Source of the DNA: Desulfovibrionaceae bacterium
GTDB taxonomy: Bacteria > Desulfobacterota > Desulfovibrionia > Desulfovibrionales > Desulfovibrionaceae
NCBI GenBank assembly: GCA_009773665.1
Contig: WSYE01000021.1
Location: forward strand, 1-62,436
Reading direction: 5' to 3'
Length of the DNA stretch: 62,436 nucleotides
The notes under the pieces are model-generated. The model was not told where the DNA came from. It ran no database searches and saw only the letters and a program-made list of their open reading frames with translations. Each line of letters opens with the position of its first letter. The first letter of the stretch is position 1. The position numbers and the translations under genes were made by a program. Positions 1 to 62,436 of the stretch are shown piece after piece.

Positions 1-21
1 CCCGATGAGCCGGAGGACTCT

Positions 22-1047
22 ATGGACAAGATTCTCTTCGTCGCCCAGACCGAATGCGACGGTTTGCTGGGCAAGGCTTCGCTGGAAGCGCTGGCCGCCG
101 CCAAGACCCTGGCCGGGCAGCTGAACGCCGAGCTGGCCGTGGGACTGGTGGGCGCTGACGTCAAGGCTGCCGCCGACGCCGTCGCCGGATGCGGCGCTGC
201 CGCGTTTTACGGCGTTTCCGGGGCCGAATACGCCACGGCCCGCTACGCCACCGACGCCGCCGCTCTGGCCGCCCTGTGCACCGCCGCCGGGGCAAACATC
301 GTCATCGGCGCGGCCACCTCGCGCATGAGCCGCGTGCTGCCCGGCGTGGCCGCCCGCCTGGGCGGACGCTCCGACACGGGCGTCACCGCGCTTAACGTGC
401 AGGACGGCAAGCTCATGGCCACCCGCTGGTATTACCGTCAGCGCATGTTCGCCGAACTGACCCGCCAGGAGCGCCCCTGGTGCCTGAGCCTCTCCTCCGG
501 CTGTGTGGCCCCCTACGAAGGCGCAGCCGGAAGCGCGGACGTCACCGCCGTAACGCCCGAGTTGCCCGCCACAGGCCTGCGCACTGAAGTGACCTCCATG
601 ATCTGCCCCTCCGCCGAGGAGCAGACCATCCGCCCCGACGCCGCCCTGCTCTTCGTGGCTGGCGCTGGCTGGACCAAAAAGCAGGCCGACGGAGTGCCTC
701 ACCTGACTGAGGCCGAACAGCTCATCCTGGGCTTCCTGGGCAAGATGCAGGCCTCGCTCGGCACGTCAAAGTCCCTGGTGGACCTCTCCGGCGAGGGCCA
801 GCAGGTGATGTCCTTCCTGACGCACATGCATCAGGTCGGCCAGACCGGCTCCACCCCGCGCCACGCCAAGGGCCTTGCCACCTGCTGCCACGGCGAGGAG
901 CCCCACACCGTGGGCTGGCGCTTCATCGGTGAGCGTCGGGCAATCAACCTGGACGCCAACTGTGGCTGGGCCCAGGGCAAGGCGGACGTGCTCTACGTGG
1001 CCGTCGCCTTCGACGTCATGCGCAAAGTCCTGGAGATGATGCCCTAG
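22..1047 (+). CDS. etfA: Electron transfer flavoprotein alpha subunit (EtfA/FixB family)
   Basis: 341 residues, the usual length of the family. EtfA pairs with EtfB, carries FAD and passes electrons between a flavin dehydrogenase and another carrier in the cytoplasm. The N-terminal half is an alanine-rich alpha/beta domain. The C-terminal FAD domain shows the VGQTG turn at about residues 272-276 and ends with the DANCGWAQGKADVLYVA stretch that corresponds to the family's second FAD-contact region. The rest of the FAD loop diverges from textbook EtfA, so partner specificity cannot be read. A GGAGG lies 7 bases before the ATG. Only 21 bases precede the gene, so the expected etfB would lie off the left edge. 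A strong terminator follows, so this is the last gene of its operon. Confidence 0.88.
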   Translation: MDKILFVAQTECDGLLGKASLEALAAAKTLAGQLNAELAVGLVGADVKAAADAVAGCGAAAFYGVSGAEYATARYATDAAALAALCTAAGANIVIGAATSRMSRVLPGVAARLGGRSDTGVTALNVQDGKLMATRWYYRQRMFAELTRQERPWCLSLSSGCVAPYEGAAGSADVTAVTPELPATGLRTEVTSMICPSAEEQTIRPDAALLFVAGAGWTKKQADGVPHLTEAEQLILGFLGKMQASLGTSKSLVDLSGEGQQVMSFLTHMHQVGQTGSTPRHAKGLATCCHGEEPHTVGWRFIGERRAINLDANCGWAQGKADVLYVAVAFDVMRKVLEMMP

Positions 1048-1075
1048 ACAGCCTCGTCTGAATCGAGTATCCGAC

Positions 1076-1106
1076 GCCCCCTGGCACATGCCGGGGGGCT
1101 TTTTTT
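1076..1106 (+). terminator. Rho-independent terminator after etfA
   Basis: A 10-bp stem (1076-1085 with 1090-1099, one G-T pair) closes an ACAT tetraloop and is followed by seven T residues. It lies 29 bases after the etfA stop codon. Confidence 0.92.
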
Positions 1107-1404
1107 CGCCTGCGGCTCCTCGCGAACCAGCCAGATTGACGCAACACAAACCGGTTGCGATAGTCTAATGAGAACAGCCAGAATCTGAAGCACCCGAACC
1201 GCTCGGAACGTTCAACAAGTCACCCAGCACGTACCGAGCACTTTGGGACTTTGCGAACAAGCACGAATAACCCTTGCATAATCTCGCTCATGTCCTATTC
1301 AAGTCACATTTCCCTTTTCGGCGCACTCTAAACCATCAGATCACCCCATTCCAGGCTACTGCTTGAGCAGTACACGCCGGAATTTTTCATTCAAGGAGAC
1401 ACTC
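1107..1404. other. Intergenic region between etfA and fabI
   Basis: About 300 bases without a supportable gene. It must hold the fabI promoter. A weak candidate is TTGCAT at 1274-1279 with TATTCA at 1296-1301 (16-base spacer). The only other structure seen is the inverted repeat at 1358-1373, listed separately. Local base composition is less GC-rich than the flanking genes. Confidence 0.6.
1358..1373. promoter_or_regulatory. Inverted repeat upstream of fabI, possible operator
   Basis: TACTGC-TTGA-GCAGTA is a perfect 6-bp inverted repeat centred about 40 bases before the fabI ATG, in the leader of a fatty-acid synthesis gene. A regulator site is possible, but no known consensus is recognised. 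It could equally be a small leader hairpin. Confidence 0.3.
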
Positions 1405-2169
1405 ATGATTCTCAAGGACAAGAAAGCCCTTATATTCGGCGTGGCCAACGACCGTTCCATCGCCTACGGCGTGGCCAAGGCCTTCAAGGAGCACGGCGCA
1501 TCCCTGGCCTTCGGCTATCCCGGCGAGGCCATCCGCAAACGCGTGGAGCCCCTCAGCGAGGAACTGGGCGGGGACTTCACCTTCCCCTGCGACGTGACCA
1601 GTGACGAAGACATCCTGGCCGCCTACGAAACCGTACGCGAGAAATGGGGCCAGGTGGACATTCTGGTGCACTCCGTGGCCTTCGCCCAGCAGGAGGACCT
1701 CAAGGGCCGCTACGTGGACACCTCGCGCGCCGGGTTCGCCCTGGCCCTGGACGTGTCCGCCTTCTCGCTGGTGGCACTGTGCAAGGGCTTTGAGCCGCTC
1801 CTGACGCCCGAGGCCTCGGTGATGACCATGTCCTACCTGGGAGCCGAGCGCGTCATCACCTCCTACAACGTGATGGGCGTGGCCAAGGCCGCGCTGGAAG
1901 CGAGCGTGCGCTATCTTGCGGCGGACCTCGGCCCCAAAGGCGTGCGTGTGAACGCTATCAGCGCCGGCCCCGTCAGGACGCTGGCCGCGTCGGGTATCGC
2001 AGGCTTCAAGGGATTCCTGCCCATCGTGGAGGAGCGCGCGCCGCTCAAGCGCAACATCACCCTGGAGGACGTGGCAGGAACAGCGGTTTTTCTGGGGTCC
2101 AACCTGTCCAGCGGCGTAACCGGCGAGGTCATCCACGTGGACAGCGGCTTCAGCATCATGGGGATCTAG
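1405..2169 (+). CDS. fabI: Enoyl-[acyl-carrier-protein] reductase (NADH), FabI
   Basis: 254 residues. FabI catalyses the last reduction of each fatty-acid elongation cycle, trans-2-enoyl-ACP to acyl-ACP, with NAD(P)H. It is an atypical short-chain dehydrogenase. The N-terminus has the family's GVANDRSIAYGVA nucleotide loop. The active site is complete: Tyr144 in SYLG, Tyr154 and Lys161 in YNVMGVAK. SAGPVRT and the C-terminal GEVIHVDSGFSIMG are also typical. The ATG at 1405 was chosen over an upstream in-frame start at 1363 because AAGGAGA ends six bases before it and the protein then begins at the conserved ILKDKKALIFG. It appears to be a single-gene unit with its own promoter. Confidence 0.96.
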   Translation: MILKDKKALIFGVANDRSIAYGVAKAFKEHGASLAFGYPGEAIRKRVEPLSEELGGDFTFPCDVTSDEDILAAYETVREKWGQVDILVHSVAFAQQEDLKGRYVDTSRAGFALALDVSAFSLVALCKGFEPLLTPEASVMTMSYLGAERVITSYNVMGVAKAALEASVRYLAADLGPKGVRVNAISAGPVRTLAASGIAGFKGFLPIVEERAPLKRNITLEDVAGTAVFLGSNLSSGVTGEVIHVDSGFSIMGI

Positions 2170-2259
2170 AGGAATTTGGAATTTTGAAATTTTTCACGGA
2201 GCCTTCCGGGACTCCGCATGAGCATCCATCGCAATTTTTTAAATCATTTAGAAGTGTTC

Positions 2260-2289
2260 TTGACGCTTCTTCGCATGTTCACGAATCAT
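2260..2289 (+). promoter_or_regulatory. Possible promoter for tRNA-Ser
   Basis: TTGACG at 2260-2265, an 18-base spacer and AATCAT at 2284-2289 resemble a sigma-70 promoter. Transcription would start some 80 bases before the mature tRNA. It lies in an AT-rich 208-base gap between fabI and the tRNA. The -10 matches only 4 of 6 positions. Confidence 0.25.
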
Positions 2290-2377
2290 GAGGCGACTCG
2301 CAAGTCCCTAAAATTTGACGAACTTAATCTTTTTACTTGCCAAGGCAGGGAGGTTGGGATAATTCCCTTCGTCTCGC

Positions 2378-2471
<94 letters not shown>

Positions 2472-2567
2472 CATTTCAAGGAAGCCAGGCGGCGAAGGCG
2501 CCGCCAACCCCGCCAGGCCCGAGAGGGAGCAACGGTAACGGTTGCTTTTGGGTGCCTGGTTTCCTTC

Positions 2568-2595
2568 AAAGGCCCGGTTAACGCCGGGCCTTTTT
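2568..2595 (+). terminator. Rho-independent terminator after tRNA-Ser
   Basis: A 10-bp stem AAAGGCCCGG (2568-2577) / CCGGGCCTTT (2584-2593) with a TTAACG loop and a T run to 2595. It sits between the tRNA and the convergent EcsC-like gene and may also serve the minus strand weakly. Confidence 0.85.
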
Positions 2596-2611
2596 CATTT
2601 CCTTCACACGG

Positions 2612-3238
2612 CTACTCCCTGCGAAAGATATCCTGCGACACTCGCCCCACTGCACGGCAATAGTTCCAGTCGATAGCCCCGCACACCACGGCGCTGGCCA
2701 GGGGGACGGCCTTGAGCAGTATCCCTGCCGCCTGCTCGCCGCCCTGCGCCAGCATGCGCACCCCAACGCCCGTTCCGATGTCGGCCAGTACCTTTTCGGA
2801 AAGCTGCGCCGCGCTACGCTCCAAAAGCATCGTAGTGAAGCGCACGCCCAGTGTCTTCAGCAGATCCACTGCCCTGCGCCCCGCCATGGACAGCCCCACC
2901 AGCACCCGGACCTTGTGGCTGCGGATGTCGTGTCCGTAGACCAGGGCCACGGATGCTGCCAGCCGTGCCTGATAGGCAAAGGATGTATAGGCGTTGGCAG
3001 GGATAGCCAAGGGCAGGGTCACGACGCCGCCCAGGTTGGTGACGGCTGTGCAGAAGGCGTTCTTGCGCGCTTCCCGGCGGATGAGTGCGTCCACGCGCTG
3101 GTCCGGGCTCGGAAAGCTCCTGTTTTCCAGGTAGCTCACCGCCAGTTCCCAGGAGGAACTCAAGGGGGGCAACCCCTCAATCCCCCGGTCCACCGCCGCG
3201 TTGAAGACCTCAAGCGCCCTTCTTCCTAGTATGCTCAT
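2612..3238 (-). CDS. EcsC family protein
   Basis: 208 residues. It resembles EcsC-family proteins, whose exact biochemical role is unclear (Bacillus EcsC is encoded with an ABC transporter affecting secretion). Family-like features are the arginine-rich stretch around residues 50-60, a central alanine/glycine-rich helical region with IPANAYTSFAYQARLAASVALVYG (residues about 80-100), and a hydrophobic glycine-rich C-terminus (KAVPLASAVVCGAIDW) that could insert in a membrane. No signal peptide is seen. It is followed by the tRNA terminator and lies downstream of the DedA gene on the same strand. The family call rests on overall pattern, without a diagnostic motif. Confidence 0.6.
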   Translation of the reverse strand: MSILGRRALEVFNAAVDRGIEGLPPLSSSWELAVSYLENRSFPSPDQRVDALIRREARKNAFCTAVTNLGGVVTLPLAIPANAYTSFAYQARLAASVALVYGHDIRSHKVRVLVGLSMAGRRAVDLLKTLGVRFTTMLLERSAAQLSEKVLADIGTGVGVRMLAQGGEQAAGILLKAVPLASAVVCGAIDWNYCRAVGRVSQDIFRRE

Positions 3239-3298
3239 GCTCTTCGAGTAATCCTTCCGCGCGCAAGTGCAAGCCTTTTCGGCAAAGGCTTTCCTGAT

Positions 3299-3865
3299 TC
3301 AGCCAGCGCGGCGGTTGCGCCGCCAGCGCCAAAAACCCAGGCAGAGAGCGCATGCAGCGAGAACGCCAAAGGCGGCCTCCTCGTAGCGCTTCAGATCGCC
3401 CATCATCAGGTCCAGGGTGTGGCCGAACAGATACCCGACGCCAGTGAGCAAGCCTGCCCACAGCGCCGCTCCCAGCACGTTGAAGAAGAGAAAGCGCCAA
3501 GCGGATATGCCGCCCGCCCCGATGGCCATGGGTCCGGCGATGCGCAGGCCGTAGAGGAAACGCACCAGGATGATGGCCGGGCCGTGATAACGGCGTAGAA
3601 GCGAGTTGAAGCGCTCGATGCGGGGCGCGAAACGCGGAAAACGCGTGAGAAGCGCGCTGCCGTAGCGCCGCCCGATCAGAAAGAAGATCATGTCGCCCAG
3701 CGTACCGCCGCAGACGCCGCAGGCAACCACAAGCCCAACCGCCAGGTATCCCTGGTGCACCGCGAATCCGGCCAGCAGCAGGATGGTTTCGCCTTCCAGG
3801 AGGCTCCCGGCGAATACCGCCAGATACCCGTACTGCTCAAGCAGTTGAGACGGCGAAACGTCCAC
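3299..3865 (-). CDS. DedA family membrane protein
   Basis: About 188 residues from the GTG at 3865. DedA/VTT-domain proteins are inner-membrane proteins implicated in lipid flipping and membrane homeostasis. The signature is present: EQYGYLAVFAGSLLEGE near the N-terminus, the glycine-rich re-entrant segment GGTLGDMIFFLIGRRYG, then RFLYGLRIAGPMAIGAGG and a C-terminal helix pair. The GTG start gives the standard DedA N-terminus. An ATG at 3934 would add a basic, non-homologous extension that lies inside miaA. The GTG lies inside the end of miaA, so it is probably translationally coupled to the miaA-coaD-rsmD group. Confidence 0.85.
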   Translation of the reverse strand: MDVSPSQLLEQYGYLAVFAGSLLEGETILLLAGFAVHQGYLAVGLVVACGVCGGTLGDMIFFLIGRRYGSALLTRFPRFAPRIERFNSLLRRYHGPAIILVRFLYGLRIAGPMAIGAGGISAWRFLFFNVLGAALWAGLLTGVGYLFGHTLDLMMGDLKRYEEAAFGVLAACALCLGFWRWRRNRRAG

Positions 3866-3878
3866 AGTGAGCGTCCGC

Positions 3879-4832
3879 TCAGCCCTTTCCAGACGACAAT
3901 GCCGGGGCTTCCAGCCAGCCTCGCACCGAATCAACCATGGCCCCGGCCTGTTCCGGCCCGAACCAGCGCACCTCGGGGTCCATCTTGAACCAGGTCATCT
4001 GCCGCTTTGCGTAAGCCTTAGTGTTGGCCAGCCACAGCGCCAGGGCCTCCTCCAGGCTGATCTTCCCGAGCAGATGCGCGGCAAGTTCGGCGCACCCGAT
4101 GCCGGAGAGGCCCGGAGCGCTCTCGTCCAACCCGCGTTGGCGGCAGGCGTCCAGAGCAGCGCGGACTTCCTCCAGCGCACCCTGCCCGAGCATCAGGGTG
4201 ATACGCCGGGCCAGCCTGGCGTCCAGGTCCGGCTTGCCCATGCGGATGCCCATCTTCAGGCAACGGATGTCTACCAGCTTCGCGGTGGCCCCGTGCCAGT
4301 CGGTAAAGGTCCTGCCGGTGGCCGCGTGGACTTCCAGGGCGCGCGCCACGCGCTGGCGGTCGTTGGGGTGGATTTTGTCTGCGTAGGCCGGATCGATCTG
4401 CCGCACGCGCTCGTGCAGGACCTGCGGCCCCAGGCGGTCCACCTCGGCCAGGATCTTCTCCCGAATGGGCTGGGGAATGTCCGGGATGGGAGCGATTCCC
4501 TCCAGCAGCGCGCGGAGATACAGCCCGGTGCCGCCCACCAGAATGGGCATGCGTCCCTGCGCGGCCACCTCGCGGATCACCGGCGCGGCCAGTTCCGCGT
4601 AGATTCCTGCGGAGATCGCCTCCCCGCACGGCAGGAACCCGTAGAGATGGTGCGGGCAGCGGACCTGCTCCTGCGGTGAGGGCTGAGCGGTGCTCACTCC
4701 AACACCCTGGTACACTTGGCGCGAATCGAAGTTCACCACGGAGCCGTTGAAGGCATCCGCCAGCGTGAGCGCGGCCTCGGTCTTGCCCGTTCCGGTGGGG
4801 CCAAGCAGGCACAGGGCCTTGAGTCCGCTCAT
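3879..4832 (-). CDS. miaA: tRNA dimethylallyltransferase MiaA
   Basis: 317 residues, full length. MiaA transfers a dimethylallyl group to N6 of A37 in tRNAs that read UNN codons. The P-loop GPTGTGKT is at residues 11-18, followed by the substrate-binding DSRQVY at 36-41. The GGTGLYLRALLEG segment and the ANDRQRV-type loop (NDRQRVARALEV) are also present, as is the C-terminal KRQMTWFK motif. Order on the minus strand is rsmD, coaD, miaA, DedA with overlaps or small gaps, so they are likely co-transcribed. Confidence 0.96.
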   Translation of the reverse strand: MSGLKALCLLGPTGTGKTEAALTLADAFNGSVVNFDSRQVYQGVGVSTAQPSPQEQVRCPHHLYGFLPCGEAISAGIYAELAAPVIREVAAQGRMPILVGGTGLYLRALLEGIAPIPDIPQPIREKILAEVDRLGPQVLHERVRQIDPAYADKIHPNDRQRVARALEVHAATGRTFTDWHGATAKLVDIRCLKMGIRMGKPDLDARLARRITLMLGQGALEEVRAALDACRQRGLDESAPGLSGIGCAELAAHLLGKISLEEALALWLANTKAYAKRQMTWFKMDPEVRWFGPEQAGAMVDSVRGWLEAPALSSGKG

Positions 4833-4860
4833 CGGTACGGCCTTGAGAGCAGGCTTGGGA

Positions 4861-5373
4861 TCATTTGCGTTTGCCGTTGGGCGGTCCGAAACGCCCGATC
4901 AGGCGGCGCATAACCGGTTCGGGCACCAGACCTTCGTAGTTGCCCCCGGCCTTGGCCAGTTCCTTGATGATGGTGGAGCTTATATAGAGCCACTTGAAGT
5001 CGGTCATCAGGAAGACGCTCTCGATATCCTTGTCGAGGCGGCGGTTCATGAGCGCCATCTGGAATTCGTAGTCGAAGTCAGACACGGCGCGCATGCCGCG
5101 CAGGATGACGCACGCGCCCATGGAGTGGACGTAGTCCACCAGGAGGCCGCCGAAGGGTTCAGCGCTGACGCGCGATTCGTTGGCGAAGACCTCGCGGATC
5201 ATGCCGACGCGTTCGTCCAGAGAAAACAGGGGCTGCTTGGGGGTCTGCTCCGCCACAGCCACGATGACCCGGTCGAACACCTTGAGCGCCCGGCGCACAA
5301 GGCTGCGATGTCCCATGGTCAGGGGGTCGAAGGTTCCGGGGTAGACGGCGATGCAGGGCTTGCGGGGGTCCAT
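4861..5373 (-). CDS. coaD: Phosphopantetheine adenylyltransferase CoaD
   Basis: 170 residues. CoaD transfers AMP from ATP to 4'-phosphopantetheine, the penultimate step of coenzyme A synthesis; the last enzyme, CoaE, is encoded at 30.8-32.2 kb. The nucleotidyl-transferase motif is YPGTFDPLTMGH (residues 11-22, T/HxGH type), and the second motif is ISSTIIKEL near residue 130. The RGMRAVSDFDYE loop is characteristic. Its start overlaps the end of rsmD by 55 bases, which suggests coupled translation. Confidence 0.97.
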   Translation of the reverse strand: MDPRKPCIAVYPGTFDPLTMGHRSLVRRALKVFDRVIVAVAEQTPKQPLFSLDERVGMIREVFANESRVSAEPFGGLLVDYVHSMGACVILRGMRAVSDFDYEFQMALMNRRLDKDIESVFLMTDFKWLYISSTIIKELAKAGGNYEGLVPEPVMRRLIGRFGPPNGKRK

Positions 5374-5915
5374 ATGAGTATCCTGGTCTGTCCGTAGAGT
5401 CGGTCCGTCTCCAGTTCCAGGGAGGCGGGCCAGGTTTGCGGGGTGAGCGCCTTCTCCACCTCGGCTACCAGCAGCCCGTCGGGGGCCAGCCAGTGTTTGG
5501 CCGAAATGAGATCCAGCACAGGGGCCAGCAGATCGCGCCCGTAGGGCGGGTCCACGAAAATGAGGTCGAAGGGCTGCACGGGCGGCCTGGAAAGAAGCTT
5601 CAGGGCGTCCGATACGACAGCCGAAAATTCCCGGGGGGCAAGCCCAAGCATGCGGGCGTTGTCGGCTATGCGCCGGGCGAGGGACTTGTTGAACTCAACG
5701 AAATGCGCGAAACGCGCGCCCCGGCTCAGGCACTCGAACCCGAGGCTGCCCGTGCCCGCGAACACGTCCAGCACGCGCGCGCCTTCCACCTGGAGGCCCC
5801 TGGCCGCCAGCATGTTGAAGAGCGCCTCGCGCACCTTGGCCATGGCCGGGCGGCAGCCGTCGCCGGTGAGCGTAGGGAGATCTCGCCCCTTGAATCGTCC
5901 GCCGAGAATACGCAT
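5319..5915 (-). CDS. rsmD: 16S rRNA (guanine(966)-N(2))-methyltransferase RsmD
   Basis: 198 residues. RsmD methylates G966 of 16S rRNA in the 30S subunit with S-adenosylmethionine. The N-terminal MRILGGRFKGR is typical, the SAM-binding glycine loop is VLDVFAGTGSLGFE (about residues 48-61), and the catalytic DPPYG is at residues 122-126. It lies three bases after the EF-G paralogue and overlaps coaD, so it sits inside a run of minus-strand genes. The rsmD-coaD pairing is common in bacteria. Confidence 0.95.
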   Translation of the reverse strand: MRILGGRFKGRDLPTLTGDGCRPAMAKVREALFNMLAARGLQVEGARVLDVFAGTGSLGFECLSRGARFAHFVEFNKSLARRIADNARMLGLAPREFSAVVSDALKLLSRPPVQPFDLIFVDPPYGRDLLAPVLDLISAKHWLAPDGLLVAEVEKALTPQTWPASLELETDRLYGQTRILIWTPASPASPSTPEPSTP

Positions 5916-5918
5916 CGG

Positions 5919-7988
5919 CTAGTCCATGAGGTCAAAGCGGGCGAACTTCATCACCACGCCCGCCCTGCCCTGCGTGGCTGAACGAAGCTCCGTGGAGAAA
6001 CCGAACAGCCTGCGCAGCGGGGTAAGGGCCTGGACGACCTTCTGCCCGGCTCTGTCGAAAAGATTCTCGATTTTCGAGCCCTTGCTGCCCAAGAGCCCGA
6101 TCACGTCACCCACGAAGTCGTCGGGTACGCCGATCTCTAGGTACATGATGGGCTCAAGCAGGGCGGGACGCGCGTCGCGCAGGGCGTTCTTCAGGGCCTG
6201 GGACGCGGCCATGCGGTAGCCCACCGCCGAGGACTGCCCATCAAGGCGTCCGAGCTCCTCGACGCGCACCGACACGTCCTGAACGGGAAAACCCTGCAAC
6301 GCGCCGGAAAGCAATCCATCCTCAAGGCCTTCCGCAAGGGCGTCCAACCAGGGCTTGGGCCAGGCGGTCATATCGAGAGGCACGTGCACCTCGTTGCCCT
6401 GGTCTCTGGGGCGTGGAGCCACGCTCAGGACCACCTTGCCGTAGTGCATCTGCCCGCCGAGTTCGCGATGGAACTCGGCCTCGCCGCGCGCTTCGCGGGT
6501 GATGGTCTCCTGGCAGACCACCTGGGGCTTGCCAGCCCGTGGCGAAAGGCCGTGTTCGCGCCGGATGCGCTCCAACACGACCTCCAGGTGCAACTCGCCC
6601 ATGCCGGAAAGGATCAGCTGCCCGGAGTCTTCGTCGCGCGTGCTGGTCAGGGTCGGGTCTTCCAGGAGCAGGCGGTCCAGCGCCTCCACCAGCTTGTCGA
6701 GCTCCTCGGCGTTGCGCGGTTCCAGGGCCATGGAGAGAACAGGCTTGTACTGCGAGATGCTCTCCAGAAGGATGGGATGGGCCGTATCCGCCAGGGTGTC
6801 CCCTGTGCGCGGCAGCTTCATGCCGGTAAGCGCGACGATCTCGCCAGGCCCGGCCTTTTGCATGGGCTCTTTCTGGTCGGCGTGCAGGTGGAAGATGCGC
6901 CCGACGCGCTCCACCTTGCCCTGGGTGACGTTCAGGGCGTCGGCCCCTTCGGTCAAGGTGCCGGAATAAACCCGCACCAGGGCCAGCCTGCGCCCAGCCT
7001 CCATGATGACCTTGAACACCAGGGCCGACAGCGGGGCCGTCGGGTCGGGCGCAAGCTCCACGGGCTTGTGCGTGGCTGGGTCCAGGCCATGGACCGGGCC
7101 GATGTCGGCAGGGCTGGGCAGATAGTCGCACACTGCGTCCATGACCGGCTGCACACCCATGTTGCGCAGGGCCGACCCGACCAGCACAGGCACGAGGCCG
7201 CGCCCGATGCAGGCTTTGCGGATGATGGGCATCACAGTTGCGGCAGGAAGGTCTTCGCCGGAAAGATAGGAATCCATCAGGGCGTCGTCGAATTCTGCCA
7301 GAGTTTCCAGCATCTTGTCGCGCCAGGGTTCGGCCAGGGCGCGCTGCTCGTCCGTAAGCGGGGCACGCCGCACGTCGTCTCCGGGAAAGGTCATCATTTC
7401 CATACGAACAAGATCGATCACGCCGGAAAAATCAGAACCGGAGCCCACGGGAACCTGTATGGCCAGGGGATTCGCACCCAGGCGCTGGCGCATGGAACCC
7501 AGCACCGCATCGAAGTCTGCTCCGGGGCGGTCCATCTTGTTGACGAAGGCCAGCTTGGGGACGCGGTAGTGCTCGGATTGGCGCCACACCGTCTCGGACT
7601 GCGGCTCCACGCCCGACACGCCGCAGAACACGCCCACGGCTCCGTCCAGAACACGAAGGGAACGCTCCACTTCAATGGTGAAGTCCACGTGGCCGGGGGT
7701 GTCGATGATGTTGATCTGGCGTCCGGCCCAGGAGCAGGTGGTGCAGGCCGAGGTGATGGTGATGCCCCGCTCCTGTTCCTCGGGCAGGTAATCCATGGTG
7801 GCCGTGCCCTCGTGGACCTCGCCCATACGGTGGATCTTGCCCGCGTAGTACAGGATGCGCTCGGACAGCGTGGTCTTGCCCGCGTCGATGTGGGCGATGA
7901 TGCCGATGTTGCGTAAGGTGTGCAGGCCTTTCTGGGCACGCGCGGAACGTGCGCCCTCTGCGGCGGCGGGGGGATGATGTGAAGACAT
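5919..7988 (-). CDS. fusA: Elongation factor G paralogue (EF-G-like GTPase)
   Basis: 689 residues. It is a translational GTPase of the EF-G family acting on the ribosome. The P-loop AHIDAGKT is at residues 32-39, switch I is [11 protein letters not shown], and the other G motifs are DTPGH, NKMD and GSA. Domains II-V follow; domain IV has the GGQMHYGKV region. The ATG at 7988 was chosen because the frame upstream of it is the overlapping hypothetical gene read in another frame. It is not beside rpsL/rpsG or tuf, and the sequence departs from canonical EF-G ([11 protein letters not shown] rather than a WMEQEQERG-type switch), so it is probably a second copy such as EF-G2. A recycling-specific role is possible but unproven here. 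Confidence 0.88.
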
Positions 7989-7995
7989 GTGACCA

Positions 7996-8832
7996 CTAGC
8001 TATAGACGAGACGGCGCGCAAAGAAAAGCTCACCAGGCATGTCCGGCCAGTCCCACAGGACCTCCCGCCCCGGTTCGAGCACCAGGGAGGCCGTTGCAGG
8101 AGCAAGACCGGCAGGAGCAAAGACAGCGTCGTGCCCTGCCGCGTCCAGAGCCTGCGGCGTGGTGTATTCGCGAATCTCAACGCCCGCGTGGGCCACCTTG
8201 AGGGCTTCACGGTTCCAGATGAGGTCTTCCCCAACAAGAAGACCCGCAGCGTCAGGAGATTTGAGCCAATGGGCAGCGCCCGAATCCTCGCCGACGGCGC
8301 GCGCGCCGCTCCAGAACACGGCGGACCCAAGGCAGGCCACGCCTCCGGGGCCGAGAACGGAACGAAGCATGGCCAGACATTGGCCGAGATCGCGCCCGGA
8401 AGGCTCCAGCACCTGTTCGATCCCGCACAGCTCCAGAGCCGTAAGCACCGGCGCGGGCCAGACTGTCCGGGAGCGCGGCCTGATGACGGCCACCAGGGGA
8501 ATACGACGACAGACCGCAGGCAGGAGCGCGGCCAGCACCTGGGCAGGGGCGGCCACAGCGGGGTCCAGCACCAGCGCGAACCACGGACGGCTGGCCCGGT
8601 TTTCCGTGCGTGAAGTACCATCGTGAAACACGCTGGTAGAAGAGACCATAGGCAAGGCACCCTGCTGCCCGGCCTGATACAAGGCGGCGATGCAGGTTTT
8701 CAGCAACGCTCGACCGCCGTCTCCGGTCAGACCGTAGGCTTTGGCGAACCTGGAGTCGCTCACGCGCCAATGATCGAGCGATTCAAAAAGGGCGTCACGG
8801 GCGAGTGTGCTCATGTCGGAGTCTTTCGGCAT
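7996..8832 (-). CDS. Hypothetical protein upstream of the EF-G paralogue
   Basis: 278 residues, or 272 if the in-frame ATG at 8814 is used. I do not recognise the family. It has no signal peptide or membrane segment. The middle has alternating hydrophobic strands and helices suggestive of a nucleotide-binding or dehydrogenase-like fold ([23 protein letters not shown], then [17 protein letters not shown]), and the C-terminus is rich in Pro and Trp. Neither possible start has a good Shine-Dalgarno. The gene begins directly after the bamD terminator and ends eight bases before the EF-G paralogue, so it is probably the first gene of that unit. Coding bias and the clean spacing support it being real. 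Confidence 0.65.
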
Positions 8833-8838
8833 GCGAAG

Positions 8839-8862
8839 AAAAAGGCGGCCCGGAGGCCGCCT
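8839..8862 (-). terminator. Rho-independent terminator after bamD
   Basis: On the minus strand AGGCGGCC (8862-8855) pairs with GGCCGCCT (8850-8843) around a TCCG loop and is followed by a T run. The bamD stop codon is five bases upstream. The next gene starts six bases after the T run. Confidence 0.9.
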
Positions 8863-8866
8863 CGTT

Positions 8867-9601
8867 TTAGAGCCATTTCAGGTACTTGCGCCAACTGCCT
8901 TCCACCTCGCGGCGTTCGGCTTCAGAGAGCGTCTTCTGGTATTCCAGGTAAGACAGCTGCGCCCGGTCCTTGGCGTACTTGAAGATCTCTTCAAGATCCT
9001 TGAAGTTCTCGGCCACGTACATGTAACGGCGCCAGGCGGCTCCGTAACGGCCGGAATTCCAGTAGAAATCAGCGATGAATATTTCGTGGGTGGCCATTCT
9101 GGTACGGCACTGCACGATCCAGTTGGGCGCGTCCTGCCCCCATTGGGAGGTGGGGTAGGCGTCTTTCAGGAGCGTGAAATACTGGATGGACTCCTGCAAG
9201 CCGTCCTGCGGCAGGTCGATGGACTCAAGCCTGCGGAAAGTGGACACGCCGATCTGATAGAGCACGTAGGGAATCTGCTCGTGGCGCGGGTGCAGGGCCT
9301 CGAATTCCTTATAGGCGTCGGCGGCCTGCAAGTACTTCTCGTCCATGAAGTAGGCGTCGCCAAGGCCGATCAGTCCGTCAGGAGTGTAGGGACTGAAGGG
9401 GTAGCGATCTTTGAGTTTGAGGAAGAATTCCTCGGCATCGGCGTACCGCTTTTCCTTCATGGCGTCGCGACCGGCCTCCCAGAGCTCCTGGGCGGTGTCT
9501 TCAGCCGGGGGCAGGAAGTACGAATCGATGAACCCACAGCCTGAAAGGCCGAAGAGAAGGAGCGCCGAGGACAGGGCGCGCAGGAAATTTTTTCTGGTCA
9601 T
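8867..9601 (-). CDS. bamD: Outer membrane protein assembly factor BamD (lipoprotein)
   Basis: 244 residues. BamD is the essential lipoprotein partner of BamA in the complex that inserts beta-barrel proteins into the outer membrane. A signal peptide ends in a lipobox LSGC with Cys22 as the lipidated residue. The rest is TPR-like helical repeats (AEEFFLKLKDRYPFSPYTPDGLIGLGDAYF), with the family's RMATHEIFIADFYWNSGRYGAAWRRY segment. It is the last gene of trx-trxB-bamD and is closed by a terminator. Presence of BamD supports a diderm organism. Confidence 0.93.
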   Translation of the reverse strand: MTRKNFLRALSSALLLFGLSGCGFIDSYFLPPAEDTAQELWEAGRDAMKEKRYADAEEFFLKLKDRYPFSPYTPDGLIGLGDAYFMDEKYLQAADAYKEFEALHPRHEQIPYVLYQIGVSTFRRLESIDLPQDGLQESIQYFTLLKDAYPTSQWGQDAPNWIVQCRTRMATHEIFIADFYWNSGRYGAAWRRYMYVAENFKDLEEIFKYAKDRAQLSYLEYQKTLSEAERREVEGSWRKYLKWL

Positions 9602-9663
9602 GTGTGTGCGTTGAGCCTGTGTTAATGGTGGCCTGGGCCCCCAGGGTCCAGAAGGCCGTGAGG

Positions 9664-10593
9664 TTAATGGCTGTCCAAAGTCTCCAGATAGCTTATGACG
9701 GTGCTGGCCGCCCCTGCTCCGTCGCCAACAGCAGTGGCCACCTGGCGCACGTGCTTGGAACGGACGTCCCCGGCTGCATACACGCCCGGAATCGCCGTGC
9801 GGAAGTTCTGGTCCGTCACTATGAAACCAGACGCGTCCAGTTCGATATCCGGCGGGAAAAAGCCGCCCTGGGGTTCGTAGCCCACGAAGACGAAAACGCC
9901 TTCCACATCAAGGCGCGTGACCTCTCCGGTTTTCAGATTACGGACTGTCACGCCTTCTACCTGGTTCTCGCCTTCGATGGCTTCGACAACCGAGCTGCGC
10001 ATGATCTGTATGACGGGGTTTATCCCGCATCGATCCTGATAACAGCGTTGTGCACGGAAGTCCTCGCGCCGGTGAATCAGGTAGAGCTTTTTGACCAGTC
10101 TTGCAAGGTAGAGCGATTCTTCCATGGCGGAGTTACCGCCACCGATGACCACGACGTCCTGTCCCTTGAAAAAGTTGCCGTCGCACAGGGCGCAGTAGGA
10201 CACGCCCTTGCCGAGCAGTTCCTTTTCTCCGGGGATGCCCACCCGCTTGTAGCGGGCACCAGAGGCGATGATCACGGCCTTGGCCTCGATCCACTCGGAT
10301 TCAATCAGGACGCGGTGCGCTCCTTCCTTGGGCTCGATGGCTTTGACGTCGCCGCTTATCCTGTCGATGGCGGGATAGACATCGAGATGCTTGGAAAAAA
10401 TGTCGGCAAGCTTCCATCCCTCGATCCCTTCGGGAAAGCCGGGATAGTTCTCGATGAAATGCGTCATGAGCACCTGACCGCCCGCAGCCACCTTCTCAAT
10501 GAGGGCCACGCTCAACCCGGATCTGGCCAGATAGAGGGCGGCCGTCAAGCCGGACGGCCCTCCCCCAACGACCACGGCGTCGTAACTCTTCAT
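9664..10593 (-). CDS. trxB: Thioredoxin reductase TrxB
   Basis: 309 residues. It is a flavoenzyme that reduces thioredoxin with NAD(P)H. The FAD-binding GGGPSG is at residues 10-15, the redox-active CALC at 134-137 and the second nucleotide loop GGGNSA near 153-158. HRREDFRA matches the HRRxxFR signature usually linked to NADPH use. The C-terminal GVYAAGDVRS is the FAD-binding end motif. It starts four bases after the thioredoxin gene, giving a textbook trx-trxB operon. Confidence 0.96.
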   Translation of the reverse strand: MKSYDAVVVGGGPSGLTAALYLARSGLSVALIEKVAAGGQVLMTHFIENYPGFPEGIEGWKLADIFSKHLDVYPAIDRISGDVKAIEPKEGAHRVLIESEWIEAKAVIIASGARYKRVGIPGEKELLGKGVSYCALCDGNFFKGQDVVVIGGGNSAMEESLYLARLVKKLYLIHRREDFRAQRCYQDRCGINPVIQIMRSSVVEAIEGENQVEGVTVRNLKTGEVTRLDVEGVFVFVGYEPQGGFFPPDIELDASGFIVTDQNFRTAIPGVYAAGDVRSKHVRQVATAVGDGAGAASTVISYLETLDSH

Positions 10594-10596
10594 GGA

Positions 10597-10917
10597 TTAC
10601 AGAGCCTTCTGGCTGATCATTTCCTTGATGGAGGACTTGGAGACAGCGCCGGTGATCTGTTCGACCACTTCGCCGCCCTTGAACAGGATCAGGGTGGGGA
10701 TGGCACGGATGCCGTACTTGCTAGGCGTGGAGGGGTTCTCGTCCACGTTCATTTTGGCCACTTTGACTTGGCCGGTATACTCGTTGGCCAGCTCGTCGAT
10801 CACCGGTCCCATAGCGCGGCAGGGTCCGCACCAGGGAGCCCAGAAATCGACCAGAACGGGGAGCTGGCACTTGAGAATCTCTTCCTCGAAAGTAGCGTCG
10901 GTGACTTGAATGGCCAT
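10597..10917 (-). CDS. trxA: Thioredoxin
   Basis: 106 residues. A small cytoplasmic protein-disulfide reductase. The active site WCGPC has Cys30 and Cys33; the cis-proline loop is IRAIPTLILFKGG. AAGGAGAAT precedes the ATG. It opens the trx-trxB-bamD group; its promoter should lie in the 99-base gap before the HD-GYP gene. Confidence 0.97.
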   Translation of the reverse strand: MAIQVTDATFEEEILKCQLPVLVDFWAPWCGPCRAMGPVIDELANEYTGQVKVAKMNVDENPSTPSKYGIRAIPTLILFKGGEVVEQITGAVSKSSIKEMISQKAL

Positions 10918-11016
10918 TCGTATTCTCCTTATGCAGTGTCATGACAACGGCAGCGAAGGCCAAGCTTCGCACGCACTCAAACGAGCCGGGACGAGGGCGC
11001 TCCGACCTGTTCGTTC

Positions 11017-12279
11017 TTACAGAACCGCGTTGATTTTGAGAAGTGAATAATTCCTGAATTTTTCGAAATCGGCATCGTTGTCCAGATAGGCCATCCGGAT
11101 TCGATCGACTTCGTCCAGGTGCTCCAGAAGAATGTCCACCAGTACGGGGTCGAAATGCTTCCCACGGTCGGATTCGATTCTTTTGATGACCTCACCCATG
11201 GGGTGGGCGGGCTTGTACACGCGCCTGGAGCACATGGCGTCGAAAGCGTCCGCCAAGGCAACGATGCGCCCGAAAAGCGGAATGTCCTCCCCAGAAAGTT
11301 GTCGGGGGTACCCCGAACCATCCCACTTCTCGTGATGAGACAGGGCGACGGACTGCGACGCCTTCATCAGGGGATTGCCGCCTCCCTGGAGGATCTGCGC
11401 GCCCACAAGCGTGTGATACTCCATTGTGGAGCGCTCATCAGGGGTGAGTGCACCGGGCTTGTGCAAAATTGCGTCGGAAATGCCGAGTTTTCCGCAGTCG
11501 TGCATGGCAGCGGCCCACCGCAGGTGTTCCAGTTCTTCACCACAGACGCCCGCACACCTCGCGAGTAGAACGGAATACTCGCTTACACGCTTGATATGAT
11601 TGGATGTTTCCTTGTCACGGTACTCGGCGGCGAGGCCAAGCCGAAAAAGGCTGTCCAGCCACGCCGCGTGCAGGTCCTGCGTGAGTCTGGCGTTGACGAT
11701 GGCCACGGCAGCCTGCGAGGCAAAGGCGCTGACCACATGCTTGAAACGGTAGTCGAAGGGAACGGTCTCCCCTCTGGCTTGGGCGTTTATGAGTTGAACC
11801 ACGCCGACAACGACGCCGGACTGGTCCAGCATGGGGATCGCCAGCATGGATTGGGTACGGTAGGCGTTGGCAAAGTCCCAATCGGGATTGAATTTGTAGG
11901 GAGCGGCAGAAGGGATATCGTAAACATCATAGATATTTAGAATTTGTCGACTAAGCGCAACATGGCCGGCGATGGAACGGCTGTCCAGCGGCAACATGGA
12001 CCTCTTGAACATGGCCCGGACGGTTTCCTCGCCCAATCGGTCAAAAAGGGACTGATTCTGACTCGTTTCAAAACGCAGGCTTTCACCATCGACAAGATAC
12101 ACGGAGCCGGCGTCCGCTCCGGTCAGCTTCCTGGCCTCCAGCAGCACGAGTTCCAGGAGTTCGTCCAGGTCGCGGGTGCTGGTTAGGGCCAGACCGATCC
12201 TGATCATCTGCCCGGTCAGGCCACCCAGGCTGATGACTCCGTCATCATCGTGCAAATGGCAACTCAGCGATGACTCCAT
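11017..12279 (-). CDS. GAF and HD-GYP domain protein, probable cyclic-di-GMP phosphodiesterase
   Basis: 420 residues. An N-terminal GAF domain (about 25-195: DADAGSVYLVDGE-type core, then SMLAIPMLDQSGVVVGVVQLIN) is joined to a C-terminal HD-GYP domain. The HD dyad is His260-Asp261 in AAMHDCGKLG, followed by HHEKWDGSGYP with the GYP triad at about 323-325 and the helix RIVALADAFDAMCSRR. HD-GYP domains hydrolyse cyclic-di-GMP, so the GAF domain presumably tunes that activity to a small ligand. There is no receiver domain or membrane segment. It follows tsaD on the same strand with a 20-base gap. Confidence 0.92.
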   Translation of the reverse strand: MESSLSCHLHDDDGVISLGGLTGQMIRIGLALTSTRDLDELLELVLLEARKLTGADAGSVYLVDGESLRFETSQNQSLFDRLGEETVRAMFKRSMLPLDSRSIAGHVALSRQILNIYDVYDIPSAAPYKFNPDWDFANAYRTQSMLAIPMLDQSGVVVGVVQLINAQARGETVPFDYRFKHVVSAFASQAAVAIVNARLTQDLHAAWLDSLFRLGLAAEYRDKETSNHIKRVSEYSVLLARCAGVCGEELEHLRWAAAMHDCGKLGISDAILHKPGALTPDERSTMEYHTLVGAQILQGGGNPLMKASQSVALSHHEKWDGSGYPRQLSGEDIPLFGRIVALADAFDAMCSRRVYKPAHPMGEVIKRIESDRGKHFDPVLVDILLEHLDEVDRIRMAYLDNDADFEKFRNYSLLKINAVL

Positions 12280-12299
12280 GTGGCATCACACCTATGTCA

Positions 12300-13358
12300 T
12301 CATGCGTGATAATCGAAGGGCACTACGCGCCCCCGTGGAATAGCCTCAAGGTCCTGCCCATGACAATAGCCATCCTGGGCAAGCATCCAGCCCAGGTTCG
12401 CGATCATGGCGGCGTTGTCCGTGCAGAACGGCATCGACGGGAACACTGGCTCCACGCCGAATTTTCCACACAATTCGAGCATCACCCGACGGATCACGGA
12501 GTTTGCGGCCACCCCGCCCGCCACGATGAGCGAACGGACCTGGCCGTGAGCGGTCAGCGCGCGCTGGGCCTTGATGCGAAGCGTATCCGCCACGGTCCAG
12601 TTGATGGAAGCGCAGAAATCGGCAAGGCCGGGCATGGCCGCAAGCTGCGACACGTCTTCGCCGGGAAGCGTCTCCAGGCGCAGCCCGGGATGCTGCGACA
12701 CGTAACGCGCCACAGAGGTCTTCAGACCGCTGAAGCTGAAATCAAGCCCTGGCACTCCGGTCAGGGGGCGGGGAAACAGGGACTCGTCCGCCACGCCGAG
12801 CCTGCCCAACTGGTCCACGAATTTGCCGCCGGGATACGGCAGGTTCACCATCTTGGCGGCCTTGTCCAGGGCTTCCCCTGCGGCGTCGTCCAAGGTGCGC
12901 CCCAGGAGTTCGAATTCGATGTGTGAGCGGATGAGATAGAGGTGGGTATGCCCGCCGGAAATGAGCAGCCCGAGCGCGGGAAAAGGTATCTCGCGCTCCA
13001 GCGAGGCGGCCATGAGGTGGGCGTGCAGATGGTTCACGCCCACGAGCCGGGCGTTCAGGCCGAGCGAGAGCCCCTTGGCCAGGTTCATGCCCACCAGCAG
13101 GCTGCCTAGAAGGCCCGGCCCGCGCGCCACGGCCACGCAGCCAATGTCGCCGGGGGCTACTCCAGACTCTTGCAGGAGCGCGCGGTACAGCAGCGCTCCC
13201 TTGCGCAGATGCTCACGGGAGGCCAGTTCTGGAACCACGCCGCCGAAAACGGCGTGCAATCGTTCCTGGCTGGCCATCTTCTCGCAAACGAGCCTGCCGT
13301 CCTGAACGAGGGCCAGCGCGGTCTCGTCGCAGGATGTTTCAACGCCCAGGCAGATCAT
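12300..13358 (-). CDS. tsaD: tRNA N6-adenosine threonylcarbamoyltransferase TsaD
   Basis: 352 residues. TsaD transfers threonylcarbamoyl to A37 of ANN-decoding tRNAs, working with TsaB and TsaE. The N-terminal GVETSCDET is diagnostic; the iron-binding His110 and His114 are in [14 protein letters not shown] and the later [10 protein letters not shown] and [10 protein letters not shown] segments complete the ASKHA fold. Its ATG overlaps the fbp stop codon (ATGA at 13355-13358), so it is translationally coupled to fbp. Confidence 0.96.
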
Positions 13359-14368
13359 TTTTTATGCTTGCGGTAGATCTCCACCACATTTTCCACGTCC
13401 CGCTTGCTGCCGATAAACAGCGGAACACGCTCGTGAAGCTCCGTGGGCTCAATGTCCAGGATGGGGCGTTCGCCGTCGGAGGCGGCTCCTCCGGCCTGCT
13501 CGATCACGAAGGCCAGGGGGCTGGCCTCGCACATCAGACGCAGCTTGCCCTTGGGCTTTTTGGGGTCCTGCATGTCGGCGGGATAGAGGAAGATGCCGCC
13601 GTAGAGCAGGTTGCGGTGGAAGTCGGCCACCAGGGAGCCGATGTAGCGGGCGGAGTACGGCTTGCCGCGCTCGTTATCCGAGCCCTTGAAATAGCTGACC
13701 GCCTCGCGGGTAGCCTCGTCCCAGAAGGACCAGTACCCTTCGTTGACCGAGTAAATCTTGCCGCGTTCCGGGGTTTTGATGTCAGGGTGCGACAGCAGGA
13801 ACTCGCCCACGGAGGGGTCCAAGGTGAAGCCGTTGACGCCCCGGCCCGTAGTGTAGACCATCATTGTGGAGGAGCCGTAGAGGAAATAGCCCGCCGCCAC
13901 CTGTTCGTAGCCCTTTTGGAGCACCTCGCACAGGCGCGCGGCACATTCGCTCTTCTCCTTACGGCGCAGGATGGAGAAGATGGTGCCCACGTTCACGTTG
14001 GCGTCGATGTTGGAGGAGCCGTCGAGCGGGTCGAAGATCAGGATGTAGTTGCCCTTGGGCAGGTGGTCAGGGATTTCGATAAGGTCGGCGTTCTCTTCAG
14101 ACCCGATGGCGCACAGGACGCCCGCGCGCTGCATGCGATGGATGAGCACCGCGTTGGCATAGTCGTCGAGCTTTCGAACGGCTTCGCCCTGCACGTTCAC
14201 CTCGCCGGTGAGGCCCAGGACGTCCACCAGTCCAGCCTTGTTCACCTCTCGGGAGATGATCTTGGCCGCAAGGATGAGCTCGTTGAACATGCTGGTGAAG
14301 CGCCCGGTGGCCATGGGCGATTCTTTCTGGTGAAGCAGAAGGTGTTCGGTGACCGTGACCTGTTTCAT
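13355..14368 (-). CDS. fbp: Fructose-1,6-bisphosphatase class 1
   Basis: 337 residues. It hydrolyses fructose 1,6-bisphosphate to fructose 6-phosphate, the committed step of gluconeogenesis. The metal site is clear: GSEEN (89-93) and DPLDGSSN (113-120). [16 protein letters not shown] and [23 protein letters not shown], the AMP/substrate region, also match. The ATG at 14368 was chosen because AAGGAG lies eight bases before it; the open frame extends to 14512 but that part overlaps the upstream gene and shows no homology. It precedes tsaD with an ATGA overlap. Confidence 0.95.
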
Positions 14369-14391
14369 GCTGCCGGCTCCTTGCATGACGG

Positions 14392-15196
14392 TTAAGGGGC
14401 TGGGGCCGCTGCGGGGGCCGGTTTCGGTTCGGGCTTGGCAGCCTTGGCCGGAGCGGTGACAGCCGAAACAGCATAGATGAGGCGCACCTGGGCCAGATAG
14501 CGCGACTGCCACAGGTAGCGCGTGCCGCCCACGGCCTGTTCGCCCGCGACGTCGCTCTTGAGCAGGTTCTTCCAGTTCATCTGGGCCAGAGCCTGGGCCG
14601 CGCCGGAGTCGTCGCCGCTCCAGAGGGTGGTGCCGGGGATGAACATAAGCAGGTTGCCCGGCTCAGGCGAGAACTTGGCCAGACTGCCCGGATCGAAGGA
14701 AGCGACGAGCAATCCCTTGTATTCGTTGTCCACGAACAGGGGCTTGGCCACCATGATCTCCGCGCCCAGTTCCGACGCGGCGACGTACGCGCCCATCTTG
14801 CGGGCCTTGTAGAGATTCTCAAGCTCAAGAAGGGGTGCGTAATCCACCTGCTTGATGGTGAACATGGGCAGCTTGAAGGATACCACCCCCGATTCGGTCA
14901 CGACGGCCATGCCGGAAAGCCAGGGGAAGGAGTCCATGAAGGTCTGGCACCACTCGCGGCTGGGGGGCAGGTCCTGGGCGGAACTCCACCCGCTCGTCCA
15001 CGGGGGCGAACAGCGCGGCCAGTTTGTTGATCGAAGGATCGGAGATGCCCGGATCGGTCAGATCGATGGTGGGGTCAACGTTGACGTAGTCTTTGTAGAG
15101 CTTTTTGGTGCTCTTCACATAAGGCTTGACCGTGTCGCAGCCCGAAGCCGCAAGAACACTACAGGCCAGTATGGCCAGGATAACACGCTTAAGCAT
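14392..15196 (-). pseudogene. Frameshifted lipoprotein with Cache-like sensor domain
   Basis: Two overlapping frames form one broken gene. The first starts at the ATG at 15196 (AAGGA eight bases before) with a signal peptide and lipobox AASGC, then DTVKPYVKSTKKLYKDYVNVDP up to APVDERVEF near 14985. The second frame continues with QDLPPSREWCQTFMDSFPWLSG and runs to 14392 with a Cache-like sensor domain (FPWLSGMAVVTESGVV, AKPLFVDNEYKGLLVASFD) and an Ala/Pro/Lys-rich tail. The switch is a +1 offset between about 14961 and 14990, a stretch that includes a run of six C on the coding strand. It may be a real mutation or a sequencing error. An intact product would be a periplasmic lipoprotein of about 267 residues. 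Confidence 0.75.
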
Positions 15197-15285
15197 GACG
15201 CCGATCCTTGTTGGCAGGTGAGTGACGAGGCAACTGCGGGCGTACCGGGGCTGCCTACCCTCTGGTGTAGGTGAATTCAAGCAGC

Positions 15286-16137
15286 TCAGGCTGTTGCCCG
15301 CGCGTCCAGCCGAGTGGCCAGGGTTTCCAGCATGCTGACCAGTTTGGCCTTGGATTTGGGTTGCTGGGCCGGTTCAGGCTTGGCGGGAGCGGTCCCGGCG
15401 GACATGAGGGACTTGATCTCATCGATGCGGGCGGAGAGCGCCGCCTTGTCGCCGTCGGTGTCGGCCAGACGCAGCAGTTCCGCGTAGATGTCCAGCGCCG
15501 AGGCGTAGTCGCCGTGTCGCGTGAGCAGGTCGGCCATGGTCCTGGTCTTCACCGTGGCCGAGGATTCGGACACGCATTCGGGCGGCAACTGGTCAGCAGG
15601 TGCGCGCCGGTCATCGGCCTCGATCTGCTGCGTGAGGGCCAGCACCTCGTCGGCGCCGCGCAGGCTGAAGCCCTCAGGGGACTCGCCGTGGGGACCGGTC
15701 GAAGCTTCTTCGACAGGCTCGGCGGGCTTGGCCTGGCCCGAAACAGCGGCGAGGCCCTGTTCCATGAGCCCCAGCCAGGAGACGTCCTGTCCCTGGAGCG
15801 AGAGCGCCAGGAAGCGAAGCGCCAGGGAGGAGTCGCGCGAGAGGCCGGTGGCCTTGGAAGCCCACAGGCTCCACACGGAAGGATAATTGGAGAGAAGCGA
15901 GGTCAGGCCCTCGAAGGCTTCGGATGCCTCGGCCTCGCGCCCCAGGCGGGAAAGCATCTCGACCAGCAGGAAGCGGGCTTCCAGGTGGCCGGAATGAAAG
16001 CCTATGGAACGCTTCAGGACGGAAACCGCGCCTTCGTCGTCGCCCTGCCCGGCCAGCATCTTGGCCAGAGGGAAAAATACCCGTGAGTTCGGATCGTCGG
16101 AGAGGACTTCGCGGTAGAATTCAATTTTTGATGTCAT
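15286..16137 (-). CDS. Tetratricopeptide repeat protein
   Basis: 283 residues without signal peptide. At least three TPR-like helix pairs are visible: residues 5-40 (YREVLSDDPNSRVFFPLAKML), 40-75 (SIGFHSGHLEARFLLVEMLSRLG) and about 205-235 (MADLLTRHGDYASALDIYAELL). The middle (about 140-200) is acidic and low in complexity, and the tail is rich in Lys and Ala. It is probably a cytoplasmic scaffold; the partner is unknown. Its start overlaps the FtsB-like gene by 17 bases. Confidence 0.8.
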   Translation of the reverse strand: MTSKIEFYREVLSDDPNSRVFFPLAKMLAGQGDDEGAVSVLKRSIGFHSGHLEARFLLVEMLSRLGREAEASEAFEGLTSLLSNYPSVWSLWASKATGLSRDSSLALRFLALSLQGQDVSWLGLMEQGLAAVSGQAKPAEPVEEASTGPHGESPEGFSLRGADEVLALTQQIEADDRRAPADQLPPECVSESSATVKTRTMADLLTRHGDYASALDIYAELLRLADTDGDKAALSARIDEIKSLMSAGTAPAKPEPAQQPKSKAKLVSMLETLATRLDARATA

Positions 16138-16432
16138 CGCCTACGCTTCCTTCGGGGGTGTGTCCGGGAAAGAGATAAATGATTTCGTTGTCGCGCAGAT
16201 AGTTGCCGTGGGCACGGGTCATCTTCTCCGTGAAGGCCCTGTCGGACTTGAGCCAGCGGATTTCCTGGCTGAGATCCAGGGAACGCCCGCCCAGGTTTTC
16301 CAGCCTGAGCTTCAACTGCTTTTGATGGCTTTTCAGATCCAGGTAGGCGAATACGCCCTTATCACTCCAGAGGAGATTATACAGCAAGACGGCATTGCAT
16401 GTCAGGATGAGCGCCAGGAGCAATCGCCGCAT
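16121..16432 (-). CDS. FtsB/DivIC-like septum formation initiator protein
   Basis: 103 residues: one N-terminal membrane helix (MRRLLLALILTCNAVLLYNLLW), then a coiled coil (about 32-65, HQKQLKLRLENLGGRSLDLSQEI) and a short C-terminal part with the ARxxGxxxxxE pattern (AHGNYLRDNEIIYLFP). This is the architecture of FtsB/DivIC, which bridges FtsL and FtsQ at the division site. It lies between a small hypothetical and the TPR gene on the same strand. Confidence 0.82.
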   Translation of the reverse strand: MRRLLLALILTCNAVLLYNLLWSDKGVFAYLDLKSHQKQLKLRLENLGGRSLDLSQEIRWLKSDRAFTEKMTRAHGNYLRDNEIIYLFPGHTPEGSVGDDIKN

Positions 16433-16440
16433 GTATGGGC

Positions 16441-16740
16441 CTATTGGAACGTAATGTTGCGTGTTGCGCCCTGACGCGTGAGCGTTACGGGCGTTTTCAG
16501 TTCTTGCAGGAAACGTTCAGTAGCCGTTTCTATACGCGACACATCATCCTCGTCAAGCGAGACGCTGTCCATGTCATCCATAAAGGCCCGGAGTACCTTG
16601 AATTCCGACAGCAACAGGTGTCCGGAATCAATGGTGCGAAGCAGCGGCTCCAACTCCAGAATGGTCTGGAGGCAGTTCGTGATGCGCGCGGCGAAAACCG
16701 AAGATTTGACGTTTTTCATAACGACCCTGTCCTGTTCCAT
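16441..16740 (-). CDS. Small hypothetical protein
   Basis: 99 residues, or 92 from the ATG at 16719. Family not recognised. It is mainly helical by pattern (CLQTILELEPLLRTIDSGHLLLSEFKVLRAFMDDM) and acidic in the middle, with no signal or membrane segment. It ends eight bases before the FtsB-like gene, which supports it being a real member of that operon. About 160 bases between it and pgsA hold no gene. Confidence 0.6.
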   Translation of the reverse strand: MEQDRVVMKNVKSSVFAARITNCLQTILELEPLLRTIDSGHLLLSEFKVLRAFMDDMDSVSLDEDDVSRIETATERFLQELKTPVTLTRQGATRNITFQ

Positions 16741-16898
16741 CTGTGGCGGCGAACGACCCGCCGATGGGACCAGAAAACCTTAAGCCACTTCAGCCGGGAA
16801 GGCAATCCCGACGCCATATCCGCCAGAATGAAAATAAAAGCGGCGACCGGGGCTGATTCCAGACGCCCTTCCTGGCAGCTCCGGCTGCCTGGCAGGCG

Positions 16899-17447
16899 TC
16901 ACGTCTTCTCGGGCGACCAGTTCTTGAAGAACGTATACATGTAATTGGCCCCCGACCCGATGGTCAGCCCCAGGGCCACATACAGGAGCATGTCCCCAAA
17001 TGGGCCTGGATCAATGCCCCACACGGGATAGTGCAGGATGAGCGGACACAGGGCGGCGCTCTGGATGATGGTCTTGAGCTTCCCGAAGCGGTCGGCGGCG
17101 ATGACGATGCCCGCATCCGAGGCCACGGCCCGAAGCCCGGTCACGGCCATTTCCCGGCCGATGATCAGTACGGCCACCCAAGCCTCCACCCAGTCCAGGC
17201 GCACCAGCATGATGAGCACCGAGCAAATGAGCAGTTTGTCCGCCAGCGGGTCCAGGAACTTGCCCAGGTTGGTGACCAGCCCCATGCGCCGGGCCAGCAG
17301 GCCGTCCACGATATCCGTCACGGATGCCAACACGAAAACCAGCAAGGCCGCGACGCACATGGCCTGCCCAGGGAAATACAGCATGAGCACCAGCACGGGA
17401 ACGATCCCGATACGGGCCAGGCTGAGAAGGTTGGGAAGGTTCATCAT
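16899..17447 (-). CDS. pgsA: CDP-diacylglycerol-glycerol-3-phosphate 3-phosphatidyltransferase
   Basis: 182 residues. PgsA makes phosphatidylglycerol phosphate from CDP-diacylglycerol in the inner membrane. The CDP-alcohol phosphotransferase motif is complete: DIVDGLLARRMG...GKFLDPLADK, with the four aspartates in the D-x2-DG-x2-AR-x8-G-x3-D-x3-D arrangement. Several hydrophobic helices follow. The ATG at 17447 was preferred over 17453 because AAAGGA lies five bases before it. The leader holds the structured repeat at 17521-17628, whose second copy lies before rpiB. Confidence 0.93.
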   Translation of the reverse strand: MMNLPNLLSLARIGIVPVLVLMLYFPGQAMCVAALLVFVLASVTDIVDGLLARRMGLVTNLGKFLDPLADKLLICSVLIMLVRLDWVEAWVAVLIIGREMAVTGLRAVASDAGIVIAADRFGKLKTIIQSAALCPLILHYPVWGIDPGPFGDMLLYVALGLTIGSGANYMYTFFKNWSPEKT

Positions 17448-17520
17448 ATGCATCCTTTATAGTGTGGGCGGTGTCGACCGCCTTCATGCGCGCGAGGTTC
17501 GAGGCCAACCGCGGGCTCCC

Positions 17521-17628
17521 TCATGTGACGTTCTCAAAATTCGCTCACACGATGTGATGTCGTAAACCAAGAGAACCATTTATTTTATTCGTGAAATACA
17601 TGTTCATGCATTTCAAAAACTCGACACT
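17521..17628 (-). repeat. Structured intergenic element, copy 1 (mrp-pgsA gap)
   Basis: Read on the minus strand this 108-base element matches 59757-59863 (plus). The first 66 bases agree at 58 positions and the last part shares TTTTGAGAAC and a CAC-A-GA end. Hairpin 1 has CATG-AA-CATG at its heart and outer TGAAA/TTTCA arms. Then comes AATAAAATAAATG, then GTTCTC pairing with the distal GAGAAC around a variable inner hairpin, here TCACA-TCG-TGTGA with bulged extensions. Relative to copy 2, hairpin 1 carries an A-T to T-A swap and an A-T to G-T change, so pairing is kept. It starts 36 bases after the mrp stop and ends 73 bases before the pgsA ATG. Confidence 0.85.
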
Positions 17629-17664
17629 GTGCATGGGGCGAACATGCGACCGTATTCTTTGGTC

Positions 17665-18621
17665 CTAGCGCCGCGTGGTGGCGTGAGCCTCCAGGCTGGA
17701 CTGGGCTGCGTTGTCGATGGTGTCGGCCAGCGCCATGAGCGCGTCCTTCACGGGGGACGGCTCGTCCATGAGCACCACGGGCTTGCCCACGTCCCCGGCC
17801 ACCACGGTGATGGGGTCCAGGGGCACTGCGCCCAGGAATTCGATGCCGTACTTCTTGGCCAGCTCCTCGCCGCCGCCTTTCTTGAACAGGGCGATTTCCT
17901 TGGAGCAGTGCGGGCAGATAAGCCCGCTCATGTTCTCCACTATGCCCAGGATGTTAGCCTGAGCGTACTGCAGGAAGTTGATGGCCTTGCGCACGTCCGC
18001 CAGCGACACCTCCTGTGGGGTGGTGACCACCACACACAGGGCGTCGGGGATGGTGCGCAGCACGGTCATATGTTCGTCGCCGGTTCCAGGAGGGGAGTCG
18101 ATCACCAGGTAGTCGAGCTCGCCCCACTGGATCTCGCCGATGAACTGCCGGATGGCGGAGGTCTTCATGGGGCCGCGCCACAGGACGGCCTGGTCCGGGT
18201 CCTTCAGGAGCGACTCCATGGAGACCACGTACAGGTTCTCGCCGCAGGCCTTGGGGGACACCTCGCCCTGGGCGTTACCTTCCAGGTTGCCGGAGAGTCC
18301 CAGCATGCGAGGCACACTCGGGCCGTGCAGGTCCACGTCCAGGATGCCCACCTTGTGGCCCTTGCGGGCCAGGGCCGCAGCCAGGTTCACGGTGATGGAG
18401 CTCTTGCCCACACCGCCCTTGCCGCTCATGACGAAGATCTTGTACTTGATCCGAGACAACGTGGAAGAGATGCGGGCGTCCTGCTGCTGCGTCTTGACGT
18501 CCTTTGCGGCAGATTTTGCGTCCTTGCAGTCGCCCGAGGCGGGTTTGGAGCTGCATGAGCTGGACTGCGCGCAGGTCTTGCAGGCCGACGGGTTCTCTTT
18601 TCCCTTCATCTTGATCTTCAT
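17665..18621 (-). CDS. mrp: Mrp/NBP35 family Fe-S cluster carrier ATPase
   Basis: 318 residues. Mrp/ApbC/NBP35 ATPases bind a labile [4Fe-4S] cluster between subunits and hand it to target proteins. The deviant Walker A GKGGVGKSS is at residues 67-75, DVDLHGPSVPRMLG follows, and the bridging-cluster CPHC is near residue 240. The N-terminus has a cysteine set (Cys14, Cys17, Cys23, Cys32) with the CX2CX5C spacing found in NBP35-type proteins, so a second cluster is likely. The SufB/SufC pair at 28-30 kb could supply clusters. It lies just downstream of pcm. Confidence 0.93.
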   Translation of the reverse strand: MKIKMKGKENPSACKTCAQSSSCSSKPASGDCKDAKSAAKDVKTQQQDARISSTLSRIKYKIFVMSGKGGVGKSSITVNLAAALARKGHKVGILDVDLHGPSVPRMLGLSGNLEGNAQGEVSPKACGENLYVVSMESLLKDPDQAVLWRGPMKTSAIRQFIGEIQWGELDYLVIDSPPGTGDEHMTVLRTIPDALCVVVTTPQEVSLADVRKAINFLQYAQANILGIVENMSGLICPHCSKEIALFKKGGGEELAKKYGIEFLGAVPLDPITVVAGDVGKPVVLMDEPSPVKDALMALADTIDNAAQSSLEAHATTRR

Positions 18622-18641
18622 AAAGTATTCCTCCGGACGGA

Positions 18642-19286
18642 CTACCAGGCGTGACGGCCCACAAGGTCCACGAACATGACCTGTCCCACCGTTTTGCGCC
18701 CGATCTTCCCTTCCTGTTTTCGAATGACCATAAGCATCTGGCTGCGTCGCTCCACGCCCACCGGGATGACCATCTGCCCTGGGTCGGCCAACTGGTCGAT
18801 GTAGGGGCCGGGAACCTTGGGACCGCCCGCCGTGACCAGGATGCGCTCAAAGGGCGACATCTCGGGCCAGCCGAGGGTTCCGTCATCGAGTTTCAACTGC
18901 ACGTTGCCGTAGCCCATGGACGAAAGGCGGGTCCTGGCCAGCTGGTGAAGTTCCGGCACGCGCTCCACGCTGAAGACGGTAGCGCCCATCTCGGCCAGAA
19001 CCGCCGTCTGGTAGCCTGAACCGGTGCCTATCTCAAGGACCTTCATGCCAGGCTTCACGTCCAGCAGCTCGGTCATCCAGGCCACCACATACGGCTGCGA
19101 GATGGTCTGGCCCTGCCCGATGGGCAGGGGATGGTCCTCATAGGCTTGTGGCTTCAGTGCCTGCTCCACGAAATGGTGGCGCGGGACCTTGCGCATGGCC
19201 GCCAGCACGACCGGAGAGGACAGGCCCCTGGCCATGATCTGTTCGCGCACCATGCGCTCTCTGCTGCGTCTGGGATCGATTTCCAT
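18642..19286 (-). CDS. pcm: Protein-L-isoaspartate O-methyltransferase
   Basis: 214 residues. Pcm methylates isoaspartyl residues in aged proteins so they can be repaired. The N-terminal [11 protein letters not shown] helix, [19 protein letters not shown] substrate loop, SAM motif [16 protein letters not shown] (about 86-100) and [11 protein letters not shown] are all family-typical. It begins a two-gene unit with mrp (20-base gap). Confidence 0.95.
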
Positions 19287-19463
19287 CTTGCTTTCCGGGC
19301 CTGATCGGCCAACTGACGAGAAAAATCAGATTTCCCCACGCAAGTCAACGTCTTGTCGAAATCTTCCGCCCGGATGCCGGGCCTCTCATGGAAACGTCCC
19401 AAGCTCTTGACAGAAAGTCGTTTCAGGGTTGGAATGAATAGGAATCCAAAAAGGAGAACGGCC

Positions 19464-19895
19464 ATGCTCACCGTCGGCGACCTCATGACCACCAAGGTCT
19501 TCACGCTCCTGGAGTCCGACTCCCTGTACACCGCCAAGCAGATCATGGAGATGGCCAGGGTGCGCCACGTGCCCATAGTTGACGCCAACGAATCCTTCAT
19601 CGGCCTGATAACCCACCGGGACATGCTGGCTCTGGCCGTATCCAAGCTGTCCGACATCGACACATCCACCCAGGACGAACTGGATGCGGGCACTCCCCTG
19701 CACGAGATCATGCGCACCGACGTGGCCATTGTGAGCCCCGAAACACTCCTGCGCGACGCAGCCCACATGCTCCTGGAGCACAAATACGGCTGCCTGCCCG
19801 TGGTGGACGGGAAAAAGCTCGTGGGCATCATCACCGAGGCCGATTTCCTGCGTCTGACCATAAGCCTCATGGACGCCATCGAGGGCCAGGACTGA
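19464..19895 (+). CDS. CBS-pair domain protein
   Basis: 143 residues, made of two CBS motifs and little else. CBS pairs bind adenosyl ligands such as AMP or ATP and act as regulatory modules. CBS1 is about 1-60 (VGDLMTTKVFTLLESDSLYTA, RHVPIVDANESFIGLITHRDML); CBS2 is about 75-140 (EIMRTDVAIVSPETLLRDAA, YGCLPVVDGKKLVGIITEADFL). The ATG at 19464 was chosen over 19353 because AAGGAG lies seven bases before it and homology starts there. It is monocistronic, with a terminator after it. Confidence 0.9.
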   Translation: MLTVGDLMTTKVFTLLESDSLYTAKQIMEMARVRHVPIVDANESFIGLITHRDMLALAVSKLSDIDTSTQDELDAGTPLHEIMRTDVAIVSPETLLRDAAHMLLEHKYGCLPVVDGKKLVGIITEADFLRLTISLMDAIEGQD

Positions 19896-19929
19896 AAAAC
19901 CGTTCTCCGGCCACGAGTGACAAGAGGGG

Positions 19930-19963
19930 CGCGCCCCCGGCCCGGTTACGTCCGGGGGTGCGT
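19930..19963 (+). terminator. Terminator between the CBS gene and the convergent M24 peptidase gene
   Basis: An 11-bp stem with one G-T pair (19930-19940 with 19952-19962) is followed by TTTGTCGTTT. It sits 35 bases after the CBS gene stop; the convergent peptidase gene ends 18 bases further on. The T tract is interrupted. Confidence 0.65.
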
Positions 19964-19980
19964 TTGTCGTTTCGTCCAGG

Positions 19981-21204
19981 CTATTCCACACAAATCATAG
20001 CATAGTTCTCACCCGTCAGGCACACGCCCCCCGCCGGGGTGACCTCGAAGGTGTTCTCCACGCCGACCATGCCCACCCCTGGGACGCCCATCTTGGGCTC
20101 CACGGCCATGACCATGCCCGCCTGGAAAGGCTCCTCGAAGCCCTTGGCAAGCACGGGCCAGGCATCCACCACCAGGCCGATGCCGTGCCCCAGGAAGGGA
20201 ACCTTGTTGCCCCCAAGCCCCATGAACCCCTCCGCAAAGCCATCGCGTTTGGCCCATTCCAGGCAATGCGCGTAGATCTCGGCGGGGATGCTTCCCGGCA
20301 ACAGATGCTCGGCAACGTAGGCCTGCACGTCCATGCAGAAACCGTGGGCCGAGGCCACCTCGTCCGGGATGGACTCCTTGGAACCGGCCCAATAAATTTG
20401 GGTCTTGTCCGTGACATAGCCCTCCAGGGCGAAGCCGCAGTCCACGCTCAGGGGCTGGCCCTTGCGCCACAGCTGTCCGGCGTAGCCCATGAAGGGGATG
20501 GCCGGGTGTTCGCCGCGAAGCCCCAGGGGGCCGTTGAACACGCTTGGATAGTTGCCGGAATCGCCCGCCGCGATGTGCCCCAGGAAGATCTCTTCGCCGT
20601 GGGCGCCCATGCGGATCATGCCAGGATGGCCAAGCTCGAAAAAGACCTCCCAGACCGCGTGCGACACCTGGCGTTCGTTCATGCCAACGCGCAGGCGTCC
20701 GGGCAGCAGCTCGGCCATGGCCTTAGAGTGGCGCTGGCCGCACAGGCGGATTTTGGAGAGCTCCCACTCGCTCTTCTGCGCCTGCGCGCGCGTCAGGACC
20801 ATATCGCCCGAAACGAAGCGGACGTCGCTCAGGCGTGAGGTGATGAGATTGGCCAGGTTCCAGGACAGGCCGTTCATCTCCGCCCCGACAACCTGGGAAA
20901 GAGGCGAACCGGCCTCGGCGCACAGGCCGGGGATGTCCGAGTAGGAGCGGAAGGGCACGATGGTCGTAAGAGGAGATTCAATGCGGGCGCGCTCCATGCC
21001 CTTGCGCACCATGAGCACAGGCCTACCCTCGCGCGGCAACCAGAAGACGCCGTTGCCAAAGGTTCCGGTAAGATAGTAGATGGCCAGCCGGGAAAACACC
21101 AGCAGCCCCCCGGCCTCGGGAAGCTGCGAGTCCATGAGCTGGCGGCACACTGCATGACGCCGGGAAACCTCCTCGGCGGGCATCACTTCTATGGCTTCAA
21201 ACAT
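19981..21204 (-). CDS. M24 family (Xaa-Pro type) metallopeptidase
   Basis: 407 residues: an N-terminal creatinase-like domain (about 1-160) and a C-terminal pita-bread catalytic domain. The five metal ligands can be placed: Asp in SVDCGF, Asp in YVTDKTQIYW, His in GHGIGL, Glu in AVEPKMG and Glu in VGVENTFEV. The family cleaves X-Pro bonds or related substrates; which substrate cannot be told. GGAG lies nine bases before the ATG. The start overlaps the divergent EamA transporter by 14 bases. Confidence 0.9.
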   Translation of the reverse strand: MFEAIEVMPAEEVSRRHAVCRQLMDSQLPEAGGLLVFSRLAIYYLTGTFGNGVFWLPREGRPVLMVRKGMERARIESPLTTIVPFRSYSDIPGLCAEAGSPLSQVVGAEMNGLSWNLANLITSRLSDVRFVSGDMVLTRAQAQKSEWELSKIRLCGQRHSKAMAELLPGRLRVGMNERQVSHAVWEVFFELGHPGMIRMGAHGEEIFLGHIAAGDSGNYPSVFNGPLGLRGEHPAIPFMGYAGQLWRKGQPLSVDCGFALEGYVTDKTQIYWAGSKESIPDEVASAHGFCMDVQAYVAEHLLPGSIPAEIYAHCLEWAKRDGFAEGFMGLGGNKVPFLGHGIGLVVDAWPVLAKGFEEPFQAGMVMAVEPKMGVPGVGMVGVENTFEVTPAGGVCLTGENYAMICVE

Positions 21205-22078
21205 AGCTGGTACTCCGGTAAACGTTTACGCATACGCCGCCCTGGTGACGGCGATGCTTCTTTACGGCGGTTCCTTCGTGGCCATGAAGGCCGCTATCCA
21301 GGTTCTCGATCCCTGGCTGATCGTGCTCGGTCGCATGCTGCTGGCCACTGCGGCCTTCAGCCTCTTCTTCAGGCGCATCCCGCCCATGGGCGACGTGCGC
21401 CGCCACCTGCCCAAGCTGCTGGTGATGGCCCTGTGCGAACCGTGCCTCTACTTCGTGTTCGAGGCCAAGGCCCTCACCCTCACCCAGGCGTCCCAGGCGG
21501 GGGTCATCACGTCGCTTTTGCCGGTGATGGTGGTCTGCGCGGCCGGACTCTTCCAGGGGGAGCGCACCTCGCGCCTGGGCTGGCTCGGGCTGTGCCTGGG
21601 CGTCTCGGGAGCGGTCGTCCTAAGCGTCTTCGCGCCCGAAGACCCATACTCGCCAGACCCCATGCTCGGCAACCTCCTGGAGTTTGCGGCCATGGCCTGC
21701 GCCACGGTGTACACGCTCATGGTCAAGCATCTGGTGCGCCACTTCTCGCCGCTCTTTCTCACGGCCTTCCAGGTGGTCACCGGGGCGGTGTTCTTCACGC
21801 CCGCCCTGCTCATCTCGCCCTGGCCCGGATCGCTTGGCTGGGAGGCCCTGGCCGCCATCGGCTATCTCGGGCTCGGGGTGAGCGTGGGAGCCTATTCGTT
21901 CTACAACTACTGCCTCTCCAAGCTCACCGCCGCGCGGGTGGCCGGGGCTGTGAACCTCATCCCGGCGTTCACCCTGGCGCTCGGCTGGCTGCTGCTTGGC
22001 GAGACAGTGGCCGGGTGGCAATGGCTCGGAATCGCGCTGGTTCTGGCCGGTGCGCGTCTGAGCGGACATTCCCCTTGA
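21191..22078 (+). CDS. EamA/DMT family transporter
   Basis: 295 residues with about ten membrane segments in two repeated halves, each an EamA domain (about 14-145 and 160-290). The first half opens with AALVTAMLLYGGSFVAMKAA, the second with LEFAAMACATVYTLMVKHL and ends with LIPAFTLALGWLLLGETVAGWQWLG. These drug/metabolite exporters move diverse small molecules; the substrate is unknown. The start at 21191 is the only one that keeps helix 1 intact, although its Shine-Dalgarno is weak. It is divergent from, and overlaps, the M24 peptidase gene. Confidence 0.9.
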   Translation: MASNIAGTPVNVYAYAALVTAMLLYGGSFVAMKAAIQVLDPWLIVLGRMLLATAAFSLFFRRIPPMGDVRRHLPKLLVMALCEPCLYFVFEAKALTLTQASQAGVITSLLPVMVVCAAGLFQGERTSRLGWLGLCLGVSGAVVLSVFAPEDPYSPDPMLGNLLEFAAMACATVYTLMVKHLVRHFSPLFLTAFQVVTGAVFFTPALLISPWPGSLGWEALAAIGYLGLGVSVGAYSFYNYCLSKLTAARVAGAVNLIPAFTLALGWLLLGETVAGWQWLGIALVLAGARLSGHSP

Positions 22079-22170
22079 GGACGTCCTCGCTTTGCGGTTA
22101 GAAGGGCTGGAGCGGGCCGTATCTGCCCGCGTTTCACGCAAACAGTATTTTGACGTAAAGGCGGCAGAAC

Positions 22171-22590
22171 ATGCTCGTAGGCGACGCCGACATGCGCCAG
22201 GCTCTTGCCGGGTGCTCTTCCGTGGCCATCGTCGGGGCCAAGGACAAGCCCGGCAGCCCCGTGGACCGGGTGGGGCGCTATCTGATCGAAAGCGGTTTCA
22301 CGGTCTATCCGGTGCACCCCGTGCGCAAGGACGTGTGGGGGCTCACCACCTACGCAAACCTCGAAGACATTCCGCATCCCGTGGACATCGTGGACCTTTT
22401 CCGGGCCGCAGACAACTGCCCCGAGCACGCCCGCGAGACTCTCAAGCTCTCCACTCCGCCCAGGATATTCTGGATGCAGTCGGGCATCTTCAGCTTCGAG
22501 GCCCGCTCCATCCTCGTCGGATCGCCCATCAAGGTGTTCGAGGACCTCTGCCTGATGGTCGAGCACCGTCGGCTGTTCCATGCCGACTGA
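22171..22590 (+). CDS. CoA-binding domain protein (YccU type)
   Basis: 139 residues, essentially one Rossmann-type CoA-binding domain: SSVAIVGAKDKPGSPVDRVGRYL near the N-terminus, then YPVHPVRKDVWGL and VDIVDLFRAADNCP. These match YccU-like proteins, whose biological role is undefined. The stop codon overlaps the first codons of the next gene, so it begins a three-gene overlapping cluster. Confidence 0.9.
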   Translation: MLVGDADMRQALAGCSSVAIVGAKDKPGSPVDRVGRYLIESGFTVYPVHPVRKDVWGLTTYANLEDIPHPVDIVDLFRAADNCPEHARETLKLSTPPRIFWMQSGIFSFEARSILVGSPIKVFEDLCLMVEHRRLFHAD

Positions 22591-23047
22591 TATGAGCCAG
22601 GAACCGAGCGCTTTCGAGTGCCGCCGTTGCGGCCACTGTTGTCAGGGCGAGGGCGGCATCGTGCTCGCGGTCAAGGACCAGGAACGCCTGGCCGCGCATC
22701 TGGGCATCGCCGTGGCGGAGCTCCTGGCCGAACACACCACCAGCAAGGGCGACAAGGTGCACCTGGGCGTGCGGGAAGACGGCTTCTGCCTCTTCTTCCA
22801 GGACGGCTGCGCCATCCACCCCGCCCGGCCCGACATCTGCCGGGCCTGGCCCTATTTCCGGGGCAACCTGCTGGACGACTCCAGCTGGGAGATGTCCCTG
22901 GAGTACTGCGCAGGCATCAACCCCAACCTGTCGCATCAGGAATTCGTCCGCCAGGGCCTGGAAGCTCTCAAGAAGCAGGACGTCGGCGTCACCGGCGACC
23001 CGGACGCGCCCTGCGCCCTGCGTCTGGACGGGATAGGCAAGCCGTGA
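22580..23047 (+). CDS. YkgJ family cysteine cluster protein
   Basis: 155 residues. The pattern CRRCGHCCQGEGG at the N-terminus and GCAIHPARPDICRAWPYF in the middle is the cysteine set of the YkgJ family, thought to bind zinc or an iron-sulfur centre. Function is unknown. An alternative ATG at 22592 would lose four residues. It overlaps both neighbours: the CoA-binding gene by 11 bases and the J-domain gene by a GTGA. Confidence 0.9.
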   Translation: MPTDMSQEPSAFECRRCGHCCQGEGGIVLAVKDQERLAAHLGIAVAELLAEHTTSKGDKVHLGVREDGFCLFFQDGCAIHPARPDICRAWPYFRGNLLDDSSWEMSLEYCAGINPNLSHQEFVRQGLEALKKQDVGVTGDPDAPCALRLDGIGKP

Positions 23048-23817
23048 ACGTCACCGAGGCCCATCGCATCCTGGGCCTGCCACCCGACGCCGGGCCGGAG
23101 GAGCTCAAAAAGAGCTATCGCCTGCTGGCCTTCCGCTACCACCCCGACCTGCACCCCGGCGACGCTCTGGCCAAGCGCAAGTTCCAGCATCTGAACGAAG
23201 CCTATCTGTTGCTCAAGCAGGTCATGGCCGAAGGCCCGCCTAAAGGCGCGCGCCGCCCGGAAAAAGAGCAGCCCAAGCCCGACGCCACCACGCGCAAAAA
23301 AGCCAAAAGTGCCTACACCAAGGCATCCACCCAGGATACCCAGAAGACCAACTACTACTTCCGGCGCGAAGACGTGCTCCAGGACCTGCTGAAAGACGCC
23401 TTCGCCCGCCAGGTCTTCGAGGACATCTACAACGAACTGCACAAGCCGGGTCCCCAGGGCCAGTCGACGGGCCAACCCCAGGGCGCACCAAGGAGTTCCA
23501 CCAGCCGCACCCTGGACGTGCGCGTGGGCAAGTCCAAATGGTCCATGGACCTCTCAGAGGGCGTGCTCGGCGGCATCAAAGGGATGCTGCTCAAGCAGCT
23601 CGACGACGAGCAGACCGTGCAGGTGCCGCCCACCAGCATCCTGCCCGGCTCAAAGCTTCGGGTCGGCGTTTCGCAGGGGCTCTCCGGCGAACAGAAAACT
23701 GTAGAATTCACCCTGCCCCGCGACTACACGCTGGGCCAGTCCATAAGGCTCAAGGGGCTCGGCCGCAGGCTCGGCCCCTGGAAGGGCGACCTGTACCTGC
23801 GCCTGACCATCGGCTAA
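23044..23817 (+). CDS. J-domain co-chaperone with DnaJ-like C-terminal domain
   Basis: 257 residues from the GTG at 23044, which overlaps the previous TGA stop (GTGA). Residues 1-60 are a J domain with the HPD tripeptide in YHPDLHPG, so it should stimulate DnaK ATPase. A charged linker (about 65-115) leads to a C-terminal domain (about 155-257) resembling a DnaJ substrate-binding fold: VPPTSILPGSKLRVG, FTLPRDYTLGQSIRLKGLG. It lacks the G/F region and zinc fingers, so it is not canonical DnaJ. The longer open frame to 22618 is a shadow over the cysteine-cluster gene. Confidence 0.9.
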   Translation: MNVTEAHRILGLPPDAGPEELKKSYRLLAFRYHPDLHPGDALAKRKFQHLNEAYLLLKQVMAEGPPKGARRPEKEQPKPDATTRKKAKSAYTKASTQDTQKTNYYFRREDVLQDLLKDAFARQVFEDIYNELHKPGPQGQSTGQPQGAPRSSTSRTLDVRVGKSKWSMDLSEGVLGGIKGMLLKQLDDEQTVQVPPTSILPGSKLRVGVSQGLSGEQKTVEFTLPRDYTLGQSIRLKGLGRRLGPWKGDLYLRLTIG

Positions 23818-23891
23818 ATTCTGAAAGCCGGTAAATTTTCAACTACTGAAGCTTTTCCAGATTTGAACTTTGTCATCTGTTGGAGACTCTT

Positions 23892-25691
23892 ATGAAGAAT
23901 TTGAAGATTGGCGTCCGGCTGGTAAGTGGCTTTCTTATTGTATCGCTCCTGTCGCTCGCGATTGGCCTCATCGGCATCTACACTTCAAATATTCTTGAGA
24001 ACGACATCCAACAGATGAACGACCTTGTCTACCCGTATTCCGTCAATCTCGGCATTGTTAAGGCCCAGATGAAAACAATTGTCGAATATCAGAAGACAAT
24101 GCTCGTTAAAGATGCTCCCGAAGAAGTGAAGAAGGGCCTGGACTCGCAACTCGCGACTGCGCGCGATGCCTACAGGCAGGCATTCAAAGTGATTGACGAG
24201 CTGCCCTTGGATAAAAAGGATTCAGATAAGCTCAAAAATCTGAAGAGCCTCATGCAAGCTGGTCGCGCCTCGAATGATGCCTTTTTCATGGCCGCAAAGG
24301 AGAACAACTACGATAAAATGATCGACATCGCCTTTAATATCCTACGGGATGTGCAATCGAAGTCCGATGCCGCCATCGACGAGATCCTCAATGACCAGAA
24401 AAAATTGTCCACACAATTGACTGCCGATGCCAAAGCGCACGTGAAGTCTTCAGAGATATGGATGAGCGTCTCCATAGCCGCAGGATTCGTGATTTCCATC
24501 TGCCTTGGGCTTCTGCTCACCCGGAGCATCACCAAGCCCCTGAACGCCTGCGTCACCTTCGCAGGCCACGTCTCCGATGGAAAGCTCGACGAGTACCTCA
24601 CCATAGACAGCAAGGACGAGACCGGCATCCTCTCCACCAGTCTGAACCATATGGTGGAGGCCCTGAAGGAAAAGATCGCCGAGGCCAACGAAAAGAGCAG
24701 GCAGGCGCAGATTGAATCAGAGAACGCCAAGATCGCCACACAGCAAGCCCAGGCCGCCAAGGAGCAGGCCGAGCGAGCCAAGGCTGAGGGCATGCTCCAG
24801 GCGGCTAACCAACTTGAAAACGTGGTGGAGATTGTCACCTCGGCCTCTGAAGAACTGTCTGCCCAGATCGAGCAGTCGAGCCGTGGCTCGGAGGAGCAGG
24901 CCCGCCGCGTTGACGAGACCGCCACGGCCATGGAAGAGATGAACGCCACGGTGCTGGAAGTGGCCAAGAGCGCCTCCAACGCTGCCCAGACCGCCGACGA
25001 GGCCAAAGCTAAGGCCGAGGACGGTTCCAGGGTGGTGGGCCAGGTGGTCAGGGGCATCGAGGACGTGCAGCGGCAGTCCCAGGAGATGAAGGCCGACATG
25101 GGTACCCTGGGCAAGCAGGCCGAGGGCATCGGCCAGATAATGAACGTCATTTCCGACATCGCGGACCAGACCAACCTCTTGGCCTTGAACGCCGCCATCG
25201 AGGCCGCCCGCGCGGGCGAGGCCGGCCGGGGGTTTGCAGTTGTTGCTGACGAGGTGAGAAAGCTGGCCGAAAAGACCATGACCGCCACCAAGGAAGTGGG
25301 CGACGCCATCCGGGGCATCCAGGACGGCACCAAAAAGAACATCGAGAACGTGGAGCGCTCCGCCAAGACCATTGAGGATGCCACGGGCCTGGCCGTCAAG
25401 TCCGGAGAATCCCTGAGAGAGATCGTCACCCTGGTGGAATCCACCTCAGACCAGGTGCGATCCATCGCCACGGCCTCGGAGCAGCAATCCTCGGCCAGCG
25501 AAGAGATCAACCACAGCATCGAGGAAGTGAGCCGCATCTCATCCGAAACCTCCGACGCCATGCGCCAAAGCGCCCAGGCCGTGGGCGATCTGGCCAATCA
25601 GGCCCTGATACTGAAGAACCTCATCGAGAACATGCAGTCCGAAGGAGGCGGCCAGAAGACGCTTTCTTCCGGCATAAAGGCCCTCTCCTAA
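23892..25691 (+). CDS. Methyl-accepting chemotaxis protein
   Basis: 599 residues. Membrane helix 1 at about 10-30, a periplasmic four-helix-bundle sensor (about 33-187), helix 2 at about 190-212, a HAMP domain (about 213-265), a coiled coil and the cytoplasmic signalling domain whose hairpin tip runs from [16 protein letters not shown] through [17 protein letters not shown] (about 420-460). It senses an unknown ligand and signals through CheW/CheA. No C-terminal CheR-tethering pentapeptide is seen. The ATG at 23892 follows GGAG; an upstream in-frame TTG is less likely. The sensor half is far poorer in GC than the signalling half. Confidence 0.94.
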
Positions 25692-25718
25692 GAGCATCGC
25701 ACATGCATAACACGGAAC

Positions 25719-25886
25719 ATGCGTCGCGACCACTCGGGCACTCTGCTGCAACTAATGACCTTCACCATCCCTTATGAGGAGTTCGGCCTTGACATCCTTC
25801 GGGTGCAGAAGATCATCCGCATCATGGAGATCAACAGGGCGTCCTCTGCGATATGGCGACTTCTTCGAAAAGTAGGGCAGCCATGA
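25719..25886 (+). pseudogene. Remnant of a CheW-like gene
   Basis: A 55-codon frame that translates between 25746 and 25838 as LQLMTFTIPYEEFGLDILRV, then QKIIRIMEINR, the N-terminal strand pair and helix of CheW. After that the frame loses homology (ASSAIWRLLRKVGQP) and stops. CheW is normally about 150-180 residues, so this is a truncated remnant. CheW couples chemoreceptors to CheA, and the fragment lies directly downstream of a chemoreceptor gene, where an intact cheW would be plausible. The following gene's start overlaps its end. Confidence 0.75.
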
Positions 25887-26314
25887 GTTGCAGAATGCTG
25901 CTCACAACGCTTCTTGTGACGCTTCTAGTGACGCAGGCCGCACAGGCGCAGCGTGTGGGCGGCCCCTGCTCCTATGCGGATTTTCCGGGAAAGATCGCTA
26001 TTGTGGCCGTGGAGCCCGTCCCACGTGTGGGCGCTGGTGCGCCCGGCCTGCCCTATCAGCCGCACCGGGTGGTCTTCACGTTCACTCCCACGGGAGCCGT
26101 GAACCACGTCCTCTACAAACCTGCGAAGACCTACGAACTGACCCTCGCCGGAGGCGAAGCCCCTGGCCCCGCGTTCCTGAAGAAGTACGGCGTCCGACCG
26201 GGCGCGCAGTTCAAGACAGAACTGCACCTCATTACCGCCGGGACCTGTTCGCCCATAGTCTTCACCTTCCACGGCATCGACGTGCACGACAGGTTCGAAC
26301 TCACACCGCGCTGA
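25883..26314 (+). CDS. Secreted hypothetical protein
   Basis: 143 residues from the ATG at 25883. A signal peptide is clear (MSCRMLLTTLLVTLLVTQAAQA), with cleavage likely after AQA. The mature protein of about 120 residues has two cysteines (CSYADFPG and GTCSPIVF) that could form a disulfide, and a beta-rich pattern (HRVVFTFTPTGAV, SPIVFTFHGIDVHDRFEL). No family is recognised. An ATG at 25853 would add ten residues ahead of the signal peptide. It overlaps the cheW remnant. Confidence 0.7.
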   Translation: MSCRMLLTTLLVTLLVTQAAQAQRVGGPCSYADFPGKIAIVAVEPVPRVGAGAPGLPYQPHRVVFTFTPTGAVNHVLYKPAKTYELTLAGGEAPGPAFLKKYGVRPGAQFKTELHLITAGTCSPIVFTFHGIDVHDRFELTPR

Positions 26315-26492
26315 CACGGTCGGCTCATCGGCATGCACCCAATTGCGGCTTCCGGAAAATCAGCCGATTATCCGTTTTCTCCCGGAATTTCTCGACATGA
26401 CAATCCTCCCAGGTTAGGAAGAGGCAATTCTTGAAAACTGTGAGCCCAGGACTGCGGACACCGTCCGCCTTCAGGGCCGGGAGGCAACACAC

Positions 26493-26786
26493 ATGCACAA
26501 GGAACATTTCTCAGATACCCTGTCCGCTGAAATGCGGGAAATCGTAGCCCATGCCCAGGCCCTGGTGGAAGCAACAGGCGGGGAAGTGGACGAAAAAATC
26601 CGCAAAGCCCGGGCCGACCTCCAGGAACGCCTGCACTCGGCCAAGGACACGTACGGCGAACTGGGAAGCCTCATCCAGGAAAAAGCCAAGGTCGCGGACG
26701 CGATGGTGCGCGACAAGCCCTACCAGGCCATGGGGGGAACCTTCCTGGCTGGATTGCTGCTTGGCTGGTTCATGACCAGGAAATAA
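26493..26786 (+). CDS. DUF883 (YqjD/ElaB-like) membrane-anchored protein
   Basis: 97 residues: a long amphipathic helix (about 10-70, HAQALVEATGGEVDEKIRKARADL) and a C-terminal membrane helix with a glycine pattern (YQAMGGTFLAGLLLGWFM). This is the YqjD/ElaB arrangement; in E. coli these are inner-membrane, ribosome-associated, stationary-phase proteins. It is the first of three small genes matching the yqjD-yqjE-yqjK order. Confidence 0.88.
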   Translation: MHKEHFSDTLSAEMREIVAHAQALVEATGGEVDEKIRKARADLQERLHSAKDTYGELGSLIQEKAKVADAMVRDKPYQAMGGTFLAGLLLGWFMTRK

Positions 26787-26787
26787 C

Positions 26788-27165
26788 GTGTCCAGCTTTT
26801 CATCATTCGTAAGCGAGTTGTTCGGGGTCGCGGGGCGCCTGGGCGGCACGGGCGCTGACATGATCGGCGACAGGCTGGAACTTGCAGCTCTGGAACTGCG
26901 TGAAGCCAAGATACACTTCCTCCAGATTCTGATTCTGGCCTGTGTGGGTACGGCTTTGTGCCTTTTGGGGCTGGGCCTGCTGATCCTGGCTGCGACGCTT
27001 GCCCTGCCTCCGGAATGGAGGGTTCAGGGGCTCGCGGTCATGGCCGGGCTCAGCCTGCTGATCGGGCTGGGGGCATTCCTTTCCCTGAGCCGCCGCATTT
27101 CCCGGCGGCCCATGGCATTTGCCCAGACCCTGGCCGAACTGGAGAAGGACAAAGCATGTTTCTAG
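26788..27165 (+). CDS. YqjE/phage-holin-like membrane protein
   Basis: 125 residues from a GTG one base after the previous stop codon. An N-terminal amphipathic region (DRLELAALELREAKIHFLQ) leads into two membrane helices (about 47-70 and 78-100). This is the YqjE (holin superfamily III) pattern. It has no phage neighbours, so the holin label is a fold description only. It overlaps the next gene by ten bases. Confidence 0.85.
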   Translation: MSSFSSFVSELFGVAGRLGGTGADMIGDRLELAALELREAKIHFLQILILACVGTALCLLGLGLLILAATLALPPEWRVQGLAVMAGLSLLIGLGAFLSLSRRISRRPMAFAQTLAELEKDKACF

Positions 27166-27362
27166 ATCGGGAGCTCAGCAACATCCAAACCGCCAAGGAT
27201 GCCCTGACCAAGCGGTGCGCCATGCACCGCCTGGTGCTTCAGCTGGACACCCTGACCGCGCGGGCCAGGGTGCGTGGGGTGGTTTCCGGGCTGAAAGTGA
27301 GCCTGGCCGTGGCCGAACTGGTCAAGGATCTCCTGGCGGGCCGCAAGGACCGGGACAGATAG
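27156..27362 (+). CDS. Small YqjK-like protein
   Basis: 68 residues from the ATG at 27156, inside the end of the previous gene. It is basic and helical (IQTAKDALTKRCAMHRLVLQ) without a clear membrane segment. The family match is weak by sequence and rests on position: third in a yqjD-yqjE-yqjK-like order with overlapping starts. Confidence 0.65.
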   Translation: MFLDRELSNIQTAKDALTKRCAMHRLVLQLDTLTARARVRGVVSGLKVSLAVAELVKDLLAGRKDRDR

Positions 27363-27376
27363 CGGCGCGGCGCGCC

Positions 27377-27841
27377 TCAGATCGTTCCGTCCAGAAACAG
27401 ATGGGAGAAATATCCCAGCACCGCAGCCAGATAGAAAGGCATGAGCGGCTGCCAGGTCATGCCCATGAGAATGATGGGCGCGATCAGGATGGGGCTCGGG
27501 ATGACCAGCGCCGCCCACCAGGTGTGCGTCCAGCCGCGATGCGACCCCACGGCGGGCAGTATGGCGCAAAACCCAAGCAGCGCCGCATAGCGGTACTCCC
27601 CCTTAAGGATGAGCACCGCGTCTGCGATGACCGCCGCCCCGTAATAGAGGTGGCGTCCCTTCGAATTGGTGTCCACGTCAGGAAAGAGCGCCCCCAGCAC
27701 GGCAAGCACGGCAAGCATGGCTATGACCTTGGGCTCCGGCCTGTACAATCCAAGCCACCACGCGCCGCCGAGAACGGCCCCCGTTGCGGCCAGCGATCCG
27801 GTGATATGTCCTTTGAATCCGGGCATGGGTCTTAGTAGCAT
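27377..27841 (-). CDS. YdjM-like membrane-bound metal-dependent hydrolase
   Basis: 154 residues, with an alternative ATG at 27826 that would start at MPGFKGHITGS. The YdjM/DUF457 family has four or so membrane helices and conserved metal-binding residues; here GSLAATGAVLGG, FPDVDTNSKGRHLYYG, SHRGWTHTWW and GYFSHLFLDGT supply the Asp and His set. E. coli YdjM is an SOS-linked inner-membrane protein, and biochemical activity is not established. It converges with the yqjD-like trio. Confidence 0.85.
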   Translation of the reverse strand: MLLRPMPGFKGHITGSLAATGAVLGGAWWLGLYRPEPKVIAMLAVLAVLGALFPDVDTNSKGRHLYYGAAVIADAVLILKGEYRYAALLGFCAILPAVGSHRGWTHTWWAALVIPSPILIAPIILMGMTWQPLMPFYLAAVLGYFSHLFLDGTI

Positions 27842-27975
27842 CGGGCCGGTCAGGCTGGCAAGCCGCTCTGGACGCGACGGAGCACTTCGCGGTCGTGAGG
27901 CTGCATCGCCCGCGCAACTCCTTGCCGGACTCCGATTTGACAGCCGGGCCGACTCGCGCTCGCCTCTCAGACGTC

Positions 27976-28012
27976 AAAAGCCGGAACAGGGTCACATGAC
28001 CCTGTTCCGGCT
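27976..28012 (-). terminator. Strong terminator after the SufB gene
   Basis: A perfect 16-bp inverted repeat, AGCCGGAACAGGGTCA and its complement (27979-27994 and 27997-28012), followed on the minus strand by TTTT at 27979-27976. It lies 34 bases beyond the SufB stop. Confidence 0.85.
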
Positions 28013-28045
28013 CGTGCATTTCAGCATGAACGCCGCAAGCCTGCG

Positions 28046-29203
28046 TTAGAACATGTCCTTTTCGCATTCGCTGATGGTCTGGTCGATCACCTGCTGAAGC
28101 TTCGCCGGAAGGCCCATGATGTCCACATTCAGGAAGCCGCGCACGATGGTGGAGGTGGCCTCCTCCTCGTCCAGTCCCCTGGCCATGAGGTATTCGATCT
28201 CTTCCTGGGCTATCTTGCCCACCGCCGCCTCGTGTGAGAGCTCAACGCCGTCCACGGTGGCTTCCAGTTCCGGAATGGCGTGGATGATGCCGCCGCCAAG
28301 GATCAGGCCTTTGCACTCCAGGTGGCCGCGCGCGGGAACGCTGTTTCCTGCGATATGGCCCCTGGCGATGATGTGGCCGCCGGTGGTGATGGTGCGCGCG
28401 ATCATCTCGCCCTTGGTGTCCGGGGCGTTCAGGAGGATGCGGCTGCCGGTGTCCAGGTAGGAGCCCTCGGGGGCCACCATGACTGAGTTGAATCGGGCAA
28501 CCGCGCCTTTGCCCGCAAGCGTGACCGTGGGGTACATCTGGAGGTCGCGCACGGGCTTTAAGAGCACGTAGTTGTTGAGGAACACGCCGCCCTCTTCCAC
28601 CACGCCCGCCGAACGGGGCCGCACCACGGTGTTCTCGGCCCAGTTGTGGATCATGGTGAAGGTCAGCTTGGCGTTCTTCTTCACGTAGAACTCGGAGATG
28701 CCCATGTGGGCCGCGCCCTTGGAGTCGTGTGCCACGGAGCAGCCGGTGAGGATGTGCAGCTCGGAGTCTTCCTCCACCACGATGATGTTGTGCACGGCCT
28801 GGCCGGTCATGTCGCCCTTGATGAACAGGCAGGACTGCACCGGCTCGGTGATCTTCGCGCCCTTCTCGGTGCGGATGAAGTAGCCGCCGTGCAGATGGTC
28901 GTGGGCGGCGCGGGTGAACTCGTCCTTGTCCTTGTCCACGAGCTTCCACATGTATTCGGTTAGGCCGTCGTACTTGGCCATGGCCGCCTTGATGTCCATG
29001 ATCTCCACGCCATCGCGGCGGGTTTTGCAGTGCACCGCTCCGTGGTCCATGTGCATGTAGGTGCCGCTGACCGCGTCGGCGGTGACGTCCACCCCGGCCA
29101 TGAGCAGCTGATGCTTGTCGGCCTCGCTCAGGGAGTTCAGGTCGGCGATCTGGCCGGGAGCCGGGGCATTGAAGTCGAATTCTTTCAGATTGATGGGCTT
29201 CAT
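28046..29203 (-). CDS. sufB: SufB/SufD family Fe-S assembly scaffold protein
   Basis: 385 residues. SufB-type scaffold forming the beta-helix on which iron-sulfur clusters are built, with the SufC ATPase encoded just upstream. Recognisable features are the repeated strands from about 120 to 310 (LFIKGDMTGQAVHNIIVVEED, TLAGKGAVARFNSVMVAPEGS, GHIIARGHIAGNSVPARGHLECKG) and the C-terminal SHEAAVGKIAQEEIEYLMARGLDEEEA, diagnostic for SufB/D. Cysteines include Cys59, Cys127 and Cys155. No SufD, SufS, SufU or SufE gene is nearby, so this matches the minimal SufBC system of many anaerobes. Confidence 0.93.
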   Translation of the reverse strand: MKPINLKEFDFNAPAPGQIADLNSLSEADKHQLLMAGVDVTADAVSGTYMHMDHGAVHCKTRRDGVEIMDIKAAMAKYDGLTEYMWKLVDKDKDEFTRAAHDHLHGGYFIRTEKGAKITEPVQSCLFIKGDMTGQAVHNIIVVEEDSELHILTGCSVAHDSKGAAHMGISEFYVKKNAKLTFTMIHNWAENTVVRPRSAGVVEEGGVFLNNYVLLKPVRDLQMYPTVTLAGKGAVARFNSVMVAPEGSYLDTGSRILLNAPDTKGEMIARTITTGGHIIARGHIAGNSVPARGHLECKGLILGGGIIHAIPELEATVDGVELSHEAAVGKIAQEEIEYLMARGLDEEEATSTIVRGFLNVDIMGLPAKLQQVIDQTISECEKDMF

Positions 29204-29216
29204 TGGGGCACTCCGT

Positions 29217-29975
29217 TTAGGCCAGACAACGCAGGCATTCCTGGTACCCGAAGCGGGTGATGTGATCCAGGATGTCGCGGGGGTTGGATTCGCAGCACAG
29301 CTTGCCTTCGTACATCACCTGGCCTCGGTCGGCGTTGATGTATTCCAGGATGTAGCCGGTGTGGGTGATGATGAGCCCGGCCACGTGGCGGCCGCACTTG
29401 GCCATGCGCAGGCTGCGCTCCGTGCCCATGGAGCACTCGCCGCCCAAGAGCTCGCGCACGGTGTGGCCGATGAGCTTCATGTTCTCCAGGTCCACGCCGG
29501 ATTCGGGCTCGTCGAAGAGCACCATGTGCGGCTGCTGGCTCATGAGCTGCAAAAGTTCCGAACGCTTGATCTCACCGCCGGAAAAACCGGCGTTCACGTC
29601 GCGCTCCAGAAAATCAGTCATATTGACGCGCTTGGCCATGGCGTCCACGTCCACGGGCTTGCCCTGGGCGGCCATGCTCACCAGATGCCTGAGCTTCAGG
29701 CCGTGGATGGTGGGCGGACGCTGGAAGGACATGCCGATGCCCAGCTTCGCGCGCTCGTAGATGGGGGCGTGAGTGATGTCGTGCCCGCGAAACAGGATGC
29801 GGCCCTTGGTGATGGTGTAGTTGCCAAATCCCATCAGGGTCATAAGCAGGGTGGTCTTGCCGGAGCCGTTGGGGCCGAACAGGATGAAGGTTTCGTTTTC
29901 CTTGATCTCCAGGTTGATGCCCTTGAGCACTTCCCTCTCGCCGATGGTCACGTGCAGATTTTCTATGATGAGCAT
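29217..29975 (-). CDS. sufC: SufC family ABC ATPase
   Basis: 252 residues. SufC drives conformational change of the SufB scaffold using ATP. The Walker A GPNGSGKT is at 34-41, the signature FSGGEIKRSELLQL near 140 and Walker B LFDEPESGVDLENM near 165; the switch His is in LIITHTGYILEYI. The ATG at 29975 was taken because GAGG lies five bases before it; the frame opens at 30002. It is the first gene of the sufC-sufB pair, with the terminator at 27976-28012 closing the unit. Confidence 0.95.
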   Translation of the reverse strand: MLIIENLHVTIGEREVLKGINLEIKENETFILFGPNGSGKTTLLMTLMGFGNYTITKGRILFRGHDITHAPIYERAKLGIGMSFQRPPTIHGLKLRHLVSMAAQGKPVDVDAMAKRVNMTDFLERDVNAGFSGGEIKRSELLQLMSQQPHMVLFDEPESGVDLENMKLIGHTVRELLGGECSMGTERSLRMAKCGRHVAGLIITHTGYILEYINADRGQVMYEGKLCCESNPRDILDHITRFGYQECLRCLA

Positions 29976-30068
29976 TGAAGCCTCGTGTTTGGGTCGGGAC
30001 AAAACGCAAAAACCGCTGAAAAAAGGGATGGGTAAGTCAGATGTCCGCCGTTGTCCAGCGCGGACGGC

Positions 30069-30791
30069 TCACTGGCGTTCGTAGGACCTGCTCTCCGGCA
30101 GGTAGCAGTAGCGGCAATCAAGCTTGCCGAAGAAGCGCACCAGCAGCATGCCGAAGGCGAAACCGCCCGCGTGCGCCCACCAGGCCACGGATTGCCCGTC
30201 CATCAGCGGCGAGGCGGCCATGAGCCCCGACGTCACCTGGATGAGAAACCACAGCCCCAGGAAAATCACGGCAGGCACTTCCACAATCCAAGGAATGAAA
30301 AAAATGGGGATGAGCACGATGACGCGCGCCTGGGGGAACAGGCGGAAATAGGCCCCCATCACCCCGGCGATGGCCCCGGACGCCCCCACCACCGGCATGG
30401 TGGAGGTGGCATTGAACAGCATGTGAAGCACCAGCGCCGCCACGCCCGAGAGCAGGTAGAAGGCCAGGAAGCGCCAGTGGCCCAGCGCATCCTCCACGTT
30501 GTCCGCGAACACCCAGAGCACCCACATGTTCAAAAGGAAATGCAGCCAGCCGCCGTGCAGGAACATGTACGTGCCCGCGCTCATCCACCCGTCCGCAGGG
30601 TAGCCCATCATGGCGGCCCACTCCGGGTCCATGATGCGCATGGGAACGGCCCCGTAGAAGTTCAGGAACATGTTCAGCATCTTCTCCGGCATGGCCATCT
30701 CGAAGAGGAACACAGCCAGATTCAGGACGAAGAGCGTGATAACCACCACGGGCCGCCGGATGCGGGGGATGTTGTCCTTAAGGGGTATCAT
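30069..30791 (-). CDS. Rhomboid family intramembrane serine protease
   Basis: 240 residues with six or seven membrane helices. The catalytic serine is Ser138 in GASGAI and the catalytic histidine His207 in WWAHAGG; Asn88 in HFLLNMW is the oxyanion residue. The L1 loop GTYMFLHGGWLHFLLNM matches the family. The tail (CRYCYLPESRSYERQ) carries a CxxC and is cytosolic by prediction. Substrates are unknown. It lies downstream of the pseudouridine synthase-CoaE gene on the same strand. Confidence 0.93.
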   Translation of the reverse strand: MIPLKDNIPRIRRPVVVITLFVLNLAVFLFEMAMPEKMLNMFLNFYGAVPMRIMDPEWAAMMGYPADGWMSAGTYMFLHGGWLHFLLNMWVLWVFADNVEDALGHWRFLAFYLLSGVAALVLHMLFNATSTMPVVGASGAIAGVMGAYFRLFPQARVIVLIPIFFIPWIVEVPAVIFLGLWFLIQVTSGLMAASPLMDGQSVAWWAHAGGFAFGMLLVRFFGKLDCRYCYLPESRSYERQ

Positions 30792-30842
30792 GACTGCTCG
30801 TGATATCGCTTCCGGGCGCGGTTCGTGCCGCGCCCGGCATCG

Positions 30843-32243
30843 TTACGCGTAATCGTGCGCGCGCATCCAGGCCAGAAGCTTCCCGATCTCATCCGCGCGT
30901 TCGCGGCGCAGTTTGGTCAGCAGTTCGTCCACGCCCGCGCGGGTCTGGTCGATGGAGCCGGAGTTGTCCACAATGTGGCGACACGCGCCGAGCTTCTTGT
31001 CCTCGGGCCACTGCCATGCGTCGAACAGAGCGATGGTGGCATCGTCCCAGCCGCGTTTTTCAGCAAGGCGCTTATGGCGAAGCTCCCCTGGGCAGGAGAC
31101 TCCCACGGCCAGATCCACCACGCCTGCGCCCAGCCACCCGGCCTCCATGAGCATGGGGATTTCCGCGAAGGCCGCGCGCGCTTCGCCCTGCGCTTCCCAG
31201 AAGGCCCGCAGCTTGTGAAGCACCATGGGATAGAGGACGTCCATGAGCTCCCGGCGGAAGCTCTCGGACGCGCGCATGGCTTCCAGCAGCGCCGCCTTGT
31301 CCACCGGCGATTCCGCATCGGGCACAAAACGTTCCCCGTAACGCGAGCTCAGCATGTGCCAGCAGTCCGCGCCGGGCTTGTACAGTTCGGCCACGCAGCG
31401 GTCCGCGCTCCAGGTGGCCCATTTGCGCTCCGCCAGGGCGTCCAGCACCGTGCTCTTGCCGCTGCCCGGCAGGCCAAGCACGCCCACGCGCTGGAGCTTG
31501 CGGCACAGGTGCAGGGGGATGCGCCAGAAATCGCGCGGCGGCTTGCAGGTGAAGTCCATCATCTCGCCGGAAACGGGATGGGTGAAGCTCAGTTTCCAGG
31601 CGTGCAACATCTGGCGCGAGGCCAGCTTGAGGAGCATGGGGTCCTCGCGCCTGAGCATGTTCACCTTGTGCGGCCCATAGAGCGCGTCGCCCAGGAGCGG
31701 ATGCCCCACATGGGCCATGTGCACGCGTATCTGGTGGGTGCGCCCGGTGGCGATGTCCACCTCAGCCATGCTCACACGCTTGTCAGGCGAGGTCCAGACG
31801 ATGCGGTAGCTGCTCACGGCCTCGCGCCCGCTCGGTACCACGCCCATGCGGGTCTTGTGGCCGGAGTCGCGCCCCACGGGGGCGTCGATGACGGCCTCGT
31901 CCTTGGCGGGACGTCCGTGCAGGAGGGCCAGATAGGTCTTCTTCACCTCGCGCTCGGCAAAGGCCGCCGAAAGTTTGAGGCGCACCGGCTCGTTCAGGGC
32001 CACGGCCAGCAGGCCCGAGGTGTCCTTGTCGATACGGTGCACGATGCCGGGGCGCTCGCCGTCGATCTGCTTGAGCTGCGGAAAGCGGTGCAGCAGGCGG
32101 TTGACCAGCGTGCCTTCGGGGCAACTGGGCGCAGGATGGACCGTCAGGCCGAAGGGCTTGTCCAGAATAGCCAGGTCGTCGTCCAGGTACAGGACGACCA
32201 GGCCCCCCTCCTCCGCCTCGGGCGCGGCGCACCCTTCGGGCAT
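30843..32243 (-). CDS. coaE: RluD-type pseudouridine synthase fused to dephospho-CoA kinase CoaE
   Basis: 466 residues from the in-frame ATG at 32243. Residues about 15-265 are an RluA/RluD catalytic domain: LDKPFGLTVHP, catalytic HRIDKDTSG, and GRTHQIRVHMAHVGHPLLGD. Residues about 275-466 are CoaE, with the P-loop GLPGSGKST, MLMEAGWLGAGVVDLAVGVSC and IVDNSG. CoaE phosphorylates dephospho-CoA, the last step of coenzyme A synthesis; the other half isomerises uridines in rRNA. The frame stays open to 32381 but without homology there; the S4 domain that should precede it is in a different frame (32240-32388). CoaE is essential, so the part from 32243 is probably expressed. Confidence 0.85.
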   Translation of the reverse strand: MPEGCAAPEAEEGGLVVLYLDDDLAILDKPFGLTVHPAPSCPEGTLVNRLLHRFPQLKQIDGERPGIVHRIDKDTSGLLAVALNEPVRLKLSAAFAEREVKKTYLALLHGRPAKDEAVIDAPVGRDSGHKTRMGVVPSGREAVSSYRIVWTSPDKRVSMAEVDIATGRTHQIRVHMAHVGHPLLGDALYGPHKVNMLRREDPMLLKLASRQMLHAWKLSFTHPVSGEMMDFTCKPPRDFWRIPLHLCRKLQRVGVLGLPGSGKSTVLDALAERKWATWSADRCVAELYKPGADCWHMLSSRYGERFVPDAESPVDKAALLEAMRASESFRRELMDVLYPMVLHKLRAFWEAQGEARAAFAEIPMLMEAGWLGAGVVDLAVGVSCPGELRHKRLAEKRGWDDATIALFDAWQWPEDKKLGACRHIVDNSGSIDQTRAGVDELLTKLRRERADEIGKLLAWMRAHDYA

Positions 32244-32388
32244 CCACGACGGAATCCACCGTGGCGTGTCCGGCTTTGATCCATTCCTGAATCTTGGCGC
32301 GGGTGATCGACTGCTGCGAAAGGGTCTCTGCCCAGAACTGGTCGAGACGGCCGGGGGTAGCCTGCGCGCGCAGGGCCTCAAGGCTCAT
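32240..32388 (-). pseudogene. S4 RNA-binding domain of the pseudouridine synthase, out of frame
   Basis: From the ATG at 32388 the frame reads an S4 domain (RLDQFWAETLSQQSITRAKI, then QEWIKAGHATVDS), the usual N-terminus of RluD-type enzymes. After about 32245 homology is lost, and the catalytic domain resumes in another frame near 32215. Some 15-20 residues normally linking the two are missing, so this is more than a one-base slip. Its ATG overlaps the stop of the AraC gene (ATGA), so it is translated after it. The short direct repeat GTGGAT...GTGGAT lies at the break. Confidence 0.7.
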
Positions 32389-33167
32389 CTGCACGCCCTC
32401 GCGAACTGACCGGGAGTGATGCCCATGTACTTCTTGAAACGAAGCGTCAGATGGCTCTGATCATGAAAGCCGCTGGCTGCTGCTGCGTCAGCGAGCGCCG
32501 CTCCCTGGACCAGGAGAGTACGCGCCTGCCGAAGCTGCGTGAGCGTCCTGTATTCACCTGGAGGCAGACCGGTTACGCGCCGGAACTGACGGGACAGATG
32601 AAACGGGCTGGCCCCTGCACGTCGGGACACTTCATGAAGATCAAGGCCGGAGCTCTCCGGGTTGTCCAGGATAAGGCGGGCTTTCTCTACGATTGCCTCA
32701 CCTGACGCCGGGGCGTTCAGGGCACTCACGGCAAGCGGGTCCATAGCCGAAACCGCCTGAGACAGCAGCTCGGGCAAGGAGGAGGCCTCTATAGCGTCAC
32801 GCGTCTCCATTATAGCCGCGAGGCGTTCCGTGAGAGACCCGTCAGACGCAAGCCTGAAAAACTGCGTCCCCCTGAAGTCCCGCATCCAGTCGGGCAGCAT
32901 GTCAGCCGGGATGCTCACGGCCAGGAAGTCGCAGCCGCCCTCTGGGCTTGAACAGGCATGGGCCAGTCCTGATGGAACGGCGACAGCGTCGCCGGGTCGA
33001 ACGACGACGCTGCAACCCGCCGAGGACAAATGCCTCTCGCCGGACTCAACGGCAATAAAACACCACGAAGCGTGCAGATGGAGCGGGATAGCTCCGGCAG
33101 CGCCTTGGACGCACAAAATTTCAAACCCCTCCGGGCCAGGGCGGAAAACACTTACTGTTGACTTCAT
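32385..33167 (-). CDS. AraC family transcriptional regulator
   Basis: 260 residues. The N-terminal cupin-like sensor (about 1-110, HLHASWCFIAVESGERHL, GDAVAVPSGLAHAC) is joined to a C-terminal AraC DNA-binding domain with two helix-turn-helix units (LHEVSRRAGASPFHLSRQFR and ADAAAASGFHDQSHLTLRFK, ending YMGITPGQFAR). The ATG at 33167 gives MKSTVSVF; a start at 33182 is also possible. It lies after a separate cupin gene and opposite a dehydrogenase gene, so it may control that island. Confidence 0.93.
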   Translation of the reverse strand: MKSTVSVFRPGPEGFEILCVQGAAGAIPLHLHASWCFIAVESGERHLSSAGCSVVVRPGDAVAVPSGLAHACSSPEGGCDFLAVSIPADMLPDWMRDFRGTQFFRLASDGSLTERLAAIMETRDAIEASSLPELLSQAVSAMDPLAVSALNAPASGEAIVEKARLILDNPESSGLDLHEVSRRAGASPFHLSRQFRRVTGLPPGEYRTLTQLRQARTLLVQGAALADAAAASGFHDQSHLTLRFKKYMGITPGQFARACR

Positions 33168-33228
33168 CACCTCTTGTCGCATCGAAACCCCGCCGGGGTC
33201 AATGTCGCCTCGGCGGGCGGCATAACCG

Positions 33229-33615
33229 CTACATGAGCGCCGGAGCGAAGCGGGCCATCATAAAGAGGTCGCTTTCAACAGCCCGTACCTCATGCTGGGA
33301 ACCCGCCGGAATTACCAAGACAACTCCCGGAATATACTTGGTTTCAGCATCTTCCATAAGACACAACCCGCTCCCTGATACAACTTCATGAAGCTCCACG
33401 GAACCAGCATGCACATGCGCGCCTATGGAGCAATTCTTTTCGACCCGCACCAGATGACAACTCAAACTGCCTCCTGTATCCTTGCCAACTATCAGGTTTT
33501 TCATCCAAACGCCCGGAAAGGTGGGATGTGCCTTCCACTCTTGCGAGCAAGCGTTGAATTCGCGATCCGGACAGATGATTCTCGTTTTCTGGAGCAGTAT
33601 GTTCGCTTCGTTCAT
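33229..33615 (-). CDS. Cupin domain protein
   Basis: 128 residues, a single cupin beta-barrel. The metal motif is IGAHVHAGSVELHEVVSGSG (two His and a Glu), with the second motif VLVIPAGSQHEVRA. Such small cupins can be sugar-binding, dioxygenase-like or regulatory; no substrate is evident. It lies on the same strand upstream of the AraC gene and is divergent from the dehydrogenase gene. Its base composition is less GC-rich than its neighbours. Confidence 0.88.
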   Translation of the reverse strand: MNEANILLQKTRIICPDREFNACSQEWKAHPTFPGVWMKNLIVGKDTGGSLSCHLVRVEKNCSIGAHVHAGSVELHEVVSGSGLCLMEDAETKYIPGVVLVIPAGSQHEVRAVESDLFMMARFAPALM

Positions 33616-33717
33616 GGTCGCAACCTCCGTGTTTGTACGTTGCGCCCACTCTTATCGGAGCCTCGGCGTGAATTATTGGAAAATCTTGCTCAACGTTCAA
33701 TACAATGGAGAGAACAT

Positions 33718-34653
33718 ATGATTTCGGTCGTCATCAAGGCCGGAGCCATCACCCTGGAACAACGGGACAGGCCGATACCAGGGCCACACGAGGCCCTGAT
33801 CCGTGTGCTGATGGCGGGCATCTGCAACACCGACCTGGAACTGCTCAAGGGATACATGAACTTTTCCGGTGTCCCCGGACACGAGTTCGTGGGATGGGTG
33901 GAATCCGCGCCATCGCGCCCGGAACTTGTGGGCAAACGCGTGGTGGGAGACATCAACATCGGCTTCGGCCCCGGCGACCACCGCCACGCCCCGGACCGGA
34001 CCGTGCTCGGCATTCTGGGCAAGGACGGAGCTTTCGCCCAGTACCTCACCCTGCCCGTCTGGAACTGCCATCTTGTGCCGGACAGCGTGGACGACCAGAC
34101 GGCAGTGTTCGCCGAGCCTTTGGCCGCTGCCCTGGAGGTGGGCCAGCAGGTGCACATCCGCGCGGGCGACCGGGTGGCGGTGCTTGGCGACGGCAAGTTG
34201 GGAGTGCTCATCGCGCTTGCGCTTCGGCACCTGTGCCCAGGCGTCATTCTTGTGGGCAAACACCCGGACAAGCTGGGCATCGCCGCTGCCCAAGGCGTGC
34301 ACACGGCTTTGGCAGGGGAAATTTCCGGCCCGTTCGATGTAGTTGTGGAAGCAACGGGCAGGCCGGAGGGCATCACCTCGGCCATGGCGCTTGTGCGCGA
34401 CGAAGGGACCATCGTGCTGAAATCCACCACGGAGGCGGCGTCCTGCCTGGATATCTCGCGCATCGTGGTTCGCGAGATCACCCTGGTGGGGTCGCGCTGC
34501 GGGGACACGGCCCTGGCGCTGGACCACTTGGCGCATGGCTTGGTGGACCCCTCCGGACTGGTGGAAGCCGTCCTGCCCTTCGAAGAAGTCGAGGAAGCGT
34601 TCAGGCTGGCCGCGCGCCCCGGAGCGCGCAAGGTGCTGGTGCGGATGGGTTGA
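33718..34653 (+). CDS. Zinc-type MDR alcohol dehydrogenase-like protein
   Basis: 311 residues. Medium-chain dehydrogenase/reductase with the catalytic zinc ligands recognisable as Cys36 (GICNTDLEL), His55-Glu56 (GHEF) and Glu in FAEPLAAALE. The nucleotide-binding fold starts at VAVLGDGKLGVLIALAL, which lacks one glycine of the classic GxGxxG. The usual four-cysteine structural zinc loop is absent (FGPGDHRHAPDRTVLG instead). It probably oxidises or reduces a sugar or alcohol. GGAG lies eight bases before the ATG. It diverges from the cupin/AraC pair. Confidence 0.88.
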   Translation: MISVVIKAGAITLEQRDRPIPGPHEALIRVLMAGICNTDLELLKGYMNFSGVPGHEFVGWVESAPSRPELVGKRVVGDINIGFGPGDHRHAPDRTVLGILGKDGAFAQYLTLPVWNCHLVPDSVDDQTAVFAEPLAAALEVGQQVHIRAGDRVAVLGDGKLGVLIALALRHLCPGVILVGKHPDKLGIAAAQGVHTALAGEISGPFDVVVEATGRPEGITSAMALVRDEGTIVLKSTTEAASCLDISRIVVREITLVGSRCGDTALALDHLAHGLVDPSGLVEAVLPFEEVEEAFRLAARPGARKVLVRMG

Positions 34654-34678
34654 AGTGTCTCATTGCGCTGCAGAGGAA

Positions 34679-34720
34679 CGCCTCCGGCGGGCAAAGGGCT
34701 CCGCCCTCTGCACACCCTTT
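34679..34720 (+). repeat. Dispersed palindromic intergenic repeat, copy 1
   Basis: Contains the CGCCTCCGGCG stem followed by a GGGCTCCGCCC hairpin and CACACC. It matches the minus-strand repeat at 53511-53548 at 19 of the first 21 positions, and the core CGGCGGCCAAAGGGC recurs at 43273-43288. It lies 25 bases after the dehydrogenase stop. Confidence 0.75.
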
Positions 34721-34820
34721 CCGCTTCGCGTCATTCACTGGTCCTCCGGTAAACGACGAGAAGCCATCAGCCCGGCAAGAATCTACAGCATACCCGCCAA
34801 AACCCGCGAAGCCCACTGAG

Positions 34821-34918
34821 GGTCCAGGGGGATCATCCCCCTGGCGGGTGCAGGGCGGAGCCCGCCGGGGTGCAGGGGCAGCGCCCCTGCTACCGGGTCC
34901 AGGGCAGAGCCCTGGTGA
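34821..34918. repeat. Cluster of four short palindromes between two genes
   Basis: Four GC-rich hairpins follow one another: CCAGGGGGAT/ATCCCCCTGG (34824-34844), GGCGGG/CCCGCC (34843-34866), GCAGGGGC/GCCCCTGC (34872-34890) and CCAGGGC/GCCCTGG (34899-34915). GGTCCAGGG and GTGCAGGG recur between them. No T run follows, so terminator function is uncertain. It lies between convergent genes. Confidence 0.75.
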
Positions 34919-34921
34919 GAT

Positions 34922-35575
34922 TTAGATGCTTGTGCGCGCCAGAAGCGCCACGCCACGAATGAGATTGCCGCTACGCGTGGGCGACGGCCCCTCCACGACT
35001 TCGGCAACATCCCCGCCCGCCTGGGCAATCAAACCGGACAGCTCGTCCAGGGTGAAATGCCTGGCCCAATAGAGCAGCGTGTCACCCTCGCGCACCGGGA
35101 ATACGCCGTGACGCCCTGTCAGCTTGAACCCTTCTTCGTAGCGGCCTGCGTAGAGCGGATTCTCCCAGGTCTGGAGGAAGTCCTGAATTCCCACCCCCCC
35201 CCGGCACACCCGGAAGGCCTCACGCAACACGTCCGCCAGCTCGTCTTCATCCACCAGCACGGTCAATACGGCCCGCAGCATCACCATGTCGAAAGCCGCG
35301 TCGCCAAAGGGCAGACGAGCGCCCTCCCCGGCAGCAACCAGACGGCGGCTGCTGGCGCGGGCCAGACTGGCCCGGTTCACGTCCACCCCCACATAGCGCA
35401 CGCCGCAGCGTTCCACCTCGCAGCCGATCCAGGCCTCGCCGCAGCCGACGTCCAGAACGCGCATCCCTGGACACAGCGCGCCAACAAAGAGCTCCGGCAT
35501 GGGCAAGCTGGAGGGCACGGCGTCGGCGCTGCGCCAGTCGAGCGCGGGAGCGGGAGTTGGAGTGGGGAGCGTCAC
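34922..35575 (-). CDS. SAM-dependent methyltransferase (class I)
   Basis: 217 residues. Motif I is VLDVGCGEAWIGCEVE (about 40-55), followed by YVGVDVNRASLARA and FDMVMLRAVLTVLVDEDEL. These are the ordered motifs of type 11/25 methyltransferases. The C-terminal half (YWARHFTLDELSGLIAQAGG) is the typical substrate-lid region. Substrate unknown. The N-terminus (MTLPTPTPAP) is proline-rich. It converges with the dehydrogenase gene across the palindrome cluster. Confidence 0.85.
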   Translation of the reverse strand: MTLPTPTPAPALDWRSADAVPSSLPMPELFVGALCPGMRVLDVGCGEAWIGCEVERCGVRYVGVDVNRASLARASSRRLVAAGEGARLPFGDAAFDMVMLRAVLTVLVDEDELADVLREAFRVCRGGVGIQDFLQTWENPLYAGRYEEGFKLTGRHGVFPVREGDTLLYWARHFTLDELSGLIAQAGGDVAEVVEGPSPTRSGNLIRGVALLARTSI

Positions 35576-35895
35576 GGCAGGAACAGGTTCGCGGGATGTC
35601 CGGCATTGCCGAAGTGTCCCGGAATGCGCGGCGTTGTCCGGCTGGACAATCCAGACGCGGCCAGGAGGAAGCAGGCCGATGCGGCGCGTGCAAAGAGAGC
35701 TTTCACTGATTTCATGACCATGCCCCTGAAGTCGAACATACCCTCAGTTTAGCATCCAGGACATCCAGAACCGCCTCGCACGAACCGCGAGGCCGGAGAG
35801 GCTGGTCGCCTAATCCGACCTCGCGGGCTTCGCTGGCCTAACGGGCCTCGCGGTGCGAAACGAAATGAATCCCGAGGGGTCGATGCAGGGCGGAG
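35576..35895. other. Intergenic region before the fructose-6-phosphate aldolase-like gene stop
   Basis: About 320 bases between the methyltransferase start and the end of the aldolase gene, both on the minus strand. Open frames here are not convincing. It holds a spaced inverted repeat (ACCGCGAGGCC at 35784-35794 and its complement at 35844-35854) and, at 35886-35895, the end of a GTGCAGGGCGGAG-like stretch resembling the 34.8-kb palindromes. A methyltransferase promoter should lie near 35600. Confidence 0.5.
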
Positions 35896-36543
35896 CTAGC
35901 CCTTCTCCACCTTGCCCCAATCCTTGAGGAAGGCATCGAGGCCGAGGTCCGTGAGGGGATGCTTGATGAGCTCCTTCATCACGGAGAACGGCACGGTGCA
36001 TACGTCCGCGCCCATCAGGGCCGCGCGCACGATGTGCGTGGGGTTCCTGATGCTGGCGACGAGCACCTGGGTTTCCAGGCTGTAGTTCTGGAAGATGGTC
36101 ACCATCTCTTCCACCACGGCCATGCCGTCACCGCCGATGGCGTCGATGCGGCCCACGAAGGGGCTGACGAAGGTCGCGCCCGCTTTGGCGGCCATGAGGG
36201 CCTGGAGAGGCTGGAAAATAAGCGTGACGTTCACGTCGATGGCCTGTGCCTTTAGCTGGCGTACAGCCTTCAGGCCTTCCAGCAGCATGGGGATCTTGAC
36301 CACCACGTTGGGGCCGAACTTCACCAGATCCTTGGCTTCCTTGAGCATTTCCTCGGCGGTGGTACCCACCACTTCCAGGCTCACCGGGCCGTCGACCTCT
36401 TTGCAGATGGCCTCGGCGATCTTGTGCCAGTCGCCCTTTTCCCTGGAGAACAGGGTCGGGTTGGTGGTCACGCCGTCGAGCATGCCCATGTCCTTGGCGG
36501 CCTTGATCTCATCCAGGCTGGCGCTGTCGAGGAAGAATTTCAT
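35896..36543 (-). CDS. fsa: Fructose-6-phosphate aldolase / transaldolase-like protein
   Basis: 215 residues, the length of the short transaldolase-like (FSA/TalC) class. It begins MKFFLDSASLDEIK, carries VTTNPTLFSRE, the Schiff-base lysine Lys83 in NVVVKIPM, and SPFVGRID. Members cleave fructose 6-phosphate or act as transaldolases; the sequence cannot decide. It completes, with rpiB and tkt at 60 kb, the non-oxidative pentose phosphate reactions. It lies three bases after a small membrane-anchored protein gene. Confidence 0.93.
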   Translation of the reverse strand: MKFFLDSASLDEIKAAKDMGMLDGVTTNPTLFSREKGDWHKIAEAICKEVDGPVSLEVVGTTAEEMLKEAKDLVKFGPNVVVKIPMLLEGLKAVRQLKAQAIDVNVTLIFQPLQALMAAKAGATFVSPFVGRIDAIGGDGMAVVEEMVTIFQNYSLETQVLVASIRNPTHIVRAALMGADVCTVPFSVMKELIKHPLTDLGLDAFLKDWGKVEKG

Positions 36544-36546
36544 GCG

Positions 36547-36819
36547 TTACCCCTCTTTTGTTTTCGAGGACTCAAGTTGTTTCAGGTACTTGTCGCGGCA
36601 TTCGTAGCTGCAGAAGTGCAGCGTCTTGTCGCCTTCCCGAAGCCGCACGGAGTTGTCCGGGGAAACATAGGAGCCGCAGGCCGGATCCTTGACCATCTCG
36701 CCCTTGGCTATGAGGGTCTCTTGTTCCTTTTGGGCTGCTTCCTTGCGACGTTTCATGTCGCCGGAGAACATCTTCCAGAGGATAAACGCGGCGACGGCGA
36801 AGATGACGAATTTCCACAT
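36547..36819 (-). CDS. Membrane-anchored YHS/TRASH-like domain protein
   Basis: 90 residues. One N-terminal membrane helix (MWKFVIFAVAAFILWKMF), a charged linker, then DPACGSYVSPDNSVRL and HFCSYECRDKYLK. The Cys pattern (C-x-x-x.. CSYEC) is that of YHS/TRASH metal-binding modules, found in metal transporters and oxygenases. The function is unknown. It lies three bases before the aldolase gene. Confidence 0.82.
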   Translation of the reverse strand: MWKFVIFAVAAFILWKMFSGDMKRRKEAAQKEQETLIAKGEMVKDPACGSYVSPDNSVRLREGDKTLHFCSYECRDKYLKQLESSKTKEG

Positions 36820-36847
36820 GATGCGCTCGGTCCTTTTTTACTGACGT

Positions 36848-37432
36848 TCAGAATATCATAGTATCGCACGCTAAAAAAGACAAACCTTCGAAAAGTTCCG
36901 GCGAGACTTCATCCGGAGCGATCTCCGCGAGAGGCAGCAGCACGAAGGCCCGCTGCGCGATGCGCGGATGCGGCAGGATCAGGCGTTCAGTGCTGCGGCG
37001 CTCCCGCCCGAAAGCGAGCAAGTCGATGTCCACAAAGCGCGCCCCCCAGCGCGGCTCCATCAGCCGGTTTCGCCCGAACTGCGCCTCAAGGCGCATGAGA
37101 GCCTCGAACAGGGCCTCGGGCGTTATGCCGGGCGCGCAGTCCAGGCGCACGGCCATGTTGGCGTACCAGGGCGTTGCGGACCGGGGCAAGGCACGCTCTG
37201 GTTCATCACACGCGACATCCTCCTGGGCTCTCACTTCAAGGCGCTGAAGATTCCCCGCCCAGGACGCAGGGCGCAGAACCTCCGGCCAGGGGTACTCCAG
37301 GCGGCCAAGCTCATGGGGCGCGCTGTGGTAGATGCGCGAGCGGGCCGCCAGCCGCACGCCGGGAAGAATCCCGTCCATGCGCCCGGCAGCCCGCGTAAGA
37401 ATCGCAGCAGGTTCGCCCAGGTTGGACCCCAG
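36848..37432 (-). CDS. folK: 2-amino-4-hydroxy-6-hydroxymethyldihydropteridine diphosphokinase (FolK)
   Basis: About 194 residues if read from the CTG at 37432. FolK transfers pyrophosphate from ATP to the pterin in folate synthesis. RWGARFVDIDLLAFG and LPHPRIAQRAFVLLPLAEIAP are diagnostic. The first ATG in frame is 37378 (176 residues), but the frame upstream of it reads FVALGSNLGEPAAIL, the conserved N-terminal strand and glycine loop of the family. No ATG, GTG or TTG opens that stretch; the CTG in ALGSN is the only bacterial start codon seen, and it would cut strand 1. The dapL stop codon lies directly upstream, at 37447. The start is therefore unresolved. Confidence 0.8.
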   Translation of the reverse strand: MGSNLGEPAAILTRAAGRMDGILPGVRLAARSRIYHSAPHELGRLEYPWPEVLRPASWAGNLQRLEVRAQEDVACDEPERALPRSATPWYANMAVRLDCAPGITPEALFEALMRLEAQFGRNRLMEPRWGARFVDIDLLAFGRERRSTERLILPHPRIAQRAFVLLPLAEIAPDEVSPELFEGLSFLACDTMIF

Positions 37433-37446
37433 GGCGACAAAGGCCG

Positions 37447-38619
37447 CTACATCTTGGCCAGACGTGACAGGGCCTCTTCGATCTTTTCCTTGCCCACAGT
37501 CATGGCAATGCGGAAGTAGCCTTCGCCCGCCTCGGGGGAGCCGAAACCGTTGCCGGGGGTGACCACCACGCCAGTCTCCTGGAGCACCTTGGTCACGAAA
37601 GCCTTGGTCTCATGGCCCTGAGGGACCTTGCACCAGAAGTAGAATGTGGCCTCGGGCAGGCGGAAGTCGATGCCGATCTTCTTCAAGCCTGCGGCCAGGG
37701 TGTCGCGGCGGTCCTTGTAGACGGCGCGGAACTGTTCAGCATAAGCGTCGCCCTTTTCAAGAGCCACGATGCCCGCCTCCTGCACGGCCTGGAAGATGCC
37801 GGAGTCAACGTTTTCCTTGATCTTGCCCAGGCCCTTGACCAGATCGGCATTGCCCACGGCCATACCGATGCGCCAGCCGGTCATGTTGTAGGTCTTGGAC
37901 AAGGAGTGGAACTCGATGGCCACGTCCTTGGCGCCGGGGATCTCGAACACGGAAATGGGCCTTACGGCCTCGTTGTAGTACATCTCGGTGTAGGCGGCGT
38001 CGGCCACCAGGATGGTGCCCGTCTCGCGGCACTTCTTCACCAGCTTCTCATAGAAGCTCTTGGGGGCGCAGGCCGAGGTAGGGTTGTTGGGGAAGTTGGT
38101 GAAGATCATCTTGGCCTTGTCCCATTCGGCGTCGGTGACGCTGTCCAGGTCGGGCAGGAAGTCATTGGCTTCGGTCATGGGCAGGAACTTGGTGGTTCCG
38201 CCCGCAAATCCGGTGGCCACGTTGTACACGGGATAGTTGGGGGTGCACACCAGCACCAGATCGCCAGGGTTCACGTAGGCCAGAGGGAAGTGCGCGATGC
38301 CTTCCTTGGAGCCGATCAGGCTCACGACCTCGTTGTCGGGGTCCAGATCGACGCCGAAGCGGCCCTTGTACCAGGTGGAGACGGCGGAGCGGAACGTGCG
38401 CAGGCCCACGTAGGACGGGTACTGGTGGTTCTCGGGCTTCTTGGCGGAGGCGTACAGAGCGTCCACGATGAAGTCGGGGGTGGGCATGTCGGGGTCGCCG
38501 ATGCCAAGGCTGATGATATCCACGCCGCGAGCCTTCACCTCGTTTTTGACGCGGTCGATCTCGGCGAAAAGATACGGGGGCAGTGCGGCCAGACGATCGG
38601 CCATCTTGAACTGAGGCAT
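37447..38619 (-). CDS. dapL: LL-diaminopimelate aminotransferase DapL
   Basis: 390 residues, a class I/II PLP aminotransferase. The PLP lysine is Lys242 in SLSKTYNMTGWR; IGDPDMPTP and NNPTSACAPKSFY are typical of the DapL group. DapL converts tetrahydrodipicolinate directly to LL-diaminopimelate, bypassing the succinylase or acetylase routes of lysine and peptidoglycan synthesis. AAGGAG lies six bases before the ATG at 38619; the frame opens upstream at 38757 over xerD but without homology. It is divergent from xerD. Confidence 0.9.
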   Translation of the reverse strand: MPQFKMADRLAALPPYLFAEIDRVKNEVKARGVDIISLGIGDPDMPTPDFIVDALYASAKKPENHQYPSYVGLRTFRSAVSTWYKGRFGVDLDPDNEVVSLIGSKEGIAHFPLAYVNPGDLVLVCTPNYPVYNVATGFAGGTTKFLPMTEANDFLPDLDSVTDAEWDKAKMIFTNFPNNPTSACAPKSFYEKLVKKCRETGTILVADAAYTEMYYNEAVRPISVFEIPGAKDVAIEFHSLSKTYNMTGWRIGMAVGNADLVKGLGKIKENVDSGIFQAVQEAGIVALEKGDAYAEQFRAVYKDRRDTLAAGLKKIGIDFRLPEATFYFWCKVPQGHETKAFVTKVLQETGVVVTPGNGFGSPEAGEGYFRIAMTVGKEKIEEALSRLAKM

Positions 38620-38698
38620 GGTACGCTCCTTGGGGCGATTGCGCGCGGGCGCAAGAAATGGAATAAAGAAGCCCCGGTCATAAAAAGAGGCCCAAGCA

Positions 38699-39694
38699 GT
38701 GTCAATAAAAACCAAGCCGTTGCGCACGCCGTCCAAGGCGTCCAAACCTGAACGCACGCCGCGCTCCGAACAGCAACCGACGGCCCCGCCGCACCTTCAC
38801 CCGTGGGCGGACGCCTGGCTGGAACATCTTCTGGTGATAAAAGGGCTCTCCGAGAACAGCCTGGCGGCTTACGCCCAGGACATGCAGCACTTCCAGTTTT
38901 TTCTTTCGGAGCGCTCCTCCTCAGTGGAGGACGTGTCCGACCAGACCATATTTCTTTATCTCATGTTCCTGCGCCAAAAGGGCCTGACCAGCCGGTCCCT
39001 GGCACGACATCTCTCCAGCATGCGCGGCTTCTTCGCCCATGCCGTGGCCGAGGGCTGGCTCGACCTGAGCCCGGCCGCGCTGATCGAGGCCCCCAAGCTG
39101 CCGCGCACCCTGCCCGACGTGCTGAGCCGCGAGGAGATGGACACCCTGCTGGCGCGCCCGGACCTGGAAACCAGTCTCGGCTTTCGCGACCGGGCCATGC
39201 TGGAGCTTCTCTATGCGGCGGGCCTGCGCGTCACGGAACTCATAAGCCTCACGCCGCTCGATTTCGACGCCCAGTCCGGGGTGCTGCGCGTGTTCGGCAA
39301 GGGCGACAAGGAGCGGCTGGTGCCCATCCACTCTCTGGCCCAGGATCTGCTGTCGCGCTACATTCAGGCCGTGCGCCCGGCCTTCAAACCCGTGACGGAC
39401 CTGGTGTTCCTGAACCGCTCCGGCAAGGGCCTCACCCGCCAGGGCGTGTGGAAGCTCATCAAGCGCTACGCCCTCGACGCGGGCATCGTGAAGGACATCT
39501 CCCCGCACAGCCTGCGCCATTCTTTCGCAACGCATCTGCTGGAAGGCGGCGCGGACCTTCGCACCGTACAACTGCTGCTGGGCCACGCCGACATCTCGGC
39601 CACGGAAATATACACCCACGTCCAGGCGGATCGGCTGACCGCCATCCACCGCAGCCATCACCCCCGCTCCAGATCAACAAGGAAGGATTCATGA
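38699..39694 (+). CDS. xerD: Tyrosine recombinase XerD
   Basis: 331 residues from a GTG. XerD with XerC resolves chromosome dimers at dif. The catalytic residues are all visible: Arg177 (GLRVTE), Lys201 (FGKGDKE), His270 and Arg273 (HSLRHSF), His296 (LLGHADIS) and nucleophile Tyr305 (EIYTHV). The N-terminal core-binding domain starts near LEHLLVIKGLSENSLAAY, after a 35-residue basic extension. It could be XerC-like, but the DISATEIYTH stretch fits XerD. Its stop codon overlaps the next ATG (ATGA), an unusual operon partner for a recombinase. Confidence 0.92.
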   Translation: MSIKTKPLRTPSKASKPERTPRSEQQPTAPPHLHPWADAWLEHLLVIKGLSENSLAAYAQDMQHFQFFLSERSSSVEDVSDQTIFLYLMFLRQKGLTSRSLARHLSSMRGFFAHAVAEGWLDLSPAALIEAPKLPRTLPDVLSREEMDTLLARPDLETSLGFRDRAMLELLYAAGLRVTELISLTPLDFDAQSGVLRVFGKGDKERLVPIHSLAQDLLSRYIQAVRPAFKPVTDLVFLNRSGKGLTRQGVWKLIKRYALDAGIVKDISPHSLRHSFATHLLEGGADLRTVQLLLGHADISATEIYTHVQADRLTAIHRSHHPRSRSTRKDS

Positions 39695-42384
39695 TTTCCA
39701 AGCCTCACAAGGGCTTGTCCGCTCCCACGGTCATCACCGCCCACATGAACGCGGATTTCGACGCCCTGGCAGCCATGATCGCCGCCAGCAAGCTCTATCC
39801 GGGAGCCGTGCTCATCTTCCCAGGCAGCCAGGAAAAGAACATCCGCAACTTCTTCATCCAAAGCGCAACCTATCTTTTTAATTTCAAGACCTTCAAGGAC
39901 ATCGACCCGGACTCCGTGGAGACGCTGGTCATGGTGGACACACGCCAGAAATCGCGCGTTCCGCACGTAGCCCCGCTGCTGGAGCGCCCGAACGTGGCCG
40001 TGCACCTCTACGACCACCACCCTGACAGCGAGGAGGACGTTCCGGCCCAGGTGAGCGTGGTCAAGACCTGGGGCTCCACCACCACCATCCTGGCCCACAT
40101 GATCCGCGAACGCGGCCTGTCCCTGACCCCGGACGAGGCGACTTTCCTGGGGCTTGGCATCTACGAGGACACCGGCTCCTTCACCTTCTCCTCCACCGTG
40201 GAGGAGGACTTCACGGCGGCGGCCTGGCTCAAAGGCCAGGGCATGGACCTGCCCACCCTGTCCGAGCTTCTGACGCGCGAACTCTCCTCCGAGCAGATCA
40301 CCATCATGAGCGGGCTCATCGAATCCGCCGCCACCTACGATTTCAACGGCGTGGAGGTGGTGATCACCCAAACCACGTTGGACAATTACGTGGGTGATTT
40401 CGCCCTGCTGGCCCACAAGCTCATGGACATGGAGAACATCCGGGTGCTGTTCGCCCTGGCCCTCATGAAGGACCGGGTGCATCTGGTGGCGCGTTCGCGC
40501 ACCACGGACGTGGACGTGGGACGCATCTGCGCCTCGCTCGGGGGCGGCGGCCACACCTACGCGGCCTCGGCCTCCATCAAGGACAAGACGCTCCCACAGG
40601 CTAAAGACGAACTCTTGGCCCTGCTCTCCTCCCAGGTGAACCCGCAGATTCTGGCCGAGAGCCTCATGAGCCGCCCGGCTCAGGTCATCGAGGACAACAG
40701 GCCCCTGTCGGAGGCGCAGGAGCTCATGTCGCGCTTCGGCCTCAAGGCGATCCCGGTGATAAGCTCCGAGGACAGGTCCTGCCTGGGCATCCTGGAGCAC
40801 GACATCGTGGACAAGGCCATGAAGCACGGTCTGGCGAGCGCCGACGCCAGCGACTACATGATGCACGGCGCGCAGACCATCACCCCCAAGACCGACCTGT
40901 ACCACATCATGGAGATAGTCCTGGGGCAACGCCAGCGCCAGGTGCCGGTGGTCGAGAACGGCGAGGTGACGGGCGTGATCACGCGCACGGACCTCATCAA
41001 CACCCTGATCCGCGAACCGGCGCGCATCCCGGAGTCCGTGGGCGCGGAGCGCAAGTCCGAGCGCAGCGTGGCCGGGCATCTGCGCGACCGTCTGCCGGAC
41101 AAGCTCTACGTGCTGCTCAAGCGGGCGGGCTCACTGGCCAAGGCCATGGGCTACGAAGCCTACGTGGTGGGCGGGTTCGTGCGCGACCTCATGCTGGGCA
41201 GGCCAAACCTCGACATGGATCTGGTGGTGGAAGGCGACGGGATCACCTTCGCCGAAGCCCTGGCCCGCGAAATGGGCGGACGGGTGAAGTCGCACAAGAA
41301 ATTCAAGACCGCTGTGGTGATCCTTCCCGACGACACACGGGTGGACGTGGCCACCGCGCGCCTCGAATACTACGAGTATCCGGCTGCGCTGCCCACGGTG
41401 GAGCTCTCTTCCATCAAGATGGACCTGTACCGGCGCGACTTCACCGTGAATGCCCTGGCCGTGCACATTTCGCCGGACAGTTTCGGCAAGCTGGTGGACT
41501 TCTTCGGCGCGCAGCGAGACATCAAGGAAAAGGTCATCCGGGTGCTGCACTCGCTGTCCTTCGTGGAGGACCCCACCCGCATCCTGCGGGCCATCCGCTT
41601 CGAGCAGCGCTTCCATTTCCGCATCGGCGCGCAGACCGAACGGCTTATCCGCAACGCCATCACCAACCGCTTCGTGCATAAGCTCTCAGGCCCGCGCGTG
41701 TTCCACGAAATCCGCCACATCATGGAAGACGACAACCCCCTGGCCTGCATCCGGCGCATGGACGAGTTCGGGCTGCTGTCCGCCATCCAGCCGCTCCTGG
41801 CACTGGACCAGCGCAAGGACACGGTGCTGGCCGAGGCCGACCGGGTGATAACCTGGTATCGACTGCTTTACGTGGAGCCCAAGCCGACAATCTGGCGGAT
41901 ATTCTTTCTGGGGCTGTGCGCGGGCATGGAGGACGAAGAGGTGCGGGGCGTGACGCAGCGTTTGAGCTTCTCCTCCAAGCTCGAGGGGGAGTTCCTGGTG
42001 CTGCGCCACTCCATCCGCGACATCGCGCAATCCATCTACGAATGGGAATACCGGAAAGGCCTGTACAGCGAACTGTACTTCCTCCTGAAGGACCTGCCCC
42101 TGGAAGGGGTTTTGTACCTCATGGCCAGGAACCCCAAGGAAGCGGTGCAGCGCTCCATCTCTGTGTATCTGACCACACTGCGCATGCAGCATATAGAAAT
42201 CGGCGGCGAGGACCTGAAGCACCTGGGCGTGCCGCCAGGACCGCGCTACAGCGAAATTCTTAAGACGGTCACGGCCGCGCTGCTGGACGGCAAGGCCAGC
42301 TGCCGCACAGAGCAGCTGGACCTGGCCAGACGGCTGGCCGAAGGGGACGTCGGGCTGGAGTGGATGCCGGAGTCTCTGGGATAG
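39691..42384 (+). CDS. DHH-CBS-CCA/poly(A) nucleotidyltransferase fusion
   Basis: 897 residues. Three functional parts in order. Residues 15-150 are a DHH phosphoesterase domain (HMNADFDAL, Asp108-His109-His110) with DHHA1 near 280 (GGGGHTYAA). Residues about 310-435 are a CBS pair (LMSRPAQVIEDNRPLSEAQELM, HIMEIVLGQRQRQVPVVENG). Residues about 475-897 are a class II tRNA nucleotidyltransferase: GGFVRDLMLGRPNLDMDLVV (the catalytic DxD), RRDFTVNALA, EDPTRILRAIRFEQR. It probably adds CCA or part of it to tRNA 3' ends, with the DHH part removing nucleotides or a ligand-controlled role. AAGGAAGGA precedes the ATG. Confidence 0.93.
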   Translation: MISKPHKGLSAPTVITAHMNADFDALAAMIAASKLYPGAVLIFPGSQEKNIRNFFIQSATYLFNFKTFKDIDPDSVETLVMVDTRQKSRVPHVAPLLERPNVAVHLYDHHPDSEEDVPAQVSVVKTWGSTTTILAHMIRERGLSLTPDEATFLGLGIYEDTGSFTFSSTVEEDFTAAAWLKGQGMDLPTLSELLTRELSSEQITIMSGLIESAATYDFNGVEVVITQTTLDNYVGDFALLAHKLMDMENIRVLFALALMKDRVHLVARSRTTDVDVGRICASLGGGGHTYAASASIKDKTLPQAKDELLALLSSQVNPQILAESLMSRPAQVIEDNRPLSEAQELMSRFGLKAIPVISSEDRSCLGILEHDIVDKAMKHGLASADASDYMMHGAQTITPKTDLYHIMEIVLGQRQRQVPVVENGEVTGVITRTDLINTLIREPARIPESVGAERKSERSVAGHLRDRLPDKLYVLLKRAGSLAKAMGYEAYVVGGFVRDLMLGRPNLDMDLVVEGDGITFAEALAREMGGRVKSHKKFKTAVVILPDDTRVDVATARLEYYEYPAALPTVELSSIKMDLYRRDFTVNALAVHISPDSFGKLVDFFGAQRDIKEKVIRVLHSLSFVEDPTRILRAIRFEQRFHFRIGAQTERLIRNAITNRFVHKLSGPRVFHEIRHIMEDDNPLACIRRMDEFGLLSAIQPLLALDQRKDTVLAEADRVITWYRLLYVEPKPTIWRIFFLGLCAGMEDEEVRGVTQRLSFSSKLEGEFLVLRHSIRDIAQSIYEWEYRKGLYSELYFLLKDLPLEGVLYLMARNPKEAVQRSISVYLTTLRMQHIEIGGEDLKHLGVPPGPRYSEILKTVTAALLDGKASCRTEQLDLARRLAEGDVGLEWMPESLG

Positions 42385-42480
42385 ATACGCAAAGGGCCGG
42401 GAAAGGGGTCTGCTCTCGAAACGGATAATTTCGTACGCTAAGGCGGAGTCGCCTTCTTCCGTCCAAAGAATGACCATCCC

Positions 42481-42508
42481 TTGACATTGGCCCCGCATGT
42501 GGTACCAT
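42481..42508 (+). promoter_or_regulatory. Candidate promoter of hicAB
   Basis: TTGACA (42481-42486), a 16-base spacer and TACCAT (42503-42508), 25 bases before the hicA ATG. TTGACA is a perfect -35. Autoregulated toxin-antitoxin operons usually have their own promoter here. Confidence 0.5.
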
Positions 42509-42533
42509 AGTATTCCATGAGCACGACTGACAA

Positions 42534-42761
42534 ATGATCGCTAAGATGCGCCGCAACTCTCGCGACTGGCGCATTGAGTCGCTGATCTCGGTTGCGAAGC
42601 ACTACGGCCTGACCGTCCGCAATCCGAACGGAAGCCATGTGGTTTTCTCCTTCCCTGGCGTGCTCGGCGAGGCTTCCGTACCGGCTCACAGGCCGATCAA
42701 GCCTGTATACGTAGTGCAGTTTCTGGCCCTACTGGATGCGGTCCTTGCCAAGGAGGAATAG
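42534..42761 (+). CDS. hicA: HicA family toxin
   Basis: 75 residues. HicA is a small mRNA interferase with a dsRBD-like fold. The catalytic histidine is His35 in NGSHVVF; IKPVYVVQFLALLDAV is the C-terminal strand-helix. The toxin comes first in the operon, as is common for hicAB, and ends one base before hicB. Its identity rests on the NGSH motif and the HicB partner. Confidence 0.9.
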   Translation: MIAKMRRNSRDWRIESLISVAKHYGLTVRNPNGSHVVFSFPGVLGEASVPAHRPIKPVYVVQFLALLDAVLAKEE

Positions 42762-42762
42762 A

Positions 42763-43119
42763 ATGGATTTTCACGGCTACCCATTTGAACTCACCCCGCT
42801 GGCCGAAAAAGACGGAGGGGGTTGGCTCATCGTTTTCCCCGATTTCCCTGGTGCGGTTATGTCCGATGGGGAGACGCCCGAAGAGGCGCTTGCCAACGGG
42901 CGCGAGGCGCTTGAATCCGTGATTGCCGTCTACAAGGAAGACGGGCGCGAACTTCCTGCCCCGTCCAGCGGAGGGGGCGTGTCCGGGAAATTCAACCTGC
43001 GCACTCCCAAGCGGCTTCACGCCATGCTCAACAAGGCGGCCAGACAAGAGGGCGTAAGCATGAACACCCTGGCCGTCGCACTGCTGGCCGAAGGACTTGG
43101 CAGGCACGAAGCCAGGTAG
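42763..43119 (+). CDS. hicB: HicB family antitoxin
   Basis: 118 residues. The N-terminal HicB domain (LAEKDGGGWLIVFPDFPGAV, DGETPEEALANGREAL) is a partial RNase-H-like fold that covers HicA; the C-terminal segment (FNLRTPKRLHAMLNKAARQE, GVSMNTLAVALL) is a ribbon-helix-helix DNA-binding domain, so it should repress its own promoter. The ATG at 42763 follows the hicA stop by one base. Confidence 0.93.
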   Translation: MDFHGYPFELTPLAEKDGGGWLIVFPDFPGAVMSDGETPEEALANGREALESVIAVYKEDGRELPAPSSGGGVSGKFNLRTPKRLHAMLNKAARQEGVSMNTLAVALLAEGLGRHEAR

Positions 43120-43161
43120 GGGGCACCGCACTCACACCGGAGAATGCGAGCGGGAATCAAC

Positions 43162-43186
43162 GAGGCCCCATGACGGGGCCTCTTGC
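43162..43186 (+). terminator. Terminator after hicB
   Basis: GAGGCCCC (43162-43169) pairs with GGGGCCTC (43175-43182) around ATGAC and is followed by TTGC. The T tract is short but the stem is strong. Confidence 0.65.
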
Positions 43187-43272
43187 ATATCCTCAGTCGC
43201 CGGGAGACTCCCCCTGTCCGTTCAGGGTATATCTCAAACGGGCGTCAGGCATGAGGTGTTGAGCACGTATGA

Positions 43273-43288
43273 GCCCTTTGGCCGCCGG
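43273..43288 (-). repeat. Partial copy of the dispersed palindromic repeat
   Basis: The minus strand contains CGGCGGCCAAAGGGC, the core of the repeats at 34679 and 53548. The right half, with the second hairpin, is missing. It lies in the gap between hicB and the convergent lipoprotein gene. Confidence 0.6.
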
Positions 43289-43373
43289 GGGCACATTCGC
43301 TCCTGCCGCTTCTTCCCGTTCTTGAAATTGTGTTTGAAAAACATTTCATGTGATCCAAAAGCACGACATCAGT

Positions 43374-43982
43374 TCACTTCCTGCTGCCGAACTTCTCCAG
43401 CACCACCACGTTGTTGTGCGTGTCCACAATGCGCACGAAATAGCCGACCTCAGGGGCGTACCACATCTGGTACACGCCGCTCCAGCCGGTGTCGTTCTTC
43501 TTGTTCACGCGAATCCTGAAGGCCTTGAAGGTTCCGGCGGGGACGGTGATCTCCTCGGCGGCCTCCACGCTCACGGTGTTGGTGTAGGTCTGGGACCCTT
43601 TTTTAGTACCTGTTGACTGAGTGAAGGTCCTGGTTTCACCCACGGCAAGTGGGAAGAACACGTAGGCGTCCTTGCCGCTGCCCACGCTGTACTGCAGCAG
43701 GGTTCCATTGGACTCGCGCACGGAGAGGTCCTTGTCCAGGCGGAGAAGCTTGGCGGGGTCGCCGTCGCCGACGAGCACGACCTCCTCGCCCACGGACTTC
43801 ACCTCCATGCGGCTGGCCAGGGCGTACGCGCTGCGGCTCTTGCCGGAGAACTCCCAGAAGTCGCCGGGCTTCCACTGGGGGGCCTGGGCCGTGGGGAGCG
43901 AGGCCAGGGGAGTGGTCTTGGCACAGGCTCCCAGAAGGGCCAGGGCCAGAATCGCCAGCACCCCCTGGAGGGCAAGGCGCAT
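43374..43982 (-). CDS. Lipoprotein of unknown function
   Basis: 202 residues from the ATG at 43982. The signal peptide MRLALQGVLAILALALLGAC ends in a lipobox LGAC; the mature part starts at Cys20. The body is beta-rich (SGKSRSAYALASRMEVKSVGEEVVLVGDG, FFPLAVGETRTFT, TYTNTVSVEAAEEITVPAGTFKAF). The last stretch resembles DUF-type periplasmic proteins that read lipid or peptidoglycan features, but no family is certain. An ATG at 44039 would add 19 residues ahead of the signal peptide and overlap the neighbour. Confidence 0.75.
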   Translation of the reverse strand: MRLALQGVLAILALALLGACAKTTPLASLPTAQAPQWKPGDFWEFSGKSRSAYALASRMEVKSVGEEVVLVGDGDPAKLLRLDKDLSVRESNGTLLQYSVGSGKDAYVFFPLAVGETRTFTQSTGTKKGSQTYTNTVSVEAAEEITVPAGTFKAFRIRVNKKNDTGWSGVYQMWYAPEVGYFVRIVDTHNNVVVLEKFGSRK

Positions 43983-44031
43983 ATGCGGGCCGAAAACCCG
44001 GTGATGGTTGCGGGAACCTCCCGCGCTTGAG

Positions 44032-44529
44032 CTAGTCATCCACAGCCGCCTTCTTTTCCTTGGCCAGTTCGTCCTCGGGCATGCTCCACCAGGGCATGCC
44101 GTCGCGGGAGCGGCGCACCTTGAGGGACATGGTTTCGTCCTTCTTGATCTTGGAGGCGATGACCACCTCCTTGCCGCCGATGGTGGCCCACACGCCGGTC
44201 ACTTTGACGGAGTCGCCCTTTTTCAGGCCGATGGAGGCCAGATCGACGAATTCCTTAGGTCCGAGGTGCACGGTTTCGACCTTGTTGTCCTTCTTGTCGC
44301 GCACGACTATTCCCACGCCCTTGGCCATTCCGGGCATGGGGGTGATGTCGATGATGTCCTCAACGCGTCCCTTGAAGGCGTCGGCTTCCTTGGGGTCGTA
44401 AAACTTGTCGTAAGCGCCGCCCTTCTCCCAGCCGGTCACGTCCGGCTTGCCCTGGGCCGCGAAGGCCATGGCGGTCAGACACAGGGCGAAACAGGCGGTC
44501 AGGCTCAATATGCGAAAGAAACGATTCAT
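44032..44529 (-). CDS. Periplasmic hypothetical protein
   Basis: 165 residues. Signal peptide MNRFFRILSLTACFALCLTA with probable cleavage near AFAAQ. The mature part (GVGIVVRDKKDNKVETVHLG, GDSVKVTGVWATIGGKEVVIA) has the spacing of an OB-type beta-barrel and resembles the small periplasmic proteins seen in other Desulfovibrio relatives. The tail is acidic and lysine-rich. GGAGGG lies seven bases before the ATG. It overlaps a possible upstream start of the lipoprotein gene, and both may share a transcript. Confidence 0.7.
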   Translation of the reverse strand: MNRFFRILSLTACFALCLTAMAFAAQGKPDVTGWEKGGAYDKFYDPKEADAFKGRVEDIIDITPMPGMAKGVGIVVRDKKDNKVETVHLGPKEFVDLASIGLKKGDSVKVTGVWATIGGKEVVIASKIKKDETMSLKVRRSRDGMPWWSMPEDELAKEKKAAVDD

Positions 44530-44603
44530 GGTCCCTCCGGAAACGGATTATCCAACGCTCAGGAAAATATAACGGCCAAGGCAGGCTGTAAAGTGGCTAG
44601 GGC

Positions 44604-44634
44604 AAAAAGAAACGCCCGGACAGTGCCGGGCGTT
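44604..44634 (-). terminator. Terminator after the M29 aminopeptidase gene
   Basis: On the minus strand AACGCCCGG (44634-44626) pairs with CCGGGCGTT (44619-44611) around CACTGT and is followed by TTTCTTTTT. It lies 39 bases beyond the aminopeptidase stop. Confidence 0.88.
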
Positions 44635-44672
44635 TCTGGATACGTACTGCTTCAGCTGAAAACCGACGCGAG

Positions 44673-45872
44673 CTAACAGGCGAACTGGCCGTTCTCGTAA
44701 ATGACCAGCGATCCGCCGCCCACCAGTTTGGCCGTGACGCGCTTGTTCTCGGTGTTGACCAGGTCCCAGTGCAGGGCAGAGTCGTTGAAGCCGAGCTCGG
44801 CCTTGTTGGCCTCGGTCAGTTGGGAGGGGTCGCCGTCGAAGGTGTCGGAGTAGGAACTGCCCAGGGCCACGTGGCAGTTGCCGTACTCGCCGCCGTAGTT
44901 CTCGTCGAAGAGGGTGTTGGCCATGAACTTGCTGATCTTGGAGAAGCGGCGGTCGGTGAGCGAGAACTCGCCCAGCTTGTTGGAGCCGTTGTCCATGGCC
45001 ACCTGCTTCTTCACGAACTCCTCGCCCTCGTCGGCGGACACGGAGACCACCTCGCCCTTTTTGAATTCCAAGCGGACGCCGCGCACCAGATTGCCGCAGC
45101 GGTACGACGGCTGGTCAGCGTAGTAGACGCCCTCGGTGCCGCGCCAGTCCGGCGAGAGAAACAGTTCGAAGCTTGGGATGTTGTGCCCGGAGATGCCCTT
45201 GAAGCGGCGGTGCTGGCCGGGAGTGACCACGAGGTCCACGTTGGCGGACTCTACATGGAAGGATTCCACTTTCAGGGCGTTGAGCCAGGCCTTGATGCCG
45301 ACAGCCTCGTCGAAGATGCGCTGCCACTCCTTGACGGGATCGGCGGCGCGCAGATGGCAGGCGTTTATCACCTGATCCGCGAACTCCTTTTTGGAGAGCC
45401 CTGCGCACTTGGCGTATTCTTCGGTGGGATAGACGCACAGGGTCCAGCCGAAGAGTCCGGCCTCCTCGCGCTTCACCAGGATGTCGCGATAGGGCTTGCG
45501 GGCGATGGCGGTCTGGGCGATGCGCTTGGGGTCCACGCAGGAGAGGTGCGTCAGACAGTCCGGGGCCAGCACATAGATGGCTCCGTGCAGGTTCTCGTAG
45601 AGTTCCTTCGTGCCGGGCGCGATGAAGGACAGCTGGCTCTCGGCAGCCTTCTGGTAGAAGTCCAGCTCCATGTGGGAGGTGAAAGCCAGTCGCGGCACCA
45701 CGTTGATGCCACGGTCCATGAGCCTGGAGAACAGCGCCTCGGTGAGCTTGAGCCCGGCCAGGTCGCACTGGATGAGCACGGTATCGCCCGGCTGGTAGGG
45801 GGTGAGGCGGGACGTGTCCAGGCCCCAGAGCAGTACGTCGGCATATTTATCGAGTTGTTTTGCGGTCAACAC
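44673..45872 (-). CDS. M29 family aminopeptidase
   Basis: 399 residues. Metallo-aminopeptidase related to thermophilic aminopeptidases T and AmpS. The C-terminal half carries the metal ligands: EFSLTDRRFSKISKFM, LFDENYGGEYGNCHVALG and ALHWDLVN. The long N-terminal domain is typical. The gene is the only one in its unit, with the terminator at 44604-44634. It is divergent from the histidine kinase gene. Confidence 0.9.
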   Translation of the reverse strand: MLTAKQLDKYADVLLWGLDTSRLTPYQPGDTVLIQCDLAGLKLTEALFSRLMDRGINVVPRLAFTSHMELDFYQKAAESQLSFIAPGTKELYENLHGAIYVLAPDCLTHLSCVDPKRIAQTAIARKPYRDILVKREEAGLFGWTLCVYPTEEYAKCAGLSKKEFADQVINACHLRAADPVKEWQRIFDEAVGIKAWLNALKVESFHVESANVDLVVTPGQHRRFKGISGHNIPSFELFLSPDWRGTEGVYYADQPSYRCGNLVRGVRLEFKKGEVVSVSADEGEEFVKKQVAMDNGSNKLGEFSLTDRRFSKISKFMANTLFDENYGGEYGNCHVALGSSYSDTFDGDPSQLTEANKAELGFNDSALHWDLVNTENKRVTAKLVGGGSLVIYENGQFAC

Positions 45873-46004
45873 GGTTGGGAGGCTCCCGGTGTTTTAGTTT
45901 GGGAAACGTGCATGCGGTTTGCCCAAAACACGCCCGCTTGTAAAGCCGCGATGCATGAACCGCGCGACACATGGTCGTAACCTGAAGCGACGATACGTGC
46001 GTGC

Positions 46005-47093
46005 ATGCTTCCGTTCATTCAGTCTTCCTACCTGGCCACGCTGCTGGAATGCTTCAGCGCGGGAGTCGTGATCATGAACGGGCGCGGCGACGTCTACGCC
46101 GCCAACGACATGGCCGGACACATGTTGGGAATGGCGCATGACGACCTGCTGAAGGCGGGCTTCGAACGAGACATCCTCCCCCGCTTCGAGCAGCGCGCCC
46201 TTGTCGAACGCCTGATGTCCTCGGCCCGCGACAGGGACACGCACCCCGAACCGGTCCAGGCCAAGTGCAGCCACCCGGAACTGGGCATGCGCCACTATAC
46301 GCTCTCCATCTCGCGGCTCGTGGAATACGGAAAAGTCTTCGGCATCGTCTTGCAGATGGCCGACGTGACCCATATCTACGAGATGCACGAGCGTGAAAAA
46401 CGCATGCTGGAGGAACGCAGCGAGAGCCTGGCGCATCTGTCCATGGCCATCGCCCACCAGATCAGGAACCCGCTCATGACCATCGGCGGCTTCGCCAGCC
46501 TGTTGCCGCGCAGGATCGACCAGGGCCAGCCCGTTACCGAATTCATCCAGGGCATCCAGGATGGGGCACGCCGCCTGGAAGACATCGTCAGGGCAGTGAC
46601 GCAGTTTACGTCTCCCCGGCAGCATGCCAGACGCGAAACGGACCTGCGGACCCTGATCCGGGAGACGCTGGACAAGCTGAGCCCCCTGCCTGGCCGGGTG
46701 GCGATGGAGACGGACACGCCAGACGGGGCAATCTCCGCATGGTTCCTGGACCCCGAACTCACGCGCGACAGCCTTGTGGAGCTCCTGCAGAACAGCCTGG
46801 ACGCCCTGGCGGAAACCGGCGGCACGATACGCATCGGCTGGCGCGAAGAGGCCGCAGATCTGCTGCTGGAAGTCCGGGACAACGGCCCTGGCATCACGCC
46901 GGAGTGCCTTCCGTTCCTGTTCGACCCGTTCTTCACCACGAAAGCGGTCGGCGTGGGGATGGGTCTGGCGAAGGCCAGGCGCTGGACGCGGGAACAGGCT
47001 GGCGAGTTAAGCATCTGCAACGCTCCGGACGGAGGCGCGCTGGCCGTTTTGCGCCTTCCGGGCGTCTGTATCTTGAAGAATGTGACGAAATAA
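46005..47093 (+). CDS. PAS-domain sensor histidine kinase
   Basis: 362 residues, no membrane segment. A PAS-like domain (about 10-125) precedes the HisKA domain with His151 in AHQIRNPL. N-box ELLQNSLDAL, G1 VRDNGPGI, F-box FDPFFTTK and G2 GVGMGLA are present. It is a soluble kinase; no response regulator gene is adjacent, so it is an orphan kinase. It lies upstream of infA. Confidence 0.93.
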   Translation: MLPFIQSSYLATLLECFSAGVVIMNGRGDVYAANDMAGHMLGMAHDDLLKAGFERDILPRFEQRALVERLMSSARDRDTHPEPVQAKCSHPELGMRHYTLSISRLVEYGKVFGIVLQMADVTHIYEMHEREKRMLEERSESLAHLSMAIAHQIRNPLMTIGGFASLLPRRIDQGQPVTEFIQGIQDGARRLEDIVRAVTQFTSPRQHARRETDLRTLIRETLDKLSPLPGRVAMETDTPDGAISAWFLDPELTRDSLVELLQNSLDALAETGGTIRIGWREEAADLLLEVRDNGPGITPECLPFLFDPFFTTKAVGVGMGLAKARRWTREQAGELSICNAPDGGALAVLRLPGVCILKNVTK

Positions 47094-47133
47094 GCTATAG
47101 GGTGCTGCCTCATACACATCAAGGAGACAGCAT

Positions 47134-47352
47134 ATGCCTAAGGAAGACGCCATCGAGGTGGACGGCACCGTCCAGGAAGCCCTCCCGAACGCCATGTTCC
47201 GTGTGGACCTGGAGAACGGACACGAAGTGCTGGCGCACATTTCCGGCAAGATGCGCAAATTTTACATCCGTATTCTTCCCGGCGACAAGGTCAAGGTGGA
47301 GCTCTCCCCCTACGACCTGTCGCGCGGACGCATCACCTACCGCATGAAATAA
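47134..47352 (+). CDS. infA: Translation initiation factor IF-1
   Basis: 72 residues, full length. IF-1 binds the A site of the 30S subunit. The OB-fold is conserved: [40 protein letters not shown] and the end [23 protein letters not shown] lies nine bases before the ATG. Confidence 0.97.
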
Positions 47353-47373
47353 GCCCTCCTCGCGGAGGGCTTC
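47351..47373 (+). terminator. Terminator after infA
   Basis: AAGCCCTCC (47351-47359) pairs with GGAGGGCTT (47364-47372) around TCGC, overlapping the infA stop codon. The T tract is weak (TTCCC). Confidence 0.6.
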
Positions 47374-47400
47374 CCTATATCCTCGACGTACGGACCCGGT

Positions 47401-47430
47401 CCGAGGCCATGCCATCCGGCATGACCTCGG
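47401..47430. repeat. Long palindrome between infA and the beta-CASP gene
   Basis: CCGAGG-C-CATGCC and GGCATG-A-CCTCGG (47401-47413 and 47418-47430) form a 12-bp interrupted stem, 15 bases beyond the convergent nuclease gene's stop on the minus strand. No T run follows. It may be a terminator-like element. Confidence 0.55.
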
Positions 47431-47444
47431 GCCGTTCTCCGTTT

Positions 47445-49052
47445 CTACATCTGCGAGATGATTTCCATGAGATCCTTGTTCACTTCCAGGAGCCTGTCGC
47501 GCAGTTCCACCTGATCCACCCAGGCCTTGCCGTCGGCCTTGTCAAGGCGCTGCCTGAGCATGGCGAACTTGGCCTCGGTGTCGGACAGGAGGAAGCTCCA
47601 GTCCACGCGGGGCATGGCCCGCTCCGTGTCCAGGGTGACGGAGGTGAGGGCTCCTGGCTTCAAGGTGCACTCTTCCAGGTACTCGGGGGTGTGCACCGTG
47701 AACCCGAAGCGCGACCTGATAAGCTCGGCCAGGGTGTTGATGGCCCCGTTCTCGCCGTGAATCAGGAAGACCTCCATGCCGTTCTTCTTGAAGTGGCGCA
47801 GCCACTCCAGAATCTGGCTTTGCCCGGCGTGGGCCGAGAAGCCGCCGATGGTCCAGACCTTGGCGGCCACCTGCACGTCCTCGCCCAGGATGCGGATGGA
47901 TTTCGCGCCGTCCACGATCTTGCGGCCCGGCGTGCCCTGGCCCTGATAGCCCACGAACACCACGCTCGCGCCCTTGCGCCAGAGGTTGTGGCGCAGGTGG
48001 TGCTTCACGCGGCCCGCGTTGCACATGCCGCTGGCCGAGATGATGACGCCCGGCCCCTGGGAACTGTTGATGGCGCGCGATTCGTCCGCCGTGAGCGTGA
48101 AACGCAGGTTGGGCAGGTTGAAGGGGTCGTCGCCGGTGTTCAAAAGCTTGCTGATGTCGGCGTCCATGTATTCGGGGTGCTGGCGGAAGACTTCCGTGGC
48201 GCGGATGGCCAGGGGGCTGTCCACGTAGACGGGCATGTCCTTGGGGAGTTTTCCAGCCTTGGCGAGCTTGTGCAGCGAGTACAGCACCTCCTGGGTGCGT
48301 TCCACGGCGAAGGCCGGGATGATCACCTTCTCGCCATGGGCGTAGGAATAGGAGATGGCCTCGGCCAGTTCGTCCAGGCTCGAGCCCTCGTCCTTATGGT
48401 CGCGGTCGCCGTAGGTGGACTCCATAAAGAGGTAGTTGGCCTCTTCCGCGAAGGTGGGGTCCTTGATGAGCAGCTGGTCCGGGCGGCCCAGGTCGCCGGA
48501 GAAGACCAGCTTGTTGGTGGTGCCGTTTTCGGTGATCCACAGCTCGATGAAGGCCGAGCCGAGGATATGCCCGGCGTCGCGGTAGACCACCTTGATGCCG
48601 GGTGCCGGTTCGAAGGGCTCGTTATAGGCGACAACCTTCATCATGGGCATAACGGCAGTGGCGTCGGCCTGGGTGTAGAGCGGCTCCACGGGCTTGCCGC
48701 CCCGGCGGGCGTTCTTGCGGTTGGCCCACTCGGCTTCCATTTCCTGGATGTGGGCGCTGTCTTGCAGCATGAGCCAGAGCAGGTCCTTGGTGGGGGCGGT
48801 GCAGTAGACCTTGCCCGAGAAGCCGTGGCTGGCCATGCGCGGCAGCAGCCCGGAATGGTCCATGTGGGCGTGGGTGATGAGGAAGAAGTCTATCTTGCCG
48901 GGCTGGTAGACGGTGTAATCGATGTTGCGGGCCTCGATCTCTCGGTTGCCCTGATGCAGGCCGCAGTCCACGGCGAAGCGGGTGCCCCCGGTTTCCAGTA
49001 TGTAGCACGAACCGGTGACGGTCTTGGCCGCTCCCAGGAATTTGATCTTCAT
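47445..49052 (-). CDS. Beta-CASP metallo-beta-lactamase fold ribonuclease
   Basis: 535 residues. Metallo-hydrolase of the CPSF/RNase J-like family. The HxHxDH zinc motif is HAHMDH at 61-66; GDLGRPDQL and AGHILGSAF follow. The beta-CASP segment carries [14 protein letters not shown] and the C-terminal [10 protein letters not shown]. Members cleave RNA or DNA; which this one does is unknown. It has a C-terminal extension of about 80 residues. It converges with infA. Confidence 0.9.
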
Positions 49053-49141
49053 TCAGGCTCCTCGGCACGTTGCGGTTAGGTGGATACTCGCCGCCCTTTC
49101 CGTTACACGTTTGCCACGGGAATTCCAAGGAGGATGGCGTG

Positions 49142-49609
49142 ATGCGGATCGTGGATGCGGTGATATCCCACCGGCTTGGCGAGGTGCGCGAACTGTTTCC
49201 GGAGTACGCCGCCAACCTGGGCATCTCCCTGTGCTTCCAGAACTTCGACGAGGAACTGGCGGGCCTTCCCGGCAGGTACGCCGCGCCGGGCGGGACCATC
49301 CTTCTGGCGGACGTCGACGGGACGGTCGCAGGCTGCGTGGCGCTGCGCCCGCTTGAGGAACCGGGCGTGTGCGAGATGAAGCGCCTCTACGTGCGCGAGA
49401 GTTTCCGGGAGATGCGCCTGGGGCGCGCCCTGGCCGAGGCGGTCATCGCGAAAGCGAGGGAGATCGGCTACCGGGCCATGCGCCTGGACACCCTGCCCTC
49501 CATGGGGCGGGCCATCGGCATCTATGAGAAACTGGGATTTAAAGACATCGCGCCCTACTGCAAGAATCCGCATGAGGGGGTCAGGTATCTTGAGTTGAAG
49601 CTGGAATGA
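49142..49609 (+). CDS. GNAT family N-acetyltransferase
   Basis: 155 residues. Acetyl-CoA-dependent acetyltransferase; the signature [21 protein letters not shown] is the R/Q-x-x-G-x-G/A motif A, and [20 protein letters not shown] is motif B. Substrate unknown. AGGAGG lies seven bases before the ATG at 49142. Confidence 0.9.
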
Positions 49610-49616
49610 AGAATGA

Positions 49617-50954
49617 TCAATCGCTGCCGAACAGCGCGCGCTGAAAATCCTTGAGGGTGGCCGTGCCGCGCCCCTCGGCCAAGGGGTGAAAGATCGGTTT
49701 GTAGCCCAGGCGCTTGGCCTGCTTGAGGCGTGCGTCCTGCCCAGACACCGGGCGCACCCGGCCAGACAGGTCCACCTCTCCCCAGAACACCGCGCGCGGC
49801 GGCAGCGGGCGGTCGTAGTATGAGGACAAGACTGCGGCCACCAGCCCGAGGTCCAGGCCGGGGTCGGTCAGTTTGAGGCCTCCGCCGGTCTTGGCGTAGA
49901 TGTCCGATTGCCCGAGTTGCAGACCCAGGCGTTTTTCCAGCACCGCCAGCAGCAGGTTCAGCCGATTCAAGTCCAGGCCCAGAGCCGTGCGGCGGGGCAT
50001 GCTGAGGTACGATCGGCTGACCAGGGCCTGCACCTCCACCGCGAAGGGACGCTTGCCCTCCAGGGCCAGCACCACGGCGGAGCCGCTGGCCGTCTCGTCA
50101 CGCTCACCCAGGAAATATGTGGACGGGTCCGGCACGGGGGCCAGGCCGTCGCCCAGCATTTCCAGGACCATGAGTTCGTCTGTTGGGCCGAAGCGGTTCT
50201 TGAACACCCGCAGCAGACGGTAGAAATGCTGCCGGTCGCCCTCCAGATAGAGCACGGTGTCCACCATGTGCTCCAGTATCTTCGGCCCGGCGATGAGGCC
50301 CTCTTTGGTGACGTGCCCAACCAGAATGAGCGTGGCCCGGCTCTTCTTGACGGCCTCCACCAGCTCGGCAGCCACGGCCCGCACCTGGGACTGGCTGCCC
50401 GGCACGCCGTCGGCCAGGGAGGAGGCCATGGTCTGCACCGAGTCCACCACCACAAGCGTCGGCGCTTCGGGGCGGCCCAGGATCTCCACGGCGTCGGCCA
50501 CGTTGGTGGTACAGGACGCCAGAAGGCCCTCGCTGACAAGCCCCAGCCGCCGCGCGCGCGAAGCCAGCTGTCCCAGGGATTCCTCCCCGGAGACGTACAC
50601 GGCCTGGCGTCCGGCGGCAGCGAGCTGCCCGGCCAGTTGCAGAAGAAGGGTCGATTTGCCGATGCCCGGTTCGCCGCCCAGGAGAATCGCGCCGCCGGGC
50701 TGGAGGCCTTGGCCGAGGACGCGGTCCAGGTCAGGAATGCCGCTGGGCGCAGCGGGTGCGTGCTCCGGCGTGAATCCGGCCAGGGAAACCGGCCCGGAGG
50801 ACAGGCCCAAGGGAGCACCCATGCGGGGTTGCTGTTTGGGAGCTGCCTGCTCGACGAGAGTGTTCCACTCGCTGCATCCCTCGCACTGGCCACGCCAGCG
50901 GGGGCTGGTCTGACCGCAGGAGGAGCAGGCGTAGACGATGCGCGCCTTGGCCAC
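49617..50954 (-). CDS. radA: DNA repair protein RadA
   Basis: 445 residues. RadA/Sms helps process recombination intermediates. An N-terminal four-cysteine zinc finger (Cys10, Cys13, Cys24, Cys27) precedes a RecA-like core with Walker A GGEPGIGKS (93-101) and the KNRFG motif near 256. The C-terminal Lon-like domain (about 300-445) contains SVALEGKRPFAVEVQALV. It lies just downstream of a zinc-ribbon protein gene. Confidence 0.96.
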   Translation of the reverse strand: MAKARIVYACSSCGQTSPRWRGQCEGCSEWNTLVEQAAPKQQPRMGAPLGLSSGPVSLAGFTPEHAPAAPSGIPDLDRVLGQGLQPGGAILLGGEPGIGKSTLLLQLAGQLAAAGRQAVYVSGEESLGQLASRARRLGLVSEGLLASCTTNVADAVEILGRPEAPTLVVVDSVQTMASSLADGVPGSQSQVRAVAAELVEAVKKSRATLILVGHVTKEGLIAGPKILEHMVDTVLYLEGDRQHFYRLLRVFKNRFGPTDELMVLEMLGDGLAPVPDPSTYFLGERDETASGSAVVLALEGKRPFAVEVQALVSRSYLSMPRRTALGLDLNRLNLLLAVLEKRLGLQLGQSDIYAKTGGGLKLTDPGLDLGLVAAVLSSYYDRPLPPRAVFWGEVDLSGRVRPVSGQDARLKQAKRLGYKPIFHPLAEGRGTATLKDFQRALFGSD

Positions 50955-50958
50955 TCTG

Positions 50959-51918
50959 CTACTTCTTGGCGGCTGGCTGCGGCGGCGGGGCCTGGACTTC
51001 CCTGAACCCCTTGAGCTTCAGGGAATAGTTGGCCACGGTGGGCGGGAACCCCTGAAAGGCCACCATGAAGGGGACCTCTTCACCGGGCTTCACGTTGCTG
51101 TTGTTGAGGAGAATCTCCTGCTTGGAGGTCAGCCTGCCGTCCAGCGCTTCCTTGTCCATAGTGCGCAGGTCGAAGAAGCTGGCCTTGGGACCGGCCATGA
51201 AGACCTTGGTTTCCAACGCCGCTTCCTTGGCGTCCAACAGGGTGACCTCGATTGCGATCTCGCCCACGGGCACGGGGGAACGGTTCACCAGCTTGCCTTC
51301 GATCACCAAGACCTTGCCGAGCTTTTCGTTTTCCACCACGTGGTTGGTGAAGGATTCGAACTGAAGCTGCGCGGAGTAGTCCGGCCCCTGCTCCTTCTTG
51401 GGCTGGCCCGGAGTTCCCTGCGCATTCTCCATGACCGAGGCGGCCTGCTCGCCTGATGCGGGGGTAGGCGTCTGCACGGCTGGGGTCTGTTTGGCAAACG
51501 GCCAGAACTCGAAGAAATAGGCGGCCGCACCGGAGATTCCCAGCAGCAGCGTAAAGCCCAGACAGGCGGCCAGAATGATCTTCTTGGTCTTGCTGGTTTC
51601 GGACTTTTCCTTGGCAGGCTTGCCGAAGTCGATGGAGGCGAAGTCGCTGGAGGACACGCCCGCGTCGTCGAAGGGGTCCTTCTTGCGCGCGGCGTCGAGC
51701 TGGCTGTCAAAGCCGCCAAAGGCGTCATCGCCTTCGGCCTGCACGGGCCAGATGGGGGACGCGCCGGATTCGCCGAAGCCGGGGAAATCGTCGGCTGCGG
51801 GCGCTTCCACATGGAATTCATGACGGCAGACGCTGCACCGAACGTTGGCCCCCTCGGAACCGACTTTGTCGTCCGGGAGATTGTACTTCGTGTGGCAGTT
51901 CGGGCATTCGACTTTCAT
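50959..51918 (-). CDS. Zinc-ribbon and DUF3426-type membrane protein
   Basis: 319 residues. An N-terminal zinc ribbon (MKVECPNCHTKYNLPD ... CSVCRHEFHV) is followed by an acidic, low-complexity linker, one membrane helix (about 112-135, IILAACLGFTLLLGISGAAAYF) and a C-terminal beta-rich domain (LQFESFTNHVVENEKLGKVLVIEG). The architecture matches MJ0042-type/DUF3426 proteins. Function unknown. It is encoded between hpt and radA on the same strand. Confidence 0.88.
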   Translation of the reverse strand: MKVECPNCHTKYNLPDDKVGSEGANVRCSVCRHEFHVEAPAADDFPGFGESGASPIWPVQAEGDDAFGGFDSQLDAARKKDPFDDAGVSSSDFASIDFGKPAKEKSETSKTKKIILAACLGFTLLLGISGAAAYFFEFWPFAKQTPAVQTPTPASGEQAASVMENAQGTPGQPKKEQGPDYSAQLQFESFTNHVVENEKLGKVLVIEGKLVNRSPVPVGEIAIEVTLLDAKEAALETKVFMAGPKASFFDLRTMDKEALDGRLTSKQEILLNNSNVKPGEEVPFMVAFQGFPPTVANYSLKLKGFREVQAPPPQPAAKK

Positions 51919-51922
51919 AGGG

Positions 51923-52453
51923 TCAGGAACCTTCCTGCTGGATCAGTTCATAGACGCCAGGCAGACATCGGTAGTCTTCTGCAAAGTCCAGGCCGTAGCC
52001 CACCAGGAATCCCTTTGCCAGCCTGAATCCTGAAAAGTCAACTGTTACTTGCGCCTTGCGCCTCTCCGCCTTGTCGATCAAGGAACACAACTTCACCGAA
52101 GCGGCTCCCCGCGTGGCCAGATGCGTCAAAAGCATGGCCATGGAGTGTCCGGTGTCAACGATGTCTTCCACAACGAGTATGTGCTTGCCGACACAGGACG
52201 TTTCGATGTCCTCCAGGAAGGACAGCTCACCGGGGGAATCCTTGGCCCCGTAGCTGGCCAGACGCACGAAATCCACGTGGGCGGGCACGCTGATGTGGCG
52301 CACCAGATCAGCCAGGAACATGAACGCGCCCTTGAGCACGCCCACGACCAGCAGATCCTTTCCTTCATACTCCTGAGAGATGACCGCGCCAAGTTCCGCG
52401 ACCCTGGCGGCGATGGTGTCGCTGGTGATGACAGGCACAAGATTCGAATACAC
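51923..52453 (-). CDS. hpt: Hypoxanthine phosphoribosyltransferase
   Basis: 176 residues from a GTG at 52453. It salvages hypoxanthine (and often guanine) to the nucleotide with PRPP. The PRPP-binding motif VVEDIVDTGHS is at 95-104, with GVLKGAFMFLADL and DFVRLASYG. GGAG lies nine bases before the GTG; an ATG at 52489 would overlap the upstream gene and add no homology. It follows a GNAT gene by two bases. Confidence 0.94.
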   Translation of the reverse strand: MYSNLVPVITSDTIAARVAELGAVISQEYEGKDLLVVGVLKGAFMFLADLVRHISVPAHVDFVRLASYGAKDSPGELSFLEDIETSCVGKHILVVEDIVDTGHSMAMLLTHLATRGAASVKLCSLIDKAERRKAQVTVDFSGFRLAKGFLVGYGLDFAEDYRCLPGVYELIQQEGS

Positions 52454-52455
52454 GC

Positions 52456-52923
52456 CTACATCTCCATGACCATGGCTATCTCGTCGCATTCAGGAAATTT
52501 GGGGCAGTGGATGCAGTCCGCCCAGACTTTCTGAGGCAGCTTTTCCTTGCTCACTTCCTCGAACCCGAGCTTGGCAAAGAAATCCCGCTGGTAGGTGAGG
52601 GTGAATACCTTGTACACGCCAAGGGTCACGGCCTCAGAAAGACAAGCCTCCACGAGCCTGCGCCCCCAGCCCAGCTTCTGCAGGTCCGGGTGCACCACCA
52701 GGGAGCGTATCTCGGCCAAGCCTTCCCAGCAGATGGACAAGGCGCAGCATCCCTTCACGTTCTTGCCGTCGGGCGAGGTCAGCACGAAGAAGTCGCGCAG
52801 GTGCGAATAGAGCTGGTTGTAGGAGCGCGGGAGCAGCAGCTCACCCTTGGCGCACTCCATGAGCAGGCCGTGGATGGTCTTCACATCCTGGATGCGGGCC
52901 TTGCGCAGGAAAAATTCTGACAT
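52456..52923 (-). CDS. GNAT family N-acetyltransferase, short ArgA-like
   Basis: 155 residues. It matches the single-domain N-acetylglutamate synthase-like group: MSEFFLRKARIQDVKTIHGLL start, IRSLVVHPDLQKLGWGRRLVEACL motif A, and the C-terminal CIHCPKFPECDEIAM. The C-terminal cysteine cluster is typical of such ArgA-type proteins. Arginine synthesis is likely but not proven. It begins the group that runs into hpt. Confidence 0.85.
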   Translation of the reverse strand: MSEFFLRKARIQDVKTIHGLLMECAKGELLLPRSYNQLYSHLRDFFVLTSPDGKNVKGCCALSICWEGLAEIRSLVVHPDLQKLGWGRRLVEACLSEAVTLGVYKVFTLTYQRDFFAKLGFEEVSKEKLPQKVWADCIHCPKFPECDEIAMVMEM

Positions 52924-52929
52924 TTCTCT

Positions 52930-53403
52930 TCAGGCTCCGATGAGTTTTTTGATCATCCTTTCCAGGTCCTCGCCAGCCATGTAGCCCTCCTCCGAGTAGA
53001 CCACCTCGCCCTTGGGCGAATAGACCACCGTGCGCGGAATGGCGCGGATGGAAAAGGCCTGGGACACGTCGGGCTTGGCGCGCATCACGGGATAGTTGAA
53101 CCCGGCCCTGGCCTTGTACATGGCGTACATGGCCTGCTCCTGGTCCACGCTGACACCCAGGAGGAGCAGCTTGTCCTCGGGGAAACGCTTGCGCAGGGCG
53201 ATCAGCTCGGGAATCTCCTGGCGGCAGGGGCCGCACCAGGACGCCCAGAAGTTGATGACCACGACTTTGCCGCGAGCCTGGCTCACGGTCTTGAGGATGT
53301 CCTGGCTGGAAACGGGGGCGTCGCCCGCGTCCTGGGCCAGAGCCGTGCCCAGGGAAAAAATGGAGACTATCATCGTCAGGATTAACGTACGAAAGAGGAT
53401 CAT
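52930..53403 (-). CDS. TlpA-like thioredoxin family protein, exported
   Basis: 157 residues. Signal peptide MILFRTLILTMIVSIFSLGTALAQ, then a thioredoxin fold with active site WCGPC in INFWASWCGPCRQEIPE and cis-proline loop IRAIPRTVVYSPKG. It acts in the periplasm, reducing or oxidising disulfides, for example in cytochrome c maturation. It lies just upstream of the GNAT gene. Confidence 0.92.
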   Translation of the reverse strand: MILFRTLILTMIVSIFSLGTALAQDAGDAPVSSQDILKTVSQARGKVVVINFWASWCGPCRQEIPELIALRKRFPEDKLLLLGVSVDQEQAMYAMYKARAGFNYPVMRAKPDVSQAFSIRAIPRTVVYSPKGEVVYSEEGYMAGEDLERMIKKLIGA

Positions 53404-53510
53404 GGATACGCCACGCTTGTTTTAAGTTGAGAACTCAAGGCTCATGCACAATTCATCGCCAGCCGCCACTCGGACAGAGGGGTGAGTCGGCAACAGGATG
53501 GGATACTTTT

Positions 53511-53548
53511 GGATTCCAAAGGGCTGCGCCCTTTGGCCGCCGAAGGCG
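53511..53548 (-). repeat. Dispersed palindromic intergenic repeat, copy 2
   Basis: On the minus strand it carries the CGGCGGCCAAAGGGC core followed by GCAGCCCTTTGG and AATCC; a perfect 9-bp palindrome CCAAAGGGC/GCCCTTTGG lies at 53516-53536. It matches 34679-34699 at 19 of 21 positions. It is downstream of metH. Confidence 0.75.
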
Positions 53549-53607
53549 TTCCCCTACTGCGAATTTTGCAAGTTCCGCACTCACTCGTAATGATAACGCG
53601 GAACGGC

Positions 53608-56010
53608 CTAGGCGTCCATGAGACGTTGCGCCAGACGGACGGCTTCCACCGCGTCGGCCGCGTGCCCGTCGGCTCCGATGGCCTGGGCGTACGCCTGCGT
53701 GACCACCGCCCCGCCCACGATGACCTTCTGGGTCATGCCGCGCGCCTTGAGGAGCTTCACGGTGTCTTCCATGCGCACCATGGTGGTGGTCATCAGGGCG
53801 GACAGGCCGATGAGCCCCGCTCCGCACTCCTGCGCGGTATCCACGATGCGCTCGGCGGATACGTCCTTGCCCAGGTCCACAACTTCGAACCCGTGGTTTT
53901 CCAGCATGAGGCCCACGATGTTCTTGCCGATGTCGTGGATGTCGCCCTCAACGGTGGCCAGCACGATCTTGGGCCGGGACACGCCGCCGGACTGTTCTTC
54001 CAAGAGCGGCTTCAGCCGCTCGAATCCGGCCTGCATGGCCTCGGCCGAGAGCAGAAGCTGCGGCAGGAAGTATTCCTTGCGCTCGTAGAGCATGCCCACG
54101 TCCATGATGCCCGGCACCAGATTCTCGGCCAGGATCGCGGCAGGAGATTCCTGGCGCGTAAGGGCCTCTTCCACCATGGCCAGTACGGCTTCTTTGCGCC
54201 CGGCCACCACGGCCTCGCGCAGGGTGGTCACGGACTTTTCCTGGGCCTGGCGCGAGACGCCGCCCGAGCCCCCGCCGTACTTCCAGTCGGCGCAGGAGGC
54301 GATGAAGCGTCCGGCCTGGGGATCGCGCGCCAGCAGCACCTCGGCGGCCAGCCCCACCTCGCGCGGCAGGGGCGTGGACGGGTTGGAGATGTGCGCGGTC
54401 ATGCCTGCACCCAGGCACATGGCCAGGAACGTGGCGTTCAGGAGTTCGCGCGCGGGCAGCCCGAAGGAGATGTTGGACAGCCCAAGGGTGGTGGGCAGGC
54501 CGAGCACCGTGGAGCAGTAGCGGATGGTCTCCAGGCAGTGGCGCGCGGCCTCGGGCTTGGAGGACACGGTCAGTGCAAGGCAGTCCACCATGATGAGCCG
54601 CCTGGGGATGCCCAGGGCGTCTGATTTTTCCAGCAAAGCCTCAATGGACGCGATGCGCTCCGCCGCCGTCACGGGCAGCTTCTTGCCAGCCAGGGGCAGC
54701 AGGATGAACGGCGCGCCGTGCAGCTTGCACAGCGGGCCAAGCTCGTCCATGCGGCCCGGTTCGCCGCTGATGGAGTTCACCAGAGCGGAGCCGGGAACGG
54801 TCCACAGGGCCTCGGACAGGGCGTTAGGAAGCGTGGAGTCCAGGCACAAAGGGGCCAGGAAGCGCGCGGTGAGCTGCTTGACCAGGGCCGGAAGCAAAAC
54901 GTCTTCCTGCACCATGGGCGCGCCCACGTTCACGTCCAGCACCTGGGCTCCGGCCTGGAGCTGCTCATCAGCGAAGCGCAGGGCCTCGCCGAACTGTCCG
55001 GCCTGAAGCTCGGCGGTCAGCACCTTCTTTCCCGTGGGGTTGATGCGCTCGCCGATGCACACCGAGGGCAGGCCCACGCCGAAGCAGACCGAGCGCGAAC
55101 GCGAGGTGACCACCAGGGGGCGTCCCTGCACGGGTTCGGGCTTAGTCCAGGTTCTGCCGGAGGCTATCTTCGCCAGGGCTTCGATGTGGGCGGGCGTGGT
55201 GCCGCAGCAGCCGGAGACGCACTTGGCCCCGATCTCCAGGAAGGGGAGCATGTTGGCAGCGAAATCCTGCGGCCCCATGGGATAGATGGTGACGCCGTTC
55301 TCCAGCCTGGGCAGACCCGCGTTGGGCTTGATGAAAAAGGGTACGTCTATTCGCGGCAGGAAATCCCTGGCAACGTCCAGCATCTGCTCGGGGCCAAGGC
55401 CGCAGTTCACGCCGATCAACTCCACGCCGAGGTTCTGCATGGTGTCGGCAAAGGTGGCCGAGGGGGTGCCCGTGAGCGAACCGCCCGGCTCGAAGGTCAT
55501 GAGGATGGCCACGGGCAGGTCGCACACCTGACGCGCCGCCAGAACCACAGCCTTGGCCTCGGCTAGGTCGAAATGGGTTTCGGCGATGATCAGGTCCACG
55601 CCGCCCTCGGCCAGACCTTCGATCTGGCGGGCGAAGGCGGCCACCATCTCGCGCATGGTAAGCGTGCCCAGCGGCTCCACGAAGTGCCCTGTAGGGCCGA
55701 CGCTGCCCGCCACGAAGTTGTTCTCGCCAGCGGCCTGGCGGGCCACACGGGCCATCTCGGCGCTGACGCGGCGCACGTCCGTGCCGGAGGGCAGCTTGAA
55801 GTGCGTGCCGCCAAAGGTGTTGGTGGTCACCACCCTGGCTCCGGCGCGCAGATAGTCCTCGTGCACGGCCCGGACCATGTCCGGGTTCTCGAGGCCCCAC
55901 AGCTCAGGTGATGCGCCGGGGGGAAGCCCCCTGCCCTGCAGAAGCGTACCCATGGCGCCGTCGAAAACTATGATCGAACTGTCGGAAAGTGCTTTGCGAA
56001 AATCCGCCAC
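53608..56010 (-). CDS. metH: Methionine synthase, cobalamin-dependent (short MetH)
   Basis: 800 residues from the GTG at 56010. Three modules: homocysteine-binding (about 1-300, zinc Cys in GVNCGLGP and SGCCGTTP), pterin-binding (about 320-580, GERINPTG, NVGAPMVQED), and the cobalamin cap plus B12-binding domain (about 590-800, EGDIHDIGKN with His692 as lower ligand). It methylates homocysteine with methyltetrahydrofolate. The C-terminal SAM-reactivation domain of the 1200-residue enzymes is absent. AAGGAGG lies eight bases before the GTG; the frame runs on upstream to 56340 over rpoH but without homology. Confidence 0.93.
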   Translation of the reverse strand: MADFRKALSDSSIIVFDGAMGTLLQGRGLPPGASPELWGLENPDMVRAVHEDYLRAGARVVTTNTFGGTHFKLPSGTDVRRVSAEMARVARQAAGENNFVAGSVGPTGHFVEPLGTLTMREMVAAFARQIEGLAEGGVDLIIAETHFDLAEAKAVVLAARQVCDLPVAILMTFEPGGSLTGTPSATFADTMQNLGVELIGVNCGLGPEQMLDVARDFLPRIDVPFFIKPNAGLPRLENGVTIYPMGPQDFAANMLPFLEIGAKCVSGCCGTTPAHIEALAKIASGRTWTKPEPVQGRPLVVTSRSRSVCFGVGLPSVCIGERINPTGKKVLTAELQAGQFGEALRFADEQLQAGAQVLDVNVGAPMVQEDVLLPALVKQLTARFLAPLCLDSTLPNALSEALWTVPGSALVNSISGEPGRMDELGPLCKLHGAPFILLPLAGKKLPVTAAERIASIEALLEKSDALGIPRRLIMVDCLALTVSSKPEAARHCLETIRYCSTVLGLPTTLGLSNISFGLPARELLNATFLAMCLGAGMTAHISNPSTPLPREVGLAAEVLLARDPQAGRFIASCADWKYGGGSGGVSRQAQEKSVTTLREAVVAGRKEAVLAMVEEALTRQESPAAILAENLVPGIMDVGMLYERKEYFLPQLLLSAEAMQAGFERLKPLLEEQSGGVSRPKIVLATVEGDIHDIGKNIVGLMLENHGFEVVDLGKDVSAERIVDTAQECGAGLIGLSALMTTTMVRMEDTVKLLKARGMTQKVIVGGAVVTQAYAQAIGADGHAADAVEAVRLAQRLMDA

Positions 56011-56056
56011 CGTGACTCCTCCTTGCTGGAAAGCCTCTGGGTCGTACTGAAAATCG

Positions 56057-56085
56057 TTGAATCCGGCAAATGAAAAGCGTATGAG
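56057..56085 (+). promoter_or_regulatory. Candidate promoter of rpoH
   Basis: TTGAAT (56057-56062), a 17-base spacer and TATGAG (56080-56085), 40 bases before the rpoH ATG. It lies in the 115-base gap between divergent metH and rpoH. GACG-TTTTAT-CGTC at 56098-56111 is a further small inverted repeat. Confidence 0.45.
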
Positions 56086-56125
56086 GGAATGCTTAAGACG
56101 TTTTATCGTCAAATGGACAGTCATC

Positions 56126-57187
56126 ATGAGCACCCACGAGGATTCGACCGAGGAGAAAATCCTCCCCGCCAAGGACGACGACACCGGCCTCGAAGAGACC
56201 GGCGCGGACGAAACGGCGGAGCAGGATCCCGACGAAGAAACTGAAGAATTGGAAGAGGTTCTGGCAGAAACGCCGGAATTCGAGTTCACCAATCTTCCTA
56301 CCGCCAGGATACCGAGCGTGCCCGCCTCCGGGCGCGACAACCTGAATATCTACCTACGCGAGATCAGCAAGTTCCCCCTGCTGAACCCCGACGAGGAGTT
56401 CGAGCTGGCCCGGCTGGTGCGCGACAACGGCGACCAGAAGGCCGCCTTCCGGCTGGTCACCTCGCATCTGCGCCTCGTGGTCAAGATCGCCATGGATTTC
56501 CAGCGGCGCTGGGCTCAGAACGTGGCCGACCTGATCCAGGAAGGCAACGTGGGCCTCATGCGCGCGGTGAAGAAGTACGACCCCGAGAAGGGGATCAAGT
56601 TCTCCTATTACGCCGCCTACTGGATCAAAGCCTACATCCTGAAGTACATCATGGACAACTGGCGTCTGGTGCGCATCGGCACCACCCAGGCCCAGCGCAC
56701 CCTGTTCTACAATCTGAACAAGGAACGCCAGCGCCTGACATCTTTGGGCTTCGACCCGTCCGTGTCCAACATTTCCAAGAACCTGCGGGTTTCGGAAACC
56801 GACGTCATGGAAATGGACCAGCGCATGGCGCGAAACGACCTCTCCCTGGACATCACCCTGGGAGACGATTCCACGTCCACGCGTCTGGACTATCTGCCAG
56901 CGCTCACTCCGGGCATTGAGGAACTGCTGGCCAAGAGCGAGATCGCCGGGCTTGTGGACAAACACCTGCAATCCATCATGCCGGATCTCTCCGACAAGGA
57001 ACGCGACCTCCTGGAGCAGCGCATCCTGTCGGACTCTCCCGTCACCTTGCGGGAAATCGGGGCGAAATACGGCATTACCCGCGAACGGGTCCGCCAGATC
57101 GAAACCCGTCTGCTTGAAAAGATCCGCGACCACTTCCTGAAGCGCATCGGCGACTTCTCGGCCGAGTGGATTCGCAAAGAAGAGTAA
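56126..57187 (+). CDS. rpoH: RNA polymerase sigma factor, RpoH/sigma-32 family
   Basis: 353 residues. Sigma region 2 (SHLRLVVKIAMDFQRRW, DLIQEGNVGLMRAVKKYD, KFSYYAAYWIKAYILKYIMDNWRLVR) and region 4 (LREIGAKYGITRERVRQIETRLLEKI) are clear. The NWRLVRIGTTQAQRTLFYNL stretch is typical of heat-shock sigma factors. A 75-residue acidic N-terminal extension is an unusual feature. The ATG at 56126 was chosen for the MSTHEDSTEE start; an upstream frame opens at 56057. Confidence 0.92.
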   Translation: MSTHEDSTEEKILPAKDDDTGLEETGADETAEQDPDEETEELEEVLAETPEFEFTNLPTARIPSVPASGRDNLNIYLREISKFPLLNPDEEFELARLVRDNGDQKAAFRLVTSHLRLVVKIAMDFQRRWAQNVADLIQEGNVGLMRAVKKYDPEKGIKFSYYAAYWIKAYILKYIMDNWRLVRIGTTQAQRTLFYNLNKERQRLTSLGFDPSVSNISKNLRVSETDVMEMDQRMARNDLSLDITLGDDSTSTRLDYLPALTPGIEELLAKSEIAGLVDKHLQSIMPDLSDKERDLLEQRILSDSPVTLREIGAKYGITRERVRQIETRLLEKIRDHFLKRIGDFSAEWIRKEE

Positions 57188-57194
57188 AAGCGAC

Positions 57195-58877
57195 ATGCTC
57201 ACCATAGCCCGTTTCGTGCTGCTGGCCCTGGCCCTCGCCCTGGCCATGTCCGCATGCGCCCAGAAAAAGAAAGCCCCGCCCGCCGATCCCAGCGCACAGG
57301 GGCTCAGTCCCGGCGCGGCTGCGGACTACTATTTTCTGCTCTACCAGGAGCTCTCGCGCCAGGGCCAGCCAGCACAGGCCGTGCCCGTGCTGGAGAAACT
57401 CCTCTCACTGGCCCCCTCGCCGGAACTCTATCGGGACCTCGCCAACCTGCACTGGGGCCTGGGCGATCCGGACAAGACCAGGGCCGTGTTGCAAGAGGGC
57501 CTCGCCAGGTATCCCAACGAGAAGGTCCTGCACTTCTACATGGCCAACTCCTACCTGCTGCAACGCCGCTTCGAGGAAGCCTCGGAAGTCCTGCGCGGCT
57601 ATCTGGCTGCGCACCCCAAAGACCAGACAGCCAGCCAGGAACTCGGCGCGGTGCTGGTGGAGGCAGGACGCTTCCAGGAAGCCCTGGACCTTCTGGGTTC
57701 CGTCAGCAAGGACCGGCGCACCCCGGCCATGGCCTACTACGAATCGAAGGCCTACGCGGGCCTCAATAAGCGCAAACAGGCCCTGGACAAGCTGCGCCAG
57801 GCCCTGCGCGAGGACCCCAACCTGCTGGCCGCCTGGTCCGAACTGGCCTACCTGCACGAGCAGGCCAACGAATACCGTCAGGCCGAGGAAGCTTACCGCC
57901 GCATCCTGGACCTGGGCGAGGACGGCCCCGAGGTCTGGATCCGCCTCGTCCGCTTGGCCCTCAAGCAGAAGAACGAGGCCAAAGCCTTGCAGTTCATGGA
58001 GAAGGCCCCCAAAGACCGGACTTTCCTGTTCGAGGCCATGGGGCTCTTCATCGACGAAGGCTACCAGGACGGTGCGGTCAAGGTGCTTGAGCGCATGGCC
58101 CAGGACCAGCCCGAAAGCGCCGACGTGATCTTCATCCAGGCCATGATGGCCGTGGAAAAGGACAAGAACCTGGACAGGGCCTTCGACCTGCTCTCCAGGG
58201 TCCCCAAGACCAACGCGCTCTACGACAAGAGCCTCATCACCCGCATCCAGTTGGCCCTGGACACCAGCCAGTTCGAGCGCGCCGCCCCGCTGGTGGCCGA
58301 GGGCAAGGCCGCCTTCCCCGACCGGGTGGAGTTCTGGTTCCTGGAGGGCGTCTCCTACGACAAGCAGGGCGACCTGAACAAGGCCGCGCAGGTTTACGCG
58401 GAAGTACTGCGCAAGTGGCCCGACGACGTCGAAGGCATGTACCGCTACGGCGTGGCCCAGGAGCGCCTGAAGAACCGCACCGAGGCCATGCGCGTCATGG
58501 AGCTGATCCTGGCCAAGGACCCGAACAACGCGGATGCCCTGAACTTCGTGGGCTACGCCCTGGCCGAGGACGGGCGTGAGCTGGACCGCGCGGTGGAGCT
58601 CATCACCCGTGCGCTCAAGGTCAACCCGGACAGCCCCTACTACCTGGACTCCCTGGCCTGGGCGCACTTCAAGCGCGGCGAGATCAAGCAGGCCTGGGAG
58701 GAAATCCAGCGGGCCGTGACCAAGCCCATTGAAGACCCCACCATCTGGGAGCACTACGGCGACATCGCCAAGGCGCAGGGCAACAAGAAGGAAGCCGTGA
58801 AGGGATACCGCAAGGCCCTGGAGATGAACCATCCCAACAAGCAGGACCTTGAGCGCAAACTGGACGAACTGAAATGA
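57195..58877 (+). CDS. TPR lipoprotein
   Basis: 560 residues. Signal peptide MLTIARFVLLALALALAMSAC with lipobox MSAC; Cys21 is lipidated. The rest is about a dozen TPR units, with clear ones near 60-130, 200-235 and 380-520 (AMRVMELILAKDPNNADALN, FVGYALAEDGRELDRAVELI). Probably an outer-membrane scaffold protein. It starts seven bases after rpoH, and overlaps the next gene by four bases. Confidence 0.88.
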   Translation: MLTIARFVLLALALALAMSACAQKKKAPPADPSAQGLSPGAAADYYFLLYQELSRQGQPAQAVPVLEKLLSLAPSPELYRDLANLHWGLGDPDKTRAVLQEGLARYPNEKVLHFYMANSYLLQRRFEEASEVLRGYLAAHPKDQTASQELGAVLVEAGRFQEALDLLGSVSKDRRTPAMAYYESKAYAGLNKRKQALDKLRQALREDPNLLAAWSELAYLHEQANEYRQAEEAYRRILDLGEDGPEVWIRLVRLALKQKNEAKALQFMEKAPKDRTFLFEAMGLFIDEGYQDGAVKVLERMAQDQPESADVIFIQAMMAVEKDKNLDRAFDLLSRVPKTNALYDKSLITRIQLALDTSQFERAAPLVAEGKAAFPDRVEFWFLEGVSYDKQGDLNKAAQVYAEVLRKWPDDVEGMYRYGVAQERLKNRTEAMRVMELILAKDPNNADALNFVGYALAEDGRELDRAVELITRALKVNPDSPYYLDSLAWAHFKRGEIKQAWEEIQRAVTKPIEDPTIWEHYGDIAKAQGNKKEAVKGYRKALEMNHPNKQDLERKLDELK

Positions 58878-59758
58878 TTGCGGGAAGCTCCCGGATGAAC
58901 CTCGCGGCAACGCTGCGCACCGGCCTGCGCGCTGGTCTGCGCGCTGGTCTGCATTTCGGGCTGTGCGCCCTGCTCCTGGCCTCGCTCCCGCTTGCGGGCT
59001 GCGCTCCCAAGACCGGTGCGCCCGGAGCGCCTGACGCTTCGCAGGCCCAAGCCATGTGGACGTCCTTCGTGTCGGAGCCCGGCGAAAAGCCTGCGGCCTT
59101 CTCCATGTCCGCGAGCCTCAGCATCCAGAGCCCGCAGAAGTCCGCGCGCCTGCTGGTGAAGTTCTGGGGAAACCTGGAGCGCCCACTGCGCCTGGACCTG
59201 TCCACCGGCATGGGCCAGTCCTTCTCCCTGTGGCGCGAGGACTCCCTGGGCTGGCTGGCGGTCTACCCGCATTCCAACCAGGCCTTCACCCACCCGGACA
59301 CCAAGGCAGGCCTTTCGCGCCTGGGCATGCCCTTCCCGTTCACCCTGAAGGACCTGGCCTCCATCTCCTCCGGGCGCTTCGGGCTGATTCTGCCATCCAG
59401 CTATAAAAGCGTGAAAAAGACTGCCAAGGGGTATGAGTTCGCCTTGGCCCCGTCCTCCACGGTGGGTTCCGTCACCCTTGACTTCGAGGGGAAACCGATT
59501 CATCTCACCGGCCGGGGCATCGAACCCTGGACCGTGGAACTGGGCGACTTCGCCGCTCCCGAGGCCGGTCGCCCCCCCCTGGCGCAGCGCCTCACCCTGA
59601 CCACGCCGGGAGGTCTGCAAGTGATCCTGCGGACCAAGAAGATCGAACTTTTCGCAGCCCCCATGGACCTGTCGACACTGGAACTCCCTCTTCCGCCCCA
59701 GGCCAGGCACATCCCCCTGAACAAGGCCGGAGACGTGCGCGCACCGGAGCTGCCCTAG
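58874..59758 (+). CDS. LolB-like / DUF4292-type lipoprotein
   Basis: 294 residues. An arginine-rich N-terminus (a GLRAGLRAGLHFGL duplicated segment) leads into a hydrophobic stretch and lipobox LAGC. The mature part (SMSASLSIQSPQKSARLLVKFWGN, LSTGMGQSFSLWREDSLGWLAVYP) resembles the LolB fold, which inserts lipoproteins in the outer membrane. The match is by pattern only. Its ATG overlaps the TPR gene stop. The stop codon lies at the start of the second structured repeat. Confidence 0.75.
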   Translation: MIAGSSRMNLAATLRTGLRAGLRAGLHFGLCALLLASLPLAGCAPKTGAPGAPDASQAQAMWTSFVSEPGEKPAAFSMSASLSIQSPQKSARLLVKFWGNLERPLRLDLSTGMGQSFSLWREDSLGWLAVYPHSNQAFTHPDTKAGLSRLGMPFPFTLKDLASISSGRFGLILPSSYKSVKKTAKGYEFALAPSSTVGSVTLDFEGKPIHLTGRGIEPWTVELGDFAAPEAGRPPLAQRLTLTTPGGLQVILRTKKIELFAAPMDLSTLELPLPPQARHIPLNKAGDVRAPELP

Positions 59759-59863
59759 TGTCGCGTTATTGAAAAACATGAACATGTTTTTCAATAATAA
59801 AATAAATGGTTCTCTTGGCTTAGGTCCGTAACGTTTACGGACTTTTTTGAGAACACCACACGA
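59757..59863 (+). repeat. Structured intergenic element, copy 2 (before rpiB)
   Basis: The plus-strand partner of 17521-17628. Hairpin 1 (59768-59795) is a nearly perfect palindrome with ATTGAAAAACATG pairing with CATGTTTTTCAAT. AATAAAATAAATG follows, then the outer stem GTTCTC (59809-59814) and GAGAAC (59849-59854). Between them is GTCCGTAA/TTACGGAC (59824-59842) followed by six T, which looks like an intrinsic terminator. The inner hairpin differs from copy 1 while the outer stem is unchanged. The element starts within the stop codon of the LolB-like gene and ends 94 bases before the rpiB ATG. Confidence 0.85.
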
Positions 59864-59957
59864 GGACTTCCAACAGGCTCATGCAGGCAGTGGGATCTTC
59901 TCGATGTCGGTTTCGATTCAAGCAGCAACCAGCAACATCCAAAACCGGAACACAGCC

Positions 59958-60392
59958 ATGAGCACCCCCGTCATATTCGGTTCCGACCACGCCGGATTCG
60001 TCCTCAAGGAACAGCTCAAGACCTTCGTCGCCCAAATGGGCCACGAGGTGGTGGACGTCGGCACGGACAGCCTGTCCAGCTGCGACTATCCCCTCTTCGC
60101 CTTCAAATTGTGTGATCTCGTTCTCGAAAAGAACTGTCTTGGCATACTTATCTGTGGTACGGGCATGGGCATGTCCATGGCAGCCAACCGGCGTCCCGGC
60201 ATCCGCGCGGCGCTGTGCGCCAACGAATACCTGGCGCGCATGACCCGCCTGCACAACAACGCCAACGTCCTCTGCCTGGGCGAACGCTGGGTTGGGCCGG
60301 GGCTTGGCGAATCCATCGCCGAGACTTTCCTGAAAACTCAGTTCGAGGGCGGACGCCACCTGCGCCGCATCGAACTCTTCGACACCATCTAA
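59958..60392 (+). CDS. rpiB: Ribose-5-phosphate isomerase B
   Basis: 144 residues. RpiB interconverts ribose 5-phosphate and ribulose 5-phosphate. GSDHAGFVLKE, the catalytic Cys66 in ICGTGMGM and His99 in RLHNNANVLCLGER are all typical. The ATG at 59958 was chosen because homology starts there; an in-frame start at 59847 lies inside the structured repeat. It is followed 12 bases later by tkt. Confidence 0.95.
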   Translation: MSTPVIFGSDHAGFVLKEQLKTFVAQMGHEVVDVGTDSLSSCDYPLFAFKLCDLVLEKNCLGILICGTGMGMSMAANRRPGIRAALCANEYLARMTRLHNNANVLCLGERWVGPGLGESIAETFLKTQFEGGRHLRRIELFDTI

Positions 60393-60404
60393 GGGGAACC
60401 AGAC

Positions 60405-62393
60405 ATGTCCGCGAACAACGAGATGGACCGTAAAGCAGTCGCCGTCATCAGGGGCCTCATCATGGACACCACCCGCAAGGCCAACTCCGGCCATCCGGGC
60501 GGGCCGATGTCTTCCGCAGACGTCGCCTATGTCCTTTTCAAGGAATTCCTGCGCCACTCCCCGGACGACCACACATGGTTCAACCGCGACCGCTTCGTGC
60601 TCTCGGCGGGACACGAGTCCGCCCTGCTCTACAGCCTGCTGACCTTCCAGGGTCTTTTGAACGTGGACGACCTCAAGAACTTCCGTCAGTGGAAGTCGCG
60701 CACGCCCGGCCACCCGGAGGTGCACGTCACTCCCGGCGTCGAAGCCACCACCGGCCCGCTGGGGCAGGGCTTCGCCATGTCCGTGGGCATGGCTGTCTCC
60801 GAGACCATGCTGCGCGCCCGCCTCGGCGCGGACATCTGCGACCACCACACCTACGTGCTGGCCTCCGACGGCGACTTCCAGGAGCCCATCTGCCTGGGCG
60901 CGGCCTCCCTGGCCGGACACTGGGGTCTGGGCAAGCTGATCGCCTTCTACGACTCCAACCAGATCCAGCTCTCCGGCCCCACCAAGCGCAGCGATTGCAC
61001 CGACTACAAGAAGGTGTTCGAGGGCTTCTGCTGGCATGTGATCGAGATCGACGGCCACGACCACGAGGCCATCCGGGGAGCCATCCGCGCGGCCCAGGCC
61101 GAGACCAAGCGCCCCACGCTCATCATCTGCCACACCATCATCGCCAAGGGCACGGCCACCCGCGAGGGTGACTTCGAGACCCACGGCGCGCCCCTGCCCG
61201 CCGACGAAATCGCCGCCACCAAGACCAAATGTGGCCTGAATCCCGCCGAATGTTTCGCTCTGCCCCAGGACTCCGTGGAGCAGTTCAGGGTCCGCTTCCC
61301 CGAACTGCGCTCCCAGGCTGCCGAGTGGAACCGCACCCTTGAGACCAAGCTAGACAAGGACCCGGCCTTCCTGGACCTGTGGCGCGTGGTGAAGCGCTCA
61401 CCCGGCAACCGCTCCTTCAAGTGGCCCGCGTTCGAGCCCGGCTCCAAGATCGCCACGCGCTCCGCCTGGGGCAAGTGCCTGGAGTCCCTGGTGGACCAGC
61501 TCCCTATCCTGGTGGGCGGCTCGGCGGACCTCGACCCCTCCAACATGACCGTCAAATTCCGCGAGATGGTGGGTAACTTCAGCCCCGAAAACCCCCTGGG
61601 ACGCAACCTGGCCTTCGGCGTGCGCGAGTTCCCCATGGGTGCCATCGTGAACGGCATCGCCCTGCACGGCGGGCTGATCCCCTTCGGGGCCACGTTCCTC
61701 ATGTTCTCCGACTACGAGCGCAACGCGCTGCGCATGTCTGCCTTGCAGCATCTGCCCGCGCTGCACATCTTCACCCACGATTCGTTCCACCTGGGAGAGG
61801 ACGGCCCCACACACCAGCCCATCGAGCACGTCAGCGCCCTGCGCCTCATCCCCAACATGCTGGTGATGCGCCCCTCCGACGCCAACGAGACCGCGCTGTG
61901 CCTGGAAACCGCCCTGCACCAGACCAACAGGCCCACCTGCCTGATGCTCAGCCGCCAGAACCTGCCCACCATGGACCCGGCAGTCTATCCCGCCGTGGTG
62001 GACGGAGCCCAAAAGGGCGGCTACGTGCTGCGCGACGCCCCCGACGGCAAACCGGACCTGATCATCCTGGCCTCCGGCTCCGAAACGCCCATGGCCCTGG
62101 CCGCCGCCGACGCCCTGACCGAGCGCAAGGTGCGCGTGGTCAACATGCCCTGCATGGAGCTCTTCGACGAGCAGCCCCAACTCTACAAGGATGAGGTGCT
62201 GCCGCCCGAATGTTCCTGCCGTGTGGCCGTGGAGGCCGGACGCCCCGAGCTCTGGTACAAGTACGTGGGCTGCGGCAGCCTGGTGCTTGGCCTCACCCAC
62301 TTCGGCGACTCCGCCCCTGCCGAGGTTCTGGCCAAGGAATACGGCTTCACCGCCGAAAACCTGATCGCGCAGGTCCGCGCCCGTCTGGCCTAG
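60405..62393 (+). CDS. tkt: Transketolase
   Basis: 662 residues, full length. It moves two-carbon units between sugar phosphates using thiamine diphosphate. His30 in NSGHPGGPMS, GPLGQG and the catalytic Glu in GEDGPTHQP are present. The ThDP-binding motif reads SDGDFQEP (154-161), with Asn185 in DSNQIQ, instead of the standard GDGCLMEG, an unusual variant. The protein covers the three usual domains. AAGGGGAA lies nine bases before the ATG. It forms an operon with rpiB. Confidence 0.94.
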   Translation: MSANNEMDRKAVAVIRGLIMDTTRKANSGHPGGPMSSADVAYVLFKEFLRHSPDDHTWFNRDRFVLSAGHESALLYSLLTFQGLLNVDDLKNFRQWKSRTPGHPEVHVTPGVEATTGPLGQGFAMSVGMAVSETMLRARLGADICDHHTYVLASDGDFQEPICLGAASLAGHWGLGKLIAFYDSNQIQLSGPTKRSDCTDYKKVFEGFCWHVIEIDGHDHEAIRGAIRAAQAETKRPTLIICHTIIAKGTATREGDFETHGAPLPADEIAATKTKCGLNPAECFALPQDSVEQFRVRFPELRSQAAEWNRTLETKLDKDPAFLDLWRVVKRSPGNRSFKWPAFEPGSKIATRSAWGKCLESLVDQLPILVGGSADLDPSNMTVKFREMVGNFSPENPLGRNLAFGVREFPMGAIVNGIALHGGLIPFGATFLMFSDYERNALRMSALQHLPALHIFTHDSFHLGEDGPTHQPIEHVSALRLIPNMLVMRPSDANETALCLETALHQTNRPTCLMLSRQNLPTMDPAVYPAVVDGAQKGGYVLRDAPDGKPDLIILASGSETPMALAAADALTERKVRVVNMPCMELFDEQPQLYKDEVLPPECSCRVAVEAGRPELWYKYVGCGSLVLGLTHFGDSAPAEVLAKEYGFTAENLIAQVRARLA

Positions 62394-62436
62394 CGTCCGA
62401 GAGTATCGAAGCCCGAGAGTCCCCGCCTCCACATGG

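Follow-up and report, generated by a model that had tools for sequence, protein, structure and literature searches.

What is a structured intergenic repeat of about 110 bp, and how did it come to lie in front of both pgsA and rpiB in the same stretch of DNA? The stretch analysed here (the window) comprises 62,436 nucleotides of a Desulfovibrionaceae contig. A first-pass annotation made from the letters alone had reported two full-length matching copies in it, and these are indeed present, at positions 17520-17630 on the minus strand (before pgsA; 111 bp) and 59755-59864 on the plus strand (before rpiB; 110 bp). The gene names come from the same annotation and presumably agree with the translations. 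A BLAST comparison of one copy with the other in the window's own genome returned the identity that had been given, 58 of 66 bases (88%, E 1.5e-17), and the spacings to the flanking stop and start codons were found consistent when checked by eye. Both copies had been said to lie just after an upstream stop codon; the pgsA-side copy starts ca. 35 bases past that stop, and the rpiB-side copy begins within the TAG stop codon itself. The sequences flanking the two copies show no relationship by eye, as had been claimed, and thus the pair did not arise by segmental duplication. The annotation left a choice between a mobile non-coding element, a 3' UTR or terminator cassette and a leader RNA. The first of these was right, the second describes a location and possibly a side effect, and the third is unsupported.

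The rpiB-side copy is complete, reads CTAG at its left and CGAG at its right end and scores 116.9 bits with our covariance model R1 (see below). Its left terminal inverted repeat, CTAGTGTCGCG, occupies positions 59755-59765, and the TAG at 59756-59758 within it is the stop codon of an open reading frame at 58874-59758; the right terminal inverted repeat, ACACCACACGAG, lies at 59853-59864. The predicted fold, together with pair counts over 36 copies, places hairpin 1 (15 pairs, loop GAAC) at 59765-59798; fold and pair counts likewise point to an inner stem formed by 59809-59814 and 59849-59854, and the fold puts hairpin 2, which this stem encloses, at 59822-59844, all on the plus strand. A simple terminator scan of positions 59600-60050 found none in this copy, though the predicted fold has a hairpin followed by T's. 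Hairpin 1 also contains a match to a σ70-like promoter on the plus strand (59769-59798; TTGAAA, spacer of 18, AATAAT; 10 of 12 positions), where shuffled sequences average 0.1. The pgsA-side copy (92.1 bits) has altered ends, ACAG and TGAG, and its hairpin 2 departs from the consensus. A weak match at 43300-43372 on the minus strand (E 0.012) may be a third copy, decayed and shortened.

The window's genome (G000) is 66% complete, and its closest relative is referred to as G003. BLAST with one copy against G000 gave 42 rows, two of which were reverse-strand echoes, leaving 40 places; 36 of these were aligned with MAFFT, four with unclear ends being omitted. The alignment yielded the consensus CTAGTGTCGCGTTTTTGAAAAACATGAACATGTTTTTCAAAAACAAAATAAATGGTTCTCTTGGTTTAGGTTCANAAANTGTATGAACGTATTTTGAGAACGCCACACTAG and was used to build model R1. 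Searching the own genome and its relatives with this model, a check of the kind that the first-pass annotation had named, retrieved further copies in every one of the seven genomes of the genus. G000 had 97 matches, G003 had 99, and the others had 27, 14, 8, 3 and 3; no more than 150 candidates were scored in each genome, and some places count twice, once per strand. In the wider bacterial family, matches were found in 15 of 119 genomes, spread over 3 of 44 genera. Stretches fetched at E values up to 1e-6 represent 111 distinct places, 60 in G000 and 51 in G003 (112 rows, one place having been fetched twice). Relaxing the threshold to 0.001 added 17 places, 4 and 13, respectively (21 rows, of which three were reverse-strand repeats and one had already been counted). 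There are thus 64 distinct places in each of the two genomes, which bears out the expectation of many copies per genome. All 111 places are shorter than 200 bases, 105 are at least 104 bases long, and none holds a protein-coding gene. The annotation had recognised no described family, and Rfam gave no match to the element either. Scanned at curated scores, the whole window contained only tRNA and SRP RNA matches, and around the pgsA-side copy, at E values up to 10, a single sR19 match (E 0.25) fell outside the element. The tRNA gene and the small SRP RNA gene adjoin each other at 2378-2571. A pattern describing the element's interior had no match in the genome contig collection, from which records near the window may be absent.

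The copies share one plan: an outer inverted repeat, then the 15-pair palindrome of hairpin 1 and, after an A-rich linker, hairpin 2 enclosed in an inner stem. A second subfamily has the left half in common with subfamily 1, differs from it in the right half and is younger, with copies up to 97% identical. At the median, the nearest copy in the same genome is 81% identical, and by this measure most copies are old. In 19 copies from another genus, g25, and one from g53 the ends are the same and the hairpin sequences different. Each of 30 listed copies of these two genera has CTAG on at least one end, in a listing biased towards such ends, since copies were found via the model or via exact-end patterns. 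Stretches of 52 and 61 bp carry both ends and look like internal deletions.

Evidence that the element moves comes from a comparison of the two sister genomes, in which G000 copies with their flanks were located in fetched G003 sequence. Copies L021 and L091 of G000 read CTAG...CTAG, and the orthologous site in G003 is just CTAG. A third site (L041 1960) is a nearly clean empty site. Out of nine unshared sites compared, two are exact CTAG and one is near to it, and the other six have been deleted, rearranged or replaced; L009, which would have been a tenth, was omitted, its flanks having matched 184 kb apart. The pgsA site belongs to the six, as its G003 ortholog has no element and is yet not a clean empty site. 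So does L024, where G003 has a copy nearby in the opposite orientation (C4:244220-244572), so that one intergenic region carries oppositely oriented copies in the two species. G003 has an ortholog of the rpiB copy. Where the homologous stop codon lies, G001 and G004 read CCCCTAGG, a CTAG without the element, G002 and G006 have TAG, and G005 has TGA. Among the G003 places, which were fetched in part only, are orthologs of at least 15 of the 64 G000 places; ten of these belong to the first 60 (the downstream flank of one, L043, is rearranged) and five were added, three of them matched on a single flank.

A source for such movement is suggested by the ends. The IS630 transposase domain PF13358 is present in 9 of 20 genomes searched, and at 14 of 30 inspected PF13358 loci the element's ends, with up to two mismatches to the 12-base end, face each other 1.1-1.2 kb apart. 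These loci are not independent: the eight sequences shown are of about five kinds, and several are copies of one IS. In G086, from a different genus within the family, the IS630 element is 1129 bp long, is bounded by CTAGTGTTGCGT...ACGCAACACTAT and has an open frame of 353 codons. Its right end is identical to that of subfamily 2 in 20 of 20 terminal bases, and subfamily 1 has 16-19 of 25 positions in common with the end of this IS. Among the seven genomes of the genus, an intact transposase of the G086 type was found in none of six (including the 66% complete G000), and G003 has only a relic, in which 47 of 56 residues (84%) are identical to the G086 transposase.

Because of its ends, its target and its empty sites, we place the element with IS630-type MITEs. 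Directly observed are shared ends, a CTAG target and empty sites, and we consider it very probable that the repeat is a non-autonomous MITE of the IS630/Tc1-mariner type. An IS630 element elsewhere would supply a transposase recognising GTGTSGCGT...ACGCSACAC; this enzyme would excise the element and reinsert it in a CTAG target at its TA, which would be duplicated. IS630 and ISY100 duplicate TA on insertion according to PMC2170065, which also cites Tenzen and Ohtsubo 1991, a paper whose title gives the CTAG preference of IS630. We infer the action of the transposase and, as in IS630, the duplication of TA rather than of CTAG; on the sequences themselves, TA duplication and duplication of the whole CTAG palindrome are indistinguishable. 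A 4-base CTAG duplication is printed for the possibly IS5-type MITEPsy1 in PMC3189936, and this counts against the TA-duplicating MITE reading. So does the fact that the terminal TA frequently has its inner base changed (CTCG at the left, CGAG at the right), mostly at the end farther from the stop codon: the right (3') end is CGAG in 21 and CTAG in 24 of the 105 copies that are 104 bases or longer. Plain TA duplication leaves a changed base at one end unexplained; imprecise joining or avoidance of CTAG is perhaps the cause. Finally, most copies are old and few are shared with G003 (even L021 and L091, with clean empty sites, have best same-genome matches of only 82% and 76%), so that losses or missing sources must be invoked, which also counts against the MITE reading. 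Two further points weigh in the same direction: no intact relative of the G086 transposase was found in the seven genomes of the genus, and six of the nine unshared sites are not cleanly empty.

Could another enzyme have moved the element? REP/REPIN sequences are abundant intergenic pairs of hairpins that need a Y1 transposase, RAYT, and the present element resembles them in having two hairpins within ca. 110 bp, an intergenic location, many copies and conserved ends outside the hairpins. We nevertheless regard mobilisation by RAYT as very improbable and rejected it, since the Y1_Tnp domain (PF01797) is absent from all seven genomes of the genus and no element copies lie near Y1 genes at the 14 loci scanned out of 19. 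The domain occurs in 6 of the 20 genomes searched; it is also absent from G107, where the model gave 19 matches (a few places being hit on both strands), and the CTAG target and IS630 ends likewise speak against REP/REPIN. Even less credence, next to none, can be given to an IS1595-type transposase. In G030, a 1.1-kb segment (C1:104034-105145; L216 2533-3645) has the same outer facing ends around a transposase with PF12762 and PF12760 domains. However, the IS1595 element in it has inverted repeats of its own, GTGGCTAT...ATAGCCAC, with the 8-base repeat TTTCTTAA on both sides (by eye), and because of these repeats we take it to be nested in a copy of the MITE.

Gene context was analysed with a home-made, unvalidated codon-usage caller that is blind to genes cut by insertion. 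Out of 111 places, 43 lie between genes that are both sense to the element, 27 between genes that are both antisense, 39 between converging and one between diverging genes, one being ambiguous; a neighbouring gene's 3' end faces the element at 110. No place lies inside a called gene, insertion-cut genes being invisible to this caller. After removal of 10 G003 orthologs, 101 places remained. At 65 of these, a neighbouring gene's stop codon is formed by an end of the element, and at three an overlap with a called gene exceeds 4 bases. The stop-codon end is the left one (gene in sense) in 48 cases and the right one (antisense) in 17 (binomial p 1.5e-4), and it reads CTAG in 35 of 48 and 12 of 17 cases, respectively. 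Outside the elements, 154 CTAG sites of the same loci comprise 51 stop codons, 66 intergenic sites and 37 sites inside called genes. In the window as a whole (1-62436) CTAG is strongly avoided, with 19 sites against ca. 213 expected from base composition.

The sequences offer an explanation for this distribution. An in-frame TAG in the target is already a stop, and as the first base of the element is G, the TA and this G read TAG again; the insertion therefore keeps the stop codon intact. Insertion into xxC-TAG, by rebuilding the stop, should thus be nearly neutral at gene ends, and copies would accumulate there. The gene-end distribution itself is seen with our own gene calls; selection would account for it. 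The excess of sense copies, 48 to 17, is not predicted by the MITE reading and counts against it. Destruction of the stop codon by right ends was considered as its cause and rejected: no gene ran far into a right end among the 101 places (three small overlaps), and where no stop codon is involved, left ends show changed inner bases about as frequently.

In transcripts, the two hairpins would form at the 3' end of the mRNA from the upstream gene, which raises the question of whether the host keeps the element as a structured RNA (a 3' UTR, a transcription terminator or an RNase target), mobility being its origin only. The facing 3' ends and the sense excess would fit such a function, as would changes on both sides of pairs, which occur in 55 cells against 24 expected from shuffles (MAFFT, 36 copies) and in 222 against 82 when 111 rows are aligned to the model, which biases the alignment towards the structure. 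G-T outnumbers A-C on the sense strand by 60 to 28 in hairpin 1 and 82 to 18 in the inner stem; the margin is smaller for hairpin 2 (92 to 79) and for the outer stem (78 to 59). These counts come from copies that are related and hence not independent. The fold of the rpiB-side copy has a z of -5.2, and SPRITE repeats of pneumococcus are suggested in PMC3049150 to be co-opted terminators. Covariation between copies can, however, come from different founders, and the fold of the pgsA-side copy reaches only -1.3. When 10 orthologous pairs were compared in place, paired columns had changed nearly as often (66/730, 9.0%) as unpaired ones (42/365, 11.5%), and single changes broke 22 pairs, kept 19 and restored 14, with four double changes keeping them. 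The central motif, with 3/150 changed in these pairs, seemed to be under strong selection, which was dismissed as weak in a set of 14 (19/224 against 173/1270, p 0.039), whose criterion leaves out L043, one of the first ten. RUP, a MITE with no known host function, is likewise over-represented between converging genes (PMC3049150). Judged by their pairing, the two hairpins are real, and the pairing is conserved between copies and not clearly in place; retention by the host as a structured RNA therefore appears unlikely to us. We hold equally doubtful the idea that the element acts as a portable 3' end, which, by landing in sense in a stop codon that stays intact, would give the upstream gene a new structured mRNA end that is kept, so that dozens of genes would have had the termination or stability of their transcripts rewired differently in two sister species.

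Among described elements, the closest relative of our IS630-type MITE is RUP of pneumococcus. As given in PMC2229807, it is a non-coding repeat of 107 bp with about 108 intergenic copies, IS630-like TIRs and a TA target, and it is thought to be moved by IS630-Spn1 (PMC2229807, PMC3049150). Both are short, intergenic and non-coding, with TIRs of the IS630 type and a TA-containing target. RUP differs in sequence, in its TIR, given as 9 bp (PMC2229807), in copies described there as highly conserved, whereas the present family is diverged, in its use of stop codons, and in having IS630-Spn1 as a partner, whereas no intact partner IS was found in the genomes of our genus that were searched. The Correia/NEMIS elements of Neisseria, of about 107 and 155 bp with TA at the ends and stem-loop transcripts, are similar in size, terminal TA and stem-loops; according to the same source they differ in a 24-bp TIR and in an RNA described as an RNase III substrate (PMC2229807). 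MITEPsy1 of Pseudomonas syringae is 100 nt long and targets CTAG or YTAA, but it has its own 18-nt TIR, duplicates 4 nt and is possibly related to IS5 (PMC3189936). IS630 and ISY100 are autonomous, whereas our element has no transposase gene. The SMR-A repeats of Haloquadratum, compared by description only, measure about 110 bp, have inverted ends, up to 54 copies and a mobiliser given as unknown; they target IS605-type elements, with no target duplication reported (PMC3119063).

The kind of element is thus known, and the family and its stop-codon habit tentatively appear undescribed: no description of either was found in the literature, a weak negative given that the search took in few subscription papers and not ISfinder. 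The family is not described in the available parts of PMC7325037 and PMC2246112, and a literature search with the end sequence gave, among the matches listed, primer papers by title. If the MITE reading holds, a transposon with an avoided four-base target can persist by way of stop codons, its insertion leaving the protein unchanged, and annotators should not take such copies for leader RNAs.

The two ends also occur well outside this bacterial family. The pattern CTAGTGTSGCGTN{60,90}ACGCSACACTAG retrieved 32 stretches from genome contigs of bacteria and archaea, most of them with interiors unlike that of the window's element. The record titles name Solidesulfovibrio, Methanosarcina, Methanotrichaceae, Euryarchaeota, Acidobacteria, Bipolaricaulis, Polaromonas, Spirochaetaceae, Luteimonas, Eisenbacteria and Actinopolymorpha. 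Since archaea and several bacterial phyla have this end pair in common, IS630-type MITEs of this sort would seem to form a widespread group, one that a search for the ends alone can recover. Twelve of the 32 stretches (within L229-L257) are from Methanosarcina and relatives and appear to be archaeal MITEs, mostly of 88 bp, with the same ends.
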